NCBI RefSeq assembly: GCF_900102215.1
Contig: NZ_FNBG01000001.1
Location: 186,001 to 250,000 of the forward strand
DNA: 64,000 nt
Direction of reading: 5' to 3'
Source of the DNA: Fontibacillus panacisegetis
GTDB lineage: Bacteria > Bacillota > Bacilli > Paenibacillales > Paenibacillaceae
Under the pieces are notes generated by a model that had not been told where the DNA came from, made no database searches, and worked only from the letters and a program-made list of their open reading frames with translations. The translations under genes and the position numbers were made by a program. How positions within the stretch are numbered: position 1 is the first letter of the stretch; every line of letters begins with the position of its first letter. Shown here piece after piece: positions 1 through 64,000 of this stretch.

Positions 1-1
1 A

Positions 2-1609
2 TCACGGATTCAATTTATGGTGAAACGAGAGTCCTTTCTTTTAAGATTCGCACAACAATTAGCTGAAAAAGGGGATTATCGATACGCCTTTGAATTTCTT
101 CATAGCTTTGAAGAAGATAAACATATAGTTGATCAATTCATCAAATGGCTCAATGAACAATTCGGAGTTAAGCAGTTATCGGCCAATCATAAAGACAAGG
201 ATGTAGTCCATCTTCCAGTGTACCGTACTGTACATACACTAGACCCCGGTAATTTGTACTTCGGGTTCGACTCTCATCTCGTAAGACAGATATTTGATCG
301 ACTAGTGCACTTTGATTCGGAGAAAGGACAAATCGTTCCGATGCTTGCACATTATTGGGAGGGCAACGAGGATGGAACTGAATGGAAGTTCCATTTGCGA
401 AAAGGAATTACTTTTCACCATGGCAAAGTACTAACCTCCGAGGATGTAGTATTTACGTTAAATCGTTTGCGGTGTTCTCAGACGAATCAGTGGATACTTG
501 AAACGATAGAGCTTGTAGAGGCGCTAGATGATCGAACGGTGAAAATAATTTTACATCAGCCCAATTGGCTGCTCCCCTGTCTGTTATGCTCGTCGTGTGT
601 TTCTATCTTACCGAAGGATCTGCTAACGCAGGATGAACCCTCATTTTGGAGTCAGCCTAGCGGGACAGGACCTTTTCGTGTAGCTAAATGGAGCGATAAT
701 AGCATAGAACTGGCTGTGAATGATAGTTATTTTCTTGGAAGAGCTTATCTTGACGGTGTTAAGATTGTTTTTCTTCCCGATAATATCCCTAATAGATCTA
801 AGGTCAAATGGGAAAATTTGATAAATAATGATGCCCGTGTTCCTTCTCAAGCCGGAGGAGATTGGGAATTGATTGAGACTTTAAGTAAAAGCTGCCTACT
901 TATCTCTTGGAATCGCAACAAGACAGGACCACAGCAATCTCTTGCTTTCCGTCAGGCCGTCAACCTGATTATCGATCGTTCCGGGATGATAGATTATTCT
1001 GGTCAGCAGGGCTATCCTGCCAGAAGCTTTCTTCCAAAAGAGGATACATCCTATGGTATACATAGACATGATGTTGAAGCCGCCAAAAAACTACTTCAAG
1101 AATCCGGCTATGACGGTTCTCCCATCAGTCTTCTTACTACCGAAGCCGATTGTATTGATGCACAATGGATTCAGAAGCAATGTGCCTTGATCGGAATTCC
1201 GGTTGAACTTACATACACCGGAAAGAATGCTCTGACCAAAATCGGAGCTGGACAGGAATCCGATGCTGTTCTTATATGTCTTCTATTTGCTGATGACGAG
1301 ATTTGTGAGCTGGAGAGCTTCCTACAGGAAAATAGCATCATTCACCAGCATCTGGAGCCCGGCCTTCACAATTGGATAAATAGCATAGTCAAAGAAATAT
1401 ACGCTACTAAGTCAGAAGAAAAGCGACGTGTATTACTGCAGCAAATCGAATATCGTCTGCATGATGAAGCCCAGCTCTTATTTTTACTGCATCGCAAAAT
1501 GAACACCTACGTGCATCCTTCTATTCGCGGGCTGGTCATCAACAATTTAGGTTGGATGGATTTCAAAGATATTTGGCTGATTTCAAGCTTGACTGCAAAA
1601 AAAGCATAA
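2..1609 (+). CDS. SgrR-type regulator: HTH fused to an SBP_bac_5 solute-binding domain (5' partial)
   Basis: The reading frame is open to the left edge of the window, so the N-terminus, which should hold most of a winged-helix DNA-binding domain, is missing. The first ~50 visible residues look like the end of that domain and its linker. The rest (~480 residues) matches family 5 oligopeptide/sugar-type solute-binding proteins: the DTLDP-like motif near the start, then the W-x-F-x-L-R-K-G-I-x-F-H-H-G-K signature about residue 125. There is no signal peptide or lipobox, as expected for the cytoplasmic SgrR family, in which the binding domain senses a ligand for the HTH. The target genes cannot be deduced here. 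Its TAA stop (1607-1609) overlaps the first bases of the MITE-like element that follows. Confidence 0.8.
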   Translation, partial: SRIQFMVKRESFLLRFAQQLAEKGDYRYAFEFLHSFEEDKHIVDQFIKWLNEQFGVKQLSANHKDKDVVHLPVYRTVHTLDPGNLYFGFDSHLVRQIFDRLVHFDSEKGQIVPMLAHYWEGNEDGTEWKFHLRKGITFHHGKVLTSEDVVFTLNRLRCSQTNQWILETIELVEALDDRTVKIILHQPNWLLPCLLCSSCVSILPKDLLTQDEPSFWSQPSGTGPFRVAKWSDNSIELAVNDSYFLGRAYLDGVKIVFLPDNIPNRSKVKWENLINNDARVPSQAGGDWELIETLSKSCLLISWNRNKTGPQQSLAFRQAVNLIIDRSGMIDYSGQQGYPARSFLPKEDTSYGIHRHDVEAAKKLLQESGYDGSPISLLTTEADCIDAQWIQKQCALIGIPVELTYTGKNALTKIGAGQESDAVLICLLFADDEICELESFLQENSIIHQHLEPGLHNWINSIVKEIYATKSEEKRRVLLQQIEYRLHDEAQLLFLLHRKMNTYVHPSIRGLVINNLGWMDFKDIWLISSLTAKKA

Positions 1610-2012
1610 GAGGCTGTTCCAAAAGTAGGGTTAGTGTCAAAATAGAAATAGCGGTGCAAGGAAGATGATCCTTGCACCGCTTGATCCTGCCACACATTCT
1701 ATGACCGTATCTCATATGTAATAGTGTCATCATGCGGAATTCCTGAAATTCCTGCAAATGTGCAGGCTTTGTTTATGTAAAGCCTCTAAATGCCCTGAAT
1801 TGCTGCAAATGTGCAGGCTTTCTCTAAGGATTCTCTTCAAACTAGTCTATTCTGAACCATATTCCTGCATTTTTGCAGGCTTTTGTTCATCCTTTCATGG
1901 CTACTATAAAAAAACTGTATTTTTGCATCCTTTTCCTGATATCTTGCCTTTACACTGCTAAACAAGAAGCGTCCCTCAAAGTTATCTTAGATAACTTTGG
2001 GGACAGCCTCTT
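1608..2012 (+). mobile_element. MITE-like non-autonomous element, copy A, carrying a four-palindrome array
   Basis: A 405-bp segment with no credible gene. It begins AAGAGGCTGTTCCAAAAGT, and the reverse complement of its right end begins AAGAGGCTGTCCCCAAAGT (17 of 19 identical), giving terminal inverted repeats. Inside are a strong hairpin with 12-bp arms (AGCGGTGCAAGG / CCTTGCACCGCT, 1649-1680), four TGCA-N4-TGCA palindromes at 1753, 1804, 1866 and 1916, and a right-end hairpin with 10-bp arms (AAAGTTATCT / AGATAACTTT). A second, roughly 90% identical copy lies in opposite orientation at 22074-22465. Two copies with matching ends and no transposase suggest a mobile, non-autonomous element. 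I do not assign a transposon family. The left end abuts the stop codon of the upstream gene, so the hairpins may also end its transcript. Confidence 0.75.
1753..1927. repeat. Four-palindrome array A (TGCA-N4-TGCA, spacing 51-62-50)
   Basis: Palindrome cores start at 1753 (TGCA-AATG-TGCA), 1804 (TGCA-AATG-TGCA), 1866 (TGCA-TTTT-TGCA) and 1916 (TGTA-TTTT-TGCA). The first and third extend to CCTGCA/TGCAGG arms. Units 1-3 are followed by GGCTTT. Centre distances are 51, 62 and 50 bp. The same spacing recurs at 40271-40445 and, in inverted orientation, at 22153-22328. Confidence 0.85.
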
Positions 2013-2023
2013 ATATTCAAGGG

Positions 2024-2620
2024 TTATTTAAACACTTTCAAACGGCTGTCGATTGGAGCGTATTCTTTTTCGCCTGGAGCAGCTACTGGCTTACCAAACG
2101 GCATTTGAGCAATCAGCTTCCAAGATGCAGGGATGCTCCATTCAGCAGTTACTTTTTCATCGATTAATGGGTTATAGTGTTGAAGAGTAGCGCCTAGTCC
2201 GGCTTCAGACAGTGCAGTCCAAACTACCAATTGCAGCATACCGTTGGATTGATTCGACCAAACTGGGAAATTGTCGGCATACAAGGCGAACTGTTTTTGA
2301 AGTCCTTCAACTACGGATTGATCCTCAAAGAACAATACAGTTCCGTGACCGCTTTTGAAACTATCCATTTTTTGTTCTGTTGAACCAAAGTTTTCAGCAG
2401 GGATTTGGCCGCGAAGAATTTCTTTAGTAATATCCCACAGTTTATCATGTTGTTCATTGAACAATACAACGACACGTGCGCTTTGAGAGTTAAATGATGA
2501 TGGAGTATGAAGAACTGCTTCTTTTACGATTTCTTCAATTTTATCATCCGAAATAACGGATTCTTTGCTAATTCCGTAAACACTGCGTCTTTTTTTAAGC
2601 ACATTCAAAAATTCACTCAT
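2024..2620 (-). CDS. Nitroreductase family protein (CinD/Hbn1/Frm2-like)
   Basis: A 198-residue FMN-dependent oxidoreductase of the nitroreductase fold. The N-terminal R-R-S-V motif (about residues 11-14) and the T-P-S-S-F-N-S-Q-S stretch (about 39-47) are the usual FMN-contact elements. The W-T-A-L-S-E-A-G-L-G-A-T-L-Q-H-Y segment (about 134-149) is typical of the subgroup containing yeast Frm2/Hbn1 and lactococcal CinD, which reduce nitroaromatics or quinones and are linked to redox or metal stress. That role is inferred from the family. It is full length, and the ATG start follows a purine-rich stretch. It is divergent from namA, another flavin reductase, and convergent with the SgrR-like gene across MITE copy A. 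Confidence 0.85.
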   Translation of the reverse strand: MSEFLNVLKKRRSVYGISKESVISDDKIEEIVKEAVLHTPSSFNSQSARVVVLFNEQHDKLWDITKEILRGQIPAENFGSTEQKMDSFKSGHGTVLFFEDQSVVEGLQKQFALYADNFPVWSNQSNGMLQLVVWTALSEAGLGATLQHYNPLIDEKVTAEWSIPASWKLIAQMPFGKPVAAPGEKEYAPIDSRLKVFK

Positions 2621-2991
2621 TACTCTTATCCCCTATCCTTTTTTTGTTTGCAGTATATTATGAGGTACTGTCAAAAAACTTATTCCAATCAACTCTTACA
2701 ATTGATCATCAACTTACATAATTATAGTAACTTAGCTCAAATATAAAATCAAGTGTAAATATTAAAATTACACAAACTTTATTTTTGTAAGCTTATATTT
2801 TGACAAAGCATTTAACCGAACAGCTTCACGCACTTCCCACCGCTCCGATTCCAGTTCAGTTGGCATATGCCTTACCCATCGGAATAGATTCTTTATGTAA
2901 GGTTGTATCCTTTTATCGTATAGACTAAGATAATCAGCAGAAGCTATTTTTGTTAACATATAAAAAAATATACATTTGGAGGAGTGTTACC
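2621..2991. other. Intergenic region between divergent nitroreductase and namA
   Basis: This AT-rich 371-bp stretch must hold the promoters of two divergently transcribed flavin oxidoreductases. An uninterrupted 63-codon minus-strand frame (2768-2959) has plausible composition, but it has no ribosome site and no family I recognise. I see no clear operator or riboswitch. Confidence 0.4.
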
Positions 2992-4002
2992 ATGAGCAGC
3001 AAGCTGTTTTCCCCTTATACAATCAAGAATATTACGCTAAAAAACCGGATTGTCATGTCTCCGATGTGCATGTATTCTTCACTTCATAAAGACGGCAAGG
3101 TTACCGATTGGCATATCACTCACTACGCTACGAGAGCTGTTGGAGGGGTCGGCCTTATTATGCTGGAGGCAACTGCCGTGGCGCCCGAAGGCAGAATATC
3201 CTATGAAGATTTGGGAATTTGGAGCGAAGAGCATGTTGAAGGCTTAAGCGAGCTCGTTCGCCAGATCCATGCTAATGACGCCAAAGCCGCTATCCAGCTC
3301 GGTCATGCAGGACGTAAAGCAGTATTGGATGAGCCAGCGCTCTCCCCATCGGCTATTCCTTTTCCTGAAATGAAAATGCCAGTTGAAGCGACTAAGGAAG
3401 ATATAAACAACGTGATTGCTTCTTTCCGCGAAGGTGCTCGTCGTGCCAAAGAAGCAGGATTTGACGTTATTGAGATTCACGGTGCTCATGGTTATCTCAT
3501 CAGCGAATTTCTCTCACCACTCGTAAATCACCGAGAGGATGAATATGGTGGTACTGCGGAAAAACGTTACCGTCTCCTTGAAGAAATTATTGAAGCTGTA
3601 AAAACCGTATGGGATGGCCCCCTCTTCGTTCGTGTTTCTGCAAATGAATATGGAGACAATGGAAATTCTCTGGAGCAATTTATCGATTATTCCCGCAAAA
3701 TGAAAGAACAAGGAGTTGATTTGATCGACTGCAGCTCCGGCGGTGTTGTTCCAGCAAATATTGAAATATTCCCCGGATATCAAGTAAACCTTGCAGACCA
3801 AATTCGAAAACAGGCTGGTATTGCTACAGGGGCCGTTGGCCTCATTACTTCTGCCGTTCAAGCTGAGGAAATTCTGGGTAATGAACGGGCTGATCTCATT
3901 TTTCTTGGACGTGAGCTTTTGCGCAACCCTTACTGGGCATTTAGCGCAGCCAAAGAGCTCCGCACAGAGATTGAGCGTCCTAGACAATACTTTAGATCGT
4001 AA
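2992..4002 (+). CDS. namA: NADPH dehydrogenase NamA (YqjM, old yellow enzyme)
   Basis: A 336-residue FMN-binding TIM barrel of the old yellow enzyme class, which reduces activated C=C bonds such as alpha,beta-unsaturated aldehydes and ketones with NADPH. Numbering from the chosen ATG puts Cys26 and Tyr28 in S-P-M-C-M-Y, exactly where Bacillus YqjM has its redox-tuning Cys and active-site Tyr. The E-I-H-G-A-H-G-Y-L motif supplies the paired substrate-binding histidines near 164/167. The S-P-L-V-N-x-R-x-D-x-Y-G-G motif follows. The start at 2992 has a GGAGG site 9 bases upstream; an in-frame upstream TTG at 2950 has none. Divergent from the nitroreductase, which hints at a shared detoxification role. 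Confidence 0.95.
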
Positions 4003-4062
4003 CCTGTACTGCTGCTCTATCGACTTGTTACGAATGTAATGTAGTAAAGGAGTTAATTGCTT

Positions 4063-4752
4063 ATGAATGCTGACCTGTCAGCAAAATCACGAATTTTAAT
4101 TATGACTGCAGTAGAGGCTGAACGAGAAGCTGTTCTCCGTGGGCTTCAGGGGGCTGTTTCCTTTGACGTTTGTCTCGCAGGTGTCGGGCCTGTGTCAGCA
4201 GCAGCCTCCACTGCTTCCTTGTTAGCTAAAACTCGATATGACCTAGTCATTAGCGCAGGGATTGGAGGTGGATTTCAGGAACGTGCAAAAATAGGGTCCA
4301 TCGTCATCGCAAGCAGCATTATTGCTGCTGATCTTGGTGCTGAAGCGCCTGATCATCCTGAAAGCTTCTCCAGCGTGGACGAGCTCGGCTTTGGTTCATC
4401 CATCGTGCCCGTTCAGCATAAACTATCATCATGCTTAGTGGAACGGATATCTGGTATGGAAGCTTTGGTATGCTACGGTCCGGTTATAACGCTCTCCACA
4501 GTGACCGGAACTGCCGAAACCGCTAGCAAGCTGGCCCGGCGTTTTCCGGGTGTTGCAGCTGAAGCTATGGAAGGTTATGGCGTTGCACTCGCTGCCCATC
4601 AGCTTGACATACCTGTAGTGGAAATTCGTGCAATATCAAATTACGTTGGCCCGCGCCAGCGAGAGTTATGGAAGATTGGCGATGCCCTGAAATCGCTGGA
4701 GCTCGCCTGTTCCAAATTACCTGAACTGTTCCTGGAGGTTACATCATCATGA
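4063..4752 (+). CDS. mqnB: Futalosine hydrolase MqnB
   Basis: About 229 residues of the purine-nucleoside-phosphorylase/MTA-nucleosidase fold. It hydrolyses futalosine to hypoxanthine and dehypoxanthine futalosine in the alternative (futalosine) menaquinone pathway. Supporting motifs are M-T-A-V-E-A-E-R-E-A near the N-terminus, A-G-V-G-P-V-S-A-A, S-A-G-I-G-G-G-F, and the M-E-G-Y-G-V-A nucleoside-binding segment near residue 170, followed by I-R-A-I-S-N-Y-V-G. An AAAGGAG site at 4046-4052 fits the ATG at 4063 better than the TTG at 4057, which would be too close. It overlaps mqnD by four bases (ATGA), so the pair is translationally coupled. The other pathway genes (mqnA, mqnC, mqnE) are not in this window. 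Confidence 0.9.
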   Translation: MNADLSAKSRILIMTAVEAEREAVLRGLQGAVSFDVCLAGVGPVSAAASTASLLAKTRYDLVISAGIGGGFQERAKIGSIVIASSIIAADLGAEAPDHPESFSSVDELGFGSSIVPVQHKLSSCLVERISGMEALVCYGPVITLSTVTGTAETASKLARRFPGVAAEAMEGYGVALAAHQLDIPVVEIRAISNYVGPRQRELWKIGDALKSLELACSKLPELFLEVTSS

Positions 4753-5579
4753 ATATCGCATTTTCGCCTTGTCCTAATGATACGTTTGTTTTTCATGCCC
4801 TAGTACATGGATTAATACCAGGAGCACCGTCTCTTGATGTCACTTACGCAGATATTGACATTACAAATCATCTTGCAGCCTCCGGCAATGGCCCTGATGT
4901 ACTTAAAATTTCCTACGCTGCTCTTCCGTGGGTGCTTGAGGAATACGCCTTGCTTCCATGCGGCGGAGCCCTTGGTCATGGCTGCGGACCGCTCGTATTA
5001 TCTGCTGGTGAGCAGTACGATGCAGCTTCGCTTACTGGAAAACGTATTGCTGTTCCAAGTGAACGTTCTACCGCATACCTTCTCTTTAGATTATGGGCAA
5101 GCCAAAACGTACCGGGCGGTATCGGTGAAACGATCGTCATGCCATTTGACGAGATCATGCCAGCGGTGGAGAACGGCGCTATCGATGCCGGATTGGTTAT
5201 CCATGAAGCCCGATTTACATATTCATCGTACGGCTTGCACTTAGTAGCTGATCTCGGCAGCTGGTGGGAACAGGATACCGGACTTCCAATCCCGCTTGGC
5301 GCCATCGTTGCCCGTCGATCACTTGATCTTGAAGCAATCACAGGCTGGATTCGGGGGTCCTTAAAATACGCCTGGGCGCATCCAGAGGAATCAACAGAAT
5401 ATGTCATGAGCCATGCTCAAGAAATGTCACCCGATGTGACCCAGGCGCACATTAACTTGTACGTGAATGAGTATACAGAAAATCTGGGTGCTGACGGATA
5501 CGGCGCCATTTCCGCACTTCTAAATCGAGCTGCCGCGGAAGGACTTGTGCCTCAGATTGATCCAGCACTACTTAAATAG
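4749..5579 (+). CDS. mqnD: 1,4-dihydroxy-6-naphthoate synthase MqnD
   Basis: A 276-residue protein of the periplasmic-binding-protein-like fold used by MqnA and MqnD. It converts cyclic dehypoxanthine futalosine to 1,4-dihydroxy-6-naphthoate. The N-terminal F-S-P-C-P-N-D-T-F-V-F-H motif is diagnostic of MqnD, as are G-C-G-P-L-V-L, the V-P-S-E-R-S-T-A-Y-L-L-F-R-L stretch and the catalytic-region H-E-A-R-F-T-Y. Length is normal. It overlaps mqnB by four bases. The cell therefore probably makes menaquinone by the futalosine route, with the remaining genes elsewhere. It is followed by a 255-bp convergent intergenic region containing the GGAA palindrome array. Confidence 0.93.
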   Translation: MNIAFSPCPNDTFVFHALVHGLIPGAPSLDVTYADIDITNHLAASGNGPDVLKISYAALPWVLEEYALLPCGGALGHGCGPLVLSAGEQYDAASLTGKRIAVPSERSTAYLLFRLWASQNVPGGIGETIVMPFDEIMPAVENGAIDAGLVIHEARFTYSSYGLHLVADLGSWWEQDTGLPIPLGAIVARRSLDLEAITGWIRGSLKYAWAHPEESTEYVMSHAQEMSPDVTQAHINLYVNEYTENLGADGYGAISALLNRAAAEGLVPQIDPALLK

Positions 5580-5593
5580 GAATGTGGATTATT

Positions 5594-5787
5594 GAGGAAA
5601 AAACTTCCTTTATCCCCTGATAATGAGCTTGTTTTATAAAAATAAGGGAAGTTTCTTCTGCTATAAAAGAGCCAACTGGAGTTTTCAGGACATTTTGAAT
5701 AGTTTAGGAAGCAATAGGGGAATAAATTTCCTCTATTTTCCTAAATGAATCTTATTTTTACCAGATAAGGGAACTATTTTCCCCTAT
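5594..5787. repeat. Four-palindrome array D (GGAA-N5-TTCC, spacing 51-72-51)
   Basis: Cores start at 5596 (GGAA-AAAAC-TTCC), 5647 (GGAA-GTTTC-TTCT), 5719 (GGAA-TAAAT-TTCC) and 5770 (GGAA-CTATT-TTCC), giving spacings of 51, 72 and 51 bp. Most extend to AGGGAA/TTCCCT-type arms. Unit 3 sits inside a larger inverted repeat (5703-5745) whose outer arms are TTTAGGAA and TTCCTAAA. The array lies between the convergent ends of mqnD and the radical SAM gene. The layout matches the TGCA arrays, but the palindrome sequence differs. Confidence 0.75.
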
Positions 5788-5834
5788 CACTGCTGAACTT
5801 GCTTTGGGTGTCCCACGATCTATACAAAAATAAT

Positions 5835-6719
5835 TTATTCAACGCCACCAAACCGTTTTCGGTATCCGCATTTCCGGCACATCTCCTCCACGGCTATTCT
5901 GCGGGAAAATCCATCGTACAACTGATTGGCTCTCTCACCTTCAACAATTTCAGAGAACGGCGTATCGTAGACATTTCCGAGATTGATTACACCCTCTCCA
6001 TCCAGGCAGCATGGGATAACAGTTCCGTCTACAAGAATACCTGCCTGATTACGAAGCGCATGGCAAAATCCGCGTCCATCATCTTCTGGTGCACTTAGAC
6101 TTGGCCACTCAAATTCATGATCCTGATTCAAATAAATCCGCTCTGCCAGCTTAAAGCCGCTACCGGGAACAACCTTTTCCTCAATGCGAAAATCAAGTCC
6201 AAATTCTTGTTCAATCATTTCAAGTGTAGCGCGATTGCGGCTTCGCTCAAGATTCGTCTCATTATCCTTCGTCAGGTTCCATAATCGAAATGATACAATC
6301 AGGTTTGATGATGCTACCGCCTCTCTCACAAAAGAAAGTATCGAACCAATGTAGCCCTCCCGATCGGTAGATCCTTCATGACCATCAAAGCTATGCAAAG
6401 AGAAATTCATTTGTCGCAGCGCTGGCTTCCCCAAAAGCTTGGGACCCGCCTTACGAATGAGCGTTCCATTTGTCGTAATATTTACTTTAAAGCCTTTTTC
6501 ATGACTGATGTCCAGCAGTTGATCGATTTTCGGATGAAGCAACGGCTCACCTTTTACATGAAAATAAATGTAGTCCGTATGCGGCTTAATATCGTCCAAT
6601 ATTTTGATAAAGTCCTCAACCTTGATAAACTGCGATTTCCGGTGTGTTGGCGGACAAAAGCTGCAAGCCAAATTGCATATACTCGTTGTTTCAATATAAA
6701 ATTTCTTGAACTTTTTCAT
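5835..6719 (-). CDS. Radical SAM/SPASM-type protein
   Basis: A 294-residue radical SAM enzyme. The [4Fe-4S]/SAM motif is C15-x3-C19-x2-C22 (C-N-L-A-C-S-F-C), followed by a G-E-P-L-L-H-P motif near residue 57 that usually contacts SAM. The C-terminal ~60 residues contain G-T-V-I-P-C-C-L-D, G-N-V and a final C-x2-C (C-R-K-C-G-Y) followed by R-K-R-F, the shortened SPASM/twitch layout that holds an auxiliary cluster. The substrate cannot be read from the sequence; relatives include peptide- and tRNA-modifying enzymes and YfkA-like proteins of unknown role. No small precursor peptide gene is obvious next to it. The ATG start has only a weak ribosome site. It is convergent with mqnD. Confidence 0.8.
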   Translation of the reverse strand: MKKFKKFYIETTSICNLACSFCPPTHRKSQFIKVEDFIKILDDIKPHTDYIYFHVKGEPLLHPKIDQLLDISHEKGFKVNITTNGTLIRKAGPKLLGKPALRQMNFSLHSFDGHEGSTDREGYIGSILSFVREAVASSNLIVSFRLWNLTKDNETNLERSRNRATLEMIEQEFGLDFRIEEKVVPGSGFKLAERIYLNQDHEFEWPSLSAPEDDGRGFCHALRNQAGILVDGTVIPCCLDGEGVINLGNVYDTPFSEIVEGERANQLYDGFSRRIAVEEMCRKCGYRKRFGGVE

Positions 6720-6819
6720 CTTGTGCCTGCCTACTTCTCTTATAATTAATTCATATCATTAACTAATTCGCATACTTTTAATTAATGCCATTAAATACAT
6801 CGCATATAACCCCGTAACA

Positions 6820-7311
6820 TTAGATTGTTGGAGTGTTTGTAGGCTCTGCATAACCTTCTTGATACTTAGCATCAATCATAGTACGAATATCCTTTGACGA
6901 CTTCCCATCTCGTGACAAAGTGATGGATTCAACCGCGATCTCCATACACACATTACACTTCGTACCATGATCATCCCATACAATTGCCCCATCTTCTTGA
7001 ACTTCCTTAATAAAGCAATCTTTACTGCTTCGATGTCCTGCCGATTCTCCACAACCACAGTAACATGGAATATCTTCAAGAAGATCGCTGTATTGGGCCA
7101 CTGCTTTATAAATAAGGGCTACATTCTCATTTTGTGATTTCAGAAATTCCGGCATAACTGCGGCTCCTGCCGTCATCTCCTGAATATCGCCACTTTCGGT
7201 TAAATGAGGATAATGAAGCTCCGTAGCCGCCTCATTTGCACCTCCACCACAACCACTTAGTACTGCTACAAGAACGACAGATAATACGGTACTGGCAAGA
7301 CTCTTTTTCAA
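6820..7311 (-). CDS. PCYCGC-motif lipoprotein (function unknown)
   Basis: A predicted lipoprotein of ~163 residues. I place the start at a TTG at 7311 because AGGAGG lies 6-7 bases upstream; this gives a short basic n-region (K-K-S), a hydrophobic stretch and the lipobox L-S-G-C with Cys21. A longer ORF begins at 7347 but would put extra charged residues before the signal. The mature part has the signature P-C-Y-C-G-C-G, then a second Cys (K-D-C-F) and a C-x2-C (C-N-V-C), consistent with the PCYCGC domain family. The Cys-rich motif suggests metal or cofactor binding, but the family function is not established. It stands alone between the radical SAM and CLC genes. Confidence 0.8.
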   Translation of the reverse strand: MKKSLASTVLSVVLVAVLSGCGGGANEAATELHYPHLTESGDIQEMTAGAAVMPEFLKSQNENVALIYKAVAQYSDLLEDIPCYCGCGESAGHRSSKDCFIKEVQEDGAIVWDDHGTKCNVCMEIAVESITLSRDGKSSKDIRTMIDAKYQEGYAEPTNTPTI

Positions 7312-7454
7312 AAAAATCCTCCTGTCACTAAGCATCGCTAATATCAAGCTTCATCACTTCTATACCTATCAATCTATTCTAACGTAAAATGACGCTTGAC
7401 CCAACAAAATCCTTCAAATTTCAAATTTTCAAAAATACGAAGTCTGCCACGTTG

Positions 7455-8798
7455 TTATTTCCTTTTCTGACTTCCAGAAGTCTTTCTAAGTTGACTCCAC
7501 TCAGCTAGCGTAGTTCCCTGAGGAATGTTATACAGCTTGCTCTTTCCAGTACCAATTTGCTGTGAGGTGTATATTCCGCTATGACCTGAGAACATGTAGC
7601 TGACAATACAAGCAACAAACATGTATATAGCTCCCTCTGAGCCGAATAATTCAATACCCATTATGAAACAGGCAATCGGGGTATTAGCTGCTCCACTGAA
7701 TACTGCAACGAACCCCAGGGCAGCTAAGAAAGGAACAGATACGGCCAGCAGATTCCCTAAAGTATGACCCAAAGTTGCACCTATTACAAAAAGTGGGGTT
7801 ACTTCACCGCCTTGAAAACCTGTCCCTAATGTCAGTGCGGTAAACAGCAATTTCCACAGAAAAGCAAAAGGTGACACATCTCCCTGAAAAGAATCTGCAG
7901 CCAGCGGTATACCAAGACCCAAATAATCCCTTGTTCCTACTATGTAAACCAGCGCAATTACAATTACTCCACCCACTACACTTTTCACAACCGGATTTGC
8001 AAACATGTTAGTAAACCATTTTTTCAAAAAATGAGTCAGTTCACTGAACAAACGGGCAGTAAGACCGAACAAAATCGCAGCAACCACCACTTTGATCAGA
8101 ACAATAAACGATAATTCCGGGATAATACCAGCTGAATAATGAACGTGATGTACGTTCCATAACTGAGAAGCAACAAGATCCCCAACAATGCTCGCCACAA
8201 AACAAGGGATTAACGCCTGATAGCTCATCATTCCAAATGCAACAACTTCTAATCCAAACACTGTTCCAGCTAGGGGTGTGCCAAAAATAGAGCCAAATCC
8301 CCCGCTAATGCCGCACATAAGCAGTATACGCCGATCCTCTGCGTTTATTTTAATAATTTTGCCAAACCATTCAGCCAGACTCCCGCCCATTTGAACAGCT
8401 GTCCCTTCACGTCCTGCAGACCCGCCAAACAAGTGCGTAACCAGTGACCCAAACAGCACTAACGGCGCCATTCGAAGCGGAATACTCTCTTTGCCGTTTT
8501 GGATACTCTCCAATATTAAATTGTTGCCTTTCCCAGCATTTCCACCATATTTCATATATAAAAAACTGACTAACGCTCCGCCAAACGGAAGAAAAAATAA
8601 CAACCAAGGATGCGAAATGCGTTCTCCAGTTACGAAGTCAAGGCTTTTTAAAAAAATAGCTGATGCTGAACCCGACAAAATTCCAATAACACTGCCTATC
8701 AGCACCCATTTCAAAAAAGCTGCCGGATACATGGCTTGCGGAACCTTATCTAGAACGACTAACCATCGCTCTTGCAGTGATCGTGACCTCTTCTTCAT
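7455..8798 (-). CDS. CLC-F type fluoride/proton antiporter
   Basis: A ~447-residue CLC-family membrane protein with about ten hydrophobic segments. The anion-pathway motifs are of the fluoride-specific CLC-F branch: G-R-E-G-T-A-V-Q-M (instead of G-R-E-G-P) and G-F-Q-G-G-E-V-T-P-L-F. Established knowledge: CLC-F proteins export fluoride in exchange for protons and are commonly controlled by fluoride riboswitches, and one is present just upstream (8818-8904). I choose the ATG at 8798 because the AGGGG site is 9 bases away; the ATG at 8804 would be only 3 bases away. Expression should rise when fluoride is present. Confidence 0.93.
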   Translation of the reverse strand: MKKRSRSLQERWLVVLDKVPQAMYPAAFLKWVLIGSVIGILSGSASAIFLKSLDFVTGERISHPWLLFFLPFGGALVSFLYMKYGGNAGKGNNLILESIQNGKESIPLRMAPLVLFGSLVTHLFGGSAGREGTAVQMGGSLAEWFGKIIKINAEDRRILLMCGISGGFGSIFGTPLAGTVFGLEVVAFGMMSYQALIPCFVASIVGDLVASQLWNVHHVHYSAGIIPELSFIVLIKVVVAAILFGLTARLFSELTHFLKKWFTNMFANPVVKSVVGGVIVIALVYIVGTRDYLGLGIPLAADSFQGDVSPFAFLWKLLFTALTLGTGFQGGEVTPLFVIGATLGHTLGNLLAVSVPFLAALGFVAVFSGAANTPIACFIMGIELFGSEGAIYMFVACIVSYMFSGHSGIYTSQQIGTGKSKLYNIPQGTTLAEWSQLRKTSGSQKRK

Positions 8799-8817
8799 GA
8801 ACATGATCCCCTCTTAC

Positions 8818-8904
8818 AAACAAAATAGACTCCTACCAGCGCACAGCAAGCCACTCTGGTAGGAGTCATCAGCCTCATCGGCAATTATGGCGAACTCCAT
8901 CGCC
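8818..8904 (-). promoter_or_regulatory. Fluoride riboswitch (crcB motif) with terminator platform
   Basis: Read on the minus strand, the leader has GGCGATGGAGTTCGCC (first hairpin, 8889-8904), then an ATAA junction, GCCGATGAGGCTGATGA and CTCCTAC, which match the conserved core of the crcB/fluoride aptamer. The 3' aptamer strand GACTCCTACCAG (8856-8867) can instead pair with CTGGTAGGAGTC (8828-8839) to form a 12-bp terminator followed by TATTTTGTTT. Ligand-bound aptamer should prevent terminator formation and allow expression of the CLC-F gene. Confidence 0.93.
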
Positions 8905-8937
8905 ATCATATTGTGAAAACTGTCATTATCTAGAGTC

Positions 8938-8966
8938 ATTGTATACCAACAGCCCAGGTCCGTCAA
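8938..8966 (-). promoter_or_regulatory. Promoter of the fluoride riboswitch transcript
   Basis: On the minus strand TTGACG (-35, 8961-8966) and TACAAT (-10, 8938-8943) are separated by 17 bases, about 30 bases before the aptamer. This is a good SigA-type promoter. Confidence 0.7.
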
Positions 8967-9041
8967 TAAAACTCCACGGTTTTAACGCACCTTTTCACTG
9001 CCTTGCATACAATATTAAAAAGCAGAAAAGGTGATCATTCA

Positions 9042-10190
9042 TTGGCTAGTTTCAAGCAAGCATATCGTCACAAGCAGAGGATCGCCAAGTCCCTGTTAAG
9101 ACGTTCAGGAATACATGGTGTAGGTGTTGGATATAAAGATCCTGCCAAACCCATTAAAGGTGCAGCCGTCATCGTGTATGCCGACAAGGCATCTGCAACA
9201 GCTTCTACAAAAAGGATAAAAATGAGGTATGCCAAACAAAATCGAGGGCATCTTATATCTACTCGTTCTATTCATGCATACAACAAAGCTAACTCCGGCT
9301 CAAAAACAAACATTCCTATCCGAATCGTACGTGCATCCAAGTTCCGTACAAACAATAATCAATCCACTGATAATTTTAAATTCAGACGGCGTATTCGACC
9401 GGTAATCGCTGGTTACAGCGTTGGCACAGGAGATGGCTCTGGCACAGCAGGACTCATTGTCAGCGATAAATCCAACCCTCGGAGCCGCTATATTCTCAGC
9501 AACAATCATGTGCTCGTGGATAACAATTCAGTACGTGTCTCCGAGACAATTCAGCCTGGTGGAGCTGATGAAGGCATAACGAAGCGGGATCGTGTCGGTT
9601 TCCTGAACCGTTTCGTTAAGCTGAGTAAAAAACGGAATAACTTTATCGATGCAGCAACCTCAAAGCCGCTGCGGCGCTCTTTGCTGAACCCCCGTTATGC
9701 AGTATTTGGGGTTGTCCCTGGATTTGTGAGGACCTATAAGGTTGGGGATCAGTTTAAGAAGGTGGGGCGAACTACAGGAGTTGTTACGGGCACAGTGGAA
9801 TCGATTCATACTGACATTAAAGTAGATTACGGAGATTATGGTGACCTTGGAACGATTAATTTTAAAAATCAAAGCGTGATTCGTGGCAAACGCCCTGTCT
9901 CGCTTGGAGGAGACTCAGGCTCCGTGTGGCTTACACGTAGAGGCAATCTTGCTGCTGCAGTTAATTTTGCCGGGGCTGATGGGGGACTACTTTCTATATC
10001 TTACCCCGTTGATTGGTTCATGAAAGTGTTCGAGAGTCGGGTTGCTCGCCCGAGCAAAAAACGTATTTGCCGCCCCAATCGGGGGAAAACAAATTGCTTT
10101 ATGTACATTCGTCCATTATCTCCCAAGGTTCTAAAGCATAATCAGCTTTGTGCTTGCCGCCCTGGAAGAAAACCCTGCAAAAGCAAATAA
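9042..10190 (+). CDS. Trypsin-like serine peptidase homologue with basic N-terminus
   Basis: About 382 residues. The central and C-terminal half has chymotrypsin-fold signatures: L-S-N-N-H-V-L (catalytic His), an Asp in the N-F-I-D-A-A segment that could be the second triad member, and G-G-D-S-G-S-V-W (nucleophile Ser). The triad assignment is inferred. The first ~130 residues are rich in Lys and Arg, with a G-V-G-V-G-Y-K motif and no signal peptide, so localisation is unclear. The C-terminal ~50 residues are Cys/Arg/Lys rich. I choose the TTG at 9042 because AAAAGGTGATC lies just upstream; another TTG at 9003 lacks a ribosome site. It may act on cytoplasmic or DNA-associated proteins, but that is speculation. 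Confidence 0.75.
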   Translation: MASFKQAYRHKQRIAKSLLRRSGIHGVGVGYKDPAKPIKGAAVIVYADKASATASTKRIKMRYAKQNRGHLISTRSIHAYNKANSGSKTNIPIRIVRASKFRTNNNQSTDNFKFRRRIRPVIAGYSVGTGDGSGTAGLIVSDKSNPRSRYILSNNHVLVDNNSVRVSETIQPGGADEGITKRDRVGFLNRFVKLSKKRNNFIDAATSKPLRRSLLNPRYAVFGVVPGFVRTYKVGDQFKKVGRTTGVVTGTVESIHTDIKVDYGDYGDLGTINFKNQSVIRGKRPVSLGGDSGSVWLTRRGNLAAAVNFAGADGGLLSISYPVDWFMKVFESRVARPSKKRICRPNRGKTNCFMYIRPLSPKVLKHNQLCACRPGRKPCKSK

Positions 10191-10198
10191 CTGATAAA

Positions 10199-10240
10199 GA
10201 GAGCTTCCCGGGGCGATAATCCGCTACCTCGAAAGCTCTC
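10199..10240. terminator. Hairpin between convergent genes
   Basis: Inverted repeat GAGAGCTT / AAGCTCTC (arms at 10199-10206 and 10233-10240) between the ends of the protease-like gene and the sigma factor gene. It lacks a long T-run, so terminator function is probable rather than certain. Confidence 0.5.
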
Positions 10241-10267
10241 CAATATGTCTGTCCTTGATTTATTTTC

Positions 10268-11170
10268 TTATTCCATAAAGTCTTTGAGACGCTTGCTTCG
10301 ACTAGGGTGTCTCAGCTTCCGTAACGCTTTGGCTTCGATTTGACGAATCCGTTCTCTTGTTACACCGAACTCCTTGCCGACCTCCTCAAGCGTACGTGTA
10401 CGACCATCATCCATACCGAAACGAAGCCGCAGCACATTCTCTTCACGTTCAGTGAGAGTATCAAGCACCTCTTCGAGCTGCTCTTTAAGAAGCTCATAAG
10501 CTGCAGCTTCAGCCGGAGCCGGTGCATCGTGATCCTCGATAAAATCACCCAAGTTAGAATCGTTCTCTTCACCTATAGGTGTTTCGAGCGATACTGGCTC
10601 TTGAGCAATCTTCATAATCTCACGAACTTTATCTGGGGTTAAATCCATTTCCTTAGCAATTTCTTCGGGCGTAGGCTCTCTACCAATCTCCTGAAGCAAT
10701 TGTCTGGATACACGGATCAGTTTATTAATGGTTTCAACCATATGCACAGGAATACGGATCGTTCTCGCCTGATCGGCAATAGCTCTTGTAATCGCTTGGC
10801 GAATCCACCAAGTAGCATAAGTACTGAATTTAAAGCCCTTGGAATAGTCGAACTTCTCCACGGCTTTGATCAGCCCCATATTGCCTTCCTGAATCAAATC
10901 GAGGAAAACCATGCCTCGTCCTACATATCGACGAGCAATACTAACGACGAGACGTAAATTTGCTTCAGCTAATCTGCGCTTTGCTTCCTCATCGCCCTTC
11001 TCAATGCGTTGCGCCAGCTCGATTTCTTCATCAGCCGACAACAGCGGAACACGGCCAATTTCCTTCAAGTACATACGTACAGGATCATCAATTTTCACAC
11101 CTGGCGGCAGCGATAAATCGCCACTGTAATCAGTTTCAGTCTCACTGTGCTTTGTTAAATCCTCAGTCAT
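10268..11170 (-). CDS. SigA-like sigma-70 factor lacking region 1.1
   Basis: A 300-residue sigma-70 factor. Region 1.2 ([11 protein letters not shown]) begins at about residue 29. Region 2 ([21 protein letters not shown], and the -10 recognition helix [10 protein letters not shown]), region 3 and region 4.2 ([18 protein letters not shown]) are all intact and of housekeeping type. Bacillales SigA is usually ~370-380 residues and carries region 1.1 plus an acidic linker. Here only a ~28-residue acidic tail precedes region 1.2, and the gene is not next to dnaG. It is therefore probably a paralogue (group 2) rather than the main SigA. Because regions 2.4 and 4.2 look canonical, it should recognise SigA-type promoters. 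Confidence 0.9.
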
Positions 11171-11247
11171 GAATCAGACCCCCACCCTACATAAATGGAA
11201 AACACAAATAACAGCACCCATTTTTCTCTAACGTCGGCATACTCTAT

Positions 11248-11276
11248 TTGACAAATTAGTGCGATTATGCTATTAT
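11248..11276 (+). promoter_or_regulatory. Strong SigA-type promoter upstream of no close gene
   Basis: TTGACA (11248-11253), a 17-base spacer, then TATTAT (11271-11276) on the plus strand. It points away from the sigma factor gene. The next terminator is ~95 bases downstream and the next gene starts at 11613. Confidence 0.6.
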
Positions 11277-11282
11277 TAATTC

Positions 11283-11402
11283 AATATTTACGATATATAC
11301 TTATTATTTGACTAACGGTCATTGTATCATAACAATGTATCTAATACAAGACTTAATTTTAAACGCAGGCGCTGACCCTATGAGGATCGGCGTTTTATTT
11401 TT
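11283..11402 (+). ncRNA. Candidate small RNA or attenuated leader
   Basis: A transcript from the promoter at 11248-11276 would run about 120 bases into a terminator-like hairpin at 11370-11392 (10-bp arms with one mismatch, CGCTGACCCT / AGGATCGGCG, loop ATG) followed by TTTTATTTTT. Between them is a small CATTGT/ACAATG hairpin. No ribosome site with a convincing ORF is present. It could be a free small RNA or a leader that attenuates the secreted-protein gene at 11613. The remainder of this 442-bp gap is AT-rich and shows nothing else I can support. Confidence 0.35.
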
Positions 11403-11612
11403 CCCAAAATACCTGACATGCCTCCCCATAACTACATTCTTTCCAAATTTTTATTCCAACACTCCTTCATACACCTGTAACCATTTCTGTAACAAACTAA
11501 TTAAAAATTAATATAATAACAATACTCAAACCAAGGTCCTATGTACTCTTTCGACCATTATGTCGATAGATATCATAACCTGTTTTTCTAACATCAAAGG
11601 AGTGACATTATT

Positions 11613-12542
11613 ATGAAGACACCTGTGTTGTTTTACCGCCTCGTCGTCCTTGCCACCTGTATGCTTTTTCTGAGTACCTCTATGTTAATGCCTGGCAATC
11701 CTCGCGCCTCCGCAGCAAATTCCTACTCCATCACCAATGCAACCTGGCTGTGGAATACCAAGCTAATCGAAACATCATCTGATGAGTTAATTTCTTTTAT
11801 GGCCGATCAAGGAATCGACACGATTTTTCTGCAAATCAGCAGCAGCGTATCCAAAACCTCCTACACTGAATTCATCCGCAGCGCAAACGAGCATCAAATT
11901 AGTGTGTATGCCTTAAACGGCGCTCCCAATTGGGCTCTGGAATCCAATCTTCCAAAGTTGAATTCCTTCATGACATGGATTAACAACTACCAAAATTCAG
12001 TCAACGCTGATGAGAAATTTGCTGGCATTCAGGTCGATATAGAGCCGTATTTATTGCCAGATTGGAGTACGAATTGGACGTCTCTTGTCACACAATGGCA
12101 GAACAATGTCACCTATTTGGCCAGTGAAGCCAAGAAAATTAGTTTACCTCTCAACGCTGCTCTTCCATTCTGGCTCGACAAATATAAGGCGCCTGGGCAA
12201 AATATAACACTCAGCTACTGGATGATCTCTAATTTAGATTCGGTATCGCTAATGACTTATAGAGACAAGGCTGCTACCATTTTTGATCTTGCAAAAGCTG
12301 AACTCGCTGAAGCCGAGCTTTTGAATAAAAAAGTATATATCAGCGTCGAAACTAAGCGGTCAAACGAAGGAAATCATGTGACATTTTATGAGGAGGGCGC
12401 CTCATATCTGAACACGGAGCTGTTAAGTGTCCGTTCTAAAGCATCACTTTACTCTTCCTTTGCAGGTATTGCTGTACATGACCTCATCGGTTGGATGGAA
12501 TTGGCAAATAATACGGACAATTTAAGGACGTTGCCCCAATAA
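11613..12542 (+). CDS. Secreted TIM-barrel-like protein with V-D-I-E-P-Y motif
   Basis: 309 residues with a typical Sec signal peptide (hydrophobic stretch about residues 9-30, cleavage likely after A-S-A near 34). The mature part, T-W-L-W-N-T at its start, then F-A-G-I-Q-V-D-I-E-P-Y about residue 140, a L-N-A-A-L-P-F-W-L segment, S-L-M-T-Y-R-D and a closing F-A-G-I-A-V-H-D, reads as successive strands of a glycoside-hydrolase-like barrel. D-x-E in V-D-I-E resembles the GH18 catalytic pattern, but the family is not one I can name. The next gene encodes a larger paralogue with the same motifs. AAAGGAG upstream supports the start. Substrate unknown; probably an extracellular polysaccharide. Confidence 0.7.
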   Translation: MKTPVLFYRLVVLATCMLFLSTSMLMPGNPRASAANSYSITNATWLWNTKLIETSSDELISFMADQGIDTIFLQISSSVSKTSYTEFIRSANEHQISVYALNGAPNWALESNLPKLNSFMTWINNYQNSVNADEKFAGIQVDIEPYLLPDWSTNWTSLVTQWQNNVTYLASEAKKISLPLNAALPFWLDKYKAPGQNITLSYWMISNLDSVSLMTYRDKAATIFDLAKAELAEAELLNKKVYISVETKRSNEGNHVTFYEEGASYLNTELLSVRSKASLYSSFAGIAVHDLIGWMELANNTDNLRTLPQ

Positions 12543-12564
12543 CAATCTAGCGATAATATATCAT

Positions 12565-12578
12565 TGTAAACGTTTACA
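12565..12578. promoter_or_regulatory. Perfect cre box (CcpA site)
   Basis: TGTAAACGTTTACA matches the Bacillales catabolite-responsive element consensus TGWAANCGNTNWCA at every position. It sits within an 18-bp perfect palindrome (12563-12580), 64 bases before the start of the 762-residue protein gene. This predicts CcpA carbon-catabolite control of that gene, most likely repression. Confidence 0.8.
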
Positions 12579-12643
12579 ATAATATACAGCGGAGCATCGC
12601 TGCCTAATCACTCTTCTCTCCGCGAGAAAGAGAGGGTAATAGG

Positions 12644-14932
12644 ATGTCAGCACACCATTCAAAGGCCAAGTGTCGTGTCGTCGTATTGCTGTCCAGATGG
12701 TTAGTCGCTCTTCTGTTAGTTAGCCTCTCTCCTCTTCCCATTCTGCCAATGAGCACAGCATTAGCCGCATCCACGCTCACCATTGATTCTCCAGCTAATG
12801 GAGATCAACTCTCGCCAGGACTGCTCCAGGTTACAGGTCAGTACACAGATACCTACGATGTAAAACTAATTGTTGATGGTATCAATCAAATTCCAGTGCA
12901 GATGGATAATCCTAGTGGTGCAGGAACAGGTACTTGGAGTGTCGAGATTGACACTAGCATCTATGACGGTGCAATTACTCTTGTCGCTAAAGGGACACAT
13001 GTCGTTACTCGTTATGGCGTAACCACCCCAACTAACTCTGTAACAATTGATAATGCGGACGCCAATCTCCCAGTCGTGCAAATCATTAGTCCAACCGATG
13101 ACGCTGTAGTTCATGGCAAGGTCCCAGTGAAGGTTAAAGCTACTGGTAAAAATCCGATCAAATCTCTCGAGGTACGTATCAATGGCGGACCTTGGGAAGA
13201 GGCGAAACGCACTGGCAATCACTATCAATACAAATGGAATGCCAAGCATGAAGGTGATCGAACATCCAGTATTGAAGCTCGCGCAACGGATTGCCTGGGT
13301 AATGTCGGGCGAAGCACGACCGTATATGTTCACACCGGGAATTGGACACAAGAAAATATTACGGTTGAGCGACAGGACCGAGCCATGTGGATTTGGGAGA
13401 AAGCTGCTTATAATTTGTTTTTGAATCCAGGCTCTCGGACCGCGCTTAAAACTCTTGCCGATGATACTGATACCTTTGGTTCAGATCCAATCACCACATT
13501 TTACATTGGCGTATTCCCTTATGAAGGTGTCGATATTTTAGAAGATCAGCCAGAGCTAGTCAGAGACTTTGTAGCATGGGCTCATGAGAATGGCTATAAA
13601 GTACACGCCTGTATCGCAGGCGGAACGGTTCCTCCATATTACGGAGCGCTTGAACCATATCATAAATACGCTATTCGTGAAATGGAGAAAGTAATCAACT
13701 ACAACCTATCCTCTGCCTCTAACGAGCAGTTTGATGGGGTAAATGTAGACATTGAGCCGTACATTCTACCCGAATTTGCATCAGAGAAGCCAAACGTTCA
13801 AATTCAATATCTGGACGTTCTGGAGAAAATGATTCAGCGTAGAGATGTTGCTGGAATTAATCTTCCATTTGGGCCAGCCATTCCAAGATGGCTTGACACC
13901 AGTACGAATGCTTCGGATATAACATGGCATGGCCAGACCAAATGGTTATCTGAACATGTTCAGGACATTAGTGACTATATCTCTATAATGGATTATAGAG
14001 ACACTGCTGACGGCAGTGCGGGCATCATCGCACAAGTGTTAGGTGAGATGGCTTACGCGAACACCATCGGCAAACCGAATTCAGTCGTGCTCGGTGTAGA
14101 GACGCTGGATATTGCAAACAGCGGTGATCCTGAAACGATCACGTTCCGTGAAGAAGGCAGAACGTATATGGAAGCGGAACTCGATAAAGTGTACACTGCG
14201 TTTAATGATGACCCTGCCTTCGGTGGAATTGCGATGCACCATTACGACTCCATACGCTGGCTGCCTTCTGCTTGGGGACCTAACGGGTATAAATGGACCG
14301 TAAGTCCGCCGGACTTCTCACCTCCATCTTATCTTAGTGAAGATCCGGAAGCTTCTGCAGTAGATTACAGCACAATCCAGCTTAGCTATGGAAGAGCAAC
14401 TGATGATTCCGATATCGAGGAATATATCATTTATCGCAGTACGGAAGAAGACTTTATTCCAGACGAATCGAATATCGGCGGTTCATCCCGTAATTTATCC
14501 TATCGAGATGTCGGATTGCTTCCAGACACCACCTACTATTACAGAGTCGCTGCCGTAGATATCAGCGGCAATATTGGCCCAGTATCTGAGGAAACATCAG
14601 CGACTACAACCAGCACAACCCTGACACCCATGATCATTGGAAATATGAGCATCACATTTAACGGAACCCGTGCAACAGTCACGATGCAGGTTTACGATCT
14701 GAATACAGGTCAAGGTATTCCAGCCGCTGAGGTCCACGGAAGATTCACCTTTAACGGAGGAAGATATGTTGATCTCATTACTAATAACGTCGGCAAGTCA
14801 TCCGCTCAGTCTGAAGCTCTTCCGGCTGCATCCGGTCTAGTCGGATTCTGGCCGCAGCGTATTGCCGCTCCAGGATATTATTGGGCTTCAGCATATGACC
14901 AGCCTCATACGGTTACTATTTCATGGCCTTGA
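12644..14932 (+). CDS. Large secreted multidomain TIM-barrel protein (paralogue of the preceding gene)
   Basis: 762 residues. A signal peptide (about 1-40, ending A-L-A-A) is followed by two Ig-like/bacterial surface domains (about 42-130 and 140-230; the second starts P-V-V-Q-I-I-S-P-T-D). The barrel domain (about 240-550) shares M-W-I-W, D-G-V-N-V-D-I-E-P-Y, L-P-F-G-P-A-I-P-R-W-L, I-M-D-Y-R-D and F-G-G-I-A-M-H-H-Y with the upstream paralogue. A fibronectin type III domain (about 555-650) and a C-terminal beta-rich domain close the protein. The layout is that of an extracellular polysaccharide-acting enzyme. The cre box just upstream suggests sugar-dependent control. Its 3' end overlaps the convergent aldolase gene by 12 bases. 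Confidence 0.75.
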   Translation: MSAHHSKAKCRVVVLLSRWLVALLLVSLSPLPILPMSTALAASTLTIDSPANGDQLSPGLLQVTGQYTDTYDVKLIVDGINQIPVQMDNPSGAGTGTWSVEIDTSIYDGAITLVAKGTHVVTRYGVTTPTNSVTIDNADANLPVVQIISPTDDAVVHGKVPVKVKATGKNPIKSLEVRINGGPWEEAKRTGNHYQYKWNAKHEGDRTSSIEARATDCLGNVGRSTTVYVHTGNWTQENITVERQDRAMWIWEKAAYNLFLNPGSRTALKTLADDTDTFGSDPITTFYIGVFPYEGVDILEDQPELVRDFVAWAHENGYKVHACIAGGTVPPYYGALEPYHKYAIREMEKVINYNLSSASNEQFDGVNVDIEPYILPEFASEKPNVQIQYLDVLEKMIQRRDVAGINLPFGPAIPRWLDTSTNASDITWHGQTKWLSEHVQDISDYISIMDYRDTADGSAGIIAQVLGEMAYANTIGKPNSVVLGVETLDIANSGDPETITFREEGRTYMEAELDKVYTAFNDDPAFGGIAMHHYDSIRWLPSAWGPNGYKWTVSPPDFSPPSYLSEDPEASAVDYSTIQLSYGRATDDSDIEEYIIYRSTEEDFIPDESNIGGSSRNLSYRDVGLLPDTTYYYRVAAVDISGNIGPVSEETSATTTSTTLTPMIIGNMSITFNGTRATVTMQVYDLNTGQGIPAAEVHGRFTFNGGRYVDLITNNVGKSSAQSEALPAASGLVGFWPQRIAAPGYYWASAYDQPHTVTISWP

Positions 14933-15577
14933 TGCATTGTAAGATTTTACAGCCTGAACCATTGTCGCAGCATTCAGCTCGATTTGATCATATCTGCCTT
15001 CCCTAATCAGCTCTCCATTTGCTATTGAACCTCCCAAACCAACACCAGCAGATCCTGCTGCCAAAAACTCCTGAATGTTGTCGATCCGGACGCCGCCAGT
15101 AACAACAAGTGGAATTTGATCCAGCGGCGCCCGGATTTCTTTTAAATAACCAATCCCCAGACTGGCCATCGGGAACAATTTCACCGCTGTTGCTCCCGCC
15201 TTCCAGGCAGCAACAATTTCCGTAGGAGTCATCGCCCCTGGAAACACACCGATCCCTCGATCACGAGCATACCGAATGACTGCTTCATCTACATTTGGAG
15301 ATACCAAATACTGTGCGCCTGCTGCTACAGCTTCTTTTGCCATCTCAACATCCAAAACGGTTCCCGCTCCAATTAACATATTCGAACCATGGCTTTCTCT
15401 CCACTGCGAAATAATATCCAGAGCTCCTACTGTATTCATGGTTACTTCGGCGAACACGATGCCTCCCCGTTGAAGTGCATCCGCTACGTTCTGCGCCCGA
15501 TCCTTTGGAATCCCCCGCAATATCGAGATAATTCTGTGTTCTTTTAATTGTTCTAATAAATGATCTTGACTCTGCAT
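14921..15577 (-). CDS. eda: 2-keto-3-deoxy-6-phosphogluconate / 4-hydroxy-2-oxoglutarate aldolase
   Basis: A 218-residue class I aldolase of the KDPG family. It cleaves KDPG to pyruvate and glyceraldehyde-3-phosphate and often also acts on 4-hydroxy-2-oxoglutarate. Motifs: I-L-R-G near residue 20, A-E-V-T-M-N-T (catalytic Glu), G-A-G-T-V-L, S-P-N-V-D, P-G-A-M-T-P-T-E and the Schiff-base lysine in A-V-K-L-F-P. Full length. It is alone here, with no KDG kinase adjacent, so the upstream pathway is not defined. It could serve uronate catabolism, which would fit the lyase cluster at the far end of the window, although the distance makes that only a suggestion. Confidence 0.9.
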   Translation of the reverse strand: MQSQDHLLEQLKEHRIISILRGIPKDRAQNVADALQRGGIVFAEVTMNTVGALDIISQWRESHGSNMLIGAGTVLDVEMAKEAVAAGAQYLVSPNVDEAVIRYARDRGIGVFPGAMTPTEIVAAWKAGATAVKLFPMASLGIGYLKEIRAPLDQIPLVVTGGVRIDNIQEFLAAGSAGVGLGGSIANGELIREGRYDQIELNAATMVQAVKSYNASRP

Positions 15578-15708
15578 TATACATCTTCCCCTTTAATATA
15601 ATTCCATCTTATGTCATATTGATTGATTCATTTGAGCAATAATTTGGCTTCGCCATTAAAATTCAGTTATAATAATCAGGATGATATCTTTTCCATAGGA
15701 GGAAAATT

Positions 15709-16407
15709 ATGAAGATTACGTATCTTGGGCACTCCTGCGTTCACATTCATACTGGCCAACTTCAGATTATTATTGATCCGTTCTTAACCGGTAACCCGGT
15801 CGCGGCCTCTCAAGAGGATCAAATCGAAGCGGATTATGTATTGCTTACCCATGGACATCTTGATCATATTGGTGATGCAGAGAATATCGCCCGCCGGACT
15901 GGCGCGACTATTATTGCTATCGTTGAGCTTGCGAGCTTTTTTGAAGCTAAAGGGCTTCCAGCTATCGGCATGAATCTTGGTGGACAAGCTGCATACCCGT
16001 TTGGCAGTATTAAATTTACTCCTGCCCTTCATACCTCTTCTGTAACGATTGATGGAAATAATGTCTATCTCGGAGTAGCAGCAGGCTTTATTCTGAACAT
16101 CAACGACTTCATCATCTATCACTCTGGAGATACAGCGCTGTTCAGCGATATGAAACTGATCGGATCACGTTCTAATATTGACCTTGCCTTCCTGCCAATT
16201 GGTGATGTCTTCACGATGGGACCTGAAGACGCACTAACCGCAGCAGAATGGATTCAAGCAAAACACGTCGTTCCTGTTCACTACAATACCTTTGATGTCA
16301 TTTCCCAGGATGGCGACAAGTTTGTAAACGACCTTCACAAGCTTGGAATCGCGGGTACTGCATTAAAACCCGGAGATAGCCTGAATTCCGATGAGTTAAC
16401 TATATAA
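15709..16407 (+). CDS. UPF0173 metal-dependent hydrolase (metallo-beta-lactamase fold)
   Basis: 232 residues of the short UPF0173 type of the metallo-beta-lactamase superfamily. The metal-binding signature T-H-G-H-L-D-H-I-G-D (H-x-H-x-D-H) is at about residues 45-54, preceded by the usual G-H-S-C motif at the N-terminus. Further metal ligands are H-S-G-D-T-A about residue 140 and V-P-V-H-Y-N near 195. The natural substrate is not known for this family. AGGAGGAAAATT immediately before the ATG sets the start. It ends before a strong bidirectional terminator. Confidence 0.9.
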   Translation: MKITYLGHSCVHIHTGQLQIIIDPFLTGNPVAASQEDQIEADYVLLTHGHLDHIGDAENIARRTGATIIAIVELASFFEAKGLPAIGMNLGGQAAYPFGSIKFTPALHTSSVTIDGNNVYLGVAAGFILNINDFIIYHSGDTALFSDMKLIGSRSNIDLAFLPIGDVFTMGPEDALTAAEWIQAKHVVPVHYNTFDVISQDGDKFVNDLHKLGIAGTALKPGDSLNSDELTI

Positions 16408-16501
16408 TATATTAAAACGGTAACACGACATAGTAATTTCCTTTCATTCTATCGAAAACTATTAAAAGGGATAAACTTCGGCTACATGAATTATACAAGG
16501 A

Positions 16502-16561
16502 TAAAAAATCCCCTATTTTTATAAAGTCACATACTGACTTTCAAAAAATAGGGGAACTTTT
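16502..16561. terminator. Strong bidirectional terminator
   Basis: A long near-continuous stem: outer arms TCCCCTATTTTT (16509-16520) and AAAAATAGGGGA (16544-16555), inner arms AAAGTCA / TGACTTT. A-rich and T-rich flanks on both sides allow termination of both the UPF0173 gene and the convergent MFS gene. Confidence 0.85.
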
Positions 16562-16594
16562 GGTACAAGCTCATTCAACCGACATAAACAAGAC

Positions 16595-17830
16595 TCAATC
16601 CAATAACTCTTTACCCTTTGTTTCTGTCCCCAGCCACATTACCGCCAGCGCTCCAATAACAATCGTGAAGAAGAAAAGCCAGAATATCGACCCGATCTCA
16701 ACATTCCTCGCAACAAGCACACCGACTAAAAAAGGGGCAATAATCCCACCTACTCTGCCGAAGGAAGCAGCTAATCCAACACCTGTTGAACGAACCTTGG
16801 TCGGATACAGCTCTGGAGTGTAAGCATACATGCCACCCCACGCTCCCAGGTTAAAGAAGGAGAGACATATCCCCGCGGTGATCAGCATTCCTTCTGAAGT
16901 GGCACTGCCGAACCATGCTGCGCTTGCAGCTGTAGCCAACAAGTAAATGACAAGAACAAACTTACGCCCAAATTTCTCAATAAAATAAGCTGCTGTAAAA
17001 TAACCTGGCAATTGTGCAAGAGTCATAATCAGCACATATTCAAAGCTTTTTACAAGACTGAATCCCTTAATAACCATTACAGAAGGAAGCCATAAAAACA
17101 TCCCATAATAGGAGAACACAACCGTGAACCATAAAATCCACAGCATAATCGTTGACCGTCGATGCTCGCTCATCCAAACGGACGCTAGACGCTCTCGAAA
17201 CGATATCTTTTGTCCTTTTCTTTGTGCTGCTTGTTCCAGATAACGCGGGGGGTCCTGTATCGATTTGCGTAAATACAAAGCATATAGTGCAGGTACAGCA
17301 CCGATAAGAAACGCGGCCTGCCAACCATACTTAGGAATGATGAAATATGCAATTAAAGCTGCAGCAATCCAACCTGCCGCCCAAAAGCTTTCCAGCAAAA
17401 CGACAGCTCGTCCCCTGTCTTTGGCAGGAACAGATTCTGATACCAAGGTGGAAGCTACAGGAAGCTCTCCGCCAAGTCCAAATCCGGCAATAAATCGCAA
17501 TATTAATAACACCGTTAAGCTGGTAGCCGCCGCTGATAAACCACTTGCAATCGAAAATATGAGCAATGTCCAAAGCAATACTGCCCGGCGTCCAAACTTA
17601 TCTGCCATAATTCCAGCAATTGCAGCTCCAAACGCCATTCCTACAGAGTTAATACTGGTGAAAAGTCCAGTCTGCTGTGGTGTAAGACTCCATTCTGCCG
17701 CAAGGGCCGCTGCAATAAAAGAGATTATGCCGACATCCATTGCATCAAACATCCAGCTAAGCCCTGCGCTGAACAGTAATTTTCTTTGTTTTGGTTTAGC
17801 AAAAGCTTGTCCATCTTGTGTAGCTCCCAT
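16595..17830 (-). CDS. MFS transporter, NiaP/aromatic-acid symporter-like
   Basis: A ~411-residue major facilitator with 12 predicted membrane helices. The signature G-I-M-A-D-K-F-G-R-R follows helix 2, and R-F-I-A-G-F-G-L-G-G-E-L-P-V lies in helix 4. The sequence resembles sugar-porter/aromatic-acid symporter relatives such as the niacin transporter NiaP (YceI) of Bacillus. Substrate assignment to nicotinate is inference only; no NiaR operator was recognised. The ATG at 17830 has GGGGGC about 8 bases upstream; a GTG at 17845 is an alternative. Convergent with the UPF0173 gene. Confidence 0.75.
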   Translation of the reverse strand: MGATQDGQAFAKPKQRKLLFSAGLSWMFDAMDVGIISFIAAALAAEWSLTPQQTGLFTSINSVGMAFGAAIAGIMADKFGRRAVLLWTLLIFSIASGLSAAATSLTVLLILRFIAGFGLGGELPVASTLVSESVPAKDRGRAVVLLESFWAAGWIAAALIAYFIIPKYGWQAAFLIGAVPALYALYLRKSIQDPPRYLEQAAQRKGQKISFRERLASVWMSEHRRSTIMLWILWFTVVFSYYGMFLWLPSVMVIKGFSLVKSFEYVLIMTLAQLPGYFTAAYFIEKFGRKFVLVIYLLATAASAAWFGSATSEGMLITAGICLSFFNLGAWGGMYAYTPELYPTKVRSTGVGLAASFGRVGGIIAPFLVGVLVARNVEIGSIFWLFFFTIVIGALAVMWLGTETKGKELLD

Positions 17831-17918
17831 GTTTCTTGCCCCCACTCTTTAATGTCCTATCTCTATATTTTGTTTGTTTATTAAATTTATCATAACAAAA
17901 AAATACATTTTTTTCACA

Positions 17919-17960
17919 AAAAAAAGCCCATAAAAAGGATATCTTTTTACAGGCTTTTTA
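17919..17960. terminator. Bidirectional terminator-like hairpin
   Basis: Arms AAAAAGCC (17921-17928) and GGCTTTTT (17952-17959), with inner arms TAAAAAG / CTTTTTA. It lies downstream of the minus-strand acetyltransferase gene and just before the promoter region of the MFS gene, so it probably ends the 18.9-18.1 kb transcript. Confidence 0.75.
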
Positions 17961-18057
17961 CGCAAACGGAATTGTGATCATCAATATCGACATACCCTCC
18001 AATCGCGTAAAATCAATGAGCCGCTGAGTACCCTGCTCTATCCATTTGTTCAAGAAA

Positions 18058-18588
18058 TCACTTCCCCATTCCATCCGATGCATTCTCCACCACTCTTTTG
18101 CCTACAATAACCAGGTCCCGTTCCACTTCATCCAGAATCGCAACCTTGGGCAAATAAGCCCACTGGACAAATCCGAATTTCTTAAGCAAGGATAAGCTGG
18201 GTACATTGTGCGCAAAAATAAATCCAAGGAGCGTGTTTATCGAGAGGCTTGGACAAGCCTGGATGGCTTTTTCAATGAGAATACTTCCGATTCCTTGTGC
18301 ACGATTGTTGCTTGAAATATAAATACTGATTTCCGCTGTGGCCAAATAGGCGGGTCTGCCGTAGAACGATTGGAAGCTTAACCAGGCAATGATCCTTCCC
18401 TCTGATTTCACAACCCACAAGGGGCGAAAATGAGGTGAATGCTCGTAAAACCATGATCTTCTGCTCTCTACAGATACTGGCTCCAAATCTGCTGTTACCA
18501 TACGGCTATCAATCGTCTCATTGTATATTGCAACGATACATTCCAAATCCTCGATGACTGCATCTTCGATCGTATATTGTTTTAACAT
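18058..18588 (-). CDS. GNAT family N-acetyltransferase (PAT/MnaT-like)
   Basis: About 176 residues of the GNAT fold, close in pattern to phosphinothricin/methionine-sulfone acetyltransferases: I-Y-N-E-T-I near the N-terminus, a Y-G-R-P-A-Y-x-x-T-A-E-I-S-I-Y-I strand, the acetyl-CoA loop R-A-Q-G-I-G-S-I-L (R-x2-G-x-G/A), and S-L-L-K-K-F-G-F. The acceptor is unknown. I chose the ATG at 18588; a GTG at 18609 would overlap the stop of the upstream ABM gene. The two genes are probably co-transcribed. Confidence 0.8.
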   Translation of the reverse strand: MLKQYTIEDAVIEDLECIVAIYNETIDSRMVTADLEPVSVESRRSWFYEHSPHFRPLWVVKSEGRIIAWLSFQSFYGRPAYLATAEISIYISSNNRAQGIGSILIEKAIQACPSLSINTLLGFIFAHNVPSLSLLKKFGFVQWAYLPKVAILDEVERDLVIVGKRVVENASDGMGK

Positions 18589-18605
18589 CGTGTTGTCTCT
18601 CACTC

Positions 18606-18920
18606 TCACTTGTCTGTGGTAAGTCTAATCTGTATATAGTGCTCTACTTCTGGAAAAGGATCATAAAAATGATGCAGTAATGCCTTCCACTCCTGATATT
18701 GCGGCGATTGTCTGAACCCTACCTCATGATGTGTAATAGATTGCCACTTCACGAGCAGCAAATATTTATTTTCATGCTCCACGCATTTATGCAGCTCATG
18801 CTCTATGTAGCCGGGCATCTGTGAGATAATCGCCGAAGCTTTACGGAAATTGCTCTCGAAATCATTCATCATTCCAGGCTTAACCTGTAATTGCGCAGAC
18901 TCCAGAATCATCTTGTTCAT
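18606..18920 (-). CDS. Antibiotic biosynthesis monooxygenase (ABM) domain protein
   Basis: A 104-residue single ABM domain with a dimeric alpha-beta barrel pattern: V-K-P-G-M-M-N-D-F-E-S-N-F at the N-terminus, I-S-Q-M-P-G-Y-I-E-H-E-L, Y-L-L-L-V-K-W, and the F-R-x-S-x-x-Y-Q-E-W motif. Family members include heme-degrading and quinol monooxygenases. The residues needed for heme binding are not clear, so function is left general. The GAGGGGATG site supports the start. It is the first gene of a two-gene unit with the GNAT protein. Confidence 0.75.
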   Translation of the reverse strand: MNKMILESAQLQVKPGMMNDFESNFRKASAIISQMPGYIEHELHKCVEHENKYLLLVKWQSITHHEVGFRQSPQYQEWKALLHHFYDPFPEVEHYIQIRLTTDK

Positions 18921-18995
18921 CCCCTCCGTTACCTGAATATAGCACGGACATCTGTGCTAATCAATCCATTACCAAATTTATACTCTTCAAGAAAA

Positions 18996-19041
18996 AGAAA
19001 GAGTCTCTCCACGGGGATGCATCCGAAGATCGACTCTTTCT
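18996..19041 (-). terminator. Terminator of the TrpXYZ-like ABC operon
   Basis: On the minus strand AGAAAGAGTC ... GACTCTTTCT form a 10-bp stem followed by TTTTC, located 17 bases after the ATP-binding gene stop. Confidence 0.85.
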
Positions 19042-19057
19042 CTAACAAATAGGCATC

Positions 19058-19852
19058 TTATCCAAGAACGACTCGATCATCAGCCAATTTGTGACCGCTG
19101 ATCCGCTCAAACTCTCCAAGCAGATGTTCCATAGTCAGATCAGCTTTTACTGACTCGTTAACGTCAAGGATGATTTTGCCTCCGTCCATCATAATAAGAC
19201 GATTGCCGAGACGGATGGCCTGTTCCATATTGTGCGTAACCATTAGCGTTGTCAGGTTAAGCTCGCTTACAATATTCTGTGTAAGCCGGGTTACCAGCTC
19301 TGCACGAGCAGGGTCAAGAGCGGCTGTATGCTCGTCCAGAAGCAGGATTTGCGGTTTAGTAAAGGTTGCCATCAGAAGGCTTAGAGCCTGACGTTCACCA
19401 CCGGATAACGTCCCTACCTTCGCCCGCAGGCGATCCTCTAAACCGATGCCCAGCCTGCTTAACTGCTCCTTGAACAACGTTCTGCGCTTCGATGAAACGC
19501 CAATATGCAAGCCGCGATTCTGACCACGGGAATAAGCCATGGCTAAATTCTCTTCAATCGTCATATGCGGAGCCGTACCTGCCATCGGGTCCTGAAAGAC
19601 CCGACCGATCCAACGGCTTCTTTTATGCTCGGGCAAATTGGTAATATCATTTCCATCGATCAGTATATTTCCGATATCAGGCTTTAAAACACCTGAAATC
19701 ATATTCATCAGTGTAGATTTCCCTGCGCCATTACTTCCAATTACCGTAATAAAATCACCTGAATTCAGATGAAGATTGATATCTGTCAACGCAATTTTCT
19801 CGTCAGGAGACCCGGCATGGAACAGCTTGGATACGTGTGAGATCCTCAACAT
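19058..19852 (-). CDS. ABC transporter ATP-binding protein (TrpZ/YcjX-type system)
   Basis: A 264-residue ABC ATPase: Walker A G-S-N-G-A-G-K-S-T about residues 39-47, signature L-S-G-G-E-R-Q-A, Walker B I-L-L-L-D-E-H-T-A-A-L-D, and switch His in M-V-T-H-N-M. Its best neighbours are the permease and TrpX-like binding protein upstream, with which it overlaps by one base (permease stop / ATG). The three form one import system. The substrate class for such PF04392-type systems is debated; tryptophan is one proposal for close relatives. Confidence 0.88.
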   Translation of the reverse strand: MLRISHVSKLFHAGSPDEKIALTDINLHLNSGDFITVIGSNGAGKSTLMNMISGVLKPDIGNILIDGNDITNLPEHKRSRWIGRVFQDPMAGTAPHMTIEENLAMAYSRGQNRGLHIGVSSKRRTLFKEQLSRLGIGLEDRLRAKVGTLSGGERQALSLLMATFTKPQILLLDEHTAALDPARAELVTRLTQNIVSELNLTTLMVTHNMEQAIRLGNRLIMMDGGKIILDVNESVKADLTMEHLLGEFERISGHKLADDRVVLG

Positions 19853-20766
19853 TACCGTTCACCCCCCAAGCCTTGTTTCTCATGCAATGCAACAATCTCC
19901 GCTGATCGCTTGCGAGCAAGCCCTTTCTGCTTCCATGATCGATGAACCGATGGAATAACCAGAGCAAATATAACGATAACTGCGGTAATAAGCTTTAGAT
20001 CAGTTTGTTCCAGCCACTCAATACGAAGGGCCAGAGCAACTACGATACGATACACAATAGAACCTAGAACGGCTGCTAAAGTAGCGAAGAACACAGTTCT
20101 TGCTCCAAAAATAGCTTCCCCGATAATTACAGAGGCCAAACCAATCACGATCATTCCGATCCCCGCAGAAATGTCGGCAAATCCTGATTGTTGCGCAATA
20201 AGAGCACCTGACAAGGCTACTAATCCATTAGATAAGCTAAGCCCCATAATAATCGTATTATCTGTGTGAGCGCCAAAGCTACGAATCATGCGCTGGTTAT
20301 CGCCAGTTGCACGAAGTGCGAGTCCAAGCTCTGTATGCAGGAAAAGATCCAACAGCAGCTTCACTGCCACAACTACGAACGGCATTAACAGAAGTGGGGA
20401 CAACGAGCTAAACATCGTTGTTTCGCCGAGCAGTCCCACATTCGGTTTGCCCATGATCCGCATGTTAATGGAGTATAATGCGATCATCATCAAAATACCA
20501 GACAATAGACCGTTTATTTTCCCCTTAGTATGCAGCAAACCAGTCAAAGCACCGGCAGCCAGGCCGCCAAAGAAAGCACAAATCGTAGCGATCCAGGGAG
20601 AAGCACCTTCAGTTATCATGACCGCCGCGATGGCTCCCCCGGTTGTGAAGCTTCCGTCTACCGTCAAGTCCGGGAAATCAAGAATACGAAAAGTAATATA
20701 AACACCGAGCGCCATCAAAGCGTATATTAATCCCGATTCAACAGCGCCTAGTAATGAGTTCATCAT
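19852..20766 (-). CDS. ABC transporter permease (TrpY-like, BPD_transp_2)
   Basis: A 304-residue membrane protein with about eight hydrophobic helices of the branched-chain-amino-acid-permease superfamily. The N-terminus G-A-V-E-S-G-L-I-Y-A-L-M-A-L-G-V-Y-I-T-F and D-F-P-D-L-T-V-D-G-S-F are typical of permeases paired with PF04392 binding proteins. It is single, so it probably works as a homodimer. An AGGAGGTAACC site precedes the ATG. It sits between the binding protein and ATPase genes in one operon. Confidence 0.88.
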   Translation of the reverse strand: MMNSLLGAVESGLIYALMALGVYITFRILDFPDLTVDGSFTTGGAIAAVMITEGASPWIATICAFFGGLAAGALTGLLHTKGKINGLLSGILMMIALYSINMRIMGKPNVGLLGETTMFSSLSPLLLMPFVVVAVKLLLDLFLHTELGLALRATGDNQRMIRSFGAHTDNTIIMGLSLSNGLVALSGALIAQQSGFADISAGIGMIVIGLASVIIGEAIFGARTVFFATLAAVLGSIVYRIVVALALRIEWLEQTDLKLITAVIVIFALVIPSVHRSWKQKGLARKRSAEIVALHEKQGLGGER

Positions 20767-20796
20767 GATGGTTACCTCCTAGATATGGGGCACAAC

Positions 20797-21849
20797 CTAT
20801 TCTAACAGATTGTTCTCCTTGTCATTCACTTGATCCTTCATAGCGTCAGTTACTTCGATACCTTGTTCTGCTGCAGCTTTCAGGTTCATAATCAGATCCA
20901 GCTTATCCGGGAAGGTAACCTTCAAATCTCCAATCTTTTTGCCGTTTTTAAGCACTTCCAAGGCCATCTGGCCTGCTTGGTAACCGTGATCATAATATTT
21001 GAACCCTACTGTAGCAAAGGCCCCCTTCTCAACGGAATCACGGTCAGCGGAGAAGAACGGAATATCATGCTCATTTGCTACTTGAATAATTGTGCTTACC
21101 GCTTCAACAACAGTGTTATCCAGCGTGATATAGATAGCATCTACACGGCCTACCAAAGACTCTGCCGCTTGTTTTACTTCAGATGTATTCGTAACGGAAG
21201 CCTTAATCAGCTTAATTCCATGTTTCTCCAACGCTTCTTCAGCATGTTTTGACATGACTACTGCGTTTGGCTCACCTTGGTTAAGAACAATACCGACATT
21301 CTTCACATCTTTAATGTTGGCTGCAATAAAATCCATCAATTTAGTGATCGCTTCCGGATTTGTATCCGCTGCTCCAGACACATTACCGCCAGGCTGATCC
21401 AAATTGTCTACCAATTTAGCATCAAGCGGGTCCGTAACCGCCGCAAACAAAATCGGTGAGTTTTTAACCTGTTGAACTACGGCTTGTGCAGGTGGTGTAG
21501 CGATTGCAAGGACAAGGTCGTACTTTTCACCAGCGATTTTCTGAGCAATTGTCAGGTTGTTTGTTTGGTCGCCTTGTGCGTTGTTATAATCAACCTTCAA
21601 ATTATCTCCCTCTACAAGTCCACCATCCTTCAACGCCGCCAAAAATCCTTCACGTGTTGCATCAAGTGATGGATGCTCTACGATTTGTGAAATCGCAATT
21701 TTGTAGGAAGCCTTCTCTTCGCTCTGTCCGTTGCCTGCTGCACCGCTTTCTGAAGCTCCGGAGCTGCTTGAACCGGAGTTGTTACCACATCCAATTACGC
21801 TAATTAACATTGCAGTTGAAGCTAAAAATAATCCCAATTTCTTCTTCAT
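20797..21849 (-). CDS. TrpX-like ABC substrate-binding lipoprotein (PF04392)
   Basis: A ~350-residue lipoprotein. From the ATG at 21849 (GAGGGGG site upstream) there is a K-K-K n-region, hydrophobic core and lipobox V-I-G-C, then a Ser/Gly-rich linker to about residue 45. The mature domain has the ABC_sub_bind pattern: I-V-E-H-P-S-L-D-A-T-R-E-G-F, A-I-A-T-P-P-A-Q-A, A-A-V-T-D-P, G-G-N-V-S-G, I-T-L-D-N-T and F-S-A-D-R-D. The ligand is not determinable from sequence; tryptophan or another aromatic compound is possible. The first gene of its operon, with a structured leader and a clear promoter. Confidence 0.88.
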   Translation of the reverse strand: MKKKLGLFLASTAMLISVIGCGNNSGSSSSGASESGAAGNGQSEEKASYKIAISQIVEHPSLDATREGFLAALKDGGLVEGDNLKVDYNNAQGDQTNNLTIAQKIAGEKYDLVLAIATPPAQAVVQQVKNSPILFAAVTDPLDAKLVDNLDQPGGNVSGAADTNPEAITKLMDFIAANIKDVKNVGIVLNQGEPNAVVMSKHAEEALEKHGIKLIKASVTNTSEVKQAAESLVGRVDAIYITLDNTVVEAVSTIIQVANEHDIPFFSADRDSVEKGAFATVGFKYYDHGYQAGQMALEVLKNGKKIGDLKVTFPDKLDLIMNLKAAAEQGIEVTDAMKDQVNDKENNLLE

Positions 21850-21882
21850 CTGAATTCCCCCTCTTTGGAATCTTGTTTTAGG

Positions 21883-21937
21883 CAATAAAGCGCGAATCCA
21901 TTACCGCTTTCATTAATGAAAGCATTAAAGTGCGAAT
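21883..21937 (-). promoter_or_regulatory. Leader with direct repeats and an 18-bp palindrome
   Basis: In the leader of the ABC operon, GCTTTCATTAATGAAAGC (21906-21923) is a perfect palindrome flanked by two copies of a direct repeat, CATTAAAGTGCGAAT (21923-21937) and CAATAAAGCGCGAAT (21883-21897), starting 40 bases apart. It could be a protein operator or an RNA structure. It does not match a T-box. Confidence 0.45.
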
Positions 21938-21969
21938 ATATGCCCAGGCTTATCCCACAAAACAATAAA

Positions 21970-21998
21970 GTATTATTCATATATTAAGTGGTGGTCAA
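21970..21998 (-). promoter_or_regulatory. Promoter of the TrpXYZ-like operon
   Basis: TTGACC (21993-21998), a 17-base spacer and TAATAC (21970-21975) on the minus strand give a transcript with a ~115-base leader. Confidence 0.7.
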
Positions 21999-22073
21999 TT
22001 ATCCGTCAATTGTAAAAAACGAACAATAACATAGTGTGGTAAATAGATATGGCTATTTTTTGTACAAATTAAA

Positions 22074-22465
22074 AAGAAGCTATCCCAAAAGCTATCTAAG
22101 ATAACTTTGAGGGACGCTTCTTGCAGTGGAAAGGCAAAATATCAGGAAAAGCTGCAAAAATGCAGTTTTTTCCAAAGTAGCCATAAAAATATGAACAAAA
22201 GCCTGCCAAAATGCAGGAATATTGTTCAGAATAGACTAGTTTGAAGGGAATCCTTAGAGAAAGCCTGCACATTTGCAGCAATTTAGGGCATTTAGAGACT
22301 TTACATAAACAAAGCCTGCACATTTGCAGGAATTTCAGGAATACCGCATCATGACATTATTACACATGAGATAAGGTCATAGCATTGGCGGGATCAAGCG
22401 GTGCAGGGATCGTCTTCCTTGCACCGCTATTTCTAGTTTTGACACTACTTTTGGGACAGCCCCTT
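22074..22465 (-). mobile_element. MITE-like element, copy B (inverted relative to copy A)
   Basis: A 392-bp segment whose reverse complement is roughly 90% identical to 1608-2012 along its whole length, including the AGCGGTGCA-type hairpin, the four palindromes (22153, 22204, 22266, 22317; spacing 51-62-51) and the end hairpin. Its ends are less alike than those of copy A (AAGGGGCTGTCCCAAAAGT versus AAGAAGCTATCCCAAAAGC). It starts five bases after the stop codon of the alpha-glucosidase gene, so like copy A it abuts a gene end. No transposase is encoded. Confidence 0.75.
22153..22328. repeat. Four-palindrome array B (TGCA-N4-TGCA, spacing 51-62-51)
   Basis: Cores at 22153 (TGCA-AAAA-TGCA), 22204 (TGCC-AAAA-TGCA), 22266 (TGCA-CATT-TGCA) and 22317 (TGCA-CATT-TGCA). 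It is the same array as in copy A, in opposite orientation. One arm carries a mismatch (TGCC), so the palindrome is not perfectly maintained. Confidence 0.85.
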
Positions 22466-22469
22466 AAGG

Positions 22470-24173
22470 TTAATGTTTATGCAGATGACTCTTGCCCAAA
22501 TACACTCTCGCTTCATAAGGCCGCAATTTTAAGTGGTACAGGTCATCTTTTTCACCAGGTAAGTAATTAGAAATCAGCATGTTAATGCCTTTGAGATTAA
22601 TTTCGTCCGGCATTTGAAAAATCGGTTCACGATCACTGAAATTCAATATGACGACCAGCAAATCATTATCTAACCTACGGGTATACGCGTAAATCTCTTC
22701 ATGCGTTGGATAAAGAAGCTTGTACTCTCCATACACGATAACTTTATGTTTTTTGCGTAGAGCAATTAGTTTCTTATAGTACTTAAATATCGACTCGGGA
22801 TTTTTTAAGTCTTCTTCAACATTGATCTCAGGATAATTCGGATTAACCCGAATCCACGGAACACCCGTTGTAAATCCCGCATGTTCATTATGATCCCACT
22901 GCATTGGCGTCCGAGCGTTGTCACGGCTTTTTTTGTATATGGCATTCATAATCTCGTTCTCCGGAACACCTTCAGCACGCTTTTCTTTAAAATAGTTCAA
23001 GGTCTCAACATCACGGTATTGGTCAATCGTATCAAACGCAATATTGGTCATTCCAATCTCTTCCCCTTGAAAAATATATGGCGTACCTTCCAGCATGTGA
23101 ATAAAAGTAGCCAGCATTTGTGCGGACTTCACACGATACTGCCCATCGTTTCCAAACCTTGATACCGATCTTGGCTGATCATGGTTACATAGATAGTTAG
23201 CGTTCCAGCCGCGGCGGTGAAGTACCTTCTGCCAGTTTGTAATAATTTCTTTCAGTTTCACCAGACTCCACGGCACAACATCCCATTTTCCGCTGCCTGC
23301 GGATGCTGCATCCAAATACATATGCTCAAATTGAAAAGTCATATGCAGTTCTCTTCGCCCGTCACCAACATAATTCAGTGCCTGCTCAGGGCCGAGACCT
23401 GACGTCTCTCCAACGGTCATAATGTCGTACAAATATAACACATTATCAAATAAATTCTGGAGCAGTGTGTGTACATCGTCCAGATGAGAGAATAAGTCAT
23501 AAGCTCTTACTGTAGCCGTTTGATTAGGATTATCGGCATCCGGAAGTCCAGCGGCCTTGACGATATGAGAGATCGCATCAAATCTGAATCCATCTACTCC
23601 CTTTTTAAGCCACCATTCGATCATTTCGTGCAGCTTGTCAACGACAACGGGATTTTCCCAATTTAAATCAGGCTGATATTTTGAATACAAATGCAAATAA
23701 TATTCGTCCGTTAAGCTATCATATTCCCAGACCGAACCGCTAAAATAAGATTCCCAGTTGTTCGGCGGTCCACTGTTTTTACCTTTTCTCCATATGTAAA
23801 AGTCACGATACGGATTATCCCTGGAGCTTCTCGATTCCAAAAACCACGGATGTTCATGGGAGGTATGATTCAGCACCAAATCCATCATCAGCTTCATATC
23901 TCTGGCATGAATTTCACGCAGAAGGGTATCAAAATCGTCCATCGTTCCGAATTCCTTCATAATATCTAGGTAATCACTAATATCATAACCATTATCATGA
24001 TACGGAGATTTATATATCGGACTTACCCAGATCATATTGACCCCAAGGTCCTGCAAATAATCCAGCTTTGAGATGATTCCTTGCAGATCTCCGATCCCGT
24101 CCCCGTTGGAATCTTTAAAGCTAATCGGGTAGATCTGATAAACGACACATTCCTTCCACCATTTCGGGTTCAT
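22470..24173 (-). CDS. Alpha-glucosidase / oligo-1,6-glucosidase (GH13)
   Basis: A 567-residue cytoplasmic GH13 enzyme of the oligo-1,6-glucosidase/MalL type, hydrolysing short alpha-glucosides taken up by the cell. The start W-W-K-E-C-V-V-Y-Q-I-Y-P-I-S-F and D-S-N-G-D-G-I-G-D (calcium site) are typical. Conserved regions: D-L-V-L-N-H-T (I), G-F-R-F-D-A-I with nucleophile Asp (II), the acid/base Glu in V-G-E-T-S-G (III; relatives often have V-G-E-M), and N-H-D-Q-P-R (IV). R-T-P-M-Q-W-D is the usual subfamily mark. Full length despite the MITE-like element five bases after its stop. No transporter or regulator is adjacent. Confidence 0.92.
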   Translation of the reverse strand: MNPKWWKECVVYQIYPISFKDSNGDGIGDLQGIISKLDYLQDLGVNMIWVSPIYKSPYHDNGYDISDYLDIMKEFGTMDDFDTLLREIHARDMKLMMDLVLNHTSHEHPWFLESRSSRDNPYRDFYIWRKGKNSGPPNNWESYFSGSVWEYDSLTDEYYLHLYSKYQPDLNWENPVVVDKLHEMIEWWLKKGVDGFRFDAISHIVKAAGLPDADNPNQTATVRAYDLFSHLDDVHTLLQNLFDNVLYLYDIMTVGETSGLGPEQALNYVGDGRRELHMTFQFEHMYLDAASAGSGKWDVVPWSLVKLKEIITNWQKVLHRRGWNANYLCNHDQPRSVSRFGNDGQYRVKSAQMLATFIHMLEGTPYIFQGEEIGMTNIAFDTIDQYRDVETLNYFKEKRAEGVPENEIMNAIYKKSRDNARTPMQWDHNEHAGFTTGVPWIRVNPNYPEINVEEDLKNPESIFKYYKKLIALRKKHKVIVYGEYKLLYPTHEEIYAYTRRLDNDLLVVILNFSDREPIFQMPDEINLKGINMLISNYLPGEKDDLYHLKLRPYEARVYLGKSHLHKH

Positions 24174-24291
24174 CGGTCAGCCTCCTTGTATCACTAATGT
24201 TAAAAATACCCGCAAACTCTCCTCATCATTCACCGATATAGTATAATTAGAAAATCCGTGTCATCTTTATTATTGAAAGGAAGTTGCATCC

Positions 24292-25515
24292 ATGAGCTTA
24301 GCGGAATCAAATTCATCAACTAAACCTGCATCATCTCGTCGTCTGCTGTTGATATTCATTCTTGGAAGTCTGTCCGCGTTCGGACCATTATGTCTGGATA
24401 TGTACCTTCCGGCCCTCCCCAAGCTGGCAAATGATCTGAATACAAGTCCATCGATGGCCCAGTTAAGCTTAACCGCATGTCTGTTAGGTCTTGCAATCGG
24501 TCAGATTATCGTGGGACCACTTAGCGATACACGCGGTCGTCGCTCACCACTTGTCATTGCACTTATCATTTATGCTGTTAGCTCACTGCTCTGTGTGTTC
24601 GCACCATCTGCAGCTATATTGAATACCCTTAGATTCATTCAAGGCTTGTCTGGGTCAGCTGGAATTGTGCTCTCACGTGCCATTGTAAGAGACATGTATT
24701 CTGGTACGGAGATGACCAAATTTTTCTCTATGCTTATGCTGGTAAACGGAGCTGCACCGATATTGGCACCTCTCTTTGGCGGACAGCTGCTTCAGTTTGT
24801 CTCTTGGCGCGGCGTTTTTGTCGTTCTTAGCATTATCGGTGTTCTAATGCTTGTTTCAGTACTTTTTTGGCTGCCTGAGACATTGCCTGTAGAACATCGT
24901 CAGTCCGGTGGACTTAAAACCACACTAAGCACGTTCTCTCGTCTGCTGCGTGATCGCCAATTTATTGGCTATTGCTTATCTCAAGCCTTTGTTACCGCCG
25001 CCATGTTCGGCTATATTTCCGGTTCTTCCTTCGTGCTGCAAAATATTTACCATGTCTCGGAACAAGCCTATAGCATGATTTTTGCAATAAATGGCATAGG
25101 GATCATCATCTCCAGCCAAACAACTGGACGGTTGGCTGGACGAATCAGAGAGACAGCTCTACTGCGTTTTGGACTTGGTCTGGCTGCATGTGCTTCGATT
25201 GCTTTACTGATTGCCATTGTCACGAAAGGCAGCCTAATGTCCATTCTGATTCCACTATTCTTTGTTGTTGCCTGCGTCGGGATTGTCGGTACTTCGTCCT
25301 TTCCGCTCGCAATGCAAAGACAGGCGCAATCAGCGGGCAGTGCTTCTGCTCTACTAGGACTGCTTCCATACATTCTCGGCGCAGCAGTTGCGCCACTGGT
25401 CGGACTTGGCGGTGAGAATAACGCCCTCCCTATGGGACTTGTTATAGCTTCAGCCAACATGATCGCTGTTATGTGTTATATTTTCATTGTGCATACAAAT
25501 AAAAGTACTTCATAA
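24292..25515 (+). CDS. Bcr/CflA-type multidrug MFS efflux protein
   Basis: A 407-residue 12-helix drug:proton antiporter. The N-terminal D-M-Y-L-P-A-L-P motif in helix 1, G-P-L-S-D-T-R-G-R-R after helix 2 and R-F-I-Q-G-L-S-G-S-A-G-I-V-L-S-R-A in helices 4-5 are diagnostic of the Bcr/CflA branch. It would export drugs such as bicyclomycin or chloramphenicol, but specificity is not readable. The ATG follows GAAAGGAAG. A small membrane protein gene starts 24 bases after its stop and may be co-transcribed. Confidence 0.88.
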   Translation: MSLAESNSSTKPASSRRLLLIFILGSLSAFGPLCLDMYLPALPKLANDLNTSPSMAQLSLTACLLGLAIGQIIVGPLSDTRGRRSPLVIALIIYAVSSLLCVFAPSAAILNTLRFIQGLSGSAGIVLSRAIVRDMYSGTEMTKFFSMLMLVNGAAPILAPLFGGQLLQFVSWRGVFVVLSIIGVLMLVSVLFWLPETLPVEHRQSGGLKTTLSTFSRLLRDRQFIGYCLSQAFVTAAMFGYISGSSFVLQNIYHVSEQAYSMIFAINGIGIIISSQTTGRLAGRIRETALLRFGLGLAACASIALLIAIVTKGSLMSILIPLFFVVACVGIVGTSSFPLAMQRQAQSAGSASALLGLLPYILGAAVAPLVGLGGENNALPMGLVIASANMIAVMCYIFIVHTNKSTS

Positions 25516-25539
25516 ACCAACCCAAAGGAGGCCGCTCTC

Positions 25540-25779
25540 ATGTCTAAGCTACTTCGTGGTATTGGAGCATTCTTTATCGTATTAGGATTCATTTACGGTT
25601 TATTTTTTGGAATCAGAGATCAGCAAATTGCAATTATTTTAAATTTTGCTTTTCTGGGCCTTATTCCTGGTATTTTATTTATCGCTATCGCCATCATACT
25701 TGACCGTCAAGAAATGAATCGTCGTTATCTTGAAGAAATATTGAGTAAACTCCCTGAGGTCCACAATGGCAGATTCTAA
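25540..25779 (+). CDS. Small membrane protein (79 aa, unknown)
   Basis: 79 residues with two hydrophobic segments (about 8-25 and 30-53) and a charged C-terminal tail. AAAGGAGG lies 8 bases before the ATG. It overlaps the start of the following sigma-factor fusion gene by 14 bases, so the two are likely translationally coupled. This suggests, without proving, that it works with that sigma factor, perhaps as a membrane partner or anti-sigma-like element, although it has no recognisable anti-sigma domain. Confidence 0.7.
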   Translation: MSKLLRGIGAFFIVLGFIYGLFFGIRDQQIAIILNFAFLGLIPGILFIAIAIILDRQEMNRRYLEEILSKLPEVHNGRF

Positions 25780-27445
25780 TGTAGAGCTTCAACATTTATC
25801 TAATTCAGAATTGATTGCTATGGCTAGAACAGGGCTTCACTCTGCGTTTAATGAACTTATGCTTCGGCATAGAAAACAAGCATTTCAATGGGCTTACCAA
25901 TATACGGACGACCCTTATCTTGCAGAGGATATTGTTCAAGAGGCATTAATTAATGCTTTCTTGTATCTTGGCAATCTGGAGCATATTGAGAAATTCATCC
26001 CTTGGTTCAGAAAAATTATTACAAACCAGGCACTTATGCATTTGAGGCGCGGCGGTCCACATGGAAAGGAACGCCCCTTCTCTTCCCTAATACAGCAGCA
26101 TAGTGAACACAATGATGAATATGGATCGCCCATCGAGCTTTTATTGAGCAAATTTGCTCGTCAGCGTTCCGAAATGAATGATACATTAAATGACCCGGCA
26201 AAAATCTGGCTCAGACAAGAGACATCGAACTTGATTCACAGCATGCTGCAGTGCCTTAACGCTAAGGAACGGGAAATATTTGATGCCTATTTTTTCAAGC
26301 TATACACACCCCAGGAAATTTCAACCATGACCTCAACCAGTTCATCTAACGTTTACACGATATTATCCCGATCAAGACGTAAAATTCAACAGCAGCAATT
26401 TCATTCGAATTTAACAACCTATTTACAGTCGAGAGCATCTGATCCAGTCAAAAATTCCAAGGTTATTCTGGCATCAAAAAGTTTATACTTCGGAGAAATC
26501 TGGGACACCTTTTCACTCTGTGTCCTGCATGCTCTACAGTACAGTCAAAGCCCATTTAATCTCCCTTCAAGCTCTACAATGGCCGAAATTATGGGTTTTA
26601 CAGGGCAAGCCTTCAGACTGCAGATTAATCAACGACATTTGGATCTTTTCGAAGCCTCGGCTTTTAACTGGCGACGCACCTTCACTAAGGGATTGCTAAA
26701 CCTAGGCTATGCAGCACGTTCGATCGGTGATGGGCAGCATATCCCTCAGACCTCCGACTTGCTTATCGAAGCTTTTAATTTTATACATAACACTCTTGAT
26801 CAAGGGCAGCCGGTTATTGTTTGGGGCTATGTACACCCTTATTTTGCTTTGATTCACGGTTATGACGATACTAAGAAATTGTTTCATATTACAGGGCTAT
26901 TTGAGCAACAAACAATGGATTACAGGGAACTCGGTCTGGATTGGGGTGCTGATCTTTTCATACTATCACTCGGTACGCCTTATCCAGTAACAGCAATGGA
27001 TTCGTTACGTGGTGCATTAAGCATGATTATCATGCATAATGAAGGGTTTGAAGGCAGCATTCACCCTGATTACGTTCAGGGTATAGCAGCTTATGACGTC
27101 TGGATTACCTTGCTATCTCGTGAGGATATCGATCCTCTTGCTCATGCCTACCAAATTTGCTGGACCTCCAATACACGACTTTTTGCGTTTCAATTTCTTG
27201 AATCTATCGCAGAACGTACAGCGGACTACGGTGACATCATTTGCAAATTGGCATCCCAAGCCGCTGTTTACTATAAACATGCAGCAGAGACCTTGTACCA
27301 TCTTCGGAAGCTATACCCCTTTCCTGCAGGCGGACACCACTCTTGTCCATCTACCAGAGCAAAAGGGATTCTATTACTTGAACAAGTAAAAAGCTATGAA
27401 CAACAAGGATTAGATATACTCAAAAAAGTTTTAAATAATTTATAA
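25766..27445 (+). CDS. ECF-type sigma factor fused to a C39-like (papain-fold) C-terminal domain
   Basis: 559 residues. The first ~210 form an ECF sigma factor: region 2 (H-R-K-Q-A-F-Q-W-A-Y-Q-Y, D-P-Y-L-A-E-D-I-V-Q-E-A about residues 50-60) and region 4 (L-N-A-K-E-R-E-I-F-D-A-Y, T-P-Q-E-I-S, S-N-V-Y-T-I-L-S-R-S-R-R). The remaining ~340 residues resemble C39/BtrH-like papain-fold proteins: T-F-S-L-C-V-L-H-A-L (candidate Cys), G-F-T-G-Q-A-F-R-L-Q-I, and G-Q-P-V-I-V-W-G-Y-V-H-P-Y-F-A-L-I-H-G-Y-D-D (candidate His and Asp). An ECF factor usually has ~170-200 residues, so the fusion is unusual. The C-terminal domain may be a sensor or acyl-/peptide-acting module controlling the sigma part. Its start lies within the small membrane protein gene. 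Confidence 0.8.
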   Translation: MADSNVELQHLSNSELIAMARTGLHSAFNELMLRHRKQAFQWAYQYTDDPYLAEDIVQEALINAFLYLGNLEHIEKFIPWFRKIITNQALMHLRRGGPHGKERPFSSLIQQHSEHNDEYGSPIELLLSKFARQRSEMNDTLNDPAKIWLRQETSNLIHSMLQCLNAKEREIFDAYFFKLYTPQEISTMTSTSSSNVYTILSRSRRKIQQQQFHSNLTTYLQSRASDPVKNSKVILASKSLYFGEIWDTFSLCVLHALQYSQSPFNLPSSSTMAEIMGFTGQAFRLQINQRHLDLFEASAFNWRRTFTKGLLNLGYAARSIGDGQHIPQTSDLLIEAFNFIHNTLDQGQPVIVWGYVHPYFALIHGYDDTKKLFHITGLFEQQTMDYRELGLDWGADLFILSLGTPYPVTAMDSLRGALSMIIMHNEGFEGSIHPDYVQGIAAYDVWITLLSREDIDPLAHAYQICWTSNTRLFAFQFLESIAERTADYGDIICKLASQAAVYYKHAAETLYHLRKLYPFPAGGHHSCPSTRAKGILLLEQVKSYEQQGLDILKKVLNNL

Positions 27446-27533
27446 AAATTGTGTAAGAAATCTCCCACCGTTGGCATCTATACATTGAATGCAGATTTAG
27501 AAAGCAAATTACCGATCAACGGAGGGGTTTATT

Positions 27534-28727
27534 TTGAGAAAATGGTTTATCATCACTTGCTTGGCTTTAGCTGTTGCAGTTACAGGATGTACTCAAGGGG
27601 GCAACGAGGGTACGGAAAAGTTTCAAGGAACCTATTCATTCCGAAGTGATTTAGCAAATACGGGAATCATTCATACTGCGGGGCTGCCCAATTTAAAAGG
27701 AGAGAAATGGAGCCTTCAGCTGGAAAACAAGATACACAGCTCTCCCATCCTTGCTGACGGGATATTGTATTTTGGAGATGAAGTGGGCCAATTCTATGCA
27801 ATTAGTGCCAACAACGGCAAAATAATTTGGCAGCAAGCTTTTGCAGGTAAAATCAGAGCTACAGCTGCTGTCTATGAAAATGAGCTTTATTTTACAGACA
27901 CCACTTCAACGTTGTATGCGATCGACAAGACAAATGGAGAGGTAAAATGGAAAAAGCAGCTTGATGACAGTCTCAGCAGTGGTGCATTTACTGACCCGTG
28001 GGACTACTATATCAGCTCACCGACTATAGATCAGGATGTCATTTACGTCGGCGGCGAGGGACCGTTCTTTTATGCACTGTCACGTCTTGACGGCTCGATA
28101 ATATGGGAGCATGAAACCCCGATGTTATTCGTTCATAGTAAAGCTGCAATTGCTGATGGTAAAGTATTTATCTCAGATATGACTGGTGTGGTTGCCGCTC
28201 TGGATCAAAAGACAGGTGAACCGATATGGTCGCAGGATTACGGCGCTGTGCAATCTAGTATAGCTTATAAAGATGGTATTCTGTACTTCGGTTCCAGGGA
28301 TCAAAATGCATATGCAGTTGATGCACAGACTGGTGAAATCAAATGGTCCTATCTAACCTCAGGCGGCTCATGGGTCTCTTCCTCTGCGGCTGTTAATGAC
28401 GAGTATATCGCCATTGGCTCCTCAGACTCCAAGTTTGTACATGTGTTTGATCCTGCAACCGGAAAGTCCAAATTCGACTTTAATGCCGGAAGCCGTGTGT
28501 TCGGGTCGCCTGTCATTGTAGATGATATCATGTATTTCGGAACAGCATTCACGGACAAAACTGTAAATAAAGCTGGTATTGATGCATTCTATGCTGTAGA
28601 CCTGAAGACAGGAAAGGAAAAATGGCGTTTTGCAGAGGCTCATTCTCCTATCCTCTCAACCCCGGTTGTGGCGGATGGCGTTGTGTTTTTTACCACACAG
28701 GATGGGCATGTGTATGCTTTGAAATAA
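27534..28727 (+). CDS. PQQ-like beta-propeller lipoprotein
   Basis: A 397-residue lipoprotein. The TTG start at 27534 has GGAGGGG six bases upstream and gives R-K-W, a hydrophobic core and lipobox V-T-G-C. The mature part is built of repeated W-x-x-x-x-x-x-I-x-S-S-P-x-x-x-D-G-x-x-Y-x-G and A-L-D/K-x-x-T-G-E-x-x-W blades, as in BamB/PQQ-like eight-bladed propellers without a catalytic site for PQQ. These proteins usually serve as scaffolds or ligand-binding proteins on the outer face of the membrane. It follows the sigma-fusion gene by 88 bases and could be one of its targets. Confidence 0.88.
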   Translation: MRKWFIITCLALAVAVTGCTQGGNEGTEKFQGTYSFRSDLANTGIIHTAGLPNLKGEKWSLQLENKIHSSPILADGILYFGDEVGQFYAISANNGKIIWQQAFAGKIRATAAVYENELYFTDTTSTLYAIDKTNGEVKWKKQLDDSLSSGAFTDPWDYYISSPTIDQDVIYVGGEGPFFYALSRLDGSIIWEHETPMLFVHSKAAIADGKVFISDMTGVVAALDQKTGEPIWSQDYGAVQSSIAYKDGILYFGSRDQNAYAVDAQTGEIKWSYLTSGGSWVSSSAAVNDEYIAIGSSDSKFVHVFDPATGKSKFDFNAGSRVFGSPVIVDDIMYFGTAFTDKTVNKAGIDAFYAVDLKTGKEKWRFAEAHSPILSTPVVADGVVFFTTQDGHVYALK

Positions 28728-28743
28728 GGATGAAGAGATACAC

Positions 28744-28773
28744 GCCGGGGCATGATGCTCCGGCTTTTTTTTT
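28744..28773 (+). terminator. Terminator after the beta-propeller gene
   Basis: Stem GCCGG-G-GCA / TGC-T-CCGGC with a short loop, followed by nine T residues, 17 bases after the stop codon. Confidence 0.92.
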
Positions 28774-28879
28774 GCATGAGCGCATCGCCTAACCTCTAAT
28801 TTCAAACCCTCCATTTAACCACCACCCTTCTATTCTTTTGCTATATTGAGAATCTAACAATTTCAAAAGAGGTGAGTAA

Positions 28880-29596
28880 ATGCTTTTATCCGTCAAAAAT
28901 CTTTCCGTTACATACAACGGTAAGCATGCTGTAAGAAATTTAACCTTCTCTGTCCAAAAAGGCGAGGTGTTTGGATTGCTTGGGGCCAATGGAGCAGGAA
29001 AATCATCCAGTATAGGGGCTATTTTAGGAATTGAAAAAAGCACATCTGATGAGCTGCTGGTGCTGGGTCAATCTCCGATCATAGATCGGAAGAAAGTGTT
29101 TGAGCAGGTTGGTGTGCAATTTCAGGAAACGAATTTTCCCGATAAGATGACCGTTGAAGAGGCTTGCAATCAGTGGCACGCTTTGTACGTAAAGCCTCAA
29201 AGTATAGAGCCATTATTATCTACGTTTGGTTTGCTGGATAAGCAGAAGCAGCTAATAAAGTCACTATCCGGCGGCGAGAAACAGCGCCTGGCTGTATTGT
29301 TAGCTTTACTGCCAAACCCGCAGCTCGTTTTTCTGGATGAATTAACGACAGGGCTCGATACAATGGCTCGCAAAATGCTATGGAAACAGTTATTGATTAT
29401 GAAGGAAAAAGGGCTGTCCATCGTATTAACGTCGCATTATATGGATGAGGTTGAAGCGCTGTGCGACCATCTGCTTATTTTGAAAAATGGAGAAACCATG
29501 ATATATGGAACCATTGATGAAGTCGTCAAAGCAAGCGGTCAGCCGCATTTGGAAGCCGCCTATTTACATTTTTCCGGTGAGGAGGAACTCATATGA
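28880..29596 (+). CDS. ABC-2 type exporter ATP-binding protein
   Basis: A 238-residue ABC ATPase: Walker A G-A-N-G-A-G-K-S-S about residues 36-44, signature L-S-G-G-E-K-Q-R, Walker B L-V-F-L-D-E-L-T-T-G-L-D and switch His in L-T-S-H-Y-M-D-E-V-E. This is the DRA/CcmA type that pairs with ABC-2 permeases for export of drugs or lipids. It overlaps the permease gene by four bases, and a double-MerR regulator follows. An AGAGGTGAG site precedes the ATG. Confidence 0.9.
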   Translation: MLLSVKNLSVTYNGKHAVRNLTFSVQKGEVFGLLGANGAGKSSSIGAILGIEKSTSDELLVLGQSPIIDRKKVFEQVGVQFQETNFPDKMTVEEACNQWHALYVKPQSIEPLLSTFGLLDKQKQLIKSLSGGEKQRLAVLLALLPNPQLVFLDELTTGLDTMARKMLWKQLLIMKEKGLSIVLTSHYMDEVEALCDHLLILKNGETMIYGTIDEVVKASGQPHLEAAYLHFSGEEELI

Positions 29597-30330
29597 ACAA
29601 ATTCGGTACTTTGCTAAAGATTGAAGGAAAGCTAGTATGGAAGGGGCTAGATATTCTCATATTCGGCATACTCATGCCAATCATTCTAGCAGCACTGTTT
29701 GGATATGTGATGAGCAAGGATGCTTCCAGCAATGGCGCATCGATGTTTGAGTATTCATTTCCCGCCGTCACAACTATAGGGATTCTAGCAACGGGCGTGA
29801 TGGGTGTGCCATTAACAATTGCAGACTACCGTCATCGTGGCATTTTAAAAAGATTTCAAGTGACCCCAATATCTCCTTTGCAAATCATACTGGCACAGGT
29901 CGTGATTCAGCTCTCGTCAGCACTGGTATCATTCTTTGGGGTAACCCTCGTTTACTCCATTCTGTTCGGTTATGAAATGCGCGGCTCATGGGGGTTATTC
30001 CTCCTGGCTTATTCACTTGTGCTTGCTGCGATGTACAGCATCGGTATATTCATCGGAAGTGTCGTACCCGATCAGAAATCAGCCAATCTCTGGAGCTCTA
30101 TCGTCTACTTTTCCATGCTCCTGTTCTCTGGTGCAACGATTCCGTACGAAATCATGCCTATTTTCATCCAAAAAATAATGAACCTGCTTCCGCTCGCACA
30201 AGGTATTCACCTCATGAAGCAAGTATCCATCGGAGAACCATTTCAAGATGTTGTACTCGCGATCATTGTGATGGGGGTATGCATTGTAGTAGGATTATTT
30301 GGTGCAAAAAAATATTTTAAATGGAAATAG
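29593..30330 (+). CDS. ABC-2 type permease
   Basis: A 245-residue membrane protein with about six hydrophobic helices in the ABC2_membrane pattern. The central V-P-L-T-I-A-D-Y-R-H-R-G-I-L-K-R-F-x-V-T-P-I-S-P segment is the typical conserved loop of drug-export permeases of this class. It pairs with the ATPase immediately upstream (four-base overlap). The substrate is unknown; the adjacent MerR-type regulator suggests induction by a small molecule. Confidence 0.9.
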   Translation: MNKFGTLLKIEGKLVWKGLDILIFGILMPIILAALFGYVMSKDASSNGASMFEYSFPAVTTIGILATGVMGVPLTIADYRHRGILKRFQVTPISPLQIILAQVVIQLSSALVSFFGVTLVYSILFGYEMRGSWGLFLLAYSLVLAAMYSIGIFIGSVVPDQKSANLWSSIVYFSMLLFSGATIPYEIMPIFIQKIMNLLPLAQGIHLMKQVSIGEPFQDVVLAIIVMGVCIVVGLFGAKKYFKWK

Positions 30331-30342
30331 AGGTATGCTGCG

Positions 30343-31074
30343 GTGTATCAAACAACTGAAATCGCAAGTAAGGCAGGTATTCATCCTAATACGGTTCGCA
30401 TATATGAGGAATGGGGATATATTTCCCCTGTTCCTCGTGCGGACAATGGATATCGGATCTATTCGGACCTCCATCTTTTTCAGCTGCTGGTTGCAAGGAC
30501 GGCGTTTCGATGCGAAATCGTTCAGGGGCAAATTCGGGAAAAAGCACGTGCTATCGTTCAAGCCAGTGGACGAGAGGATTTTAGAACAGCTATCAAGCTT
30601 GCCGAGGACTACCTGACCCATTTAGAGAAAGAACATATTAGAGCGCTGGAGGCCATTGAACTCGTTGAAAAATGGCTGGATGGCAAAGATTCACTTATAT
30701 CGGCTGAAACCTACACGAGAAACGAAGTAGCTCAGCTATTAGAAGTATCAAACGAGATTATACGAAATTGGGAAAGAAACGGTCTATTGACCGTCCCTCG
30801 GCTTCCCAATGGATATCGCAGATATACTGAAAAAGAAATGAATCGAATGAAAATTATTCGTTCTTTACGGCACGCACACTATTCCATGAGCGCAATCCTG
30901 CGGTTGTTAAATACAACTGAAAAGTCAACAGAACTAAACGTAAAGCAAGTGCTGGATACTCCAGCCGAATACGAAGACATTGTTACAGTTACGGATCGAT
31001 TAATTCATTCCTTGGAAGATGCGATCTGGTCTGCTCGTGAAGTCATTCGATTGTTAAATCAAGCCGTCAGGTAA
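30343..31074 (+). CDS. Regulator with two MerR-type DNA-binding domains
   Basis: 243 residues containing two MerR winged helices in one chain: the first at about 1-60 (T-T-E-I-A-S-K-A-G-I-H-P-N-T-V-R-I-Y-E-E-W-G), the second at about 122-190 (T-R-N-E-V-A-Q-L-L-E-V-S-N-E-I-I-R-N-W-E-R-N-G, then P-N-G-Y-R-R-Y). MerR proteins normally have one and bind as dimers, so this looks like a fused pseudo-dimer. The C-terminal ~50 residues are helical. The start is a GTG at 30343 with AGAGG upstream. It lies 12 bases after the permease and probably controls the exporter operon. It overlaps the convergent oxidoreductase gene by 21 bases. Confidence 0.85.
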   Translation: MYQTTEIASKAGIHPNTVRIYEEWGYISPVPRADNGYRIYSDLHLFQLLVARTAFRCEIVQGQIREKARAIVQASGREDFRTAIKLAEDYLTHLEKEHIRALEAIELVEKWLDGKDSLISAETYTRNEVAQLLEVSNEIIRNWERNGLLTVPRLPNGYRRYTEKEMNRMKIIRSLRHAHYSMSAILRLLNTTEKSTELNVKQVLDTPAEYEDIVTVTDRLIHSLEDAIWSAREVIRLLNQAVR

Positions 31075-31989
31075 GGGATCGCCTCCATTCGCTTCGGCCT
31101 GCTTCACGATCATTTCGCAAATTTCATGGCTTTTGAGTGCATCTGATACAGAAATTTCTGGCTCCAATCCTTCGCGTACACAATCTATAAAATGCTGAAT
31201 GATACTTACGAAGCCGCGGCGATACAATACCGGGTCCCAATCATTAAATTTGAGATGCCTCTCTTCACCACCAGCATAATGAACCGTAGAGTTTAGACCA
31301 TCGACAACCCATTTGTTCCCCGGACATATGACCTCCAGAACTTCTTCATTAGCCCCGGAATCGCGATTCATTATTCCTGTGCAGACAAAACCGTTCCCCT
31401 CGAAATGAAGAACTGCCTGATAAAGCTTGCCTTCCTGTACATAAGGAGAGAAGCGTACATCTGTGATTTCACCGCCCGCCAAAAAACGGATCGTATCCAC
31501 GACATGAATAAAATCATCATAAATGAATCGACGAGCGTAATCCGGCGAGAACTTGCGGTTTTTTTGCAGCATTATAAACCGTCGATCATTTTGTTCCTTC
31601 ATCACTGCAACCATCGGTGCATAACGGCGGTTAAAACCAACCATAAGGATTACGCCCTTCTCTTCAGCTAGCGCAGCAAGCCTCAACGACTCCTCATAAT
31701 CATATGAAATCGGCTTATCCACATACACATGAATCCCGCTGCGAATGAGCTGTTCTGCGATCTTTACGTGTGATTCTGTAGCTGTATGGATGAAGGCCGC
31801 ATCTACTCCCAGGTCGATGACCTGCTGAATGTCCGTTGCTGTATTAGGAACCCTGTATTTTGCTGATAAATGCTCCAACGTGTCTGTATTTCGTGTACAA
31901 AACACCAGCTCAATTTCTTCTATCGCCGTAATGACTGGCAGGTAGGCTTTTTGAGCGATATCGCCGAGACCTATGATGGCTATGCGCAT
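31054..31989 (-). CDS. Gfo/Idh/MocA family oxidoreductase
   Basis: 311 residues. An N-terminal Rossmann domain (I-I-G-L-G-D-I-A-Q-K-A about residues 4-14) and the E-K-P-family motif in V-D-K-P-I-S-Y-D about residue 93 identify the family; the C-terminal alpha/beta domain follows. Members oxidise or reduce sugars, inositols or related ketones with NAD(P). The substrate is unknown. It stands alone, convergent with the MerR-type gene. The GGACTCCCAC context before the ATG gives AGGACTC as a moderate ribosome site. Confidence 0.85.
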   Translation of the reverse strand: MRIAIIGLGDIAQKAYLPVITAIEEIELVFCTRNTDTLEHLSAKYRVPNTATDIQQVIDLGVDAAFIHTATESHVKIAEQLIRSGIHVYVDKPISYDYEESLRLAALAEEKGVILMVGFNRRYAPMVAVMKEQNDRRFIMLQKNRKFSPDYARRFIYDDFIHVVDTIRFLAGGEITDVRFSPYVQEGKLYQAVLHFEGNGFVCTGIMNRDSGANEEVLEVICPGNKWVVDGLNSTVHYAGGEERHLKFNDWDPVLYRRGFVSIIQHFIDCVREGLEPEISVSDALKSHEICEMIVKQAEANGGDPLPDGLI

Positions 31990-32198
31990 GTGGGAGTCCT
32001 CCGAATTTATGTTAGTATAATGAGGATTTTACTCTTTATTTAGAGGATAGTCACTATAAAGGTCCATAGACGAAATTAGCAATAATATTATGAAAAAAGC
32101 AATGTCAAGCTAAATAAAAACAGCCCGATACAAAAAAACCACCAACCATTCCATTTATTACAACACCTCATTCACGAAGCTACATTCGGAACTAACTC

Positions 32199-32471
32199 CT
32201 AACGTTTGCTCATGACCTCGATCATTAAATTTGCTCCAAGCCTGAATCCATGTAAAAAAGCAGCTTCAACATGCATACTATCTACGCTGTCGCACAGGTC
32301 AAAATATTCCTCCAGCTCACAAAACGCTTCCTCACCTAATCGGTCTCGCATTGCTCTGTCTGTGCCGCCACTTGTCGGCTTAAGGGACGATATTCAGGAT
32401 GAGACAGACGGCACAATCGTCTCACCAGGATGAAGCTCCCCGCGGTAGAGGGCTTCCAGAATTGTTTTCAT
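32199..32471 (-). pseudogene. DUF6809-like gene with two compensating frameshifts
   Basis: From the ATG at 32471 (GGAGG six bases upstream) the frame reads M-K-T-I-L-E-A-L-Y-R-G-E-L-H-P-G-E-T-I-V and soon hits a TGA. The +1 frame then gives P-E-Y-R-P-L-S-R-Q-V, the family's conserved centre, before it ends. The original frame resumes with R-L-G-E-E-A-F-C-E-L-E-E and continues to H-V-E-A-A-F-L-H-G-F-R-L-G-A. The parts match small Paenibacillus DUF6809 proteins of ~90 residues, as I remember that family. Two shifts that cancel suggest decay or a sequencing error. Confidence 0.65.
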
Positions 32472-32610
32472 GTTCATCCTCCCATTAATTATCATCGCAT
32501 CGCTTGAATGAGATTCCTGCACATGGTAGGATATTTATGCAGTCTGCTTATTAAAGCGGTTGCGGGATAGGAAGTGGCATTGTTCTTCGTCGGACGCGCC
32601 GCTTCCTTCT

Positions 32611-32790
32611 TTATTTTTGGAGCTCGTCATACACCTTTTCAATCCCTTTGCGAATAACATCAGAACGGGTCGTTTGGAGTTTTTCGGTGCAAGCATCGAG
32701 TTTGCTCAAAATCTCTTGATCGACACGAACTCGAATTAATTCGCTTTTGGGATTGTCAGATAGTGGACGCCCCATCTTTTTGGACGACAT
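32611..32790 (-). CDS. Ribbon-helix-helix (CopG/MetJ/Arc-type) DNA-binding protein
   Basis: 59 residues from the ATG at 32790, which has GGGGTGAAG upstream. M-G-R-P-L-S-D-N-P-K-S precedes a strand (I-R-V-R-V-D) and two helices (Q-E-I-L-S-K-L-D-A-C-T-E-K-L, T-R-S-D-V-I-R-K-G-I-E-K-V-Y), the ribbon-helix-helix plan. Proteins starting this way are common on plasmids and integrative elements, where they act as repressors or relaxosome accessories. A short perfect palindrome overlaps its promoter region, and a hairpin cluster lies just beyond, so autoregulation or a role in DNA transfer is plausible. No relaxase or partner toxin gene is adjacent. Confidence 0.8.
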   Translation of the reverse strand: MSSKKMGRPLSDNPKSELIRVRVDQEILSKLDACTEKLQTTRSDVIRKGIEKVYDELQK

Positions 32791-32826
32791 TACTTCACCC
32801 CACTTTTTGTGTCCATAATAAGTATA

Positions 32827-32841
32827 TTGTTGTAGCAACAA
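32827..32841. promoter_or_regulatory. Palindromic operator candidate before the RHH gene
   Basis: TTGTTG-TAG-CAACAA is a perfect inverted repeat 37-51 bases upstream of the RHH start and beside a TATACT-like -10 region. It is a good candidate for autoregulatory binding. Confidence 0.45.
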
Positions 32842-32856
32842 AAAGTCAATTTAAAT

Positions 32857-32975
32857 AACCTGCCGACTATTTTTTCTCGGCAGGTTAAACATATTGCAGC
32901 ACAAGACAGCAGTTTTGTGCTGTTGCAAGCACTGAATATGGCTGGCCATATTCGCTTGTTAGGGGCTTTGCCCCT
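32857..32975. other. Cluster of four hairpins, possible transfer-origin remnant
   Basis: Four inverted repeats lie within 120 bp: AACCTGCCGA / TCGGCAGGTT (32857-32886), CAGCACAA / TTGTGCTG (32897-32922), GAATATGGC-TG-GCCATATTC (32934-32953) and AGGGGC-TTT-GCCCCT (32961-32975). The arrangement next to an RHH gene recalls origin-of-transfer regions of Gram-positive mobilisable elements. No relaxase gene is present. The following stretch to 33215 is very AT-rich and holds nothing else I can support. Confidence 0.45.
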
Positions 32976-33215
32976 TATACCCACTTCTCGCAGCAGTTGG
33001 CTTCTGATGATAGTGATAAAAGTATTGAAAAGAAAAGTAGCTACTCTCCCCCCAGATGAAAACGCCATCAAATAACATTGCTTAATTACACAATATTTTT
33101 ATAAGTAATATATATCCAATATTATTATATAAATCGTAAAATTGCATAGTACTATATGTTATTATTTTGTTGTGTTTATTTAATAACAAATTATAACCAC
33201 ATATTTAAACAACAA

Positions 33216-33245
33216 AGAAGAGCAGATCGTTTAATCTACTCTTCT
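33216..33245 (-). terminator. Terminator of the ABC exporter gene
   Basis: Arms AGAAGAG-c-AGAT and ATCT-a-CTCTTCT with a six-base loop, 23 bases after the stop codon of the minus-strand exporter gene. The U-run is weak. Confidence 0.65.
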
Positions 33246-33267
33246 CTGTTCATCAAAAGATACCATC

Positions 33268-35046
33268 TTACAGATTTTTCAATTTATAAAACTCACCTTT
33301 CATCCCTAACAGCTCATCATACGATCCAGACTCGATCACTTTCCCCTTCTTCATCACCACGATACGGTCGGCGTTCTTAACAGTCGATAAACGGTGAGCC
33401 ACGATAAAGGTGGTTCTTCCCTTCATTAGTTGCTCCATAGCTTGCTGCACATGGCGTTCCGACATATTGTCCAGTGCGGAGGTCGCTTCATCAAGAATGA
33501 TAATTTGCGGATCACGTACCAGTGCGCGAGCGATTGCAATCCGTTGACGCTGGCCACCAGACAAACGACCACCATGCTCACCTACAGAGGTGTCCAATCC
33601 ATCCGGGAGACTGTCGATGACATCCTGCAGATTAGCCATCCAAATCGCCTGCTGCAGCTTTTCCTCTGAAATATGAGGAAGACCATAGGTGATATTTTCA
33701 CGAATCGTTCCGGAGAACAAAATATTGTTCTGCAACACAATGGCTAGAGACTGCCGATATTTCCGCATGCTGAGCTCACTCATTGGGATACCGTCAATAT
33801 AGATATTGCCGAATTGCGGTTTGAAAAAGCCGATAATCAAATTCAGAATGGTCGATTTACCAGAACCCGATTCACCCACGAAGGCCACTGTTTCACCCGG
33901 CTTAACCTCCAGTGTGAATTCATCCAGAACGTGACGATCTGATCCCTTATATTGAAAGCCCACACCTTCAAAGCGATAAGCACCTTGAATTCTCTCAGGA
34001 TTTTTACGTCCCTTATATTCTTCCGTCTCTTTTGAGAGCAACACTTCTGTCACCGAGTGCAGCGATTCAAAGCCCTTGACCAGATTCGGATACACATTCA
34101 AGATAGAGCTGACAGAGCCGATAATCATATTGAAAAAGCTCTGATACATCACGATATCGCCGATTTCCATATATCCGAGATGAGCCAGATACGCGGTAAA
34201 GAACAAACATCCAACCTGGAACAGTTGAAAAACAACCCAGCTTGAGGAGCCAAAGTAGGCTTCAAGCACATCCAGACGATGTCCTTTTTCACGGATGTTT
34301 TGCAGGGCCGAATCGACCTTGCGGATTTCTACTTCCTCCAAGCCATGGGCACGAGTGACCGGGATCATTTCTACGGTTTCAGACACTTTACCGGACATTT
34401 CTTCAATGTTGCGACGAACATCACGGTTGCGCTGAGACATTTTGGATCGGAAAAAACGCACTAAAAAGATGGACATCGGAGCCATTAATACGAAAAACAG
34501 TGCCACGATCCAGCTGTTATACAACGTAAGTCCGATTACGATAATTAAATTGATCGCCGCAGGTATGATCGTCATCAACATCTGTCTGGAGAGAAAATCA
34601 ATGGCTTCGACGTCACGCAATATTTTGGACTGTAACCGCCCTGCGTTCATATCCCCGTGATAGCTTAGTGACAGCTGCTGCATTTTGCGTACCAGCGTAC
34701 TCCGCAGTCCGGCTTCTACATGGCGAACGGCTTTACTGATATAGCTGATATGCAGCGTATGTGTAGGAATGTTTTGAATGATAACAACGACAATAACCGC
34801 CAGATTGATCCAAAACTCCCGCATGGAATGACGGTCAGGATAGCTTACAATGTTGATAATGTTTGCTGTTACGATCGAGAGCACCCAAATGGGCGACGCT
34901 TTGATCGTGTAATAGAGCGCCGACATAGCTACCTTGCCGACATGGTCCCGGTACAGACGGGTCAATAATTTAAACGGTTTGATCTTCGTTCCTTGCTCAG
35001 TTTCAAATGCTTCAGAATAATCCAAAGTGGATTCAACTTTTGCCAT
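33268..35046 (-). CDS. ABC exporter, fused membrane and ATP-binding domains
   Basis: ~592 residues: an N-terminal six-helix ABC_membrane domain (about 35-320) and a C-terminal nucleotide-binding domain (about 355-590). The latter has Walker A G-E-S-G-S-G-K-S-T, signature L-S-G-G-Q-R-Q-R-I, Walker B I-I-I-L-D-E-A-T-S-A-L-D and H-loop V-A-H-R-L-S. It is a half-transporter acting as a homodimer, exporting a drug, lipid or peptide. No peptidase C39 domain is present. The ATG at 35046 has AGGTGA upstream; a GTG at 35055 overlaps the site itself. Divergent from an AraC-type regulator that may control it. Confidence 0.92.
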   Translation of the reverse strand: MAKVESTLDYSEAFETEQGTKIKPFKLLTRLYRDHVGKVAMSALYYTIKASPIWVLSIVTANIINIVSYPDRHSMREFWINLAVIVVVIIQNIPTHTLHISYISKAVRHVEAGLRSTLVRKMQQLSLSYHGDMNAGRLQSKILRDVEAIDFLSRQMLMTIIPAAINLIIVIGLTLYNSWIVALFFVLMAPMSIFLVRFFRSKMSQRNRDVRRNIEEMSGKVSETVEMIPVTRAHGLEEVEIRKVDSALQNIREKGHRLDVLEAYFGSSSWVVFQLFQVGCLFFTAYLAHLGYMEIGDIVMYQSFFNMIIGSVSSILNVYPNLVKGFESLHSVTEVLLSKETEEYKGRKNPERIQGAYRFEGVGFQYKGSDRHVLDEFTLEVKPGETVAFVGESGSGKSTILNLIIGFFKPQFGNIYIDGIPMSELSMRKYRQSLAIVLQNNILFSGTIRENITYGLPHISEEKLQQAIWMANLQDVIDSLPDGLDTSVGEHGGRLSGGQRQRIAIARALVRDPQIIILDEATSALDNMSERHVQQAMEQLMKGRTTFIVAHRLSTVKNADRIVVMKKGKVIESGSYDELLGMKGEFYKLKNL

Positions 35047-35238
35047 AGGATTCACCTGCTTTATCGCTTATGATAGTAAATATGTATTGGGCTCACCTAC
35101 ACGATTAGAACAATATTGACTATGTAATGAACGCCAGAGTTTAGTATAGAACGACTGCAACAGTTTCTCTATAACATGATCGGACTCGTTTTTTTATCAC
35201 ATTTAACATAATCGGACATCAAGGAGCTGTTTTACAAA

Positions 35239-36144
35239 ATGAGTATACTTTACCCTGACAAATTTTTTCCCCATTATCGATCCGAGGCCTGTTTATACTC
35301 TCCCCACACTCGTCATGTTAAGCAGGGTTGGGTTTGCGGTCGGCATGTACACCACACCATGCTGGAAATGCTGCTTGTTCTGGATGGCCACCAGACCACG
35401 ATTCTCGGATCTACGGAATATGAGCAGCATGCAGGCGATCTCATCATTATCTCTCCTATGCAGGTGCATGATTTTCAAGTCCGTCACGCAGGAAGCTCCA
35501 GCTTTTTTACAATGCATATTTATCTTGAGGATTCCGAATTTTTGTATTGGGTCGGAGCTCACAATAAAGGCTTTTATACAAAAGATCATCCGCTAAACGT
35601 TAGACTTGCACCTTCCATGCGAAAGTTGATGGACATGCTCTTGCATACGAATACCCCCAAAATGTCGGTACTCCGAGAGCTCTACACGATACTGGGACAT
35701 ATGGAGGATTATTTCTCCTCAGAGTTAAAATCTGAAGAAGCATCCATGCAAATTGAGTTGCCTACATTGATCGCAAGAGAAATTCAAAAGATGGTATTAC
35801 GTAAAGATGTAGAGGAGTCGCGTGAAAATGATGAATCTACAGGCGATTGGCTGGAGGATATTTCCCATCGGCTCGGCGTAAGCCGCAGACATTGTCATCG
35901 CATTTTCAGTCAAGCCTTTGGCATTCCGCCGCGTGAATATTTGATGATACTTAAGCAGCAGGAAGCCATGTACATGCTCGCAACCAGCAACGAGTCTATC
36001 GAACAAATCGCCTATCGCATCGGATACGAGAACGTGCAAAGCTTCAGCCGCCAATTCACGGCCTGGGCCGGTTGCACACCAAGCTTTTTCCGAAAAAACA
36101 ACGTAGACCAATGCCATCATCTTACGCCGATTCATGTGGGGTAG
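35239..36144 (+). CDS. AraC family transcriptional regulator
   Basis: 301 residues. An N-terminal cupin-like sensor (about 20-110, with H-H-T-M-L-E-M-L-L-V and D-L-I-I-I-S-P-M-Q-V-H-D-F) is joined to a C-terminal AraC double HTH (about 205-290: L-E-D-I-S-H-R-L-G-V-S-R-R-H-C-H-R-I-F, and I-E-Q-I-A-Y-R-I-G-Y-E-N-V-Q-S-F-S-R-Q-F). These regulators usually respond to a sugar or related small molecule. AAGGAG precedes the ATG. The divergent ABC exporter gene is the obvious candidate target. It overlaps the end of thiF by 13 bases. Confidence 0.88.
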   Translation: MSILYPDKFFPHYRSEACLYSPHTRHVKQGWVCGRHVHHTMLEMLLVLDGHQTTILGSTEYEQHAGDLIIISPMQVHDFQVRHAGSSSFFTMHIYLEDSEFLYWVGAHNKGFYTKDHPLNVRLAPSMRKLMDMLLHTNTPKMSVLRELYTILGHMEDYFSSELKSEEASMQIELPTLIAREIQKMVLRKDVEESRENDESTGDWLEDISHRLGVSRRHCHRIFSQAFGIPPREYLMILKQQEAMYMLATSNESIEQIAYRIGYENVQSFSRQFTAWAGCTPSFFRKNNVDQCHHLTPIHVG

Positions 36145-37202
36145 TTACCAAGCAATTTATTATATAACTGCCTCGCCTGCTCAACATCAGCCGTTCCATG
36201 CACCAATGCCCTGCCATCATTGAATAAAACTACACGCAAGGTATTTATATTAGCACTTAACAAGAAGGAATTCGATGTTTCAATTGTAATTTCTTCTTGA
36301 TTTTCAAAATACAGGACAAGCTCTTCAATAGAAAGAGTTATCGTTCGAGAAGGCCTAATGTGCACGGTATCACGGCCACACAGCGCTGCAGCTTTTTCGT
36401 TGCCAATGATCGGTGAACTTTGTAAAAAAGGATAAGTAGCCTCTGTGCCACATGATGTACATTGCTCATTTTTCATCGACTGGATATTGATGCGCGAAAA
36501 TTGATTACTCCAGAGATCAAACGATATGAGCTTTCGGTGCAAGGCTTCTATGTTTCCGGTAAGGATTTTCAAAGCCTCGGCAGTCTGATTAGCTGCAACC
36601 ATTTGTACAGCGGGACCAATAATGCCATCAATATCGCAGCTCTCTCCATCTCCGGGAACCAAATCCATCATACAGGACAGGCATGGCGTTTCCCCAGGCA
36701 AAATCGTGTAAGAAATCCCATAGCTGCCTACACAGGCCCCGTAGACCCACGGAATTCTGTTTTGTTGCACGACGTCGTTAATGATGAACCGTGTTTTGAA
36801 GTTATCACATGCGTCCACAATGATATCGACACCATCGATCAAGTTTGTTAACTCCTCGCTTCTCACGTCCCAAACCTTCGCCTCTATACAAACCTCCGAG
36901 TTAATTGCTTCAAGATGTTGTTTTGCTGCTATAGCTTTGGGCAATCTCTCCCGAACATCCTTTTCCGTATAAAGCTGCTGTCTTTGCAGATTGCTCCATT
37001 CAACATAATCCCGATCCACAATCGTCAATCGCCCAATCCCTGCCCGAACAAGCGATTCCGCACTTGCTGAGCCAAGTGCACCTGCTCCGATCACGAGTAC
37101 ATGACTCTTACGTAGTAATTTCTGACCATGACTACCAATAGGAGCAAAACGTTCCTGCCTGGAATAACGATCAGTACACGGTTCAAGCTGGTGGTTACTC
37201 AT
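36132..37202 (-). CDS. thiF: ThiF-family adenylyltransferase
   Basis: 356 residues of the E1-like ThiF/MoeB family, which adenylates the C-terminal glycine of ThiS before sulfur transfer in thiazole synthesis. Features: R-Y-S-R-Q near residue 13, the nucleotide motif V-I-G-A-G-A-L-G-S about 37-45, D-x-D-Y-V-E-x-S-N-L-x-R-Q, and D-A-C-D-N-F. Zinc is expected from C-L-S-C and C-T-S-C. Slightly longer than the usual ~340 residues because of a C-terminal extension (~60 residues). Last gene of the thiazole operon; overlaps thiG by four bases. Confidence 0.9.
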
Positions 37203-37978
37203 ATTGTGATCATTCCGTCCATTGGACTACTCGATGTCGCATATTTTTTTGCCGGAATTCGTCCCGCTTCGAACCCTAATCGGCCTGCTTCGATAGCCAG
37301 TTTCATAGCCTGTGCCATTTGTATAGGAAGTTTAGCTCCCGAAACGGCTGTATTCAATAGGACACCGTCGGCGCCAAGCTCCATCGCATAAGCCGCATCG
37401 GATGGACTTCCGATCCCTGCATCCACAATAACAGGTACAGAAGCCTGCTCAATAATAAAGCTTAGATTTAGCGGATTAATAATTCCTTGACCCGATCCGA
37501 TTGGTGAAGCGCCGGGCATTACAGCATGTACGCCAAGCTGCTGCAGACGCTTCGCCAGCAAGACATCATCAGAGATATAAGGCAATACAATAAAATCTTC
37601 CTCCAGCAGGATTTCACAAGCTTTTACCGTTTCAAGAGGATCAGGCAGCAGGGTTTTCGCATCACCGATGACCTCCACTTTAATCATGTCACATAAGCCA
37701 GATGCCTTCGCAAGGCGTGCTATTCTAACTGCTTCCTCCGCTGTCGCTGCACCGGCTGTATTGGGCAGTAGTGTATATTTTTCTAAATCCAGCATTTCAA
37801 GAAAATTAGGCTGATGAGGTTCAAAAATATTCATTCGACGCACAGCAAACGTTAATACCTCTGTTTCCGAAACTTCCACCGCTTCTTTTTGCACTTCAAA
37901 ATTCGGAAATTTCCCTGTTCCCAACAGAAGCCTTGATTTAAAAGTATGCGGTCCAATGCTTAACATTTGATTTTCCAT
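37199..37978 (-). CDS. thiG: Thiazole synthase ThiG
   Basis: A 259-residue TIM barrel forming the thiazole phosphate of thiamine from deoxyxylulose-5-phosphate, dehydroglycine and ThiS-thiocarboxylate. Motifs: L-L-L-G-T-G-K-F, the R-R-M-N strand, L-P-N-T-A-G, Schiff-base lysine in [17 protein letters not shown], and [22 protein letters not shown]. Normal length. Four bases separate it from thiS. Confidence 0.95.
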
Positions 37979-37982
37979 TACA

Positions 37983-38186
37983 TTAACCCCCTCCTACAAA
38001 ATGAACCAGCTCAATTTTTGCGCCATCCTGTAGCCTGAACTGTGAATATTGCGTTTTATCTACGATCTGCTCATCCACCTCAACCACAACGATTTTGTTC
38101 GACAAGCTAAAATGCTCAAGCATATTCTGTACGGTCACTTGAGGCTGAGCTATTTCTATCGATTGTCCATTGACGAGCAATTTCAA
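37983..38186 (-). CDS. thiS: Sulfur carrier protein ThiS
   Basis: A 67-residue ubiquitin-fold sulfur carrier beginning M-K-L-L-V-N-G and ending G-G-G. The C-terminal di-glycine is the site of adenylation by ThiF and conversion to the thiocarboxylate that donates sulfur to ThiG. It overlaps thiO by four bases and lies just before thiG. Confidence 0.93.
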
Positions 38187-39340
38187 GGTATACTCACCCC
38201 CTCGATTTTGTTATGAGAATCATAGCGAACAACCGGGACTGCAAAAGGAGACAAATCATCCTCTATGCTCTTTCCCTCTATTAAATCTGCGATGATTACT
38301 CCTGTCGCAGGACTAAGCAAAATCCCGTTACGATAATGTCCTGTGGCGATAAACAGTCCGTCGATCTCTGGATGCTCGCCCATATAAGGAAGTCCTGTTG
38401 GTGTAATTGGGCGTATTCCGCTCCACGCAGAGATCCACTCTGACTCACGAATCGAGGGGACTAGCTGTTCAGCTGCATGAATGAGCGAGGAAATCCCCCC
38501 GAGCGTCACGCCTTTGTCGGTGATACGTGGCTTCACAGTAGCTCCAATAATGAGTTCACCATTTGCTTTGGGAACTAAATAGCAACCATCGGTATAGATC
38601 GTCCTTTGAATGGACGATTTTGTGAGCTTGACTGAGATACACTCACCTTTTACCGGACTAAGAGGCAAGTCATAACCCGCTAACCTTAGCAAACGAGGGG
38701 ACCAAATACTTGAAGCGACAACTACCTTGTTGCATAAAATAACCTCATCCTGCACACGCACGCCAATAATTTGCCCATGTTCATAGAGGAGCTCCTCAAC
38801 TTCTGTAAATTCAAAGAATTGAGCCCCTAACGATATCGCTCCCCTTGCATAAGCTTTTGTCAGCTGTGGAGCAACGACTTGGCTATCACTCTCAATGAAA
38901 AGTGCTCCTTTAATCGATGACGATAGGAATGGCTCTAGTTCTAATGCCTGCTCCGTTGATAGCCATTCTGCGGATAATCCAAGACGATGTTGCCGCTCGG
39001 CCTGCTCCCGATACCGCTGTATATCCTGATTGTTCTTAGCTATCCGAAGCAGACCGCGATCAACAAATCCGACATCCAATCCAGTTCTTTCTTTTATGCT
39101 TTGAACTACTTGAGGGAACATCGCCCTGCTTTTTCGAGCCAAGTCAAATAGAGGAGCCTCCTCAATAAACTCCCCTTGTGCCGCTAACATCCCTGCAGCT
39201 GCGCTAGATGCCTCAGATGCGATACTGTTCTTCTCCAACACTAGCGTCGATATGCCTCTTAACGATAATTCGTACGCAATGGAGGAGCCGATGACCCCGC
39301 CACCAATAACAATGACATCAGCCCTTTTTTTCTCTGGCAT
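38183..39340 (-). CDS. thiO: Glycine oxidase ThiO
   Basis: A 385-residue FAD-dependent oxidase supplying dehydroglycine for the thiazole ring by oxidising glycine. The N-terminal dinucleotide motif V-I-G-G-G-V-I-G-S-S (about 10-19) and the E-K-N-S/T-type end of the second strand, S-S-A-A-A-G-M-L, G-E-C-I-S-V and a final G-H-Y-R-N-G-I-L-L-S-P-A-T-G match ThiO/DAO proteins. Normal length. Four bases separate it from tenI upstream. Confidence 0.93.
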   Translation of the reverse strand: MPEKKRADVIVIGGGVIGSSIAYELSLRGISTLVLEKNSIASEASSAAAGMLAAQGEFIEEAPLFDLARKSRAMFPQVVQSIKERTGLDVGFVDRGLLRIAKNNQDIQRYREQAERQHRLGLSAEWLSTEQALELEPFLSSSIKGALFIESDSQVVAPQLTKAYARGAISLGAQFFEFTEVEELLYEHGQIIGVRVQDEVILCNKVVVASSIWSPRLLRLAGYDLPLSPVKGECISVKLTKSSIQRTIYTDGCYLVPKANGELIIGATVKPRITDKGVTLGGISSLIHAAEQLVPSIRESEWISAWSGIRPITPTGLPYMGEHPEIDGLFIATGHYRNGILLSPATGVIIADLIEGKSIEDDLSPFAVPVVRYDSHNKIEGVSIP

Positions 39341-39344
39341 TGTA

Positions 39345-39950
39345 TTACCTTCTTTCGTTTAGTTTTTCAGCCATTTGTTGAGCTGCTTTTACCGGATTTA
39401 CAGCATGAAGTATACTGCTGATTACCGCGATTCCTTGTGCACCATAATCGAGCACCTCATCAATTTGATCTAGTCCGATGCCGCCTATGGCTATGACAGG
39501 AATAGGAACTGCTGCTATAACCTCATGCAATTGTCGCAAACCTCGTGGCTTTAATCCTCGCTTCGATTCACTGTCATATACATGACCAAAAAACAAATAA
39601 TCAACACCTGCAGTGGCACATTCCCTGGCTTCCTCCACCGTATGTACTGACCTCCCGATGCGTAGTCCGTGTGACAAACGTACAAGCGGTTGTAACGGAA
39701 TGCTGTGAGTTGCCAGATGAACACTACCGATTCCGCATGCCCATGCGATATCCAGGCGATCATTTACAGTGATTTTTTCAGGCGGTATCCCATTCGATAG
39801 CAGCTGCTGAACCCCATTCCAAATCTCTATAGCTGTCCTTTGTCTCTCGCGAATATGGATCGCAGTCACAAAGGGATGAATCCTCGCGGCGATTTCCGCA
39901 AATTGGGTTAACGGCATAATCCCGTCAGAGATGACATGCAGCTCGTACAT
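39345..39950 (-). CDS. tenI: Thiazole tautomerase TenI
   Basis: 201 residues of the ThiE/TenI barrel. The sequence favours TenI over ThiE: I-H-I-R-E-R, H-L-A-T-H-S, the F-F-G-H-V-Y-D-S segment with the His used for aromatising the thiazole, and A-I-G-G-I near the C-terminus. TenI converts the ThiG product to the aromatic carboxythiazole phosphate. I prefer the ATG at 39950, six bases from AGGAGG, over the GTG at 39956. First gene of the operon; tenA, thiD and thiC are not here. Confidence 0.88.
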   Translation of the reverse strand: MYELHVISDGIMPLTQFAEIAARIHPFVTAIHIRERQRTAIEIWNGVQQLLSNGIPPEKITVNDRLDIAWACGIGSVHLATHSIPLQPLVRLSHGLRIGRSVHTVEEARECATAGVDYLFFGHVYDSESKRGLKPRGLRQLHEVIAAVPIPVIAIGGIGLDQIDEVLDYGAQGIAVISSILHAVNPVKAAQQMAEKLNERR

Positions 39951-39987
39951 CCACAACCTCCTTCCAATGGAACAACCTATTTAACAC

Positions 39988-40018
39988 AAAAAAACCACCT
40001 TCCCGCAGGAAAGTGGCT
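39988..40018 (-). terminator. Terminator of the TPP riboswitch expression platform
   Basis: On the minus strand GCCACTTTCC-TGC-GGGAAGGTGG forms a stem followed by TTTTTTTG, ~56 bases after the aptamer and ~38 bases before tenI. Expected to form when TPP is bound. Confidence 0.85.
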
Positions 40019-40074
40019 TATTACACTTCACTTCAATAGCTTATGTACAGCAAAAAATGAAGGCATTCGCAACA

Positions 40075-40153
40075 CTTCCCTACGCTGGTATGATCCAGAT
40101 CAGGTTCGAAGGGTCCGGAATTCACCGTCTCAGCCATTCAAGGCTCCCCTAGT
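40075..40153 (-). promoter_or_regulatory. TPP (thiamine) riboswitch
   Basis: The minus strand shows the THI-box elements in order: CTAGGGGAGCC, GGCTGAGA, ACCCTTCGAACCTGATC, TGGATCATACCAGCG and TAGGGAAG. This is a standard TPP aptamer controlling the tenI-thiO-thiS-thiG-thiF operon. When TPP is plentiful, the downstream terminator should stop transcription. Confidence 0.97.
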
Positions 40154-40270
40154 GCAGATTTTGTATTAAATTAAATACAATATAGCATAAAGATTTCCAA
40201 TATTATAGTCTTAAAGAAGATCTTCATGAGATTTACTGCTTAACTCTAAACGAAATTCGTATAAAATTCT

Positions 40271-40445
40271 TGCAAAAGTGCATGCATTTCATGGTGACAG
40301 CGCCGTTCTGAGTGAAATCCCTGCAAAAATGCAGGCTTTTCACTCAATTCATTCCCATATTGCACGACCAGCCTTGAAAAAACTGCACTTTTGCATCAAT
40401 TCTATATGGAAGTGAAATTTCGCCTCCAAAAGATGTATTTTTGCA
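40271..40445. repeat. Four-palindrome array C (TGCA-N4-TGCA, spacing 51-62-50)
   Basis: Cores at 40271 (TGCA-AAAG-TGCA), 40322 (TGCA-AAAA-TGCA), 40384 (TGCA-CTTT-TGCA) and 40434 (TGTA-TTTT-TGCA). Spacing is identical to array A, but the surrounding sequence is strongly diverged and lacks the MITE ends. The third and fourth spacers are the reverse complements of the first and second. It lies between the thiazole operon leader and the end of arsC; 40446-40634 shows nothing else. Confidence 0.85.
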
Positions 40446-40634
40446 GCAATTTCGTTGACGCACTCACATTAGTCTTTGCTGGATGCATCATAGCAGGATT
40501 AGCGATAACCACTTGCGCATGCATCACAAAGTATTAACGGAAGTCCTCTATCATCCACTTGATCTCAGCTTTGAAGCAAGGCACATTACTCACCATTACT
40601 CTACCGTTCCGCACTATTGCACACTTTTATTGAA

Positions 40635-41057
40635 CTACTCCCCTGTATCCACAAAACGCTCAATCCGGTCTCTAATCGCATCACGCACCTGACGAAACTC
40701 ATCCATAATCTCTTCATCAGTACCTTTAGCTTGAGCTGGATCATCAAAACCCCAGTGCCATCGAGTTGCTGATGGATTGTTCACGACCGGACAATGCTCG
40801 TCCGCATGCCCACATAAGGTAATAATGTAGTCGGCGCGCTTCAAAATATCGGAATCAATAATCTCCGAGTGATTTTTACTAATATCGATCCCGATTTCCT
40901 GCATCACCTGAACGGCTCTTGGATTAAGACCATGTGCTTCCAAGCCCGCACTCAGCACCTCAAATCGTTCTCCACCAATTGTAGTCAAGAGCCCGTCCGC
41001 CATTTGACTCCGACATGAATTACCTGTACACAGAAAATAAACCGTCTTCCTTTTCAT
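40635..41057 (-). CDS. arsC: Arsenate reductase (thioredoxin type)
   Basis: 140 residues of the low-molecular-weight phosphatase fold. C10-T-G-N-S-C15-R is the P-loop with the nucleophile Cys10, and Cys82/Cys89 in L-C-G-H-A-D-E-H-C form the redox relay typical of thioredoxin-coupled ArsC (S. aureus pI258 / B. subtilis type). Asp-Pro in F-D-D-P-A-Q is the general acid region. It reduces arsenate to arsenite for export by ArsB. Last gene of arsR-arsB-arsC, 18 bases after arsB. Confidence 0.95.
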
Positions 41058-41075
41058 GGATAAATCCCCCTCTTT

Positions 41076-42368
41076 TTACGATACAATCAGCAGCCATAAA
41101 TATAGTCCAGTTAAGGTAATAAACAGCGTTGGCACGGTCAGCAGAATCCCTGTTTTAAAATAGCGCCCCCATGTAATTTTGATGCCTTTTCTTGATAAAA
41201 CATGAAGCCACAGCAGCGTTGCTAGCGAACCGATTGGCGTTATTTTCGGACCCAAGTCCGAGCCAATGACGTTAGCATAGATCAGAGCTTCACGCACCAA
41301 TCCCTCGGTTTGTGTACTATGAATCGCCAGCGCATCGATCATCACTGTAGGCAAATTGTTCATAACGGACGACAGAATAGCCGCAAGAAATCCCATTCCT
41401 ATCGTAGCCGCATACACACCATGATCAGAGAACCACTGAATGATCGCACCAAGTGAATCCGTCAAGCCGACATTTCGAAGACCATACACTACCACGTACA
41501 TACCTATTGAAAAAACAACGATCGACCAAGGAGCTTCCTTAATCACTCTTCGAGTTTCTATCGCCGGATTACTTCGAGTGAATACGATAAATATTAAGGC
41601 CACTACACCAGCAGCAATCGATACAGGAACCTTAATAAATTCAGCGGATAGATAGGCGATGAGGAGAAGCCCAAGAATGATCCATGAAAGCCGGAATAAA
41701 CGAGGGTCCTTGATGGCATCCTCCGGTTTTTTTAGCTGTTCCATTTGATAGCTTTGCGGAATTTGCTTGCGATAAAACAAATACAACACGAGCAAGCTCG
41801 CTCCCAGAGAGACAAAGTTCGGAACGATCATTTTCACAGCATAGTCCAGAAAAGTAATCCCAAAAAAGTCCGCTGACACGATGTTCACCAAATTGCTAAC
41901 AACGAGCGGTAAAGACGTAGTATCCGCTATAAATCCACTCGCCATAATGAATGGAAGCACCATACGTTCATCAAATTTCAAGGCGCGAACCATAGCTAAT
42001 ACGATCGGAGTTAATATGAGCGCTCCCCCATCATTAGCAAACAACGCAGATACCAGAGCTCCCAGCAAAATAACATACACAAACATCAGCCTGCCGTTAC
42101 CCCGGGCCAGAGAAGCCATATGCAGCGCAGCCCATTCAAAAAAGCCGATCTCGTCCAGCAATAAAGAAATAATGATAATGGCAACAAAAGCAAATGTGGC
42201 GTTCCATACGATTTTGGTCACATCAGCCACATCCGTAAAACTAACTACTCCGGTTAATAGAGCGAGAGCAGCACCGCCCATTGCTGACCATCCAATCCCA
42301 AGTCCCTTTGGCTGCCAAATCACAAAAAATAAAGTAAGTAAAAAAATAGCTATCGCAGCATAAACCAA
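41076..42368 (-). CDS. arsB: Arsenite efflux permease ArsB
   Basis: A 430-residue membrane protein with about 11-12 helices of the ArsB/NhaD superfamily. Diagnostic segments are [28 protein letters not shown] and [11 protein letters not shown] near the C-terminus, and [15 protein letters not shown]. It extrudes arsenite/antimonite using the proton gradient. The start is probably the TTG at 42368, nine bases after GAGGCG; a nearby ATG is out of frame. Confidence 0.93.
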
Positions 42369-42387
42369 AACTTCATTCGCCTCTTCC

Positions 42388-42708
42388 TTAATTGCAGCAA
42401 TCGTTCGATGTGCATTTTTTCTTCATATTTTCTAAAATATTGTCAGGTAGCGTAACTTCACTCATTACAGCCTGAACATATGACTGGTTATCCACGCTTA
42501 GTGAATAATAAGCCCATTGCCCCCTTCTTGATTCCTGAACAAGCCCGGCGTCCTTTAACTTGCGCAGATGTTGACTGATGTTTGGTTGAGTCGTTTGCAA
42601 AATATCTACCAGATCGCAAACACAACGTTCTCCATCTTTTAATAGTGTCAAAATAGTAAGTCGTGTCCGATCAGCAAGAAGCTTCAGTATAGTAATCATT
42701 TCATCCAA
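42388..42708 (-). CDS. arsR: ArsR family arsenic-responsive repressor
   Basis: A 106-residue winged-helix repressor. [10 protein letters not shown] is the usual alpha-1 region, E-R-C-V-C-D-L carries the As(III)-binding Cys pair in the alpha-3 helix, and [12 protein letters not shown] is the recognition helix. C-terminal C-x5-C-C residues may add a ligand. The TTG at 42708 is chosen since AAAGGAGG lies eight bases upstream; an ATG at 42699 is possible but less well placed. Controls arsB and arsC through the palindrome upstream. Confidence 0.93.
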
Positions 42709-42777
42709 TAAAGATGCCTCCTTTCTCTCTCAGTAACTAGCAGATAGGATCATAGATCATTATATAAGTGATAGATT

Positions 42778-42797
42778 ATATAATCAATGGATTATAT
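42778..42797. promoter_or_regulatory. ArsR operator palindrome
   Basis: ATATAATC-AATG-GATTATAT is a 20-bp inverted repeat ~70 bases upstream of arsR, overlapping TATAAT-like -10 sequences; half-sites recur in the neighbouring AGATTATATAATC. It fits an ArsR binding site on the ars promoter. Confidence 0.65.
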
Positions 42798-42801
42798 AAA
42801 G

Positions 42802-42847
42802 AAAATCGCGCCACTCGGAATACCTCCTTCCGAATGCACGCGATTTA
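42802..42847. terminator. Terminator of the DUF4261 gene
   Basis: Outer arms AAAATCGCG / CGCGATTT and inner arms CGGAA / TTCCG. It lies 28 bases after the stop codon of the minus-strand DUF4261 gene and insulates the ars promoter. Confidence 0.8.
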
Positions 42848-42875
42848 TGAATGATTCTTAATCTTATGTAAAATA

Positions 42876-43664
42876 TTAAAACTCAATTTTAATACTGTCC
42901 CCCTGCACAGATACTCCTTTGGAACGTGTCATTGGCAGCTTTTGTTCCGCTGTAAAACCAATAGTCTGCCCATCCTGCAAAATGACATTGTAACCAATGA
43001 CATAACTAATAATCGAAATCATAAATCCAAATACTTCGCTAAGATCATTTTCAGAATTCAGGATTTCTATCTCGTCTTTGCCAAATTTATTCAAGCCTAC
43101 TGTATAAGCGCAAGCCTTCTGCTCCTGCGTATACAGCCCGATAAACACCCATTGCTGTACAGGAAAATCCTGTTCCTTAAGCGCCTCTGAACCTCTAATA
43201 TAGTTGCTCGCGCTAACGACTAGAGGAGCGGAATAATAAGCAATGGCATGATCCCATTTTAATAAGCTTGCCGTCACTTGAGTAAACAGCACATGTGCTG
43301 CTAGCGGATCTGCAGCATTCATAACGGTTACGATAACATGGGCCTGCTGTTCAGACACCACCTGCTCAGCTTCAGGCCAAATCAGGTTGTATTTGCAGCA
43401 ATCCTCTACTTCACGCTCCGGAATTGGCATAGGCATATATGCACATGCCACCATCATTCCGTCAACCTGAAACACTAGATTTTCTTCTTCAGACCCTTCC
43501 GTAATTTCCAAGCCCCAATCGCTTGCCATCGTTGCAATAAACAATTTCCAATCATACTGCGGCCGATTCAGAAGGACAAATCCTAACACCGGCTCAGTAC
43601 GCTCCTCCGCGGCAACTGGAGCTTCAGCTTCTTTTTTTCTTCTCAATTTATCAAACAAGCCCAC
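42876..43664 (-). CDS. DUF4261 domain protein
   Basis: ~262 residues, soluble. The start is set at the GTG at 43664 because AAAGGAG sits seven bases upstream, giving M-G-L-F-D-K-L-R-R-K-K; an ATG six bases earlier is too near the site. After a Lys/Ala/Glu-rich linker (10-25), the domain shows V-L-L-N-R-P, F-I-A-T-M-A-S-D-W-G-L and V-A-C-A-Y-M-P-M-P-I-P, the pattern I associate with DUF4261. Function unknown. It is the last gene of a probable unit with the small zinc-ribbon gene (16 bases upstream) and the SDR gene. Confidence 0.7.
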   Translation of the reverse strand: MGLFDKLRRKKEAEAPVAAEERTEPVLGFVLLNRPQYDWKLFIATMASDWGLEITEGSEEENLVFQVDGMMVACAYMPMPIPEREVEDCCKYNLIWPEAEQVVSEQQAHVIVTVMNAADPLAAHVLFTQVTASLLKWDHAIAYYSAPLVVSASNYIRGSEALKEQDFPVQQWVFIGLYTQEQKACAYTVGLNKFGKDEIEILNSENDLSEVFGFMISIISYVIGYNVILQDGQTIGFTAEQKLPMTRSKGVSVQGDSIKIEF

Positions 43665-43680
43665 AAACATTCTCCTTTTC

Positions 43681-43905
43681 TTATATAGGAAAGAGCTCTC
43701 GCATCTTCTCGATCTCTTTCCTGCATTCTTTGCAAAGCCCCTTAACCCCTCCATACTCATCTGCATAAAAGGCAATAAGCTTAAATTTACCGCAGCGTGA
43801 GCATTTTTGGCTCTTGATATCCCTAACGTTGCTATTTTTACTGAAGCCAGTAGCTTTCTTTTTCCAAAACGCCAGCTTAATCACCTGTTCCCACCACTTT
43901 TGCAT
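43681..43905 (-). CDS. Small zinc-ribbon protein (unknown)
   Basis: 74 residues with C-S-R-C-G and, 22 residues on, C-K-E-C-R-K, the Cys4 layout of a zinc ribbon. The N-terminus is basic and Trp-rich, the C-terminus helical. The ATG overlaps the stop of the upstream SDR gene (TAATG), and GAGGA precedes it, so translation is coupled. I cannot assign a function; Cys4 modules of this size bind nucleic acid or act as accessory subunits. Confidence 0.7.
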   Translation of the reverse strand: MQKWWEQVIKLAFWKKKATGFSKNSNVRDIKSQKCSRCGKFKLIAFYADEYGGVKGLCKECRKEIEKMRELFPI

Positions 43906-44660
43906 TATTCCTCATAGATCATTTTCCGCGTCATCCCGCCGTCAACAACCAGGTGAGTTCCCGTCACGAAGTCATTATTCGGATGAGTCAAGTACAGACA
44001 TGCACGAGCAATATCCTCTGGTGTTCCAACCCGCCCAGCTGGATGCTGCTGATGATCGATGTCACGTAAAGCACCGTAATCCCCCGTCTCAATCCAACCC
44101 GGACTAATGCAGTTCACGCGAATCCCTTCCTCACCTAAGGTAATAGCCAGAGCATGACTGAGAGCGACAATAGCCCCTTTTGATGCTGAATACGCCTCTG
44201 TATTAGGCTCAGACATCATGGAACGAGTAGATGCTATATTCACAACGGCTCCGCCATGGTCATTTAGTCTCATGAATTTAGCAGCCTCTTTAGAAGCTAA
44301 GAAGCAGCCCCGTACATTCGTATTCAGCACATCATCCCAATCATCTACAGTTAATTCAAAAAGCGACTTAAATCGAGATACCCCAGCATTATTAATCAAA
44401 ATATCAATTTTGCCGAATTCACGTTCAGCCTGAGCTATCAGCTTCTTGATATCCTCTTCCTTACGAACATCACACGGTACGTTAATCGCTTGACCTCCAG
44501 TTTGAACAATCTCTTGAACGGTCAACTGTCCAGCCTCCTCAGAGATATCAGCCACAACTACCGCAGCACCTTCTCTTGCATAAGCCGTTGCTACACCTTT
44601 GCCAATTCCTTGACCCGCACCAGTAACAATTACAGTCAATCCCTCAAAAGCTAAGCTCAT
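43905..44660 (-). CDS. Short-chain dehydrogenase/reductase (SDR)
   Basis: A 251-residue classical SDR: NAD(P)-binding T-G-A-G-Q-G-I-G about residues 12-19, D-I in the second strand, N-N-A-G-V, catalytic Tyr/Lys in Y-S-A-S-K, Ser nearby in N-I-A-S-T-R-S, and the C-terminal G-T-H-L-V-V-D-G-G. Asp at the end of the second strand suggests NAD preference. Substrate unknown. An AGGAGG site precedes the ATG; the next gene starts at its stop. Confidence 0.92.
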   Translation of the reverse strand: MSLAFEGLTVIVTGAGQGIGKGVATAYAREGAAVVVADISEEAGQLTVQEIVQTGGQAINVPCDVRKEEDIKKLIAQAEREFGKIDILINNAGVSRFKSLFELTVDDWDDVLNTNVRGCFLASKEAAKFMRLNDHGGAVVNIASTRSMMSEPNTEAYSASKGAIVALSHALAITLGEEGIRVNCISPGWIETGDYGALRDIDHQQHPAGRVGTPEDIARACLYLTHPNNDFVTGTHLVVDGGMTRKMIYEE

Positions 44661-44677
44661 TCTGTCTCCTCCTTAAC

Positions 44678-45559
44678 TTATCCTTCTGCGATTTGTGAAA
44701 TCAAATGTGGGAGCCAATCACTTAACGTTGTGAAATTGTAGCCTGCTGCTTGAGCTTTTGCTGTATCCATTATCCAGGACGTAGGCACTCCAAAAGGTGA
44801 TTCATCCTCCTGTTTAGAGTTTTCGGCCACGATGGCCTTCTTGCCAACGATAGATTCTATCATTTCTAATAGCCCACCTAACGCTATACTTCCATTTGAG
44901 CAGGCGTTTATCGGACCAGTAAGTGATGTGCCGCCAAGCCATAGCAAAAAATCAGCTGCCTCTTCCGAAGTAATATAAGACATTTCAGCCTCAAGATTTG
45001 ATATGCCAATTGGCGTTCCTTGCATTACTCGCTCCACATGAAAATGGAGCCTGCGTGTATAGTCATCAGGACCAAGAACTATAGGTATTCGTATCGCACT
45101 TACCGGGAAATTAGCCTTCTGAAAAAAAGCTGCCTCAGCTTGTCTTTTACCTTCGCCATAACTAAAATCGCTTCTTCCTCCCCTTTTCAGATCATACACA
45201 TATGGATCAAAATCCGATTCCACCAGAGGAGATTTCCCAAAGTCATATACACTTAGCGTAGATGTCAGAATGTATTTTCCAACATAACCATCAAACGCTG
45301 TAGTTGCTGCCAGCGCCTCATCCGGCGAATAACAAATATTGTCAAATACGAGATCCCAATATCCCGATCGAGCAGCCTCTACTAATGACGACTCTTCGTT
45401 ACGATCCATGATTAAATGGTCTACCGGGCCATCAAATTCTGCTTTAGTTAAGCCGCGCGTAGCCACAGTCACTTGATGATTACCATTCTTAAGAAGCTGA
45501 TTCACCAATCTTTTGCCAAAATACCTTGTACCCCCCAGTATCAGAACCTTTCCCATCAT
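44678..45559 (-). CDS. NAD-dependent epimerase/dehydratase family protein
   Basis: 293 residues of the extended SDR fold. V-L-I-L-G-G-T-R-Y-F-G-K-R-L is the dinucleotide motif (variant G-G-T-x-F/Y-x-G), and Y-G-E-G-K carries the catalytic Tyr-x3-Lys. Relatives include plant/bacterial mRNA-binding-like and sugar epimerase-like proteins. Substrate unknown. Positioned 17 bases before the SDR gene, with which it is probably co-transcribed. Confidence 0.88.
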   Translation of the reverse strand: MMGKVLILGGTRYFGKRLVNQLLKNGNHQVTVATRGLTKAEFDGPVDHLIMDRNEESSLVEAARSGYWDLVFDNICYSPDEALAATTAFDGYVGKYILTSTLSVYDFGKSPLVESDFDPYVYDLKRGGRSDFSYGEGKRQAEAAFFQKANFPVSAIRIPIVLGPDDYTRRLHFHVERVMQGTPIGISNLEAEMSYITSEEAADFLLWLGGTSLTGPINACSNGSIALGGLLEMIESIVGKKAIVAENSKQEDESPFGVPTSWIMDTAKAQAAGYNFTTLSDWLPHLISQIAEG

Positions 45560-45571
45560 TTCACCTCATTT

Positions 45572-45970
45572 TTATTTGCTGCTAAACAGACTTTTCATAA
45601 ATGTTAACCCGCATAACATGGAGAAGAAAAAGAATCCCTCATGATGTATCAGCTTTAGGTACATCATATAGTAGGGTAGTTCAAGATATAGAGCTATAAC
45701 CGGATAGATCATCAGTATAAAGCTCGGTAAAAATATGAAAAAGAAAAGAGGTCTAAAAAACTTTCGACGAATCGGCAATCCATTTAATAAACTCAAGTAA
45801 ATTCCTATGACAAATGCATAAAGAATGTTCCCCAGTAAACTGTATTCAACCTTAAATAGCTCATCTTTCTTTTGCACCATCATTGTCAAGAACATATTTC
45901 CATAATAAAGCAGTATAAGAGCACCTAATATCCATAACAAATAATACACATAACCTTTGGATTTATTCAT
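45572..45970 (-). CDS. Unknown membrane protein (132 aa)
   Basis: About 132 residues with four hydrophobic segments (about 10-30, 45-65, 72-95, 105-125). I place the start at the ATG at 45970, with GGAGAG eight bases upstream. The longer frame overlaps the DUF817 gene, which ends at 45984, and is less likely. No family recognised. Its close spacing to the DUF817 gene suggests one operon. Confidence 0.7.
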   Translation of the reverse strand: MNKSKGYVYYLLWILGALILLYYGNMFLTMMVQKKDELFKVEYSLLGNILYAFVIGIYLSLLNGLPIRRKFFRPLFFFIFLPSFILMIYPVIALYLELPYYMMYLKLIHHEGFFFFSMLCGLTFMKSLFSSK

Positions 45971-45983
45971 CTTATCAACTCTC

Positions 45984-46784
45984 CTATGAATCCATTTTGG
46001 GGTTAGACTCCAGCTTGCGGGTATTGTCCATTCCCTTTTTGACATGCTTTAACTGAGCAACTATGATGACGCTGATCACGACAAGCAGAAACCATGAGCT
46101 GATTTTCCCAATATGGACAATACGCCACACATGCTCCTGATCGGGGTAGCTCCACGCTCCAAGGAAGGTTGATATATTTTCCGCGACCCATATAAAAAAT
46201 CCGATCAACAAAAAAGATAAAATTAAGGGCAGCCAATAAGTTCTCTCGTGCAGCTTAAAGTACACTTTGGTCCGAAAAAATATCACTGCGAGCAAGGCTG
46301 TCAATATCCAGCGATAGTCTCCGATAAAATGATGCGTGAAAAAATTGCCATAAATCGCAGCGCAAATCAGAATTGTCCAAATCGATCGTGGCCAACCCGT
46401 AATTTGCAGATCAAGTCTCCGCCAAGCCTGACAAATATAACTCGCTACACTCGCATACATAAAACCGCTATACAAAGGAACGCCAAATATCTTGCTCCAT
46501 CCCTCCCCAGGGTACGACCATGAACCCATATGTACCTTAAACAATTCCAGCGCCAGTCCGATTAGATGAAAAAGACAAATTACCTTGAGCTCATCCAGCG
46601 TCTCCAGAAAAGCAACCATTCCAATCTGAGCTAGCAGACATATGATTAGTATCAGATCATATCTCGGCAATCCTGGAACTTCTACTAGCTTGGTCAATCC
46701 TAACGTTCCAAATATGATGACCGGAAAAATGCAGCACAACGCCTGCATATAACCGAATCGAAACAACTGGCGTACAAATACCAT
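45984..46784 (-). CDS. DUF817 family membrane protein
   Basis: 266 residues with about eight hydrophobic helices. Repeated W-S-Y-P motifs (M-G-S-W-S-Y-P-G-E and L-G-A-W-S-Y-P-D-Q), A-S-Y-I-C-Q-A-W-R and the H-H-F-I-G-D-Y-R-W segment are typical of DUF817 proteins, whose function is not known. AGGAGGGA precedes the ATG. First gene of a unit with the 132-residue membrane protein. Confidence 0.85.
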   Translation of the reverse strand: MVFVRQLFRFGYMQALCCIFPVIIFGTLGLTKLVEVPGLPRYDLILIICLLAQIGMVAFLETLDELKVICLFHLIGLALELFKVHMGSWSYPGEGWSKIFGVPLYSGFMYASVASYICQAWRRLDLQITGWPRSIWTILICAAIYGNFFTHHFIGDYRWILTALLAVIFFRTKVYFKLHERTYWLPLILSFLLIGFFIWVAENISTFLGAWSYPDQEHVWRIVHIGKISSWFLLVVISVIIVAQLKHVKKGMDNTRKLESNPKMDS

Positions 46785-47215
46785 AGTCCCTCCTGATATT
46801 ATCTTGTTAACACAAGCTCAATTCACTTTCTTAAATCCGGTTAGCAAAATAGAGCAGCCCTCATCACTCACTGCTCATTTATATACTTACACAATTTATT
46901 GACTATTTTTCCACGAATTTCTCACGAGCTAATTATATCACGATCACGAATGAATAAATACCAGCCAGACTTATATCCCATGAATTAATGCCTAATTGTT
47001 CATTTTTTTATTACCTTATACTCATTTACATATTTTGACTAATTATATATATTGTACATGTAAATATTTTCATAGTTTTCATGTAACTTTCATTATGTTT
47101 CAAAAAAGGAGGTGTGGGCAGGCGCGAATGTTACTATTTGATCAACATCATTGCTTCATAGTCATAAGGGAGAAACATACTGTTGGAGTAAATTATAAAG
47201 AAAGAGGAGATTACT
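46785..47215. other. AT-rich intergenic region between divergent genes
   Basis: A 431-bp AT-rich stretch. A GAGCAG / CTGCTC hairpin (46852-46876) lies in the leader of the DUF817 gene. A TTGACT at ~47036 could be a -35 for the CBM gene, but no convincing -10 follows at 17 bases. An AAGGAGGTG site at ~47105 precedes only a doubtful reading frame. Nothing else is supported. Confidence 0.4.
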
Positions 47216-47977
47216 ATGATAAAAATGAGAAGAATACTAACCTTATTCATGTTGTCTGCAATCATCTCTATAGTTTCATTTATCGGTTCAGCCTCTGCAT
47301 CAGGAAATGAGGTAAAACTAATTGATTCTCAAATTGTTAGGGATAGATTCAGTTTTTACTCCTTTACAGGTAATATTGAAGTTGCGAACCTTGGATATGC
47401 AAAATCTGTAACTGTTCATTACACTACCGACGATGTTACGTGGTATGACATAGATGCTCAGTATGTCGCTCCAACAAGCTCAACACATGAAAAATGGAAT
47501 TTCTCCATTTATACTAGCTCCTTAACAACTAATCATCCAGAATTAAAAAATCTTAACTTTGTTAAATTTGCAATTAAGTACACTGTAAACGGCAACACAT
47601 ATTGGGATAACAACAACTCACTTAATTACTACAATGAGCCTAATACTGTTTTTCCAAACTCCGCTATTTTAGGTAATGTAGATGTGATAAAAGCATATGA
47701 CTTTTTATACACCGATACGTTTAGTGGTGCTGTCTATGTCAAAAATATTAACCCGACTAAAACTGTAAAAATTGTTTATACAACTGACAATTGGGCAACT
47801 ACACATGAAGGATATGCAACCTACGTCAATAGTTCAAACAATTTTAATACTGTAGAATTATGGACTTACAGCTTTAATGTACCAGGAGCAACTGAAGTGA
47901 AATATGCCATTGCTTACTCCTCTGCCGGTTCAACCTATTGGGATAACAATTATGGAAGCAACTATACAGTTCACTAA
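47216..47977 (+). CDS. Secreted protein with two CBM21-like starch/glycogen-binding modules
   Basis: 253 residues with a signal peptide (about 1-29, cleavage near S-A-S-A). Two ~105-residue repeats follow, each with V-x-V-x-Y-T-T-D-x-x-W and ending F-A-I-K-Y-x-V-N-G-x-T-Y-W-D-N-N-x-x-x-N-Y. The W-D-N-N-x-x-x-N-Y ending is characteristic of CBM21. No catalytic domain is attached, so it may tether glucan to the cell or deliver it to other enzymes. Higher AT content than its neighbours suggests acquisition. AGAGGAG precedes the ATG. Confidence 0.8.
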   Translation: MIKMRRILTLFMLSAIISIVSFIGSASASGNEVKLIDSQIVRDRFSFYSFTGNIEVANLGYAKSVTVHYTTDDVTWYDIDAQYVAPTSSTHEKWNFSIYTSSLTTNHPELKNLNFVKFAIKYTVNGNTYWDNNNSLNYYNEPNTVFPNSAILGNVDVIKAYDFLYTDTFSGAVYVKNINPTKTVKIVYTTDNWATTHEGYATYVNSSNNFNTVELWTYSFNVPGATEVKYAIAYSSAGSTYWDNNYGSNYTVH

Positions 47978-47986
47978 TCAACTTAT

Positions 47987-48018
47987 GGAGTGGTCCCTTT
48001 TAGGGACTGCTCCTTTAA
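47987..48018 (+). terminator. Terminator of the CBM21 gene
   Basis: Arms GGAGTGGTCCC / GGGACTGCTCC (11 pairs including two G-T) with a five-base loop, then TTTAAT. It is 10 bases after the stop codon and may also serve the convergent MFS gene. Confidence 0.75.
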
Positions 48019-48034
48019 TGTGCTGTGGTTGAGT

Positions 48035-49261
48035 TCAATTTCTTAATGCTTCATCTTTAGGTAAAAATACAGTTAGCAAGCCAATCAGAGGCAAATATGA
48101 GCAAATTTGCATGATAGCCGCAATACCAGCCTGATCAGCAAAATTACCGAGAACCGCCGACCCAAGTCCACCTAATCCGAAGGATAGCCCGAAAAACAAC
48201 CCTGATACAAGTCCAACTTTGCCAGGCAACAATTCCTGAGCATAGACAACAATGATGGCGAAAGAGGATGACATAATGAACCCCGCCAGAATAACAAGCA
48301 CAACAGACCAGAACATATTGGCATAGGGTAACAGCAACGAGAAAGGTGCTGCGCCCAATATGGACAGCCAAATGATGTTTTTGCGTCCGTACTTATCCGC
48401 GGCTGGTCCGCCAAAAAAAGTTCCTACTGCAGCTGCTGCTAAAAAAGCAAATACGTACCATTGCGCCGTATCCTTTGCTACCCCATAATGATCCATCAGG
48501 AAAAACGTGTAAAAACTTGAAATGCTAATGGAATACACGTTTTTCGAGAACAGCAGTAATACAAGTACTGTAATAGCTAGTCCCACTTTACGTTTGCTTA
48601 GCCCTGAATTTACGCCTGCTTCACTAGACACAGGTTTAGCTGCAGGGCGCTTCGGACGGGGTCGCAAATCCTGTGATCCGTACCATTTTGCAACATAAAA
48701 TTGAATCAGGATCGCGATGATCGCCGCAATAGCAAACCAGACGACGCTATGCTGACCTAACGGAATAAAAATAAGCGCCGACATAAGCGGTCCCAAGGAC
48801 GTACCAATGTTACCACCTACCTGAAAAATTGACTGAGCTAATCCTCTTCGATCTCCTGCTGCCAAATACGCTACACGAGAAGATTCCGGATGGAAAACCG
48901 CAGAGCCTAAACCGATCGATGTTACAGCCACTAAAATGAAGGCGTAAAATGGCGCATACGCAAGCATTACGATCCCGATCAAAGTAAAGCACACCCCAAG
49001 CGGCAAAATATAAGGCCTGGGTCGTACATCCGAATATATACCAACTAGCGGTTGAAATACCGAAGCCGTGATATTCATAGCAAACGATATCCAGCCAATC
49101 TGGCCATACGTCAAGCTCAACGATTCACGCAGCACGGGAAACAACGCAGGAATAGCGGATTGCATCGTATCGTTCAGCATGTGTACGATGCTGATCGCGA
49201 ACAGGATCGGGTATACCGTAAGTGCTGTTGATACAGGCTTGATCGTAGCTGATTGGCTCAT
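48035..49261 (-). CDS. MFS transporter of the fosmidomycin-resistance (Fsr) type
   Basis: 408 residues with 12 helices. H-M-L-N-D-T-M-Q-S-A-I-P-A-L-F-P in helix 1, the G-x-G-S-A-V-F-H-P-E-S-S-R segment in helix 4 and G-P-A-A-D-K-Y-G-R-K between helices 8 and 9 are typical of Fsr-type efflux pumps. Substrate uncertain. It faces the CBM21 gene tail-to-tail. AGGATGTAA before the ATG gives a moderate site. Confidence 0.85.
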   Translation of the reverse strand: MSQSATIKPVSTALTVYPILFAISIVHMLNDTMQSAIPALFPVLRESLSLTYGQIGWISFAMNITASVFQPLVGIYSDVRPRPYILPLGVCFTLIGIVMLAYAPFYAFILVAVTSIGLGSAVFHPESSRVAYLAAGDRRGLAQSIFQVGGNIGTSLGPLMSALIFIPLGQHSVVWFAIAAIIAILIQFYVAKWYGSQDLRPRPKRPAAKPVSSEAGVNSGLSKRKVGLAITVLVLLLFSKNVYSISISSFYTFFLMDHYGVAKDTAQWYVFAFLAAAAVGTFFGGPAADKYGRKNIIWLSILGAAPFSLLLPYANMFWSVVLVILAGFIMSSSFAIIVVYAQELLPGKVGLVSGLFFGLSFGLGGLGSAVLGNFADQAGIAAIMQICSYLPLIGLLTVFLPKDEALRN

Positions 49262-49327
49262 TTACATCCTCTCCAAACTCTCTATCTAAATTGCTTCGTG
49301 ATCAAAAGCTGATTTTTTGAGCTTCCT

Positions 49328-50170
49328 CTAAAAATTGAAGTTGTCAGGGTCTGAACCAAAGCGTTTGTTCTGATTCAAAGCACCAATCTCTTGCATATCT
49401 TCCCCGCTCAATTCAAAGTCGAAAATGTCAGCATTTTCGATAATTCTGGATTCAGTTACAGACTTCGGAATGGTTACTACACCCATTTGCAAATCCCAAC
49501 GCAAAATAACCTGTGCTGGTGTTTTACCGTATTTTTCCCCAATAGGCTTAATAATATCATGATCTACAAATCTTCCTTGGCCAAGCGGAGCCCATGCTTC
49601 AAGCTGAATGCCCTTGGTCTGGCAATATTTCAACACTTCCGGTTGAGCGAGCTGCGGGTGGAATTCCACCTGATTGACCGTAGGAACGACTTCGGCATCT
49701 TCGAGCAAATCCTCCAAATGATGAACCTGGAAGTTACTTACGCCGATCGCACGAACCTTGCCTTCCTTATACACTTTTTCAAGTGCGCGCCACGTTTCTT
49801 TATATTTACCTTTTACAGGCCAGTGAACCAAAAACAAATCAATATAATCCAGATCCAGCTTTTTCAAACTGTTCTCAAAAGCTTGCAGCGTTGTTTCATA
49901 GCCCTGCTCACTATTCCACACCTTGGAAGTAACAAATAACTGCTCTCTAGTCAAGCCATTCTCTTCCATCGCTTCTCTGACCGCTTGTCCTACGCCTTCT
50001 TCGTTGCCATATACTGCTGCAGTATCGATACTGCGGTATCCGGCGCGAATCGCGGCCTTAACCGCATCAATCACTTCACTACCTTCCTTTGCTTTGTATA
50101 CGCCAAGTCCAAACCAGGGCATATTTACTCCGTTGTTTAATGTGACTGTATCTTGCAAATTGTTAGGCAT
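49328..50170 (-). CDS. Aldo/keto reductase
   Basis: 280 residues from the ATG at 50170, with AAGGAGG eight to ten bases upstream; a longer frame from 50242 lacks a site. An AKR barrel with the catalytic tetrad: Asp in S-I-D-T-A, Tyr in Y-G-N-E-E-G-V-G, Lys in T-S-K-V-W and His in V-H-W-P. I-G-V-S-N-F and the C-terminal I-P-K-S-V-T-E-S-R-I-I-E-N cofactor motif indicate NADPH use. Close to Bacillus YtbE/YvgN, which reduce glyoxals and other aldehydes; a detoxification role is plausible. Confidence 0.93.
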   Translation of the reverse strand: MPNNLQDTVTLNNGVNMPWFGLGVYKAKEGSEVIDAVKAAIRAGYRSIDTAAVYGNEEGVGQAVREAMEENGLTREQLFVTSKVWNSEQGYETTLQAFENSLKKLDLDYIDLFLVHWPVKGKYKETWRALEKVYKEGKVRAIGVSNFQVHHLEDLLEDAEVVPTVNQVEFHPQLAQPEVLKYCQTKGIQLEAWAPLGQGRFVDHDIIKPIGEKYGKTPAQVILRWDLQMGVVTIPKSVTESRIIENADIFDFELSGEDMQEIGALNQNKRFGSDPDNFNF

Positions 50171-50385
50171 TGAATGATATCCTCCTTGTGATGGGTTAAC
50201 TTCCACGATTTCTATTATGAACCACAAATCTGATTTTTCCAAGAATTACGACATTTTAATATTAATTTAACTTACCGGAAAGAAATATTTTGGATGCAAG
50301 AGCAAATTCTATATTTTTTTTCACGGAGATATTTTTAAACATATTATAAATTGGTATAACAATGTATGATCAGGAGGCTGTGAAA

Positions 50386-50865
50386 ATGAATGTGAGAAAA
50401 ACAACTATCATAGCAATGCTATCCGTTCTGACTATTACTCTCGCAACACTTCTAGTAATTAGTCTTGCCAAATTAAATCAAAAACCGATTGAGTATAGTT
50501 TTGATATTGAAACTGGAGATTTCAGTATTAAAGATATCAATCTGGTTGCATTTAACGGCCAACTTTACCTTGCTCCTAATTATTATTTAGAACTCGGAGG
50601 AACTTATCAACAATTTGATGGGATTCTTATTACCGGTACGATTCACGGGAAAAGAATTCTGGATACTGGAATTGGAGGCGATCCATTTCATCGACGTGAA
50701 ACTCACCTGACGGAATATATCGGAGAAGGAACTTTATTTCATGATACTGTTGTCACAGAGGACACTATCTTAAAAGTGCAAATTACTTATACTGTTGATT
50801 CAGTTAAAAAGGACTACTCTGAAGATATTAAATTAGCGGAGAAAATAAAGCCCTTCAGTAAGTAA
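50386..50865 (+). CDS. Membrane-anchored protein of unknown function
   Basis: About 159 residues. AGGAGG lies eight bases before the ATG at 50386. An N-terminal basic segment and one hydrophobic helix (about 7-28) would anchor it or act as a signal; no lipobox Cys. The outside part is beta-rich with G-T-Y-Q-Q-F-D-G and acidic/Lys-rich C-terminus. No family recognised. Divergent from the aldo/keto reductase gene. Confidence 0.65.
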   Translation: MNVRKTTIIAMLSVLTITLATLLVISLAKLNQKPIEYSFDIETGDFSIKDINLVAFNGQLYLAPNYYLELGGTYQQFDGILITGTIHGKRILDTGIGGDPFHRRETHLTEYIGEGTLFHDTVVTEDTILKVQITYTVDSVKKDYSEDIKLAEKIKPFSK

Positions 50866-50874
50866 GAACTTGAG

Positions 50875-51876
50875 TTAATATAACCGGCACTTATGAATGG
50901 TACTATACAGTTGATCAATCACATCTTCACTCAATACATATCCGACAATGTCGTTAGCCGCCTCCCTGGGGATAACCCCCGCACATACCAGGCTCCATAA
51001 CATCCTTAAAATATATTGATCCATCGGCTCTGTAAATGTCACTTCAGCATAACTATCAATTCGGGAAGACAGTTCCATGAACAACTCGTATTTTTTTTCT
51101 TGATATGAAGTAATTAAATCGCCTTGAATATTCGGATAAGCAGCACCTAACCCCATTAAAGTACTTGTTGCACCGCGCATAAGTGAGTACCCAAACATCC
51201 GATCCTCTCCGGAAATAAGTAGACGGTCAGGGTACTCCCTGGTAACAAGTGAAGATACACGCTGCAGCGTCATCACACGGTCTAGTGTAGCCATTTTTAT
51301 TCCTGCCGTAGAAGGAAGTGACAACAGCTGATGTAGTACCTCATCGGAATAATCCATCCCCCCGCCTTGTTCATACAAATAAAATAAAATAAGCGGAATT
51401 CCCAGCCGGGACAATTCACGATGGTAATCGACAATGCTTCTGTCCCTCTCGTTATGCGGGAGCTCTTTGTAAATTACAGGGGGAAATACAAGCAGGGCAT
51501 CCCCACCCAATTCCACGGCATGCTCGGCCATACGAAATGCATCTCTCTTCCATTGCTTCAACTGCTCAGCAAAAGGAAGTGATCCGGTAAACCGCGCACC
51601 TGCACCTGCAACGATCACCTTATCCTGACCTAGTGCAGACCTCCATGACATCAACACCTCTTGACGCTCGGTCGCGTTTAAATATAACCCCCTCCCCGTA
51701 TGAGACCACACGGCAACGCCTGAAATCTGCATTTTACTTAAATAATCGGCATATGCAAGCTGAGCATCGTGGTGAATGCTCCCATCACTATATCTTGGAA
51801 CAGGTACAGCAGGAACCATGCCCCCACTTATTTTTTGTCTAATCCTCAATACTTTGTCCATCATTGATTTCGACAT
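50875..51876 (-). CDS. DapA-like (dihydrodipicolinate synthase family) lyase/aldolase
   Basis: 333 residues from the ATG at 51876 (GGGAGAAGGG upstream). TIM barrel of the DHDPS/N-acetylneuraminate lyase superfamily: V-P-A-V-P-V-P, H-T-G-R-G (variant of G-T-T/S-G-E), I-L-F-Y-L-Y-E (catalytic Tyr) and G-I-K-M-A-T with the Schiff-base Lys. It probably cleaves or forms a 2-keto acid intermediate. The T-G-E-like loop is altered, so this is not a lysine biosynthesis enzyme. Last gene of the minus-strand catabolic cluster. Confidence 0.85.
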   Translation of the reverse strand: MSKSMMDKVLRIRQKISGGMVPAVPVPRYSDGSIHHDAQLAYADYLSKMQISGVAVWSHTGRGLYLNATERQEVLMSWRSALGQDKVIVAGAGARFTGSLPFAEQLKQWKRDAFRMAEHAVELGGDALLVFPPVIYKELPHNERDRSIVDYHRELSRLGIPLILFYLYEQGGGMDYSDEVLHQLLSLPSTAGIKMATLDRVMTLQRVSSLVTREYPDRLLISGEDRMFGYSLMRGATSTLMGLGAAYPNIQGDLITSYQEKKYELFMELSSRIDSYAEVTFTEPMDQYILRMLWSLVCAGVIPREAANDIVGYVLSEDVIDQLYSTIHKCRLY

Positions 51877-51914
51877 CGAATCCCTTCTCCCACGAACAAT
51901 ATTATTACAAAATG

Positions 51915-53204
51915 CTATTTCTGAAAGAAACGTCTTCCCTGATGTCGATACCATCTGGCAATGTCCTGAAACGTAGTAATCCCTTCACCGTTTACAATTT
52001 CCTCAGCGTGTCGCAAATGCAGCATCCAAGCAACTAGACCGGTCTCCGGATGAAAATATAAATCATGAAGTCCACGCTCCGTTTTTGAGCCCCTTCTCAT
52101 ACTGTAGGCACTAAGCGGCTTTTGGAACATGGTGTGCATCTGCATGCTTTCTACGCCTCGCAAAGCGTATTCCAATGCCATTTTTCCGCTATGAATGTTC
52201 CCCGTACCAGATAAAATCGGGACAGTATAAGCAAGCTCTCCTTCAATCTCCTGACGTCGAAGCTCATGTAAAATACGTAAATTTCGTATGCTGAGGTCTG
52301 GTCCACCGTAGGCTGCACCGATCCTCCCGGCGAAGCTTCGTCCATGATCATACAGTCGATTAGCATACACAATATAATCCGGTCGCTGTCGTACACCTGA
52401 CATTAAAGTATGAAGAGCGTCAATCTGAAACTCGTCATTAAAGATCGTGTTCATCACTTTGATTCCCACTCGAAGGTCATGAGCTGGCAGCGCTGATCTC
52501 ATACAGGGAACTACCTCACCAAGCCAGCGCAGTATCGTATTCTGCTGCCGTGCACGATCTGATCCGGCCAGAGTCGGACTGAAATCCTTCTCCAATTGCA
52601 GCGGATCTTCCATTCCAGAAGCCTTCCAGGCTTCATTAAAACGCCTTATCGTATAGCCATACTCGTCCATATGAAAATGGGATTCCTCGGGTCCTGGCAA
52701 GTGAAATTTACAAGAGGGAACAATGACTGTCCTGGAACTTTTGCCAAGCTGTAACGCTTCTGACAGGAATGTTATGTACTCTTCAAGTGAGCCATACCAG
52801 CCTCGTCCCTGCCAGGTCACATTCCAGCCGACTTCGCCTGTTTCCTTGCCGATAATTTGGCTAATCATCATCTGTGTTTCCTTGATCGCCCACTCTTCCA
52901 TCGAACGCTGCCCATAACCGTTTTCAGCGATTACCGTTTTAAGTACTACGAAACCTAAACCAGCGTTGACATCGGCCTTTACCTGATGCAGATTTAACGA
53001 TAATTGGCCCGACGCCTTGCCGAACGGATTCGTGATTTTACGAGGACCGTAGCGTGAGGAGACATCAAGGCCGTAGGATTCAAGCAAATACGATTCTATT
53101 TCAGAAGGAAGTCCATCACGAAATCGCTCGTAATCATGGACAATTCGACTGCACTCCAACCTGGACACAACAGGCGTGATGGGCAGGATCAGGCTGCAAT
53201 TCAT
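51915..53204 (-). CDS. Dihydroorotate-dehydrogenase-like flavoprotein
   Basis: 429 residues. The barrel follows the DHOD pattern: N-P-F-G-K-A-S-G-Q at about 59, A-G-L-G-F-V-V-L-K-T-V (FMN-phosphate region), V-T-W-Q-G-R-G-W, then G-A-A-Y-G-G-P-D-L-S-I-R-N-L-R and I-L-S-G-T-G-N-I-H-S-G-K-M-A-L-E-Y, equivalent to the G-G-I-x-x-x-x-D-A-x-E segment of DHODs. No iron-sulfur motif is evident, and it is longer than DHODs (~310). It lies in a sugar/amide degradation cluster, not a pyrimidine operon, so it is likely a redox enzyme of that pathway. GGGGGA precedes the ATG. Confidence 0.75.
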   Translation of the reverse strand: MNCSLILPITPVVSRLECSRIVHDYERFRDGLPSEIESYLLESYGLDVSSRYGPRKITNPFGKASGQLSLNLHQVKADVNAGLGFVVLKTVIAENGYGQRSMEEWAIKETQMMISQIIGKETGEVGWNVTWQGRGWYGSLEEYITFLSEALQLGKSSRTVIVPSCKFHLPGPEESHFHMDEYGYTIRRFNEAWKASGMEDPLQLEKDFSPTLAGSDRARQQNTILRWLGEVVPCMRSALPAHDLRVGIKVMNTIFNDEFQIDALHTLMSGVRQRPDYIVYANRLYDHGRSFAGRIGAAYGGPDLSIRNLRILHELRRQEIEGELAYTVPILSGTGNIHSGKMALEYALRGVESMQMHTMFQKPLSAYSMRRGSKTERGLHDLYFHPETGLVAWMLHLRHAEEIVNGEGITTFQDIARWYRHQGRRFFQK

Positions 53205-53258
53205 CTTTGTCCCCCTATCACGAATTTGATACTCTAAGCCCTTACAACAAAATTGTAT

Positions 53259-54452
53259 TCAACAGTTCTGTTTTCTTTCCTGATAATTCGAAACAAAGTT
53301 TGCTAAAAATACCGCACCTAATCCAAGCGCCTTCTCATCAATGGTCATTTGTGGATGATGCAGAGGATATTTCCCACTTACCTTTCCCCCAGCTCCTACT
53401 AATAAAAAGACTCCGGGTATTTGTTCCATGTAGTAAGCCATATCCTCACTGGTCATCTGGGAGTGTGGAAGATGCTGAATAGCTGTCTTACCGTATAATG
53501 ACGACAATGTCTCCTCTGCTAAGTCAATGAGATGAGCATCGTTAACTGTAGGAGGATAGCCGAATTCGTATTTCACCTCAGCCTTTGCATTCATCCCTGA
53601 AGAGACCATCTCAGCCAGCCCTGTCACGCGGCGTTTCATTCTCTCCCGCGTACCCTGATCAATAGCGCGGACCGTGCCGCGCATTTCCACCGTATCCGCG
53701 ATAATGTTAGGCAAGCTTCCGCCGTGAATCGAGCCCATGCTGAGCACAACGGGCTCAGACGGATCGCTTTCACGGCTGACGAGCACCTGCAGCGCTGTGA
53801 GCAGTTGGGCAGCGGCGATGATCGCATCGACGCCCTGATGTGGGGCAGCGCCATGCCCGGCTCTGCCTTGGACCGTGATGTCCACATGATCCATGCTTGC
53901 CATCACGGTCCCGCTTTTTGCACCGAAGACGCCAGTTGGAAGGTCGGGCCATAAATGAAGGCCGACGATCCCGTCTACGCGCGGCGATTCCAGCACCTCG
54001 GCATCGATCATATGCCGGGCACCACCCAGCATTTCCTCGGCCGGCTGAAAAATAAACTTAACGGAACCGCTTAATTGTGCCTTTGCATCCGTAAGCATTC
54101 GAGCTGCGCCTAGAACCATTGCCATATGGCCATCATGTCCGCAGGCATGCATTACTCCCTCATGAAGTGAAGCATACGGGAGACCTGTCAACTCCTGCAA
54201 TGGCAAGGCATCCATGTCCGCACGAACAGCGATGCAAGGCCCTGGACGGCCGCTATCCAATAATGCAACTACCCCCGTCCCCGCTATGCCAGATCGAACA
54301 TGAAGACCAAGCTTGCGTAAATAGTCTGCTACATAAAGTGATGTGAGATGTTCATTAAAGCCTAACTCAGGATACTGGTGGAGGTGACGACGGATCGATA
54401 CGATTTCTTCTTCTAGTGAATCGCTCATCGGGAGAAAGCTTCCTCTATTCAT
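53259..54452 (-). CDS. M20 family amidohydrolase (aminoacylase/carboxypeptidase type)
   Basis: A 397-residue two-domain metallopeptidase-fold hydrolase. R-R-H-L-H-Q-Y-P-E-L-G, V-R-A-D-M-D-A-L-P, H-A-C-G-H-D-G-H, F-Q-P-A-E-E, H-L-W-P and a C-terminal H-H-P motif are all present, so metal binding and catalysis should be intact. It releases amino acids or acyl groups from N-acyl compounds. The ATG at 54452 has GGAAGGAG upstream and overlaps the regulator's stop by eight bases, hence coupled. Its place in the cluster suggests deacylation of an imported amide. Confidence 0.92.
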   Translation of the reverse strand: MNRGSFLPMSDSLEEEIVSIRRHLHQYPELGFNEHLTSLYVADYLRKLGLHVRSGIAGTGVVALLDSGRPGPCIAVRADMDALPLQELTGLPYASLHEGVMHACGHDGHMAMVLGAARMLTDAKAQLSGSVKFIFQPAEEMLGGARHMIDAEVLESPRVDGIVGLHLWPDLPTGVFGAKSGTVMASMDHVDITVQGRAGHGAAPHQGVDAIIAAAQLLTALQVLVSRESDPSEPVVLSMGSIHGGSLPNIIADTVEMRGTVRAIDQGTRERMKRRVTGLAEMVSSGMNAKAEVKYEFGYPPTVNDAHLIDLAEETLSSLYGKTAIQHLPHSQMTSEDMAYYMEQIPGVFLLVGAGGKVSGKYPLHHPQMTIDEKALGLGAVFLANFVSNYQERKQNC

Positions 54453-55779
54453 AAGTAACTCCTTCCAGATTCAAGGTGTAAATCTGTCTGGGCCGTCCCC
54501 GTCCTGCAGGCTGTTCTTCTCCAACGATGCGCGCCATTTCGTATTTTTCAAGCACAGCCATAATTCTTCGTGCGCTGCGAAGTGTAATCCCGAAGCCTTC
54601 CGCTAGCTGAGAAGCAGTTAATGTTGAAGTTCCGAGTCGACGGCAGAGTGAGATGAGCTTATTAATTGTTCCAACGCTTAATCCAATCTTTTTGGCAAGT
54701 GAGAGCAGCTCGGGATTTTCACTCCGTGCCGAATATTCAAGCGTCAGCTCAGAGCCCATCGGTCCATAAACGATGCCGTCCTGCATAATCAAATAACAAT
54801 TTCCACCGCCACCTGATTTGGCCTTCAAAAGAGCCTCTCTGGCTTTTCCCTCTGCTTCATTGGCTGTTCGGCCTATCCCGATTCCGATGCTTGCATTCCA
54901 TTGCAAACGCTCCATAATTTCAAGTAAAAGCGGAGCATCCTGAAATTTGTGGGTAACCTGCTCAATAATGCCGCGAGTCGTAATGAAGGACACCTCGTCC
55001 GAATCGCTCCATTTAATCAGAGACTGGGTCTCCTCGCCGAAGTCGATCACAATTTGCTGCAAAATGATCTTTTTACGTTGAATCTCGTATTCAGAGGCGG
55101 CTTCCTTTGCTACCTTCGTAAAATTGTCAACATTCATAATGCCTACTGCAATTTGTGTGCTGCTATAGCGCAGACTTTTGCCTTCAAGCAGGGCCCGATT
55201 CAGACAATCTCTCATTGAGGACCTCGTTGGCACTACACGAAACACGGGTACATCAAGTTGCTGAAGACTCTTGTACACGGAAGTCACACAGGTCACAGTA
55301 GCGTCGACACAGCCTTTTCGCCATAGATCATAATGGAAACGAACCAATTCCTCGTTACCCATTCCAGTTTCATAGGTTTTGACATACATTTCGCCAAACG
55401 GTAATCCAATTTCCTGTAAAGGCTCCTCTACCTCCTTGCACTGCAATACATCAACGCTGATCCGAAGGGTATCGTTAAAGAGCTTGATTTCCTGACGGTA
55501 ATAGTCGAATAACACTTTATACAGCGCAGTCCCGGAATAATGTACATGAACCATCGGTTTATCCGGTGCAGCCAACAGAGCAATTTGATACGGTATTGGT
55601 CCCGTGAACAATAAAATGTCTGCATGATCCATCACCCTGGCGACTACTTCAAGCGTATCCCTTTCATGAACATAAGGCGCCGCAAACATGGACAAATCTG
55701 CATAGTATGAACCGATCTCTAGCACCGACTCTACCAAATCCTGTGGACCGATGACCGCTACTCTCATGTTCGCCATCAT
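54445..55779 (-). CDS. Regulator with a GGDEF-like middle domain and C-terminal HTH
   Basis: ~444 residues from the ATG at 55779 (GGGGGTGG upstream). N-terminal ~190 residues form an alpha/beta sensor (M-R-V-A-V-I-G-P-Q, I-L-L-F-T-G-P-I-P). A middle part (about 210-330) looks like a degenerate GGDEF/cyclase-fold domain (V-G-I-M-N-V-D-N-F, D-S-D-E-V-S-F-I-T, S-I-G-I-G-I-G-R-T). The C-terminus has a winged-helix motif (L-T-A-S-Q-L-A-E-G-F-G-I-T-L-R-S-A-R-R-I) with a basic R-G-R-P-R-Q. It probably controls the cluster in response to a pathway intermediate. Family unnamed to me. Confidence 0.7.
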   Translation of the reverse strand: MMANMRVAVIGPQDLVESVLEIGSYYADLSMFAAPYVHERDTLEVVARVMDHADILLFTGPIPYQIALLAAPDKPMVHVHYSGTALYKVLFDYYRQEIKLFNDTLRISVDVLQCKEVEEPLQEIGLPFGEMYVKTYETGMGNEELVRFHYDLWRKGCVDATVTCVTSVYKSLQQLDVPVFRVVPTRSSMRDCLNRALLEGKSLRYSSTQIAVGIMNVDNFTKVAKEAASEYEIQRKKIILQQIVIDFGEETQSLIKWSDSDEVSFITTRGIIEQVTHKFQDAPLLLEIMERLQWNASIGIGIGRTANEAEGKAREALLKAKSGGGGNCYLIMQDGIVYGPMGSELTLEYSARSENPELLSLAKKIGLSVGTINKLISLCRRLGTSTLTASQLAEGFGITLRSARRIMAVLEKYEMARIVGEEQPAGRGRPRQIYTLNLEGVTYE

Positions 55780-55795
55780 GTCGCCACCCCCAGCG

Positions 55796-56650
55796 CTATT
55801 TACTATTTTCGAAATCATATTTTTTTATATAATCCTGTACTTCCAGAAGTGATTTCCTAGTATTCGTGACAGCATCATCCCCAAAGTATTCAAAAGAGAT
55901 CATCCCTACATATCCTAGCTCCAGCAGCTTGTTTAATATTGCGTTGTGATTCGCATCTCCTTGCAATACTGGAACTGGTACGCTTTGGCCCCAGTCCTGA
56001 TGATTCCACCTGTAATCCTTGAAGTGAACATGATGTATCTTGGTGTAAAACTGCTCCAGCACAGGAATCGGCTCCAAAGAATCTACAAACAGGTTAAATC
56101 CGTCAAAAATCAATTCAAGACCAGTTGCTTTGATATCTCTGAACATCGCAGTCAGGCTGTCTGATGTGTCAGCAAATGTATTGTTATGAATTTCTACCGC
56201 AAGCTTCACATCATAGCTGTTACACAGGTCAAGCGCTTTATCTAGACGATGGATGCTCTGCTCCCATTCACTGGCGAGAATAACCTGTGAGGAAGTATGA
56301 CCTAAAAAAGTGCGGATTCTTGGACACTCCAGTGCTCTACACCATTGTGCGGCAATGACAATTTGATTCAGTTCCTCTTTATAATCCCCGTCTCTGGATA
56401 AATACGTATAACCACTGATTGCGGGAACCTCAAGCAGATAGCTTGATAGCTGGCTTTTCAGCTCAATTAGATGGTGACCGCGGCTCAAATATTCCTCGAT
56501 ATGCCCGCTCCAGATTTCTATACCCTGAAGCCCGCAATCACTAGCGATTTCCAGAACCTGTTCTAAGGAATGCTGTTTTAATCCAGTAGAGCACATGCTG
56601 TAACGAATCTTGGAATCCTGTCCGATGCCATCGTCTTTACTTAGGCTCAA
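55796..56650 (-). CDS. Sugar phosphate isomerase/epimerase (AP-endonuclease-2 barrel)
   Basis: A 284-residue TIM barrel of the xylose-isomerase-like class: G-L-Q-G-I-E-I-W-S-G-H about 40, A-V-E-I-H-N-N-T (metal ligand Glu), I-F-D-G-F-N-L-F-V-D, H-V-H-F-K-D-Y-R-W and the C-terminal F-E-Y-F-G-D. Metal ligands look conserved, consistent with an active isomerase or epimerase. The TTG at 56650 lies seven bases after a GGGGTAGAG stretch; it overlaps the dehydrogenase gene by 14 bases, so the two work in one operon. Confidence 0.82.
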   Translation of the reverse strand: MSLSKDDGIGQDSKIRYSMCSTGLKQHSLEQVLEIASDCGLQGIEIWSGHIEEYLSRGHHLIELKSQLSSYLLEVPAISGYTYLSRDGDYKEELNQIVIAAQWCRALECPRIRTFLGHTSSQVILASEWEQSIHRLDKALDLCNSYDVKLAVEIHNNTFADTSDSLTAMFRDIKATGLELIFDGFNLFVDSLEPIPVLEQFYTKIHHVHFKDYRWNHQDWGQSVPVPVLQGDANHNAILNKLLELGYVGMISFEYFGDDAVTNTRKSLLEVQDYIKKYDFENSK

Positions 56651-57623
56651 CAGAAATCTCTACCCCCTTTTCATCAGAGTGATAGACGGCCTCCAGCGCT
56701 GCAATAACTGATCTGGCGTACACCCCGGAGCTATCCGGATCTTGATCACACTGTATAGCACGAAGCAAATCTTTAAACTGCAAAACAAACGGGTCCTCTT
56801 TAACAATAGGCTTAACCTGCTCATATTGCCCGCCTTTGCTGACCCACAAGCCTTTTGCCGATATCAGCTTGGCCATTCCATTGCTAAATATGAGCTCTGT
56901 CTCATCCTTGGCAACTCCTTCATAACCCGACTGAATGATGACCGCCGTTACGTTGCTTGTGGTTTGCAGAAAAATACAGCCGCTGCCCTCAACATCTCCT
57001 ATTCGACCTTCATAGGTTAGACTGGCTTTCACACTCTTCACTCTACTGCCGGTCAGCCACTGTATTTTGTCAATGGAATGAGCGCCAAGATTCATCAGAA
57101 TACCGCCTCCAGCCTTATCCTTATCAAAAAACCATGAGGGTCGACTGTCTCCGTAATAAAATAGATGACGTGTATCATGAATCGCGATCAGCTTGCCAAG
57201 CTTACCGCTCCGGATCAATTCTTTTGCTTGCAAATTAGCTGGCCAATAATGCTGGGTATGTCCGACCATCAGATTGACGCGAGAGGAAGCAACAGCTTCC
57301 AGAATCGCATTGCACTCCGATACATTCAGGGCCATCGGCTTCTCCAGAAGCAAATGGCAGCCTTGCTCCGCACACCATACAGCGCAAGCTTCATGCAAGT
57401 GATGCGGGAGCGCAATGATCACGATATCAGGCCGTTCCTTGATTACCATCTCTTTATAATCAGGATAGTGGGTGATTCCATACTCGCTCGCAACCTGGCG
57501 ACCTTTGAGTTCATCTGTGTCTGCCACCGCTGATGCGGTCAGCTCCTGAAGCTGGCCTAACGCATCCAAGTGATTTCTAGCGATAATTCCTGCTCCAATT
57601 AGGGCAGCTCGATAAGTAGCCAC
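56637..57623 (-). CDS. Gfo/Idh/MocA family dehydrogenase
   Basis: ~328 residues from the GTG at 57623, with AAGGATGGA just upstream; the ATG at 57644 has no site. Rossmann motif L-I-G-A-G-I-I-A-R-N-H and L-E-K-P-M-A-L (the E-K-P motif) are present; the C-terminal domain contains G-A-H-S-I-D-K with the catalytic-region His. Probably oxidises a sugar or sugar acid imported by the adjacent ABC transporter. Paired with the barrel isomerase as in inositol-like and uronate-like pathways. Confidence 0.9.
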   Translation of the reverse strand: MATYRAALIGAGIIARNHLDALGQLQELTASAVADTDELKGRQVASEYGITHYPDYKEMVIKERPDIVIIALPHHLHEACAVWCAEQGCHLLLEKPMALNVSECNAILEAVASSRVNLMVGHTQHYWPANLQAKELIRSGKLGKLIAIHDTRHLFYYGDSRPSWFFDKDKAGGGILMNLGAHSIDKIQWLTGSRVKSVKASLTYEGRIGDVEGSGCIFLQTTSNVTAVIIQSGYEGVAKDETELIFSNGMAKLISAKGLWVSKGGQYEQVKPIVKEDPFVLQFKDLLRAIQCDQDPDSSGVYARSVIAALEAVYHSDEKGVEISVEPK

Positions 57624-57649
57624 TCCATCCTTCCCCCTGTCCATTGATT

Positions 57650-58474
57650 TTACTTAATCCCCGCTGAGTTGCTTCCTTGAACAAAATATTTCTCCGCAAA
57701 CAGGAAGACAAGCAGGATTGGAACTAAGCTCATTAACGCGGCGGCAACCATGTACTGCTCGTTACCGGACCATTGCCCAGCCATTGAGAGAATACCGATC
57801 GGAAGTGTAAAATTCTCCTTCGAGGTCACGAATATCGCTGGCGCCAAAATCTCGTTCCACTTGGACATAAACGTGAACACAGCAAGAGTGGCAAAGGTAG
57901 GCTTGCTCATCGGCAAAAAGATTCGCCAGTATATTTGCATAGGATTGCATCCATCAAGCTTGGCAGATTCCTCATAATCACGTGGAATTCCGAGAAACGC
58001 CTGCCTCATTAGAAATATGCCAAATGGCTGGGCGAGCCATTCAATAATCCATAAAGGGGTGAGTGTATCGAGCATATGCATATATTTAAAAATGACAAAT
58101 TGTGGAATGATCAGAACGACAGGAGGGATCATCATCGTGCCTAGCACAACAAGAAATAATGTGGTTTTAAAAGGAAATTGCAATCTTGCGAATGCATAAC
58201 CGACCATAGAACAAGATATTAATGCACCAACTACCGACAGAACAGTTACGATGCCACTATTCAGAGTATATTGTCCAAAAGGCCCCAATTTCCACACTTC
58301 GGCATAGTTGCTCCACTGAATAGGATCTGGAAACCACTTGGGTGGAACTTGTGTATATTGAACATATGACTTTAAAGAATTGAACAGCGTTGTAAGAAAT
58401 GGGATCGTCATCACAAGCGAGCTGATTATGATGACCACATATCCTGCGATTTTACGAAGCGAGTTCAGTTTCAT
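57650..58474 (-). CDS. Sugar ABC transporter permease (MalG type)
   Basis: 274 residues from the ATG at 58474 (AGAGGGGAG upstream). Six hydrophobic helices. The cytoplasmic E-A-A-like loop is E-S-A-K-L-D-G-C-N-P-M-Q-I-Y-W-R-I-F-L-P, the ATPase contact. A P-P-K-W-F-P-D-P motif early in the protein is typical of carbohydrate permeases of the CUT1 type. Works with the partner permease upstream and the binding protein; no ATPase gene is in the cluster, so a shared MsmK/UgpC-type ATPase is probably used. Confidence 0.92.
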   Translation of the reverse strand: MKLNSLRKIAGYVVIIISSLVMTIPFLTTLFNSLKSYVQYTQVPPKWFPDPIQWSNYAEVWKLGPFGQYTLNSGIVTVLSVVGALISCSMVGYAFARLQFPFKTTLFLVVLGTMMIPPVVLIIPQFVIFKYMHMLDTLTPLWIIEWLAQPFGIFLMRQAFLGIPRDYEESAKLDGCNPMQIYWRIFLPMSKPTFATLAVFTFMSKWNEILAPAIFVTSKENFTLPIGILSMAGQWSGNEQYMVAAALMSLVPILLVFLFAEKYFVQGSNSAGIK

Positions 58475-58517
58475 GTCGCGGTCTCCCCTCTCTTGAATGC
58501 GGCACACCCCAGCTTCA

Positions 58518-59459
58518 TCATTCGTAATGCACCCATTTCTTCTGAAGAGTCATTTGAATTACCGTCAAAATGAACAGAATGACAAACAGCACCCAGGCAA
58601 TCGCAGATGCATAACCCATACGAAGAAATGAGAAGCCTTCCTGATACAAATAAATCATCAGCACAAGACTTGCCTTGTTCGGACCACCTGCGGACGAAGC
58701 ATCCATAGCTCCTCCGGTCATGACATAGATTTGTTCAAAAGCCTGAAAAGTAGAAATGGTGCTTAGAATTAACACGAGAAAAGTAGTTCCCGAAATGAGC
58801 GGTACAGTGATATTCCGGAATTTTCGAAATGTCCCTGCTCCATCAATTTCAGCGGCTTCGTATACCTCGGAGGGAACATTTTGTAGACCAGCAAGGAAAA
58901 TCACCATAATGTAGCCGATTCCTTTCCAGACCGCAATCAAGACAAGAAGAGGTATGACGAGGTGTTCATCCTGCAGCCATTTTTGCGGATCAAGTCCCAG
59001 CTTGACCAGTAGCGAATTTGCGAACCCGAAACGAGGATTGAAGATGGCGTCAGCCACGTACATAATAACTGTCCATGAAGAAATTACGGGTAGGAAATGC
59101 GACAATCTGAATATTTTCAATCCCTTTAGTCTCTGATTCAGAGCAACAGCCAGGATCAGTGACAGAATAGTCTGCAGCGGCACAAATAATATCGTGAAAT
59201 ACAAAGTATTTTTTAATGCCTTCCAAAATACAGGCTCATTAAACAGCTTGGTGTAATTGTCTAATCCAGTCCACTTAGGCGGATTCAGAATATCGTAATT
59301 CGAAAAACTGAAATAAAGAGATGCCAGCAAAGAACCAAGTACAAAAACAATAAAATGTACGAGGTAGGGAGTTACCATGATGAGCCCCCACTTGCCGTCA
59401 CTATTTAACCTTTTTTTCCGTGCTTTCTTATTACTTGTAGTTCCCGTAGTCTCAACCAT
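58518..59459 (-). CDS. Sugar ABC transporter permease (MalF type)
   Basis: ~313 residues; six hydrophobic helices. The ATPase-contact loop reads E-A-A-E-I-D-G-A-G-T-F-R-K-F-R-N-I-T-V-P-L. It starts with a basic K-K-A-R-K-K-R tail before the first helix. An ATG at 59459 is preferred to the GTG at 59468. It lies between the binding protein and second permease as in other CUT1 importers. Confidence 0.92.
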   Translation of the reverse strand: MVETTGTTSNKKARKKRLNSDGKWGLIMVTPYLVHFIVFVLGSLLASLYFSFSNYDILNPPKWTGLDNYTKLFNEPVFWKALKNTLYFTILFVPLQTILSLILAVALNQRLKGLKIFRLSHFLPVISSWTVIMYVADAIFNPRFGFANSLLVKLGLDPQKWLQDEHLVIPLLVLIAVWKGIGYIMVIFLAGLQNVPSEVYEAAEIDGAGTFRKFRNITVPLISGTTFLVLILSTISTFQAFEQIYVMTGGAMDASSAGGPNKASLVLMIYLYQEGFSFLRMGYASAIAWVLFVILFILTVIQMTLQKKWVHYE

Positions 59460-59585
59460 ACGTATCACACTTTCTGTTAGTGTTATAAGTTCATTACTTC
59501 CGGGAAGTCTGTCATTGTTGAATTCATTGGTTTTGGAGCGCAGGACTCTGAACAGATCAGAACCCTGCCTCCATCAGATATTATT

Positions 59586-60977
59586 TTATTTCTTATAAAA
59601 TTCATCGAGTACCTTCTGAACATCCGTATCAGCTTGCTTCAATGCGTCATCTACCGTGATCTCTCCTTCAAATGCCCGATTGATGCTGTCGCCGAATTTG
59701 CCTACCCATTCACTCCACACCGCGTTCACGTCCAGTGTTCCTGCAAACTCAAAGCTGTCCAGAAACGCCTTCTTATTAGCAGGTGCGCCGCTTAAAAATT
59801 GTTCAGAATTCGCAACGGATTTTTTCACTGGAACCGCTTCACCGAGTGCTGCCCATTCCTGCTGCACTTCATCAACGGTGGCCCAATACTTCACCCATTC
59901 CCAAGCTGCATCACCTTTGGCTCCAGTTGCATTTTTGTTGATCACCCAAGAGTTCGCAATAACCGGCGAGAAGCGTTTACCGCTTGGTCCTTTTGGCAGC
60001 AGTGTTACATCGTAATTCAACCCTGCTGCATTAGCATCAATCGTCCGGACATAGATCCCGATTCTCATCGCTGCTGCTTTACTAGGGAATGGCGCCATGT
60101 TGGACGGGAAACTCTTCAGATCGGATGGCGTTGGCAGCAACTCCCGCTGCATCCCGTCTACGATCCAATCCATTGCCTGCTTATTCTCAGGTGTATTTAT
60201 AACTGACTTCTTAAGCGTTCCATCAAGCACTCCACCGCCGTACGATTTCAGCACTGTCATCCAGCCTTCAGTAATGCTGAAAAATGTTAATCCATACTGG
60301 CTGATTTTTTTCTTGTCAAACGCAGGATCGATAGCATATTTTCCAGTGGAATCCTTCGTTAATTTTTCTGCCGCCGCTTTTAGATCGTCCCAGGTCCAAT
60401 TTTCGTTCGGATAATCGACCTTGGCTTCATCAAACAGATCTTTGTTATAGTAGAGGACTGCGATTTGAATCCCTTGTGGTACGCCCCAATATTTCCCGTT
60501 CGCGTCTTTATTGAACTCCAACCCATAATAATCATCCTTGTTCAAGTCTTTCTCGATCAGCTCCGTCAAATCTTTTAGCACGCCGCGCTCGGCATATTTC
60601 GGTACTAACACCCCGTCGGACAGCCATAAATCAGGTGCGCTTTCAGCAGCGATTTCCGTATCCAGCTTCTGGAAAAATTGATTGTATGGGGAGGATTCTG
60701 TCTTGATCATAATGTTAGGATGGGATTCCTGAAATTTATTGATCAGCTCAAGCATTTTGGCATCGGTAGTGGCGGATGAATAGTACCCCAGCTTGAGTTC
60801 AACCTTCTCTTCAGTTTTTGGTTCATCTTTCTTCTCTGAATTTTGTCCTACCTTTTGTCCAGGCTGTTCATTACCTTTTGAATTTCCGTTGTTGGTTGAA
60901 CAAGCCGCTAATACAAACGTCGATACCATAACCAAACCAAGCAATAAAGTACCCCAGGTTTTAATCTGACGCTTCAT
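59586..60977 (-). CDS. Extracellular sugar-binding lipoprotein
   Basis: A 463-residue family 1 solute-binding protein: basic K-R-Q-I-K, hydrophobic core, lipobox L-A-A-C about residue 26, then a Gly/Asn/Lys/Glu-rich linker to ~60. The mature domain has the typical I-M-I-K-T-E-S-S-P-Y-N-Q-F-F-Q-K-L-D-T-E-I-A-A-E-S-A-P-D-L-W (SBP_bac_1). It delivers an oligosaccharide to the permeases downstream. A promoter candidate lies upstream, so the importer may also be transcribed apart from the lyase gene. Confidence 0.92.
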   Translation of the reverse strand: MKRQIKTWGTLLLGLVMVSTFVLAACSTNNGNSKGNEQPGQKVGQNSEKKDEPKTEEKVELKLGYYSSATTDAKMLELINKFQESHPNIMIKTESSPYNQFFQKLDTEIAAESAPDLWLSDGVLVPKYAERGVLKDLTELIEKDLNKDDYYGLEFNKDANGKYWGVPQGIQIAVLYYNKDLFDEAKVDYPNENWTWDDLKAAAEKLTKDSTGKYAIDPAFDKKKISQYGLTFFSITEGWMTVLKSYGGGVLDGTLKKSVINTPENKQAMDWIVDGMQRELLPTPSDLKSFPSNMAPFPSKAAAMRIGIYVRTIDANAAGLNYDVTLLPKGPSGKRFSPVIANSWVINKNATGAKGDAAWEWVKYWATVDEVQQEWAALGEAVPVKKSVANSEQFLSGAPANKKAFLDSFEFAGTLDVNAVWSEWVGKFGDSINRAFEGEITVDDALKQADTDVQKVLDEFYKK

Positions 60978-61073
60978 TAGATGTCCCCCTAATCATTGAA
61001 TTGTCCACCTGTATTCAGATTGCTCTTATTCATCACGTATAGGTATTTTTGGTTTTTTTGTGAACTTATACCT

Positions 61074-61103
61074 AAATTAAGGTACCGACACTTTAACGGT
61101 CAA
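61074..61103 (-). promoter_or_regulatory. Promoter candidate of the sugar importer genes
   Basis: On the minus strand TTGACC (61098-61103), an 18-base spacer and TAATTT (61074-61079). Inverted repeats near it (AGGTC...GACCT just upstream; TAGGTAT...ATACCTA just downstream) may be operators. Confidence 0.45.
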
Positions 61104-61170
61104 GGTCCGTTAATTGACCTAATATTTCCTTACACTTGCTAATGAGTATGACTGTGTCCCATTCACTATG

Positions 61171-63222
61171 CTAGATTTTTACGGTATAGGAGGCACTGGT
61201 TCCCAAGACGGCATTGTCCTTCAATAGCAGCACTTCCCCGCTCATATGCTGTCCTGCAAACCTGTAGCCGCGAGGTCCTTGATGGGAAAACAATACGGTA
61301 TCCACCCGTTGACCATGTCTAATAGATAGAGCAGTAGCGAGATTTGACGGAACTCTATTACCGTAGCTATTTAACACTTCAACCTCAGAGATCAGCGGCT
61401 GCTCTTGCTCCGAGTCAAGAGTTCGAGAGGGATATAATACAGTCACAAATTTCGTAAACCCGCTTCCTCGTCGACGGAACTCTGCCTTAAGTGACGGGGT
61501 TTTCTCATTATAATTTCGAGACACCCAAGCGGAGCCAATTAACGTCTGGCATGCCACAATGGGTATAATCCGAAGTGATGGCCCCCTATCGGGCTCGAAC
61601 GCGAGGATTCCACCATCCTGCTCAACCCTGATCGCCAAACCTTCGGCAAAATGAAAAGGCAACGTATAATCATGCTGCCCATTTGAACGGCATGTATCAA
61701 CCACAATCCAATAATCCGGTTTGACGAACAGGATTTGACGGCGAACCTGAACGGGCTCGCTTAATCTTAGGTAACCATCATGACTCCCCTGCACATAGTC
61801 GAACTCATCCGATGTATTCCAGAAGCGGTCATAAGGTTCAGCCATGTCGTTCCATTTCCATGAGTCTACATAGCTTGAAATGGATACCCCATCAACAGAT
61901 AACGTATTATGCTGAAATGATTCCTTAAAATATCGACGCGCCTCCTGCTCCATGTAGGTATAACGACCAGGGTCCGTCAAAAACTCTCTTCCATAACCAA
62001 AGAGACTGAGATGCAATAAATCGTCATGTCCATGAGCCCGGATGACATCCATATGCCCGGCATCAAACCACAAGTAACGTGCATCTTTGGACCAGTCACT
62101 TCGCATAAAGGCGTAACCGCTCTGAGGCAGCTCTATTGAAGAATAGGAAGGCTCCTGCTCTTCCATTTGTTCATATAATTCATAGCCCTGATTCTGAAAA
62201 TACCAGATCCCTTCGTAGTCGAGGAAAGCATATCCCATTTTCTTCAAGTCACCACGCTGGCACATTACAGCCCCTCTGGTCAGAACATCACGAATATCTG
62301 TCCCGTCACTATCTCCCAGCATGGGCTGATGGCCATCAGGTTGAACAAAAGACAATGATGCACCAAACATTCGATTCAGAGTTTCCATTAGTATTGGGGG
62401 CAGTTCGTAATCGTTCACTTTCGCCAGCAATACCGTTTCGAACAAACAATGCAGCACCTCATGATGGTACATACTGCACTGCTCATTGTGCATTCCGTCG
62501 GCAAATATCTGTATATGGCACATTTCCTGCATACGCTTGACAGCTATATCTAGCCAAGCTCCCGAACCTTCCAGCTCCGGATACAACAGAGCAAGCTGAA
62601 ACAGTCCGTTGCTTTCGAGAAACCCCCAATTGCTCTGTCTGTCATGCGGAGTGTACGCAATGCTCAAATACATCCCATGTCTCTGCACGGCTTCCAAAAA
62701 CAATACTTCCTCTTCCTCACCCCATAAATGAGATTTGCAAACACATTGATAACCTTTTAACCAATTAGTAATCCGAATTCCGCTATCCAGCTTACGCCAG
62801 GTATCCTTGACGTTGTATGCCCGATCAGCGCTTGAGACTACCTCCTCCTCAGTTAGAGGGTTTTGATTCATCCAGTCACGCAGCAAAAATATATATCCTT
62901 CTGCGTATTTCTCCTCCCCAGTTAACCAGTATGCCTGCCCCAATTCACTCATATATCTGGCCCGATTCAGCATCACCAGCCATTCCAAGTCACCATTGTG
63001 CCTGTGATTCCAATCTAAATGATCTGCAAAAGCTACTTCTGTCTCACAACGCTCCATATCCCATCTATGCGTGAAAACAAACGTCTTCTGACAAGCTAAA
63101 TCCGCACGATGCAGCACCTCTGCTACTTCCTCTGGCCACAGTTCCTTACAGGTCTCCACGATAAAATCCCTGTCCCCGGTGTCCCAAAAAAATCGTCTCA
63201 TTCCTTTTGATTTAGAAGTCAT
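61171..63222 (-). CDS. Heparinase II/III-type polysaccharide lyase, cytoplasmic
   Basis: 683 residues. The N-terminal two-thirds fit the alpha-toroid of heparinase II/III and alginate-type lyases (E-W-L-V-M-L-N-R-A-R-Y, Y-W-L-T-G-E-E-K-Y-A, G-I-R-I-T-N-W-L, N-W-G-F-L-E-S-N-G-L, D-G-M-H-N-E-Q-C-S-M-Y-H-H). The C-terminal third has the beta-sandwich motifs G-Y-A-F-M-R-S-D-W and H-G-H-D-D-L-L-H-L-S-L-F-G-Y-G-R-E-F-L-T-D-P-G-R-Y. No signal peptide, so it should act inside the cell on imported uronic-acid oligosaccharides. Its ribosome site GGAGG lies within the last codons of sdaAA, six bases separating the genes. Confidence 0.85.
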   Translation of the reverse strand: MTSKSKGMRRFFWDTGDRDFIVETCKELWPEEVAEVLHRADLACQKTFVFTHRWDMERCETEVAFADHLDWNHRHNGDLEWLVMLNRARYMSELGQAYWLTGEEKYAEGYIFLLRDWMNQNPLTEEEVVSSADRAYNVKDTWRKLDSGIRITNWLKGYQCVCKSHLWGEEEEVLFLEAVQRHGMYLSIAYTPHDRQSNWGFLESNGLFQLALLYPELEGSGAWLDIAVKRMQEMCHIQIFADGMHNEQCSMYHHEVLHCLFETVLLAKVNDYELPPILMETLNRMFGASLSFVQPDGHQPMLGDSDGTDIRDVLTRGAVMCQRGDLKKMGYAFLDYEGIWYFQNQGYELYEQMEEQEPSYSSIELPQSGYAFMRSDWSKDARYLWFDAGHMDVIRAHGHDDLLHLSLFGYGREFLTDPGRYTYMEQEARRYFKESFQHNTLSVDGVSISSYVDSWKWNDMAEPYDRFWNTSDEFDYVQGSHDGYLRLSEPVQVRRQILFVKPDYWIVVDTCRSNGQHDYTLPFHFAEGLAIRVEQDGGILAFEPDRGPSLRIIPIVACQTLIGSAWVSRNYNEKTPSLKAEFRRRGSGFTKFVTVLYPSRTLDSEQEQPLISEVEVLNSYGNRVPSNLATALSIRHGQRVDTVLFSHQGPRGYRFAGQHMSGEVLLLKDNAVLGTSASYTVKI

Positions 63223-63228
63223 TTTGCG

Positions 63229-64000
63229 TTATATGTCCTCCTTGTCTTCATCAGGGAATTCGTTATACAATTTTTTTCGAATTGCTTCTCCTGTCGGTGT
63301 TGTAGCTAGCCCGCCAAGCGCTGTTTCTTTCAGCGTACCCGGCATCGCCTGACCGATACGGTACATGGCTCCGATCACTTCATCCGCCGGAATCACACTT
63401 GTCACTCCGGCAAGTGCTAAATCTGCTGCCACCATGGCATTTGCAGCTCCCATTGCATTGCGCATCACACAAGGAACCTCAACCAGTCCTGCTACAGGGT
63501 CACAGACAAGACCCAGCGTATTTTTGAGCGCAATAGCTACCGCTTGAGCTAACTGCCCCGGCGTACCGCCTGCCATTTCTACAATAGCGCCTGCAGCCAT
63601 AGCAGATGCCGAGCCTACCTCAGCTTGACAACCACCAGTTGCTCCGGAGATAAAGGATTGATTTGCAATGACATATCCAATCGCTCCTGCTGTGAACAAA
63701 AATCGAAGCATTTGATCTCGGTCAACGTTCATTTCTTCGGATAGCCCAAACAAGCAGCCCGGAATTACACCACTGGCTCCGGCCGTTGGCGTCGCTACGA
63801 TCGTTCCCATCGCCGCATTCACTTCGTTTGTAGCAATAGCACGGCTCACAACCTCCAGCATCCTTTTGCCTGATACATTTGTTCCCTGTTTTAAGTACCC
63901 CTGCAGCTTACGTGCATCTCCACCAACTAACCCGCTTCTTGAAATGACCTCTTCTGAGAGGCCACGTTGGACCGCCTTTTCCATCGTATCCAAATGCAGG
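63229..64000 (-). CDS. sdaAA: L-serine dehydratase, iron-sulfur type, alpha subunit (5' partial)
   Basis: The frame runs off the right edge, so the N-terminal ~35 residues are missing; about 257 are visible. The enzyme deaminates L-serine to pyruvate and ammonia with a beta subunit (sdaAB), expected just outside the window. Motifs: T-P-T-A-G-A-S-G-V-I-P-G-C, S-G-A-T-G-G-C-Q-A-E-V-G, and C-D-P-V-A-G-L-V-E-V-P-C; these cysteines bind the [4Fe-4S] cluster. The next gene, the lyase, begins six bases after its stop and uses a ribosome site inside it. That coupling suggests a pathway that yields serine, or a chance arrangement. Confidence 0.93.
   Translation of the reverse strand, partial: LHLDTMEKAVQRGLSEEVISRSGLVGGDARKLQGYLKQGTNVSGKRMLEVVSRAIATNEVNAAMGTIVATPTAGASGVIPGCLFGLSEEMNVDRDQMLRFLFTAGAIGYVIANQSFISGATGGCQAEVGSASAMAAGAIVEMAGGTPGQLAQAVAIALKNTLGLVCDPVAGLVEVPCVMRNAMGAANAMVAADLALAGVTSVIPADEVIGAMYRIGQAMPGTLKETALGGLATTPTGEAIRKKLYNEFPDEDKEDI

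What the first reader, a model, noticed from the sequence alone, without database searches (positions are those of the whole stretch)
1753..1927. Four-palindrome intergenic arrays with fixed geometry but variable palindrome sequence
Seen directly: four arrays (1753-1927, 5594-5787, 22153-22328, 40271-40445), each with four short palindromes. Three use TGCA-N4-TGCA at spacings 51-62-50, 51-62-51 and 51-62-50; one uses GGAA-N5-TTCC at 51-72-51. The central interval differs by 10 bp, one DNA turn, so helical phase is kept. Array C keeps spacing despite strongly diverged linkers and no MITE ends. In C the third and fourth spacers are reverse complements of the first and second, implying an inverted two-plus-two design. 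Inference: spacing is under selection, either for a DNA-binding protein that bridges sites on one face of the helix, or for a folded RNA of four hairpins. I do not know a named element with this layout.
Basis: partly seen in the sequence, partly recalled or inferred. Interest (0 to 1): 0.8.

Follow-up and report, generated by a model that had tools for sequence, protein, structure and literature searches.

The report
Nuclease genes with four-site repeat arrays
The four short palindromes in each array look like the matching DNA address of a poorly known family of nuclease-plus-DNA-reader proteins; each family member seems to have its own address sequence on one rigid four-site layout, and copies of that layout are scattered through the genomes of Paenibacillus and related bacteria.

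Summary
The window holds four arrays, three of them independent (A and C are copies of one MITE). Sites lie at about 51-62-51 bp, or 51-72-51 for the GGAA type. In a 392-genome sample of the order, TGCA-type arrays occur in 43 genomes and GGA-N7-TCC-type arrays in 83. Between two related species, site cores and loops are conserved in place while linkers diverge.

The new result is a partner gene. A protein of about 200-280 aa, with an N-terminal PD-(D/E)XK (DUF559/Vsr-like) nuclease domain and a C-terminal winged helix, has such an array downstream in 49 of 57 intact loci, against 0 of 178 control windows. Site sequence differs between paralogs; geometry does not. Site divergence tracks the winged helix, and the nuclease domain adds little or nothing. 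In the sample, every genome with two or more GGA-type hits, and every genome with TGCA arrays, carries the gene.

Best reading: a nuclease-array system that works like REPIN-RAYT, with an unrelated enzyme and a helically phased four-site element. Protein binding and mobilisation are inferred, not shown. The folded-RNA alternative is disfavoured. Eight full-text searches found no description.

The parts
1753..1927 (.). Array A, TGCA type: four sites at 1753-1764, 1804-1815, 1866-1877, 1916-1927 (51-62-50)
1607..2012 (+). ~400-bp MITE carrying array A; IS-like terminal repeats (GAGGCTGTTCCAAAAG / GAGGCTGTCCCCAAAG); at least 40 copies of 90% identity or more in the own genome (40 is the number the search scored)
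5596..5782 (.). Array B, GGA-N7-TCC (GGAA-N5-TTCC) type: sites 5596-5608, 5647-5659, 5719-5731, 5770-5782 (51-72-51); likely cognate gene by site type and spacing: G000 C60:49211-49873 (match coordinates)
22153..22328 (.). Array C, TGCA type: sites 22153-22164, 22204-22215, 22266-22277, 22317-22328 (51-62-51)
22074..22466 (-). Second copy of the MITE, inverted, carrying array C (88.7% over 408 columns to the first)
40271..40445 (.). Array D, TGCA type, unrelated linkers, no MITE ends seen: sites 40271-40282, 40322-40333, 40384-40395, 40434-40445 (51-62-50); likely cognate gene for A, C, D by site type: G000 C36:90200-90910

Best explanation
The arrays are the cis element of a gene family. SHOWN (in sequence): a protein of about 200-280 aa, with an N-terminal PD-(D/E)XK nuclease domain (DUF559/Vsr-like fold) and a C-terminal winged helix, has such an array 3' of its gene in most intact copies examined; array-rich genomes in the sample have the gene; paralogs have different site sequences on the same four-site layout. 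INFERRED: the winged helix binds one ~20-24 bp site; four bound units sit on one face of the DNA (5, 6 or 7, then 5 helical turns apart) as two pairs pointing at each other and assemble into one complex across the dyad; the nuclease domain cuts or nicks DNA in that complex and, by transposition or break-induced copying, spreads the array, sometimes with the gene, to other intergenic places. The dispersed arrays, such as D in this window, would be the non-autonomous copies, in the way REPINs are to RAYTs. A and C spread as passengers of an IS-type MITE.
For: (1) Linkage: 49 of 57 unique intact family loci with at least 250 bp downstream have a four-site array there (score >30); 0 of 178 control windows exceed 30; median distance from the end of the protein match to the first window 102 bp. 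Four of the 57 (L203, L245, L328, L346) were first fetched because of an array; without them 45 of 53. Two of the eight negatives (L404, L412) have an array upstream. Seven of 10 broken copies also have one downstream (three of these were fetched through arrays). (2) Own genome: the C36 gene has imperfect TGCA arrays on both sides, the C60 gene a GGAA array of 51-71/72-51 type, matching the solo arrays in motif and spacing. (3) Co-occurrence in the 392-genome sample: 58 of 58 genomes with two or more GGA-type hits have the gene (298 of 392 do; Fisher p 5e-8), and 43 of 43 genomes with TGCA arrays (p 5e-6); relatedness of genomes is not corrected for. (4) Co-divergence: site distance vs protein distance r=0.87 (n=49); C-terminal part given N-terminal r=0.51, p 2e-4; N given C 0.08, p 0.04; within two site groups C|N 0.52 and 0.55, N|C -0.02 and -0.09. 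(5) Presumed catalytic D84 and E97 invariant in 58 of 58; model pLDDT 86, catalytic part like homing endonuclease I-Bth0305I (Z 10.9), C-terminal part like MarR-type winged helices (Z about 10). (6) In-place selection between P. oralis and G011. (7) Up to ~190 hits per genome, both strands counted (about 95 arrays), and species-specific linker families read by eye.
Against: No binding, cutting or movement has been measured. No clean empty site or target-site duplication was found: of 20 P. oralis arrays 13 could be placed in G011, 12 are present in both (one split by an IS-like insertion in P. oralis) and one is mostly deleted; seven were not placed. Linked genes and arrays co-diverge by common descent; only the partial correlations go beyond that. 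Eight of 57 loci have no downstream array. Outside the order 10 of 23 loci exceed 30 downstream and I trust 7; no matched control was run for those genomes. Many own-genome TGCA arrays spread on an unrelated MITE. Gene copies are often broken, so some arrays may be relics. Most sampled genomes with the gene (240 of 298) have fewer than two GGA-type hits, though they may hold other core types. Arrays conserved in place for long suggest a host role as well as, or instead of, mobility.
Confidence: 0.6

Rival explanations
1. Regulator or chromosome-organiser: the nuclease fold serves assembly rather than cutting, the gene-linked array is for autoregulation, and dispersed arrays are host-useful sites (transcription road-blocks, insulators or nucleoid anchors) kept by selection.
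For: In-place conservation of cores and loops; all sites on one face of the DNA; arrays lie near 3' ends and between convergent genes (34 convergent, 8 divergent against 9 and 18 for other gaps of 250 bp or more); most placed arrays are shared between P. oralis and G011.
Against: Patchy occurrence among species of one genus and 0 to ~190 hits per genome; invariant D84 and E97 argue for a working nuclease; the gene-linked array is mostly 3' of the gene (49 of 57) and upstream in only 9 of 58; flanking-protein families repeat in at most 7 loci, one cluster of 5 being the nuclease family itself.
Confidence: 0.25
2. Homing-type or defence nuclease: the protein cuts DNA and the dispersed arrays are decoys, protected self-sites or broken targets.
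For: Best structural match of the catalytic part is a homing endonuclease; broken gene copies are frequent.
Against: The gene sits beside an intact site array, which a homing enzyme would normally destroy (recalled principle); no PADLOC match better than E 0.05 for three members; no phage record with P0001.
Confidence: 0.1
3. Folded RNA or terminator cluster of four hairpins.
For: Palindromes with 4-nt loops and T-rich flanks; position near 3' ends; at the second to fifth positions outside TGCA pairing exceeds independence (207 vs 155, 194 vs 169, 177 vs 140, 312 vs 213 of 428), though pooled species-specific motifs can cause this.
Against: At the first position outside TGCA Watson-Crick pairs are 228 of 428 against 208 expected, G-T 10 and A-C 12 (arrays not oriented); many paralog arrays are hardly palindromic; dyad symmetry and one-turn steps have no RNA reason; the only Rfam matches in the window are two riboswitches elsewhere.
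Confidence: 0.03
4. All arrays are ordinary MITE copies descending from recent duplication.
For: True for A and C and at least 40 copies in the own genome.
Against: Own-genome arrays with unrelated linkers and no MITE ends; 107 arrays distinct by k-mers from many species; other core types with the same geometry.
Confidence: 0.02

Closest known systems
REP/REPIN and RAYT (REP-associated tyrosine transposases), PMC2817692 and PMC3116915 (abstracts and outlines seen)
   Same: Dispersed extragenic repeats in inverted arrangement; cognate gene flanked by the repeat; gene and repeat co-evolve; repeat abundance goes with gene presence; species-specific.
   Different: Enzyme is PD-(D/E)XK plus winged helix, not a Y1/HUH tyrosine transposase; element is a rigid four-site array apparently read as double-stranded DNA; GTAG and CGTC tags are not enriched beside the sites; site sequence turns over between paralogs while geometry stays.
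I-Bth0305I-like (EDxHD, Vsr-fold) homing endonucleases
   Same: Fold of the catalytic domain (Z 10.9, rmsd 2.5 over 97 residues).
   Different: Own C-terminal winged helix; gene beside its own sites; dispersed site arrays.
Tn7 TnsA
   Same: PD-(D/E)XK then winged helix (domain order recalled); weak Foldseek match 1t0f, ranks 8 and 13, E about 4e-3.
   Different: TnsB/TnsC partners and Tn7 ends were not searched for; the match is too weak to claim kinship.
DUF559 (PF04480)
   Same: 18 of 58 members match at E <= 0.01; own C36 protein 24.5 bits against cut-off 20.6.
   Different: Added winged helix and linked array; the Pfam entry states no function.

Membership tests
REP/REPIN-RAYT | Cognate gene flanked by the repeat | tested here: met
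   49 of 57 downstream, 9 of 58 upstream; both sides at once only in some, so 'flanked on both sides', as the RAYT abstract says, is met in part
REP/REPIN-RAYT | Enzyme is a Y1/HUH tyrosine transposase | tested here: not met
   PD-(D/E)XK fold with DUF559 matches and winged helix
REP/REPIN-RAYT | GTAG or CGTC tag beside the palindrome | tested here: not met
   GTAG near 19 and CGTC near 23 of 428 TGCA-type sites, the reversed words near 37 and 28
REP/REPIN-RAYT | 20-40 nt hairpin as the unit | tested here: inconclusive
   TGCA sites are palindromes with partly coupled arms; several paralog sites are hardly palindromic
REP/REPIN-RAYT | Mobilised by the enzyme | not tested
   Only indirect: copy number, co-occurrence
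EDxHD/Vsr-type homing endonuclease | Catalytic fold | tested here: met
   Z 10.9 to I-Bth0305I catalytic domain, on a predicted model
EDxHD/Vsr-type homing endonuclease | Full EDxHD motif | tested here: inconclusive
   D84, E97, H104, R119 invariant in A2; motif residues not aligned one by one
EDxHD/Vsr-type homing endonuclease | Gene interrupts its own target site | not tested
   Gene beside a four-site array; gene flanks were not compared with gene-free orthologous loci
Tn7 TnsA | PD-(D/E)XK plus winged helix | tested here: met
Tn7 TnsA | TnsB/TnsC partners and Tn7 ends | not tested
   No search made
MITE (arrays A and C) | Terminal inverted repeats and many like copies | tested here: met
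MITE (arrays B and D) | Terminal inverted repeats and many like copies | tested here: inconclusive
   D: linkers unlike the MITE copies, no MITE ends by eye; B: other GGAA arrays share central linker pieces by eye, ends not tested

The most novel reading that the evidence does not exclude
A previously undescribed class of selfish nuclease-array elements in Bacilli: a single-protein PD-(D/E)XK/winged-helix enzyme whose four-unit DNA complex fixes the site geometry while the recognised sequence diversifies freely, so that one genome can carry several mutually insulated nuclease-array systems, each with its own population of solo arrays.
Probability: 0.5. Interest if true: 0.88.

Novelty: categorically new. 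Interest (0 to 1): 0.8.

Why it matters
It adds what looks like a second, enzymatically unrelated solution to the gene-plus-dispersed-repeat arrangement known from REPIN-RAYT, and offers a large natural series in which DNA-site sequence and a winged-helix reader change together on a fixed scaffold. That makes the DNA-recognition code of the family readable from genomes, may explain many unnamed intergenic repeats in Paenibacillaceae, and gives direct tests of how a nuclease could spread its own binding array.

Tried and rejected
Folded RNA or terminators: disfavoured, with the outer-arm coupling told above. One recent duplication: true only for the MITE copies. Loop-loop pairing between halves: not kept when read by eye in the printed arrays. 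A conserved gene beside solo arrays: clusters of at most 7 loci in 612 flanking ORFs, and one cluster of 5 turned out to be the nuclease family. Phage or plasmid origin: no phage record with P0001; one 2.7-Mb Paenibacillus replicon with the C36 protein; each query was run in one of the two collections only. 8 viral contigs match the TGCA pattern and were not followed. Empty sites by P. oralis/G011 comparison: inconclusive. First fold without an alignment failed (pLDDT 36). A free scan of the centre interval with the palindrome-free detector cannot fix that interval, because a shift of the window moves it by two; outer distances stayed at 49-52 in 44 of 45 and 50-52 in 45 of 45. The centre spacing rests on the palindromic searches. 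A RAYT (Y1) copy-number test was planned and dropped once the partner gene appeared. VIA-align covered mainly the winged helix; absence of other families there is not evidence.

Literature: eight searches for such arrays or such a gene and two for known systems; only the top 8-20 titles of each were seen, of up to 493 hits. None described these arrays or this gene-array pair. PMC3116915 and PMC2817692 were seen as abstract and outline, all others as search listings. TnsA domain order, the EDxHD family description, the homing principle and IS likeness of the MITE ends are recalled.

On checking: I corrected protein length, the fragment count, the PADLOC wording, the number of literature searches, the arm-pairing results and the P. 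oralis/G011 tally, and tested the REP tags.

Full report
OBSERVATION. The four arrays are real and at the stated coordinates. Arrays A (1753) and C (22153) are inverted copies of one MITE of about 400 bp, 88.7% alike over 408 columns; 40 own-genome matches of 90% or more were scored, a lower bound because scoring stopped there. B and D are independent. The window is G000 C41:186001-250000 of a 5.26-Mb draft genome.

GEOMETRY AGAINST CHANCE. In the own genome a three-site TGCA pattern has 86 matches and 0 in the reversed control. 24 arrays, 21 of them at places I picked from that list, all lie at 49-51/61-62/50-51 although wider ranges were allowed. In fetched loci 144 arrays were found; 132 fall within 49-52/60-63/49-52 with enough flank, the other 12 being dropped for geometry or for lying at an edge, and 107 are distinct by k-mers. 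For loci that came from the named scan only the distance to the fourth site was free, because the pattern fixed three sites to 49-53 and 59-65. The GGAA-N5-TTCC type has 28 places and 0 control; 20 arrays, after one spurious row was discarded and with one place (L226) giving none, are all 50-51/72-73/51-52.

VARIABLE CORE, FIXED LAYOUT. The GGAA type is one case of GGA-N7-TCC. This occurs in 83 of 392 genomes of the order and 21 of 49 genera. Five genomes also have control hits there: single ones in G018, G231 and G098, two in G239, and 13 in G152, whose 25 hits are therefore partly doubtful. The TGCA type occurs in 43 of 392 genomes and 15 of 49 genera with no control hit. Genome G001, with no hit of the TGCA or GGAA-N5 patterns, has AGCGGA-N7-TCCGCT arrays of 50-62-50 with one degenerate site each (read by eye). 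In 149 listed matches (typed by hand, one double entry left out, many arrays listed on both strands) the three-site span was 122-129 in 127, 133 in 1, 135-136 in 21, and nothing at 130-132, 134 or 137-139, all of which the pattern allowed: two peaks about one helical turn apart.

IN-PLACE SELECTION. Nine arrays are at orthologous places in P. oralis (G006) and G011. Differences: core 5 of 288, loop 6 of 144, eight flanking bases 59 of 574, linker 116 of 729, flank 1187 of 3672. Cores are biased because the search demanded three exact ones in each genome. Loops were free in the pattern and still differ from linkers (Fisher p 6e-5). Of 20 fetched P. oralis arrays 13 could be placed in G011: these nine, two more present in both, one present in G011 but split by an IS-like insertion in P. 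oralis, and one mostly deleted in G011; seven were not placed. The first nine were found because both sets had been fetched by arrays, so the shared fraction is not an estimate.

HAIRPIN OR DUPLEX SITE. At the first position outside TGCA left and right are nearly independent (228 Watson-Crick of 428 against 208 expected; G-T 10, A-C 12); at the second to fifth they pair more than expected (207 vs 155, 194 vs 169, 177 vs 140, 312 vs 213), which pooled species-specific motifs or symmetric half-sites can cause. Loops are inverted between the two halves. In loci of some paralogs the sites are oriented and poorly palindromic. The two-plus-two orientation was the single best of eight in 43 of 49 arrays and tied best in 3 more, with the caveat that the arrays were found with that orientation.

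THE PARTNER GENE. Two genomes of different genera with a single listed array had homologous genes beside it. The family is in 298 of 392 genomes of the order, 31 of 40 of the genus and 46 of 398 of the class sample, 19 of them outside the order. A detector that needs no palindrome, only four 24-bp windows in two-plus-two orientation with distances 49-53, 60-63 or 71-73, and 49-53, was run on up to 650 bp downstream. 49 of 57 unique intact loci exceed 30; 178 control windows from three genomes have a maximum of 30. The loci are the best-scoring matches plus four fetched through arrays; without those four, 45 of 53. Upstream 9 of 58 exceed 30. Negatives downstream: L373 (short flank), L381, L383, L388, L397, L401, and L404 and L412, which have upstream arrays. 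Seven of 10 broken copies exceed 30 downstream (L115, L150, L274, L358, L387, L391, L413; the first three were fetched through arrays); they are not in the 57. Outside the order 10 of 23 loci exceed 30 downstream; I do not trust L472, L475 and L476, which leaves 7, and L461 has one upstream; no control from those genomes was run.

OWN GENOME. Three intact family genes and one fragment. The C36 gene (90200-90910) has imperfect TGCA arrays on both sides; the C60 gene has a GGAA array of 51-71/72-51; the C53 gene scores only 22 downstream. The window's arrays A, C, D and B thus match the first and second gene in motif and in centre spacing. None of these genes lies in the window.

CO-OCCURRENCE AND CO-DIVERGENCE. 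Of genomes with two or more GGA-type hits 58 of 58 have the gene (p 5e-8); of those with any hit 81 of 83, the two exceptions having one hit each, the level of single control hits. 43 of 43 TGCA genomes have it (p 5e-6). 240 of 298 genomes with the gene have fewer than two GGA-type hits. In the genus sample the nine genomes without the gene show no array (two of the nine are not). These tests ignore relatedness of genomes. Protein and site distances correlate at r=0.87 (n=49). The C-terminal part keeps r=0.51 once the N-terminal part is removed, and 0.52 (n=27) and 0.55 (n=22) within the two site groups; the N-terminal part given the C-terminal keeps 0.08, -0.02 and -0.09. This points to the winged helix as the reader of the site.

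PROTEIN. Intact members are 203-279 aa with crude starts. The 58-member alignment has invariant D84, E97, H104 and R119; two residues after E97 stands K, Q or D in the members I read. DUF559 matches 18 of 58 members at E 0.01, MarR-type models a few. The model with alignment has pLDDT 86 and pTM 0.62, so the relation of the two domains is uncertain. The catalytic part fits the I-Bth0305I catalytic domain (Z 10.9, rmsd 2.5, 97 residues, model 46-158), the C-terminal part MarR-like winged helices (Z about 10, model 162-237). Foldseek E-values are modest (best 6.5e-4).

CONTEXT. With crude ORFs, and 14 of 107 arrays dropped at locus edges, TGCA arrays lie between convergent genes in 34, tandem in 51 and divergent in 8 cases, against 9, 46 and 18 for other gaps of 250 bp or more; 31 overlap a crude ORF, many of these probably spurious. 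The excess of convergent over divergent has p 1e-4.

MECHANISM AND COMPARISON. The closest functional likeness is REPIN-RAYT, where gene and repeat are linked, co-evolve and co-occur (abstracts). Two defining features of that family, the HUH enzyme and the GTAG/CGTC tag, were tested and not met, so I do not file it there. The mechanism proposed, cooperative binding of four winged helices and nuclease action that spreads the array, is inference; binding is likely, mobilisation less sure. The main rival is a host-useful DNA-organising or regulatory role, favoured by in-place conservation. I call it categorically new because no known kind joins this enzyme to such arrays in anything I could search; if mobilisation is shown, it would be an analogue, not a member, of the RAYT kind.

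Noticed in passing
window 1607-2012 and 22074-22466: A MITE with IS-like ends has captured a four-site array and multiplied to at least 40 close copies in the genome.
   Followed up: partly
L302-L308 (G041, another family of the order): Runs of up to eight AACGGAAC-NNN-GTTCCGTT-like sites at 50-52 bp instead of arrays of four; no family gene was found in the fetched stretches.
   Followed up: partly
L187:2361-3200 (P. nanensis): Run of TGCA sites with repeating 51-62-51 intervals, apparently amplified in tandem.
   Followed up: no
L149:150-480 (Lachnospiraceae MAG; the TGCA pattern also hits L129): Several TTGGGTGCAA..TTGCACCCAA palindromes at 52-65-52 with no family gene in the locus; unexplained.
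   Followed up: no
L417:17729 and L433:13313 (G011): Further core type (detector half-site TTGG with a 6-bp centre) in a 50-51/62/50-51 layout within G011.
   Followed up: no
L251 (P. oralis): An IS-like insertion splits site 1 of an array that is present in the related genome G011 (insertion judged by eye).
   Followed up: partly
window 40060-40160 and 8853-8913: TPP riboswitch next to array D, and a fluoride riboswitch (Rfam).
   Followed up: no
L212-L219 (viral contigs): Eight viral contigs match the three-site TGCA pattern; not examined beyond one glance at L214.
   Followed up: no
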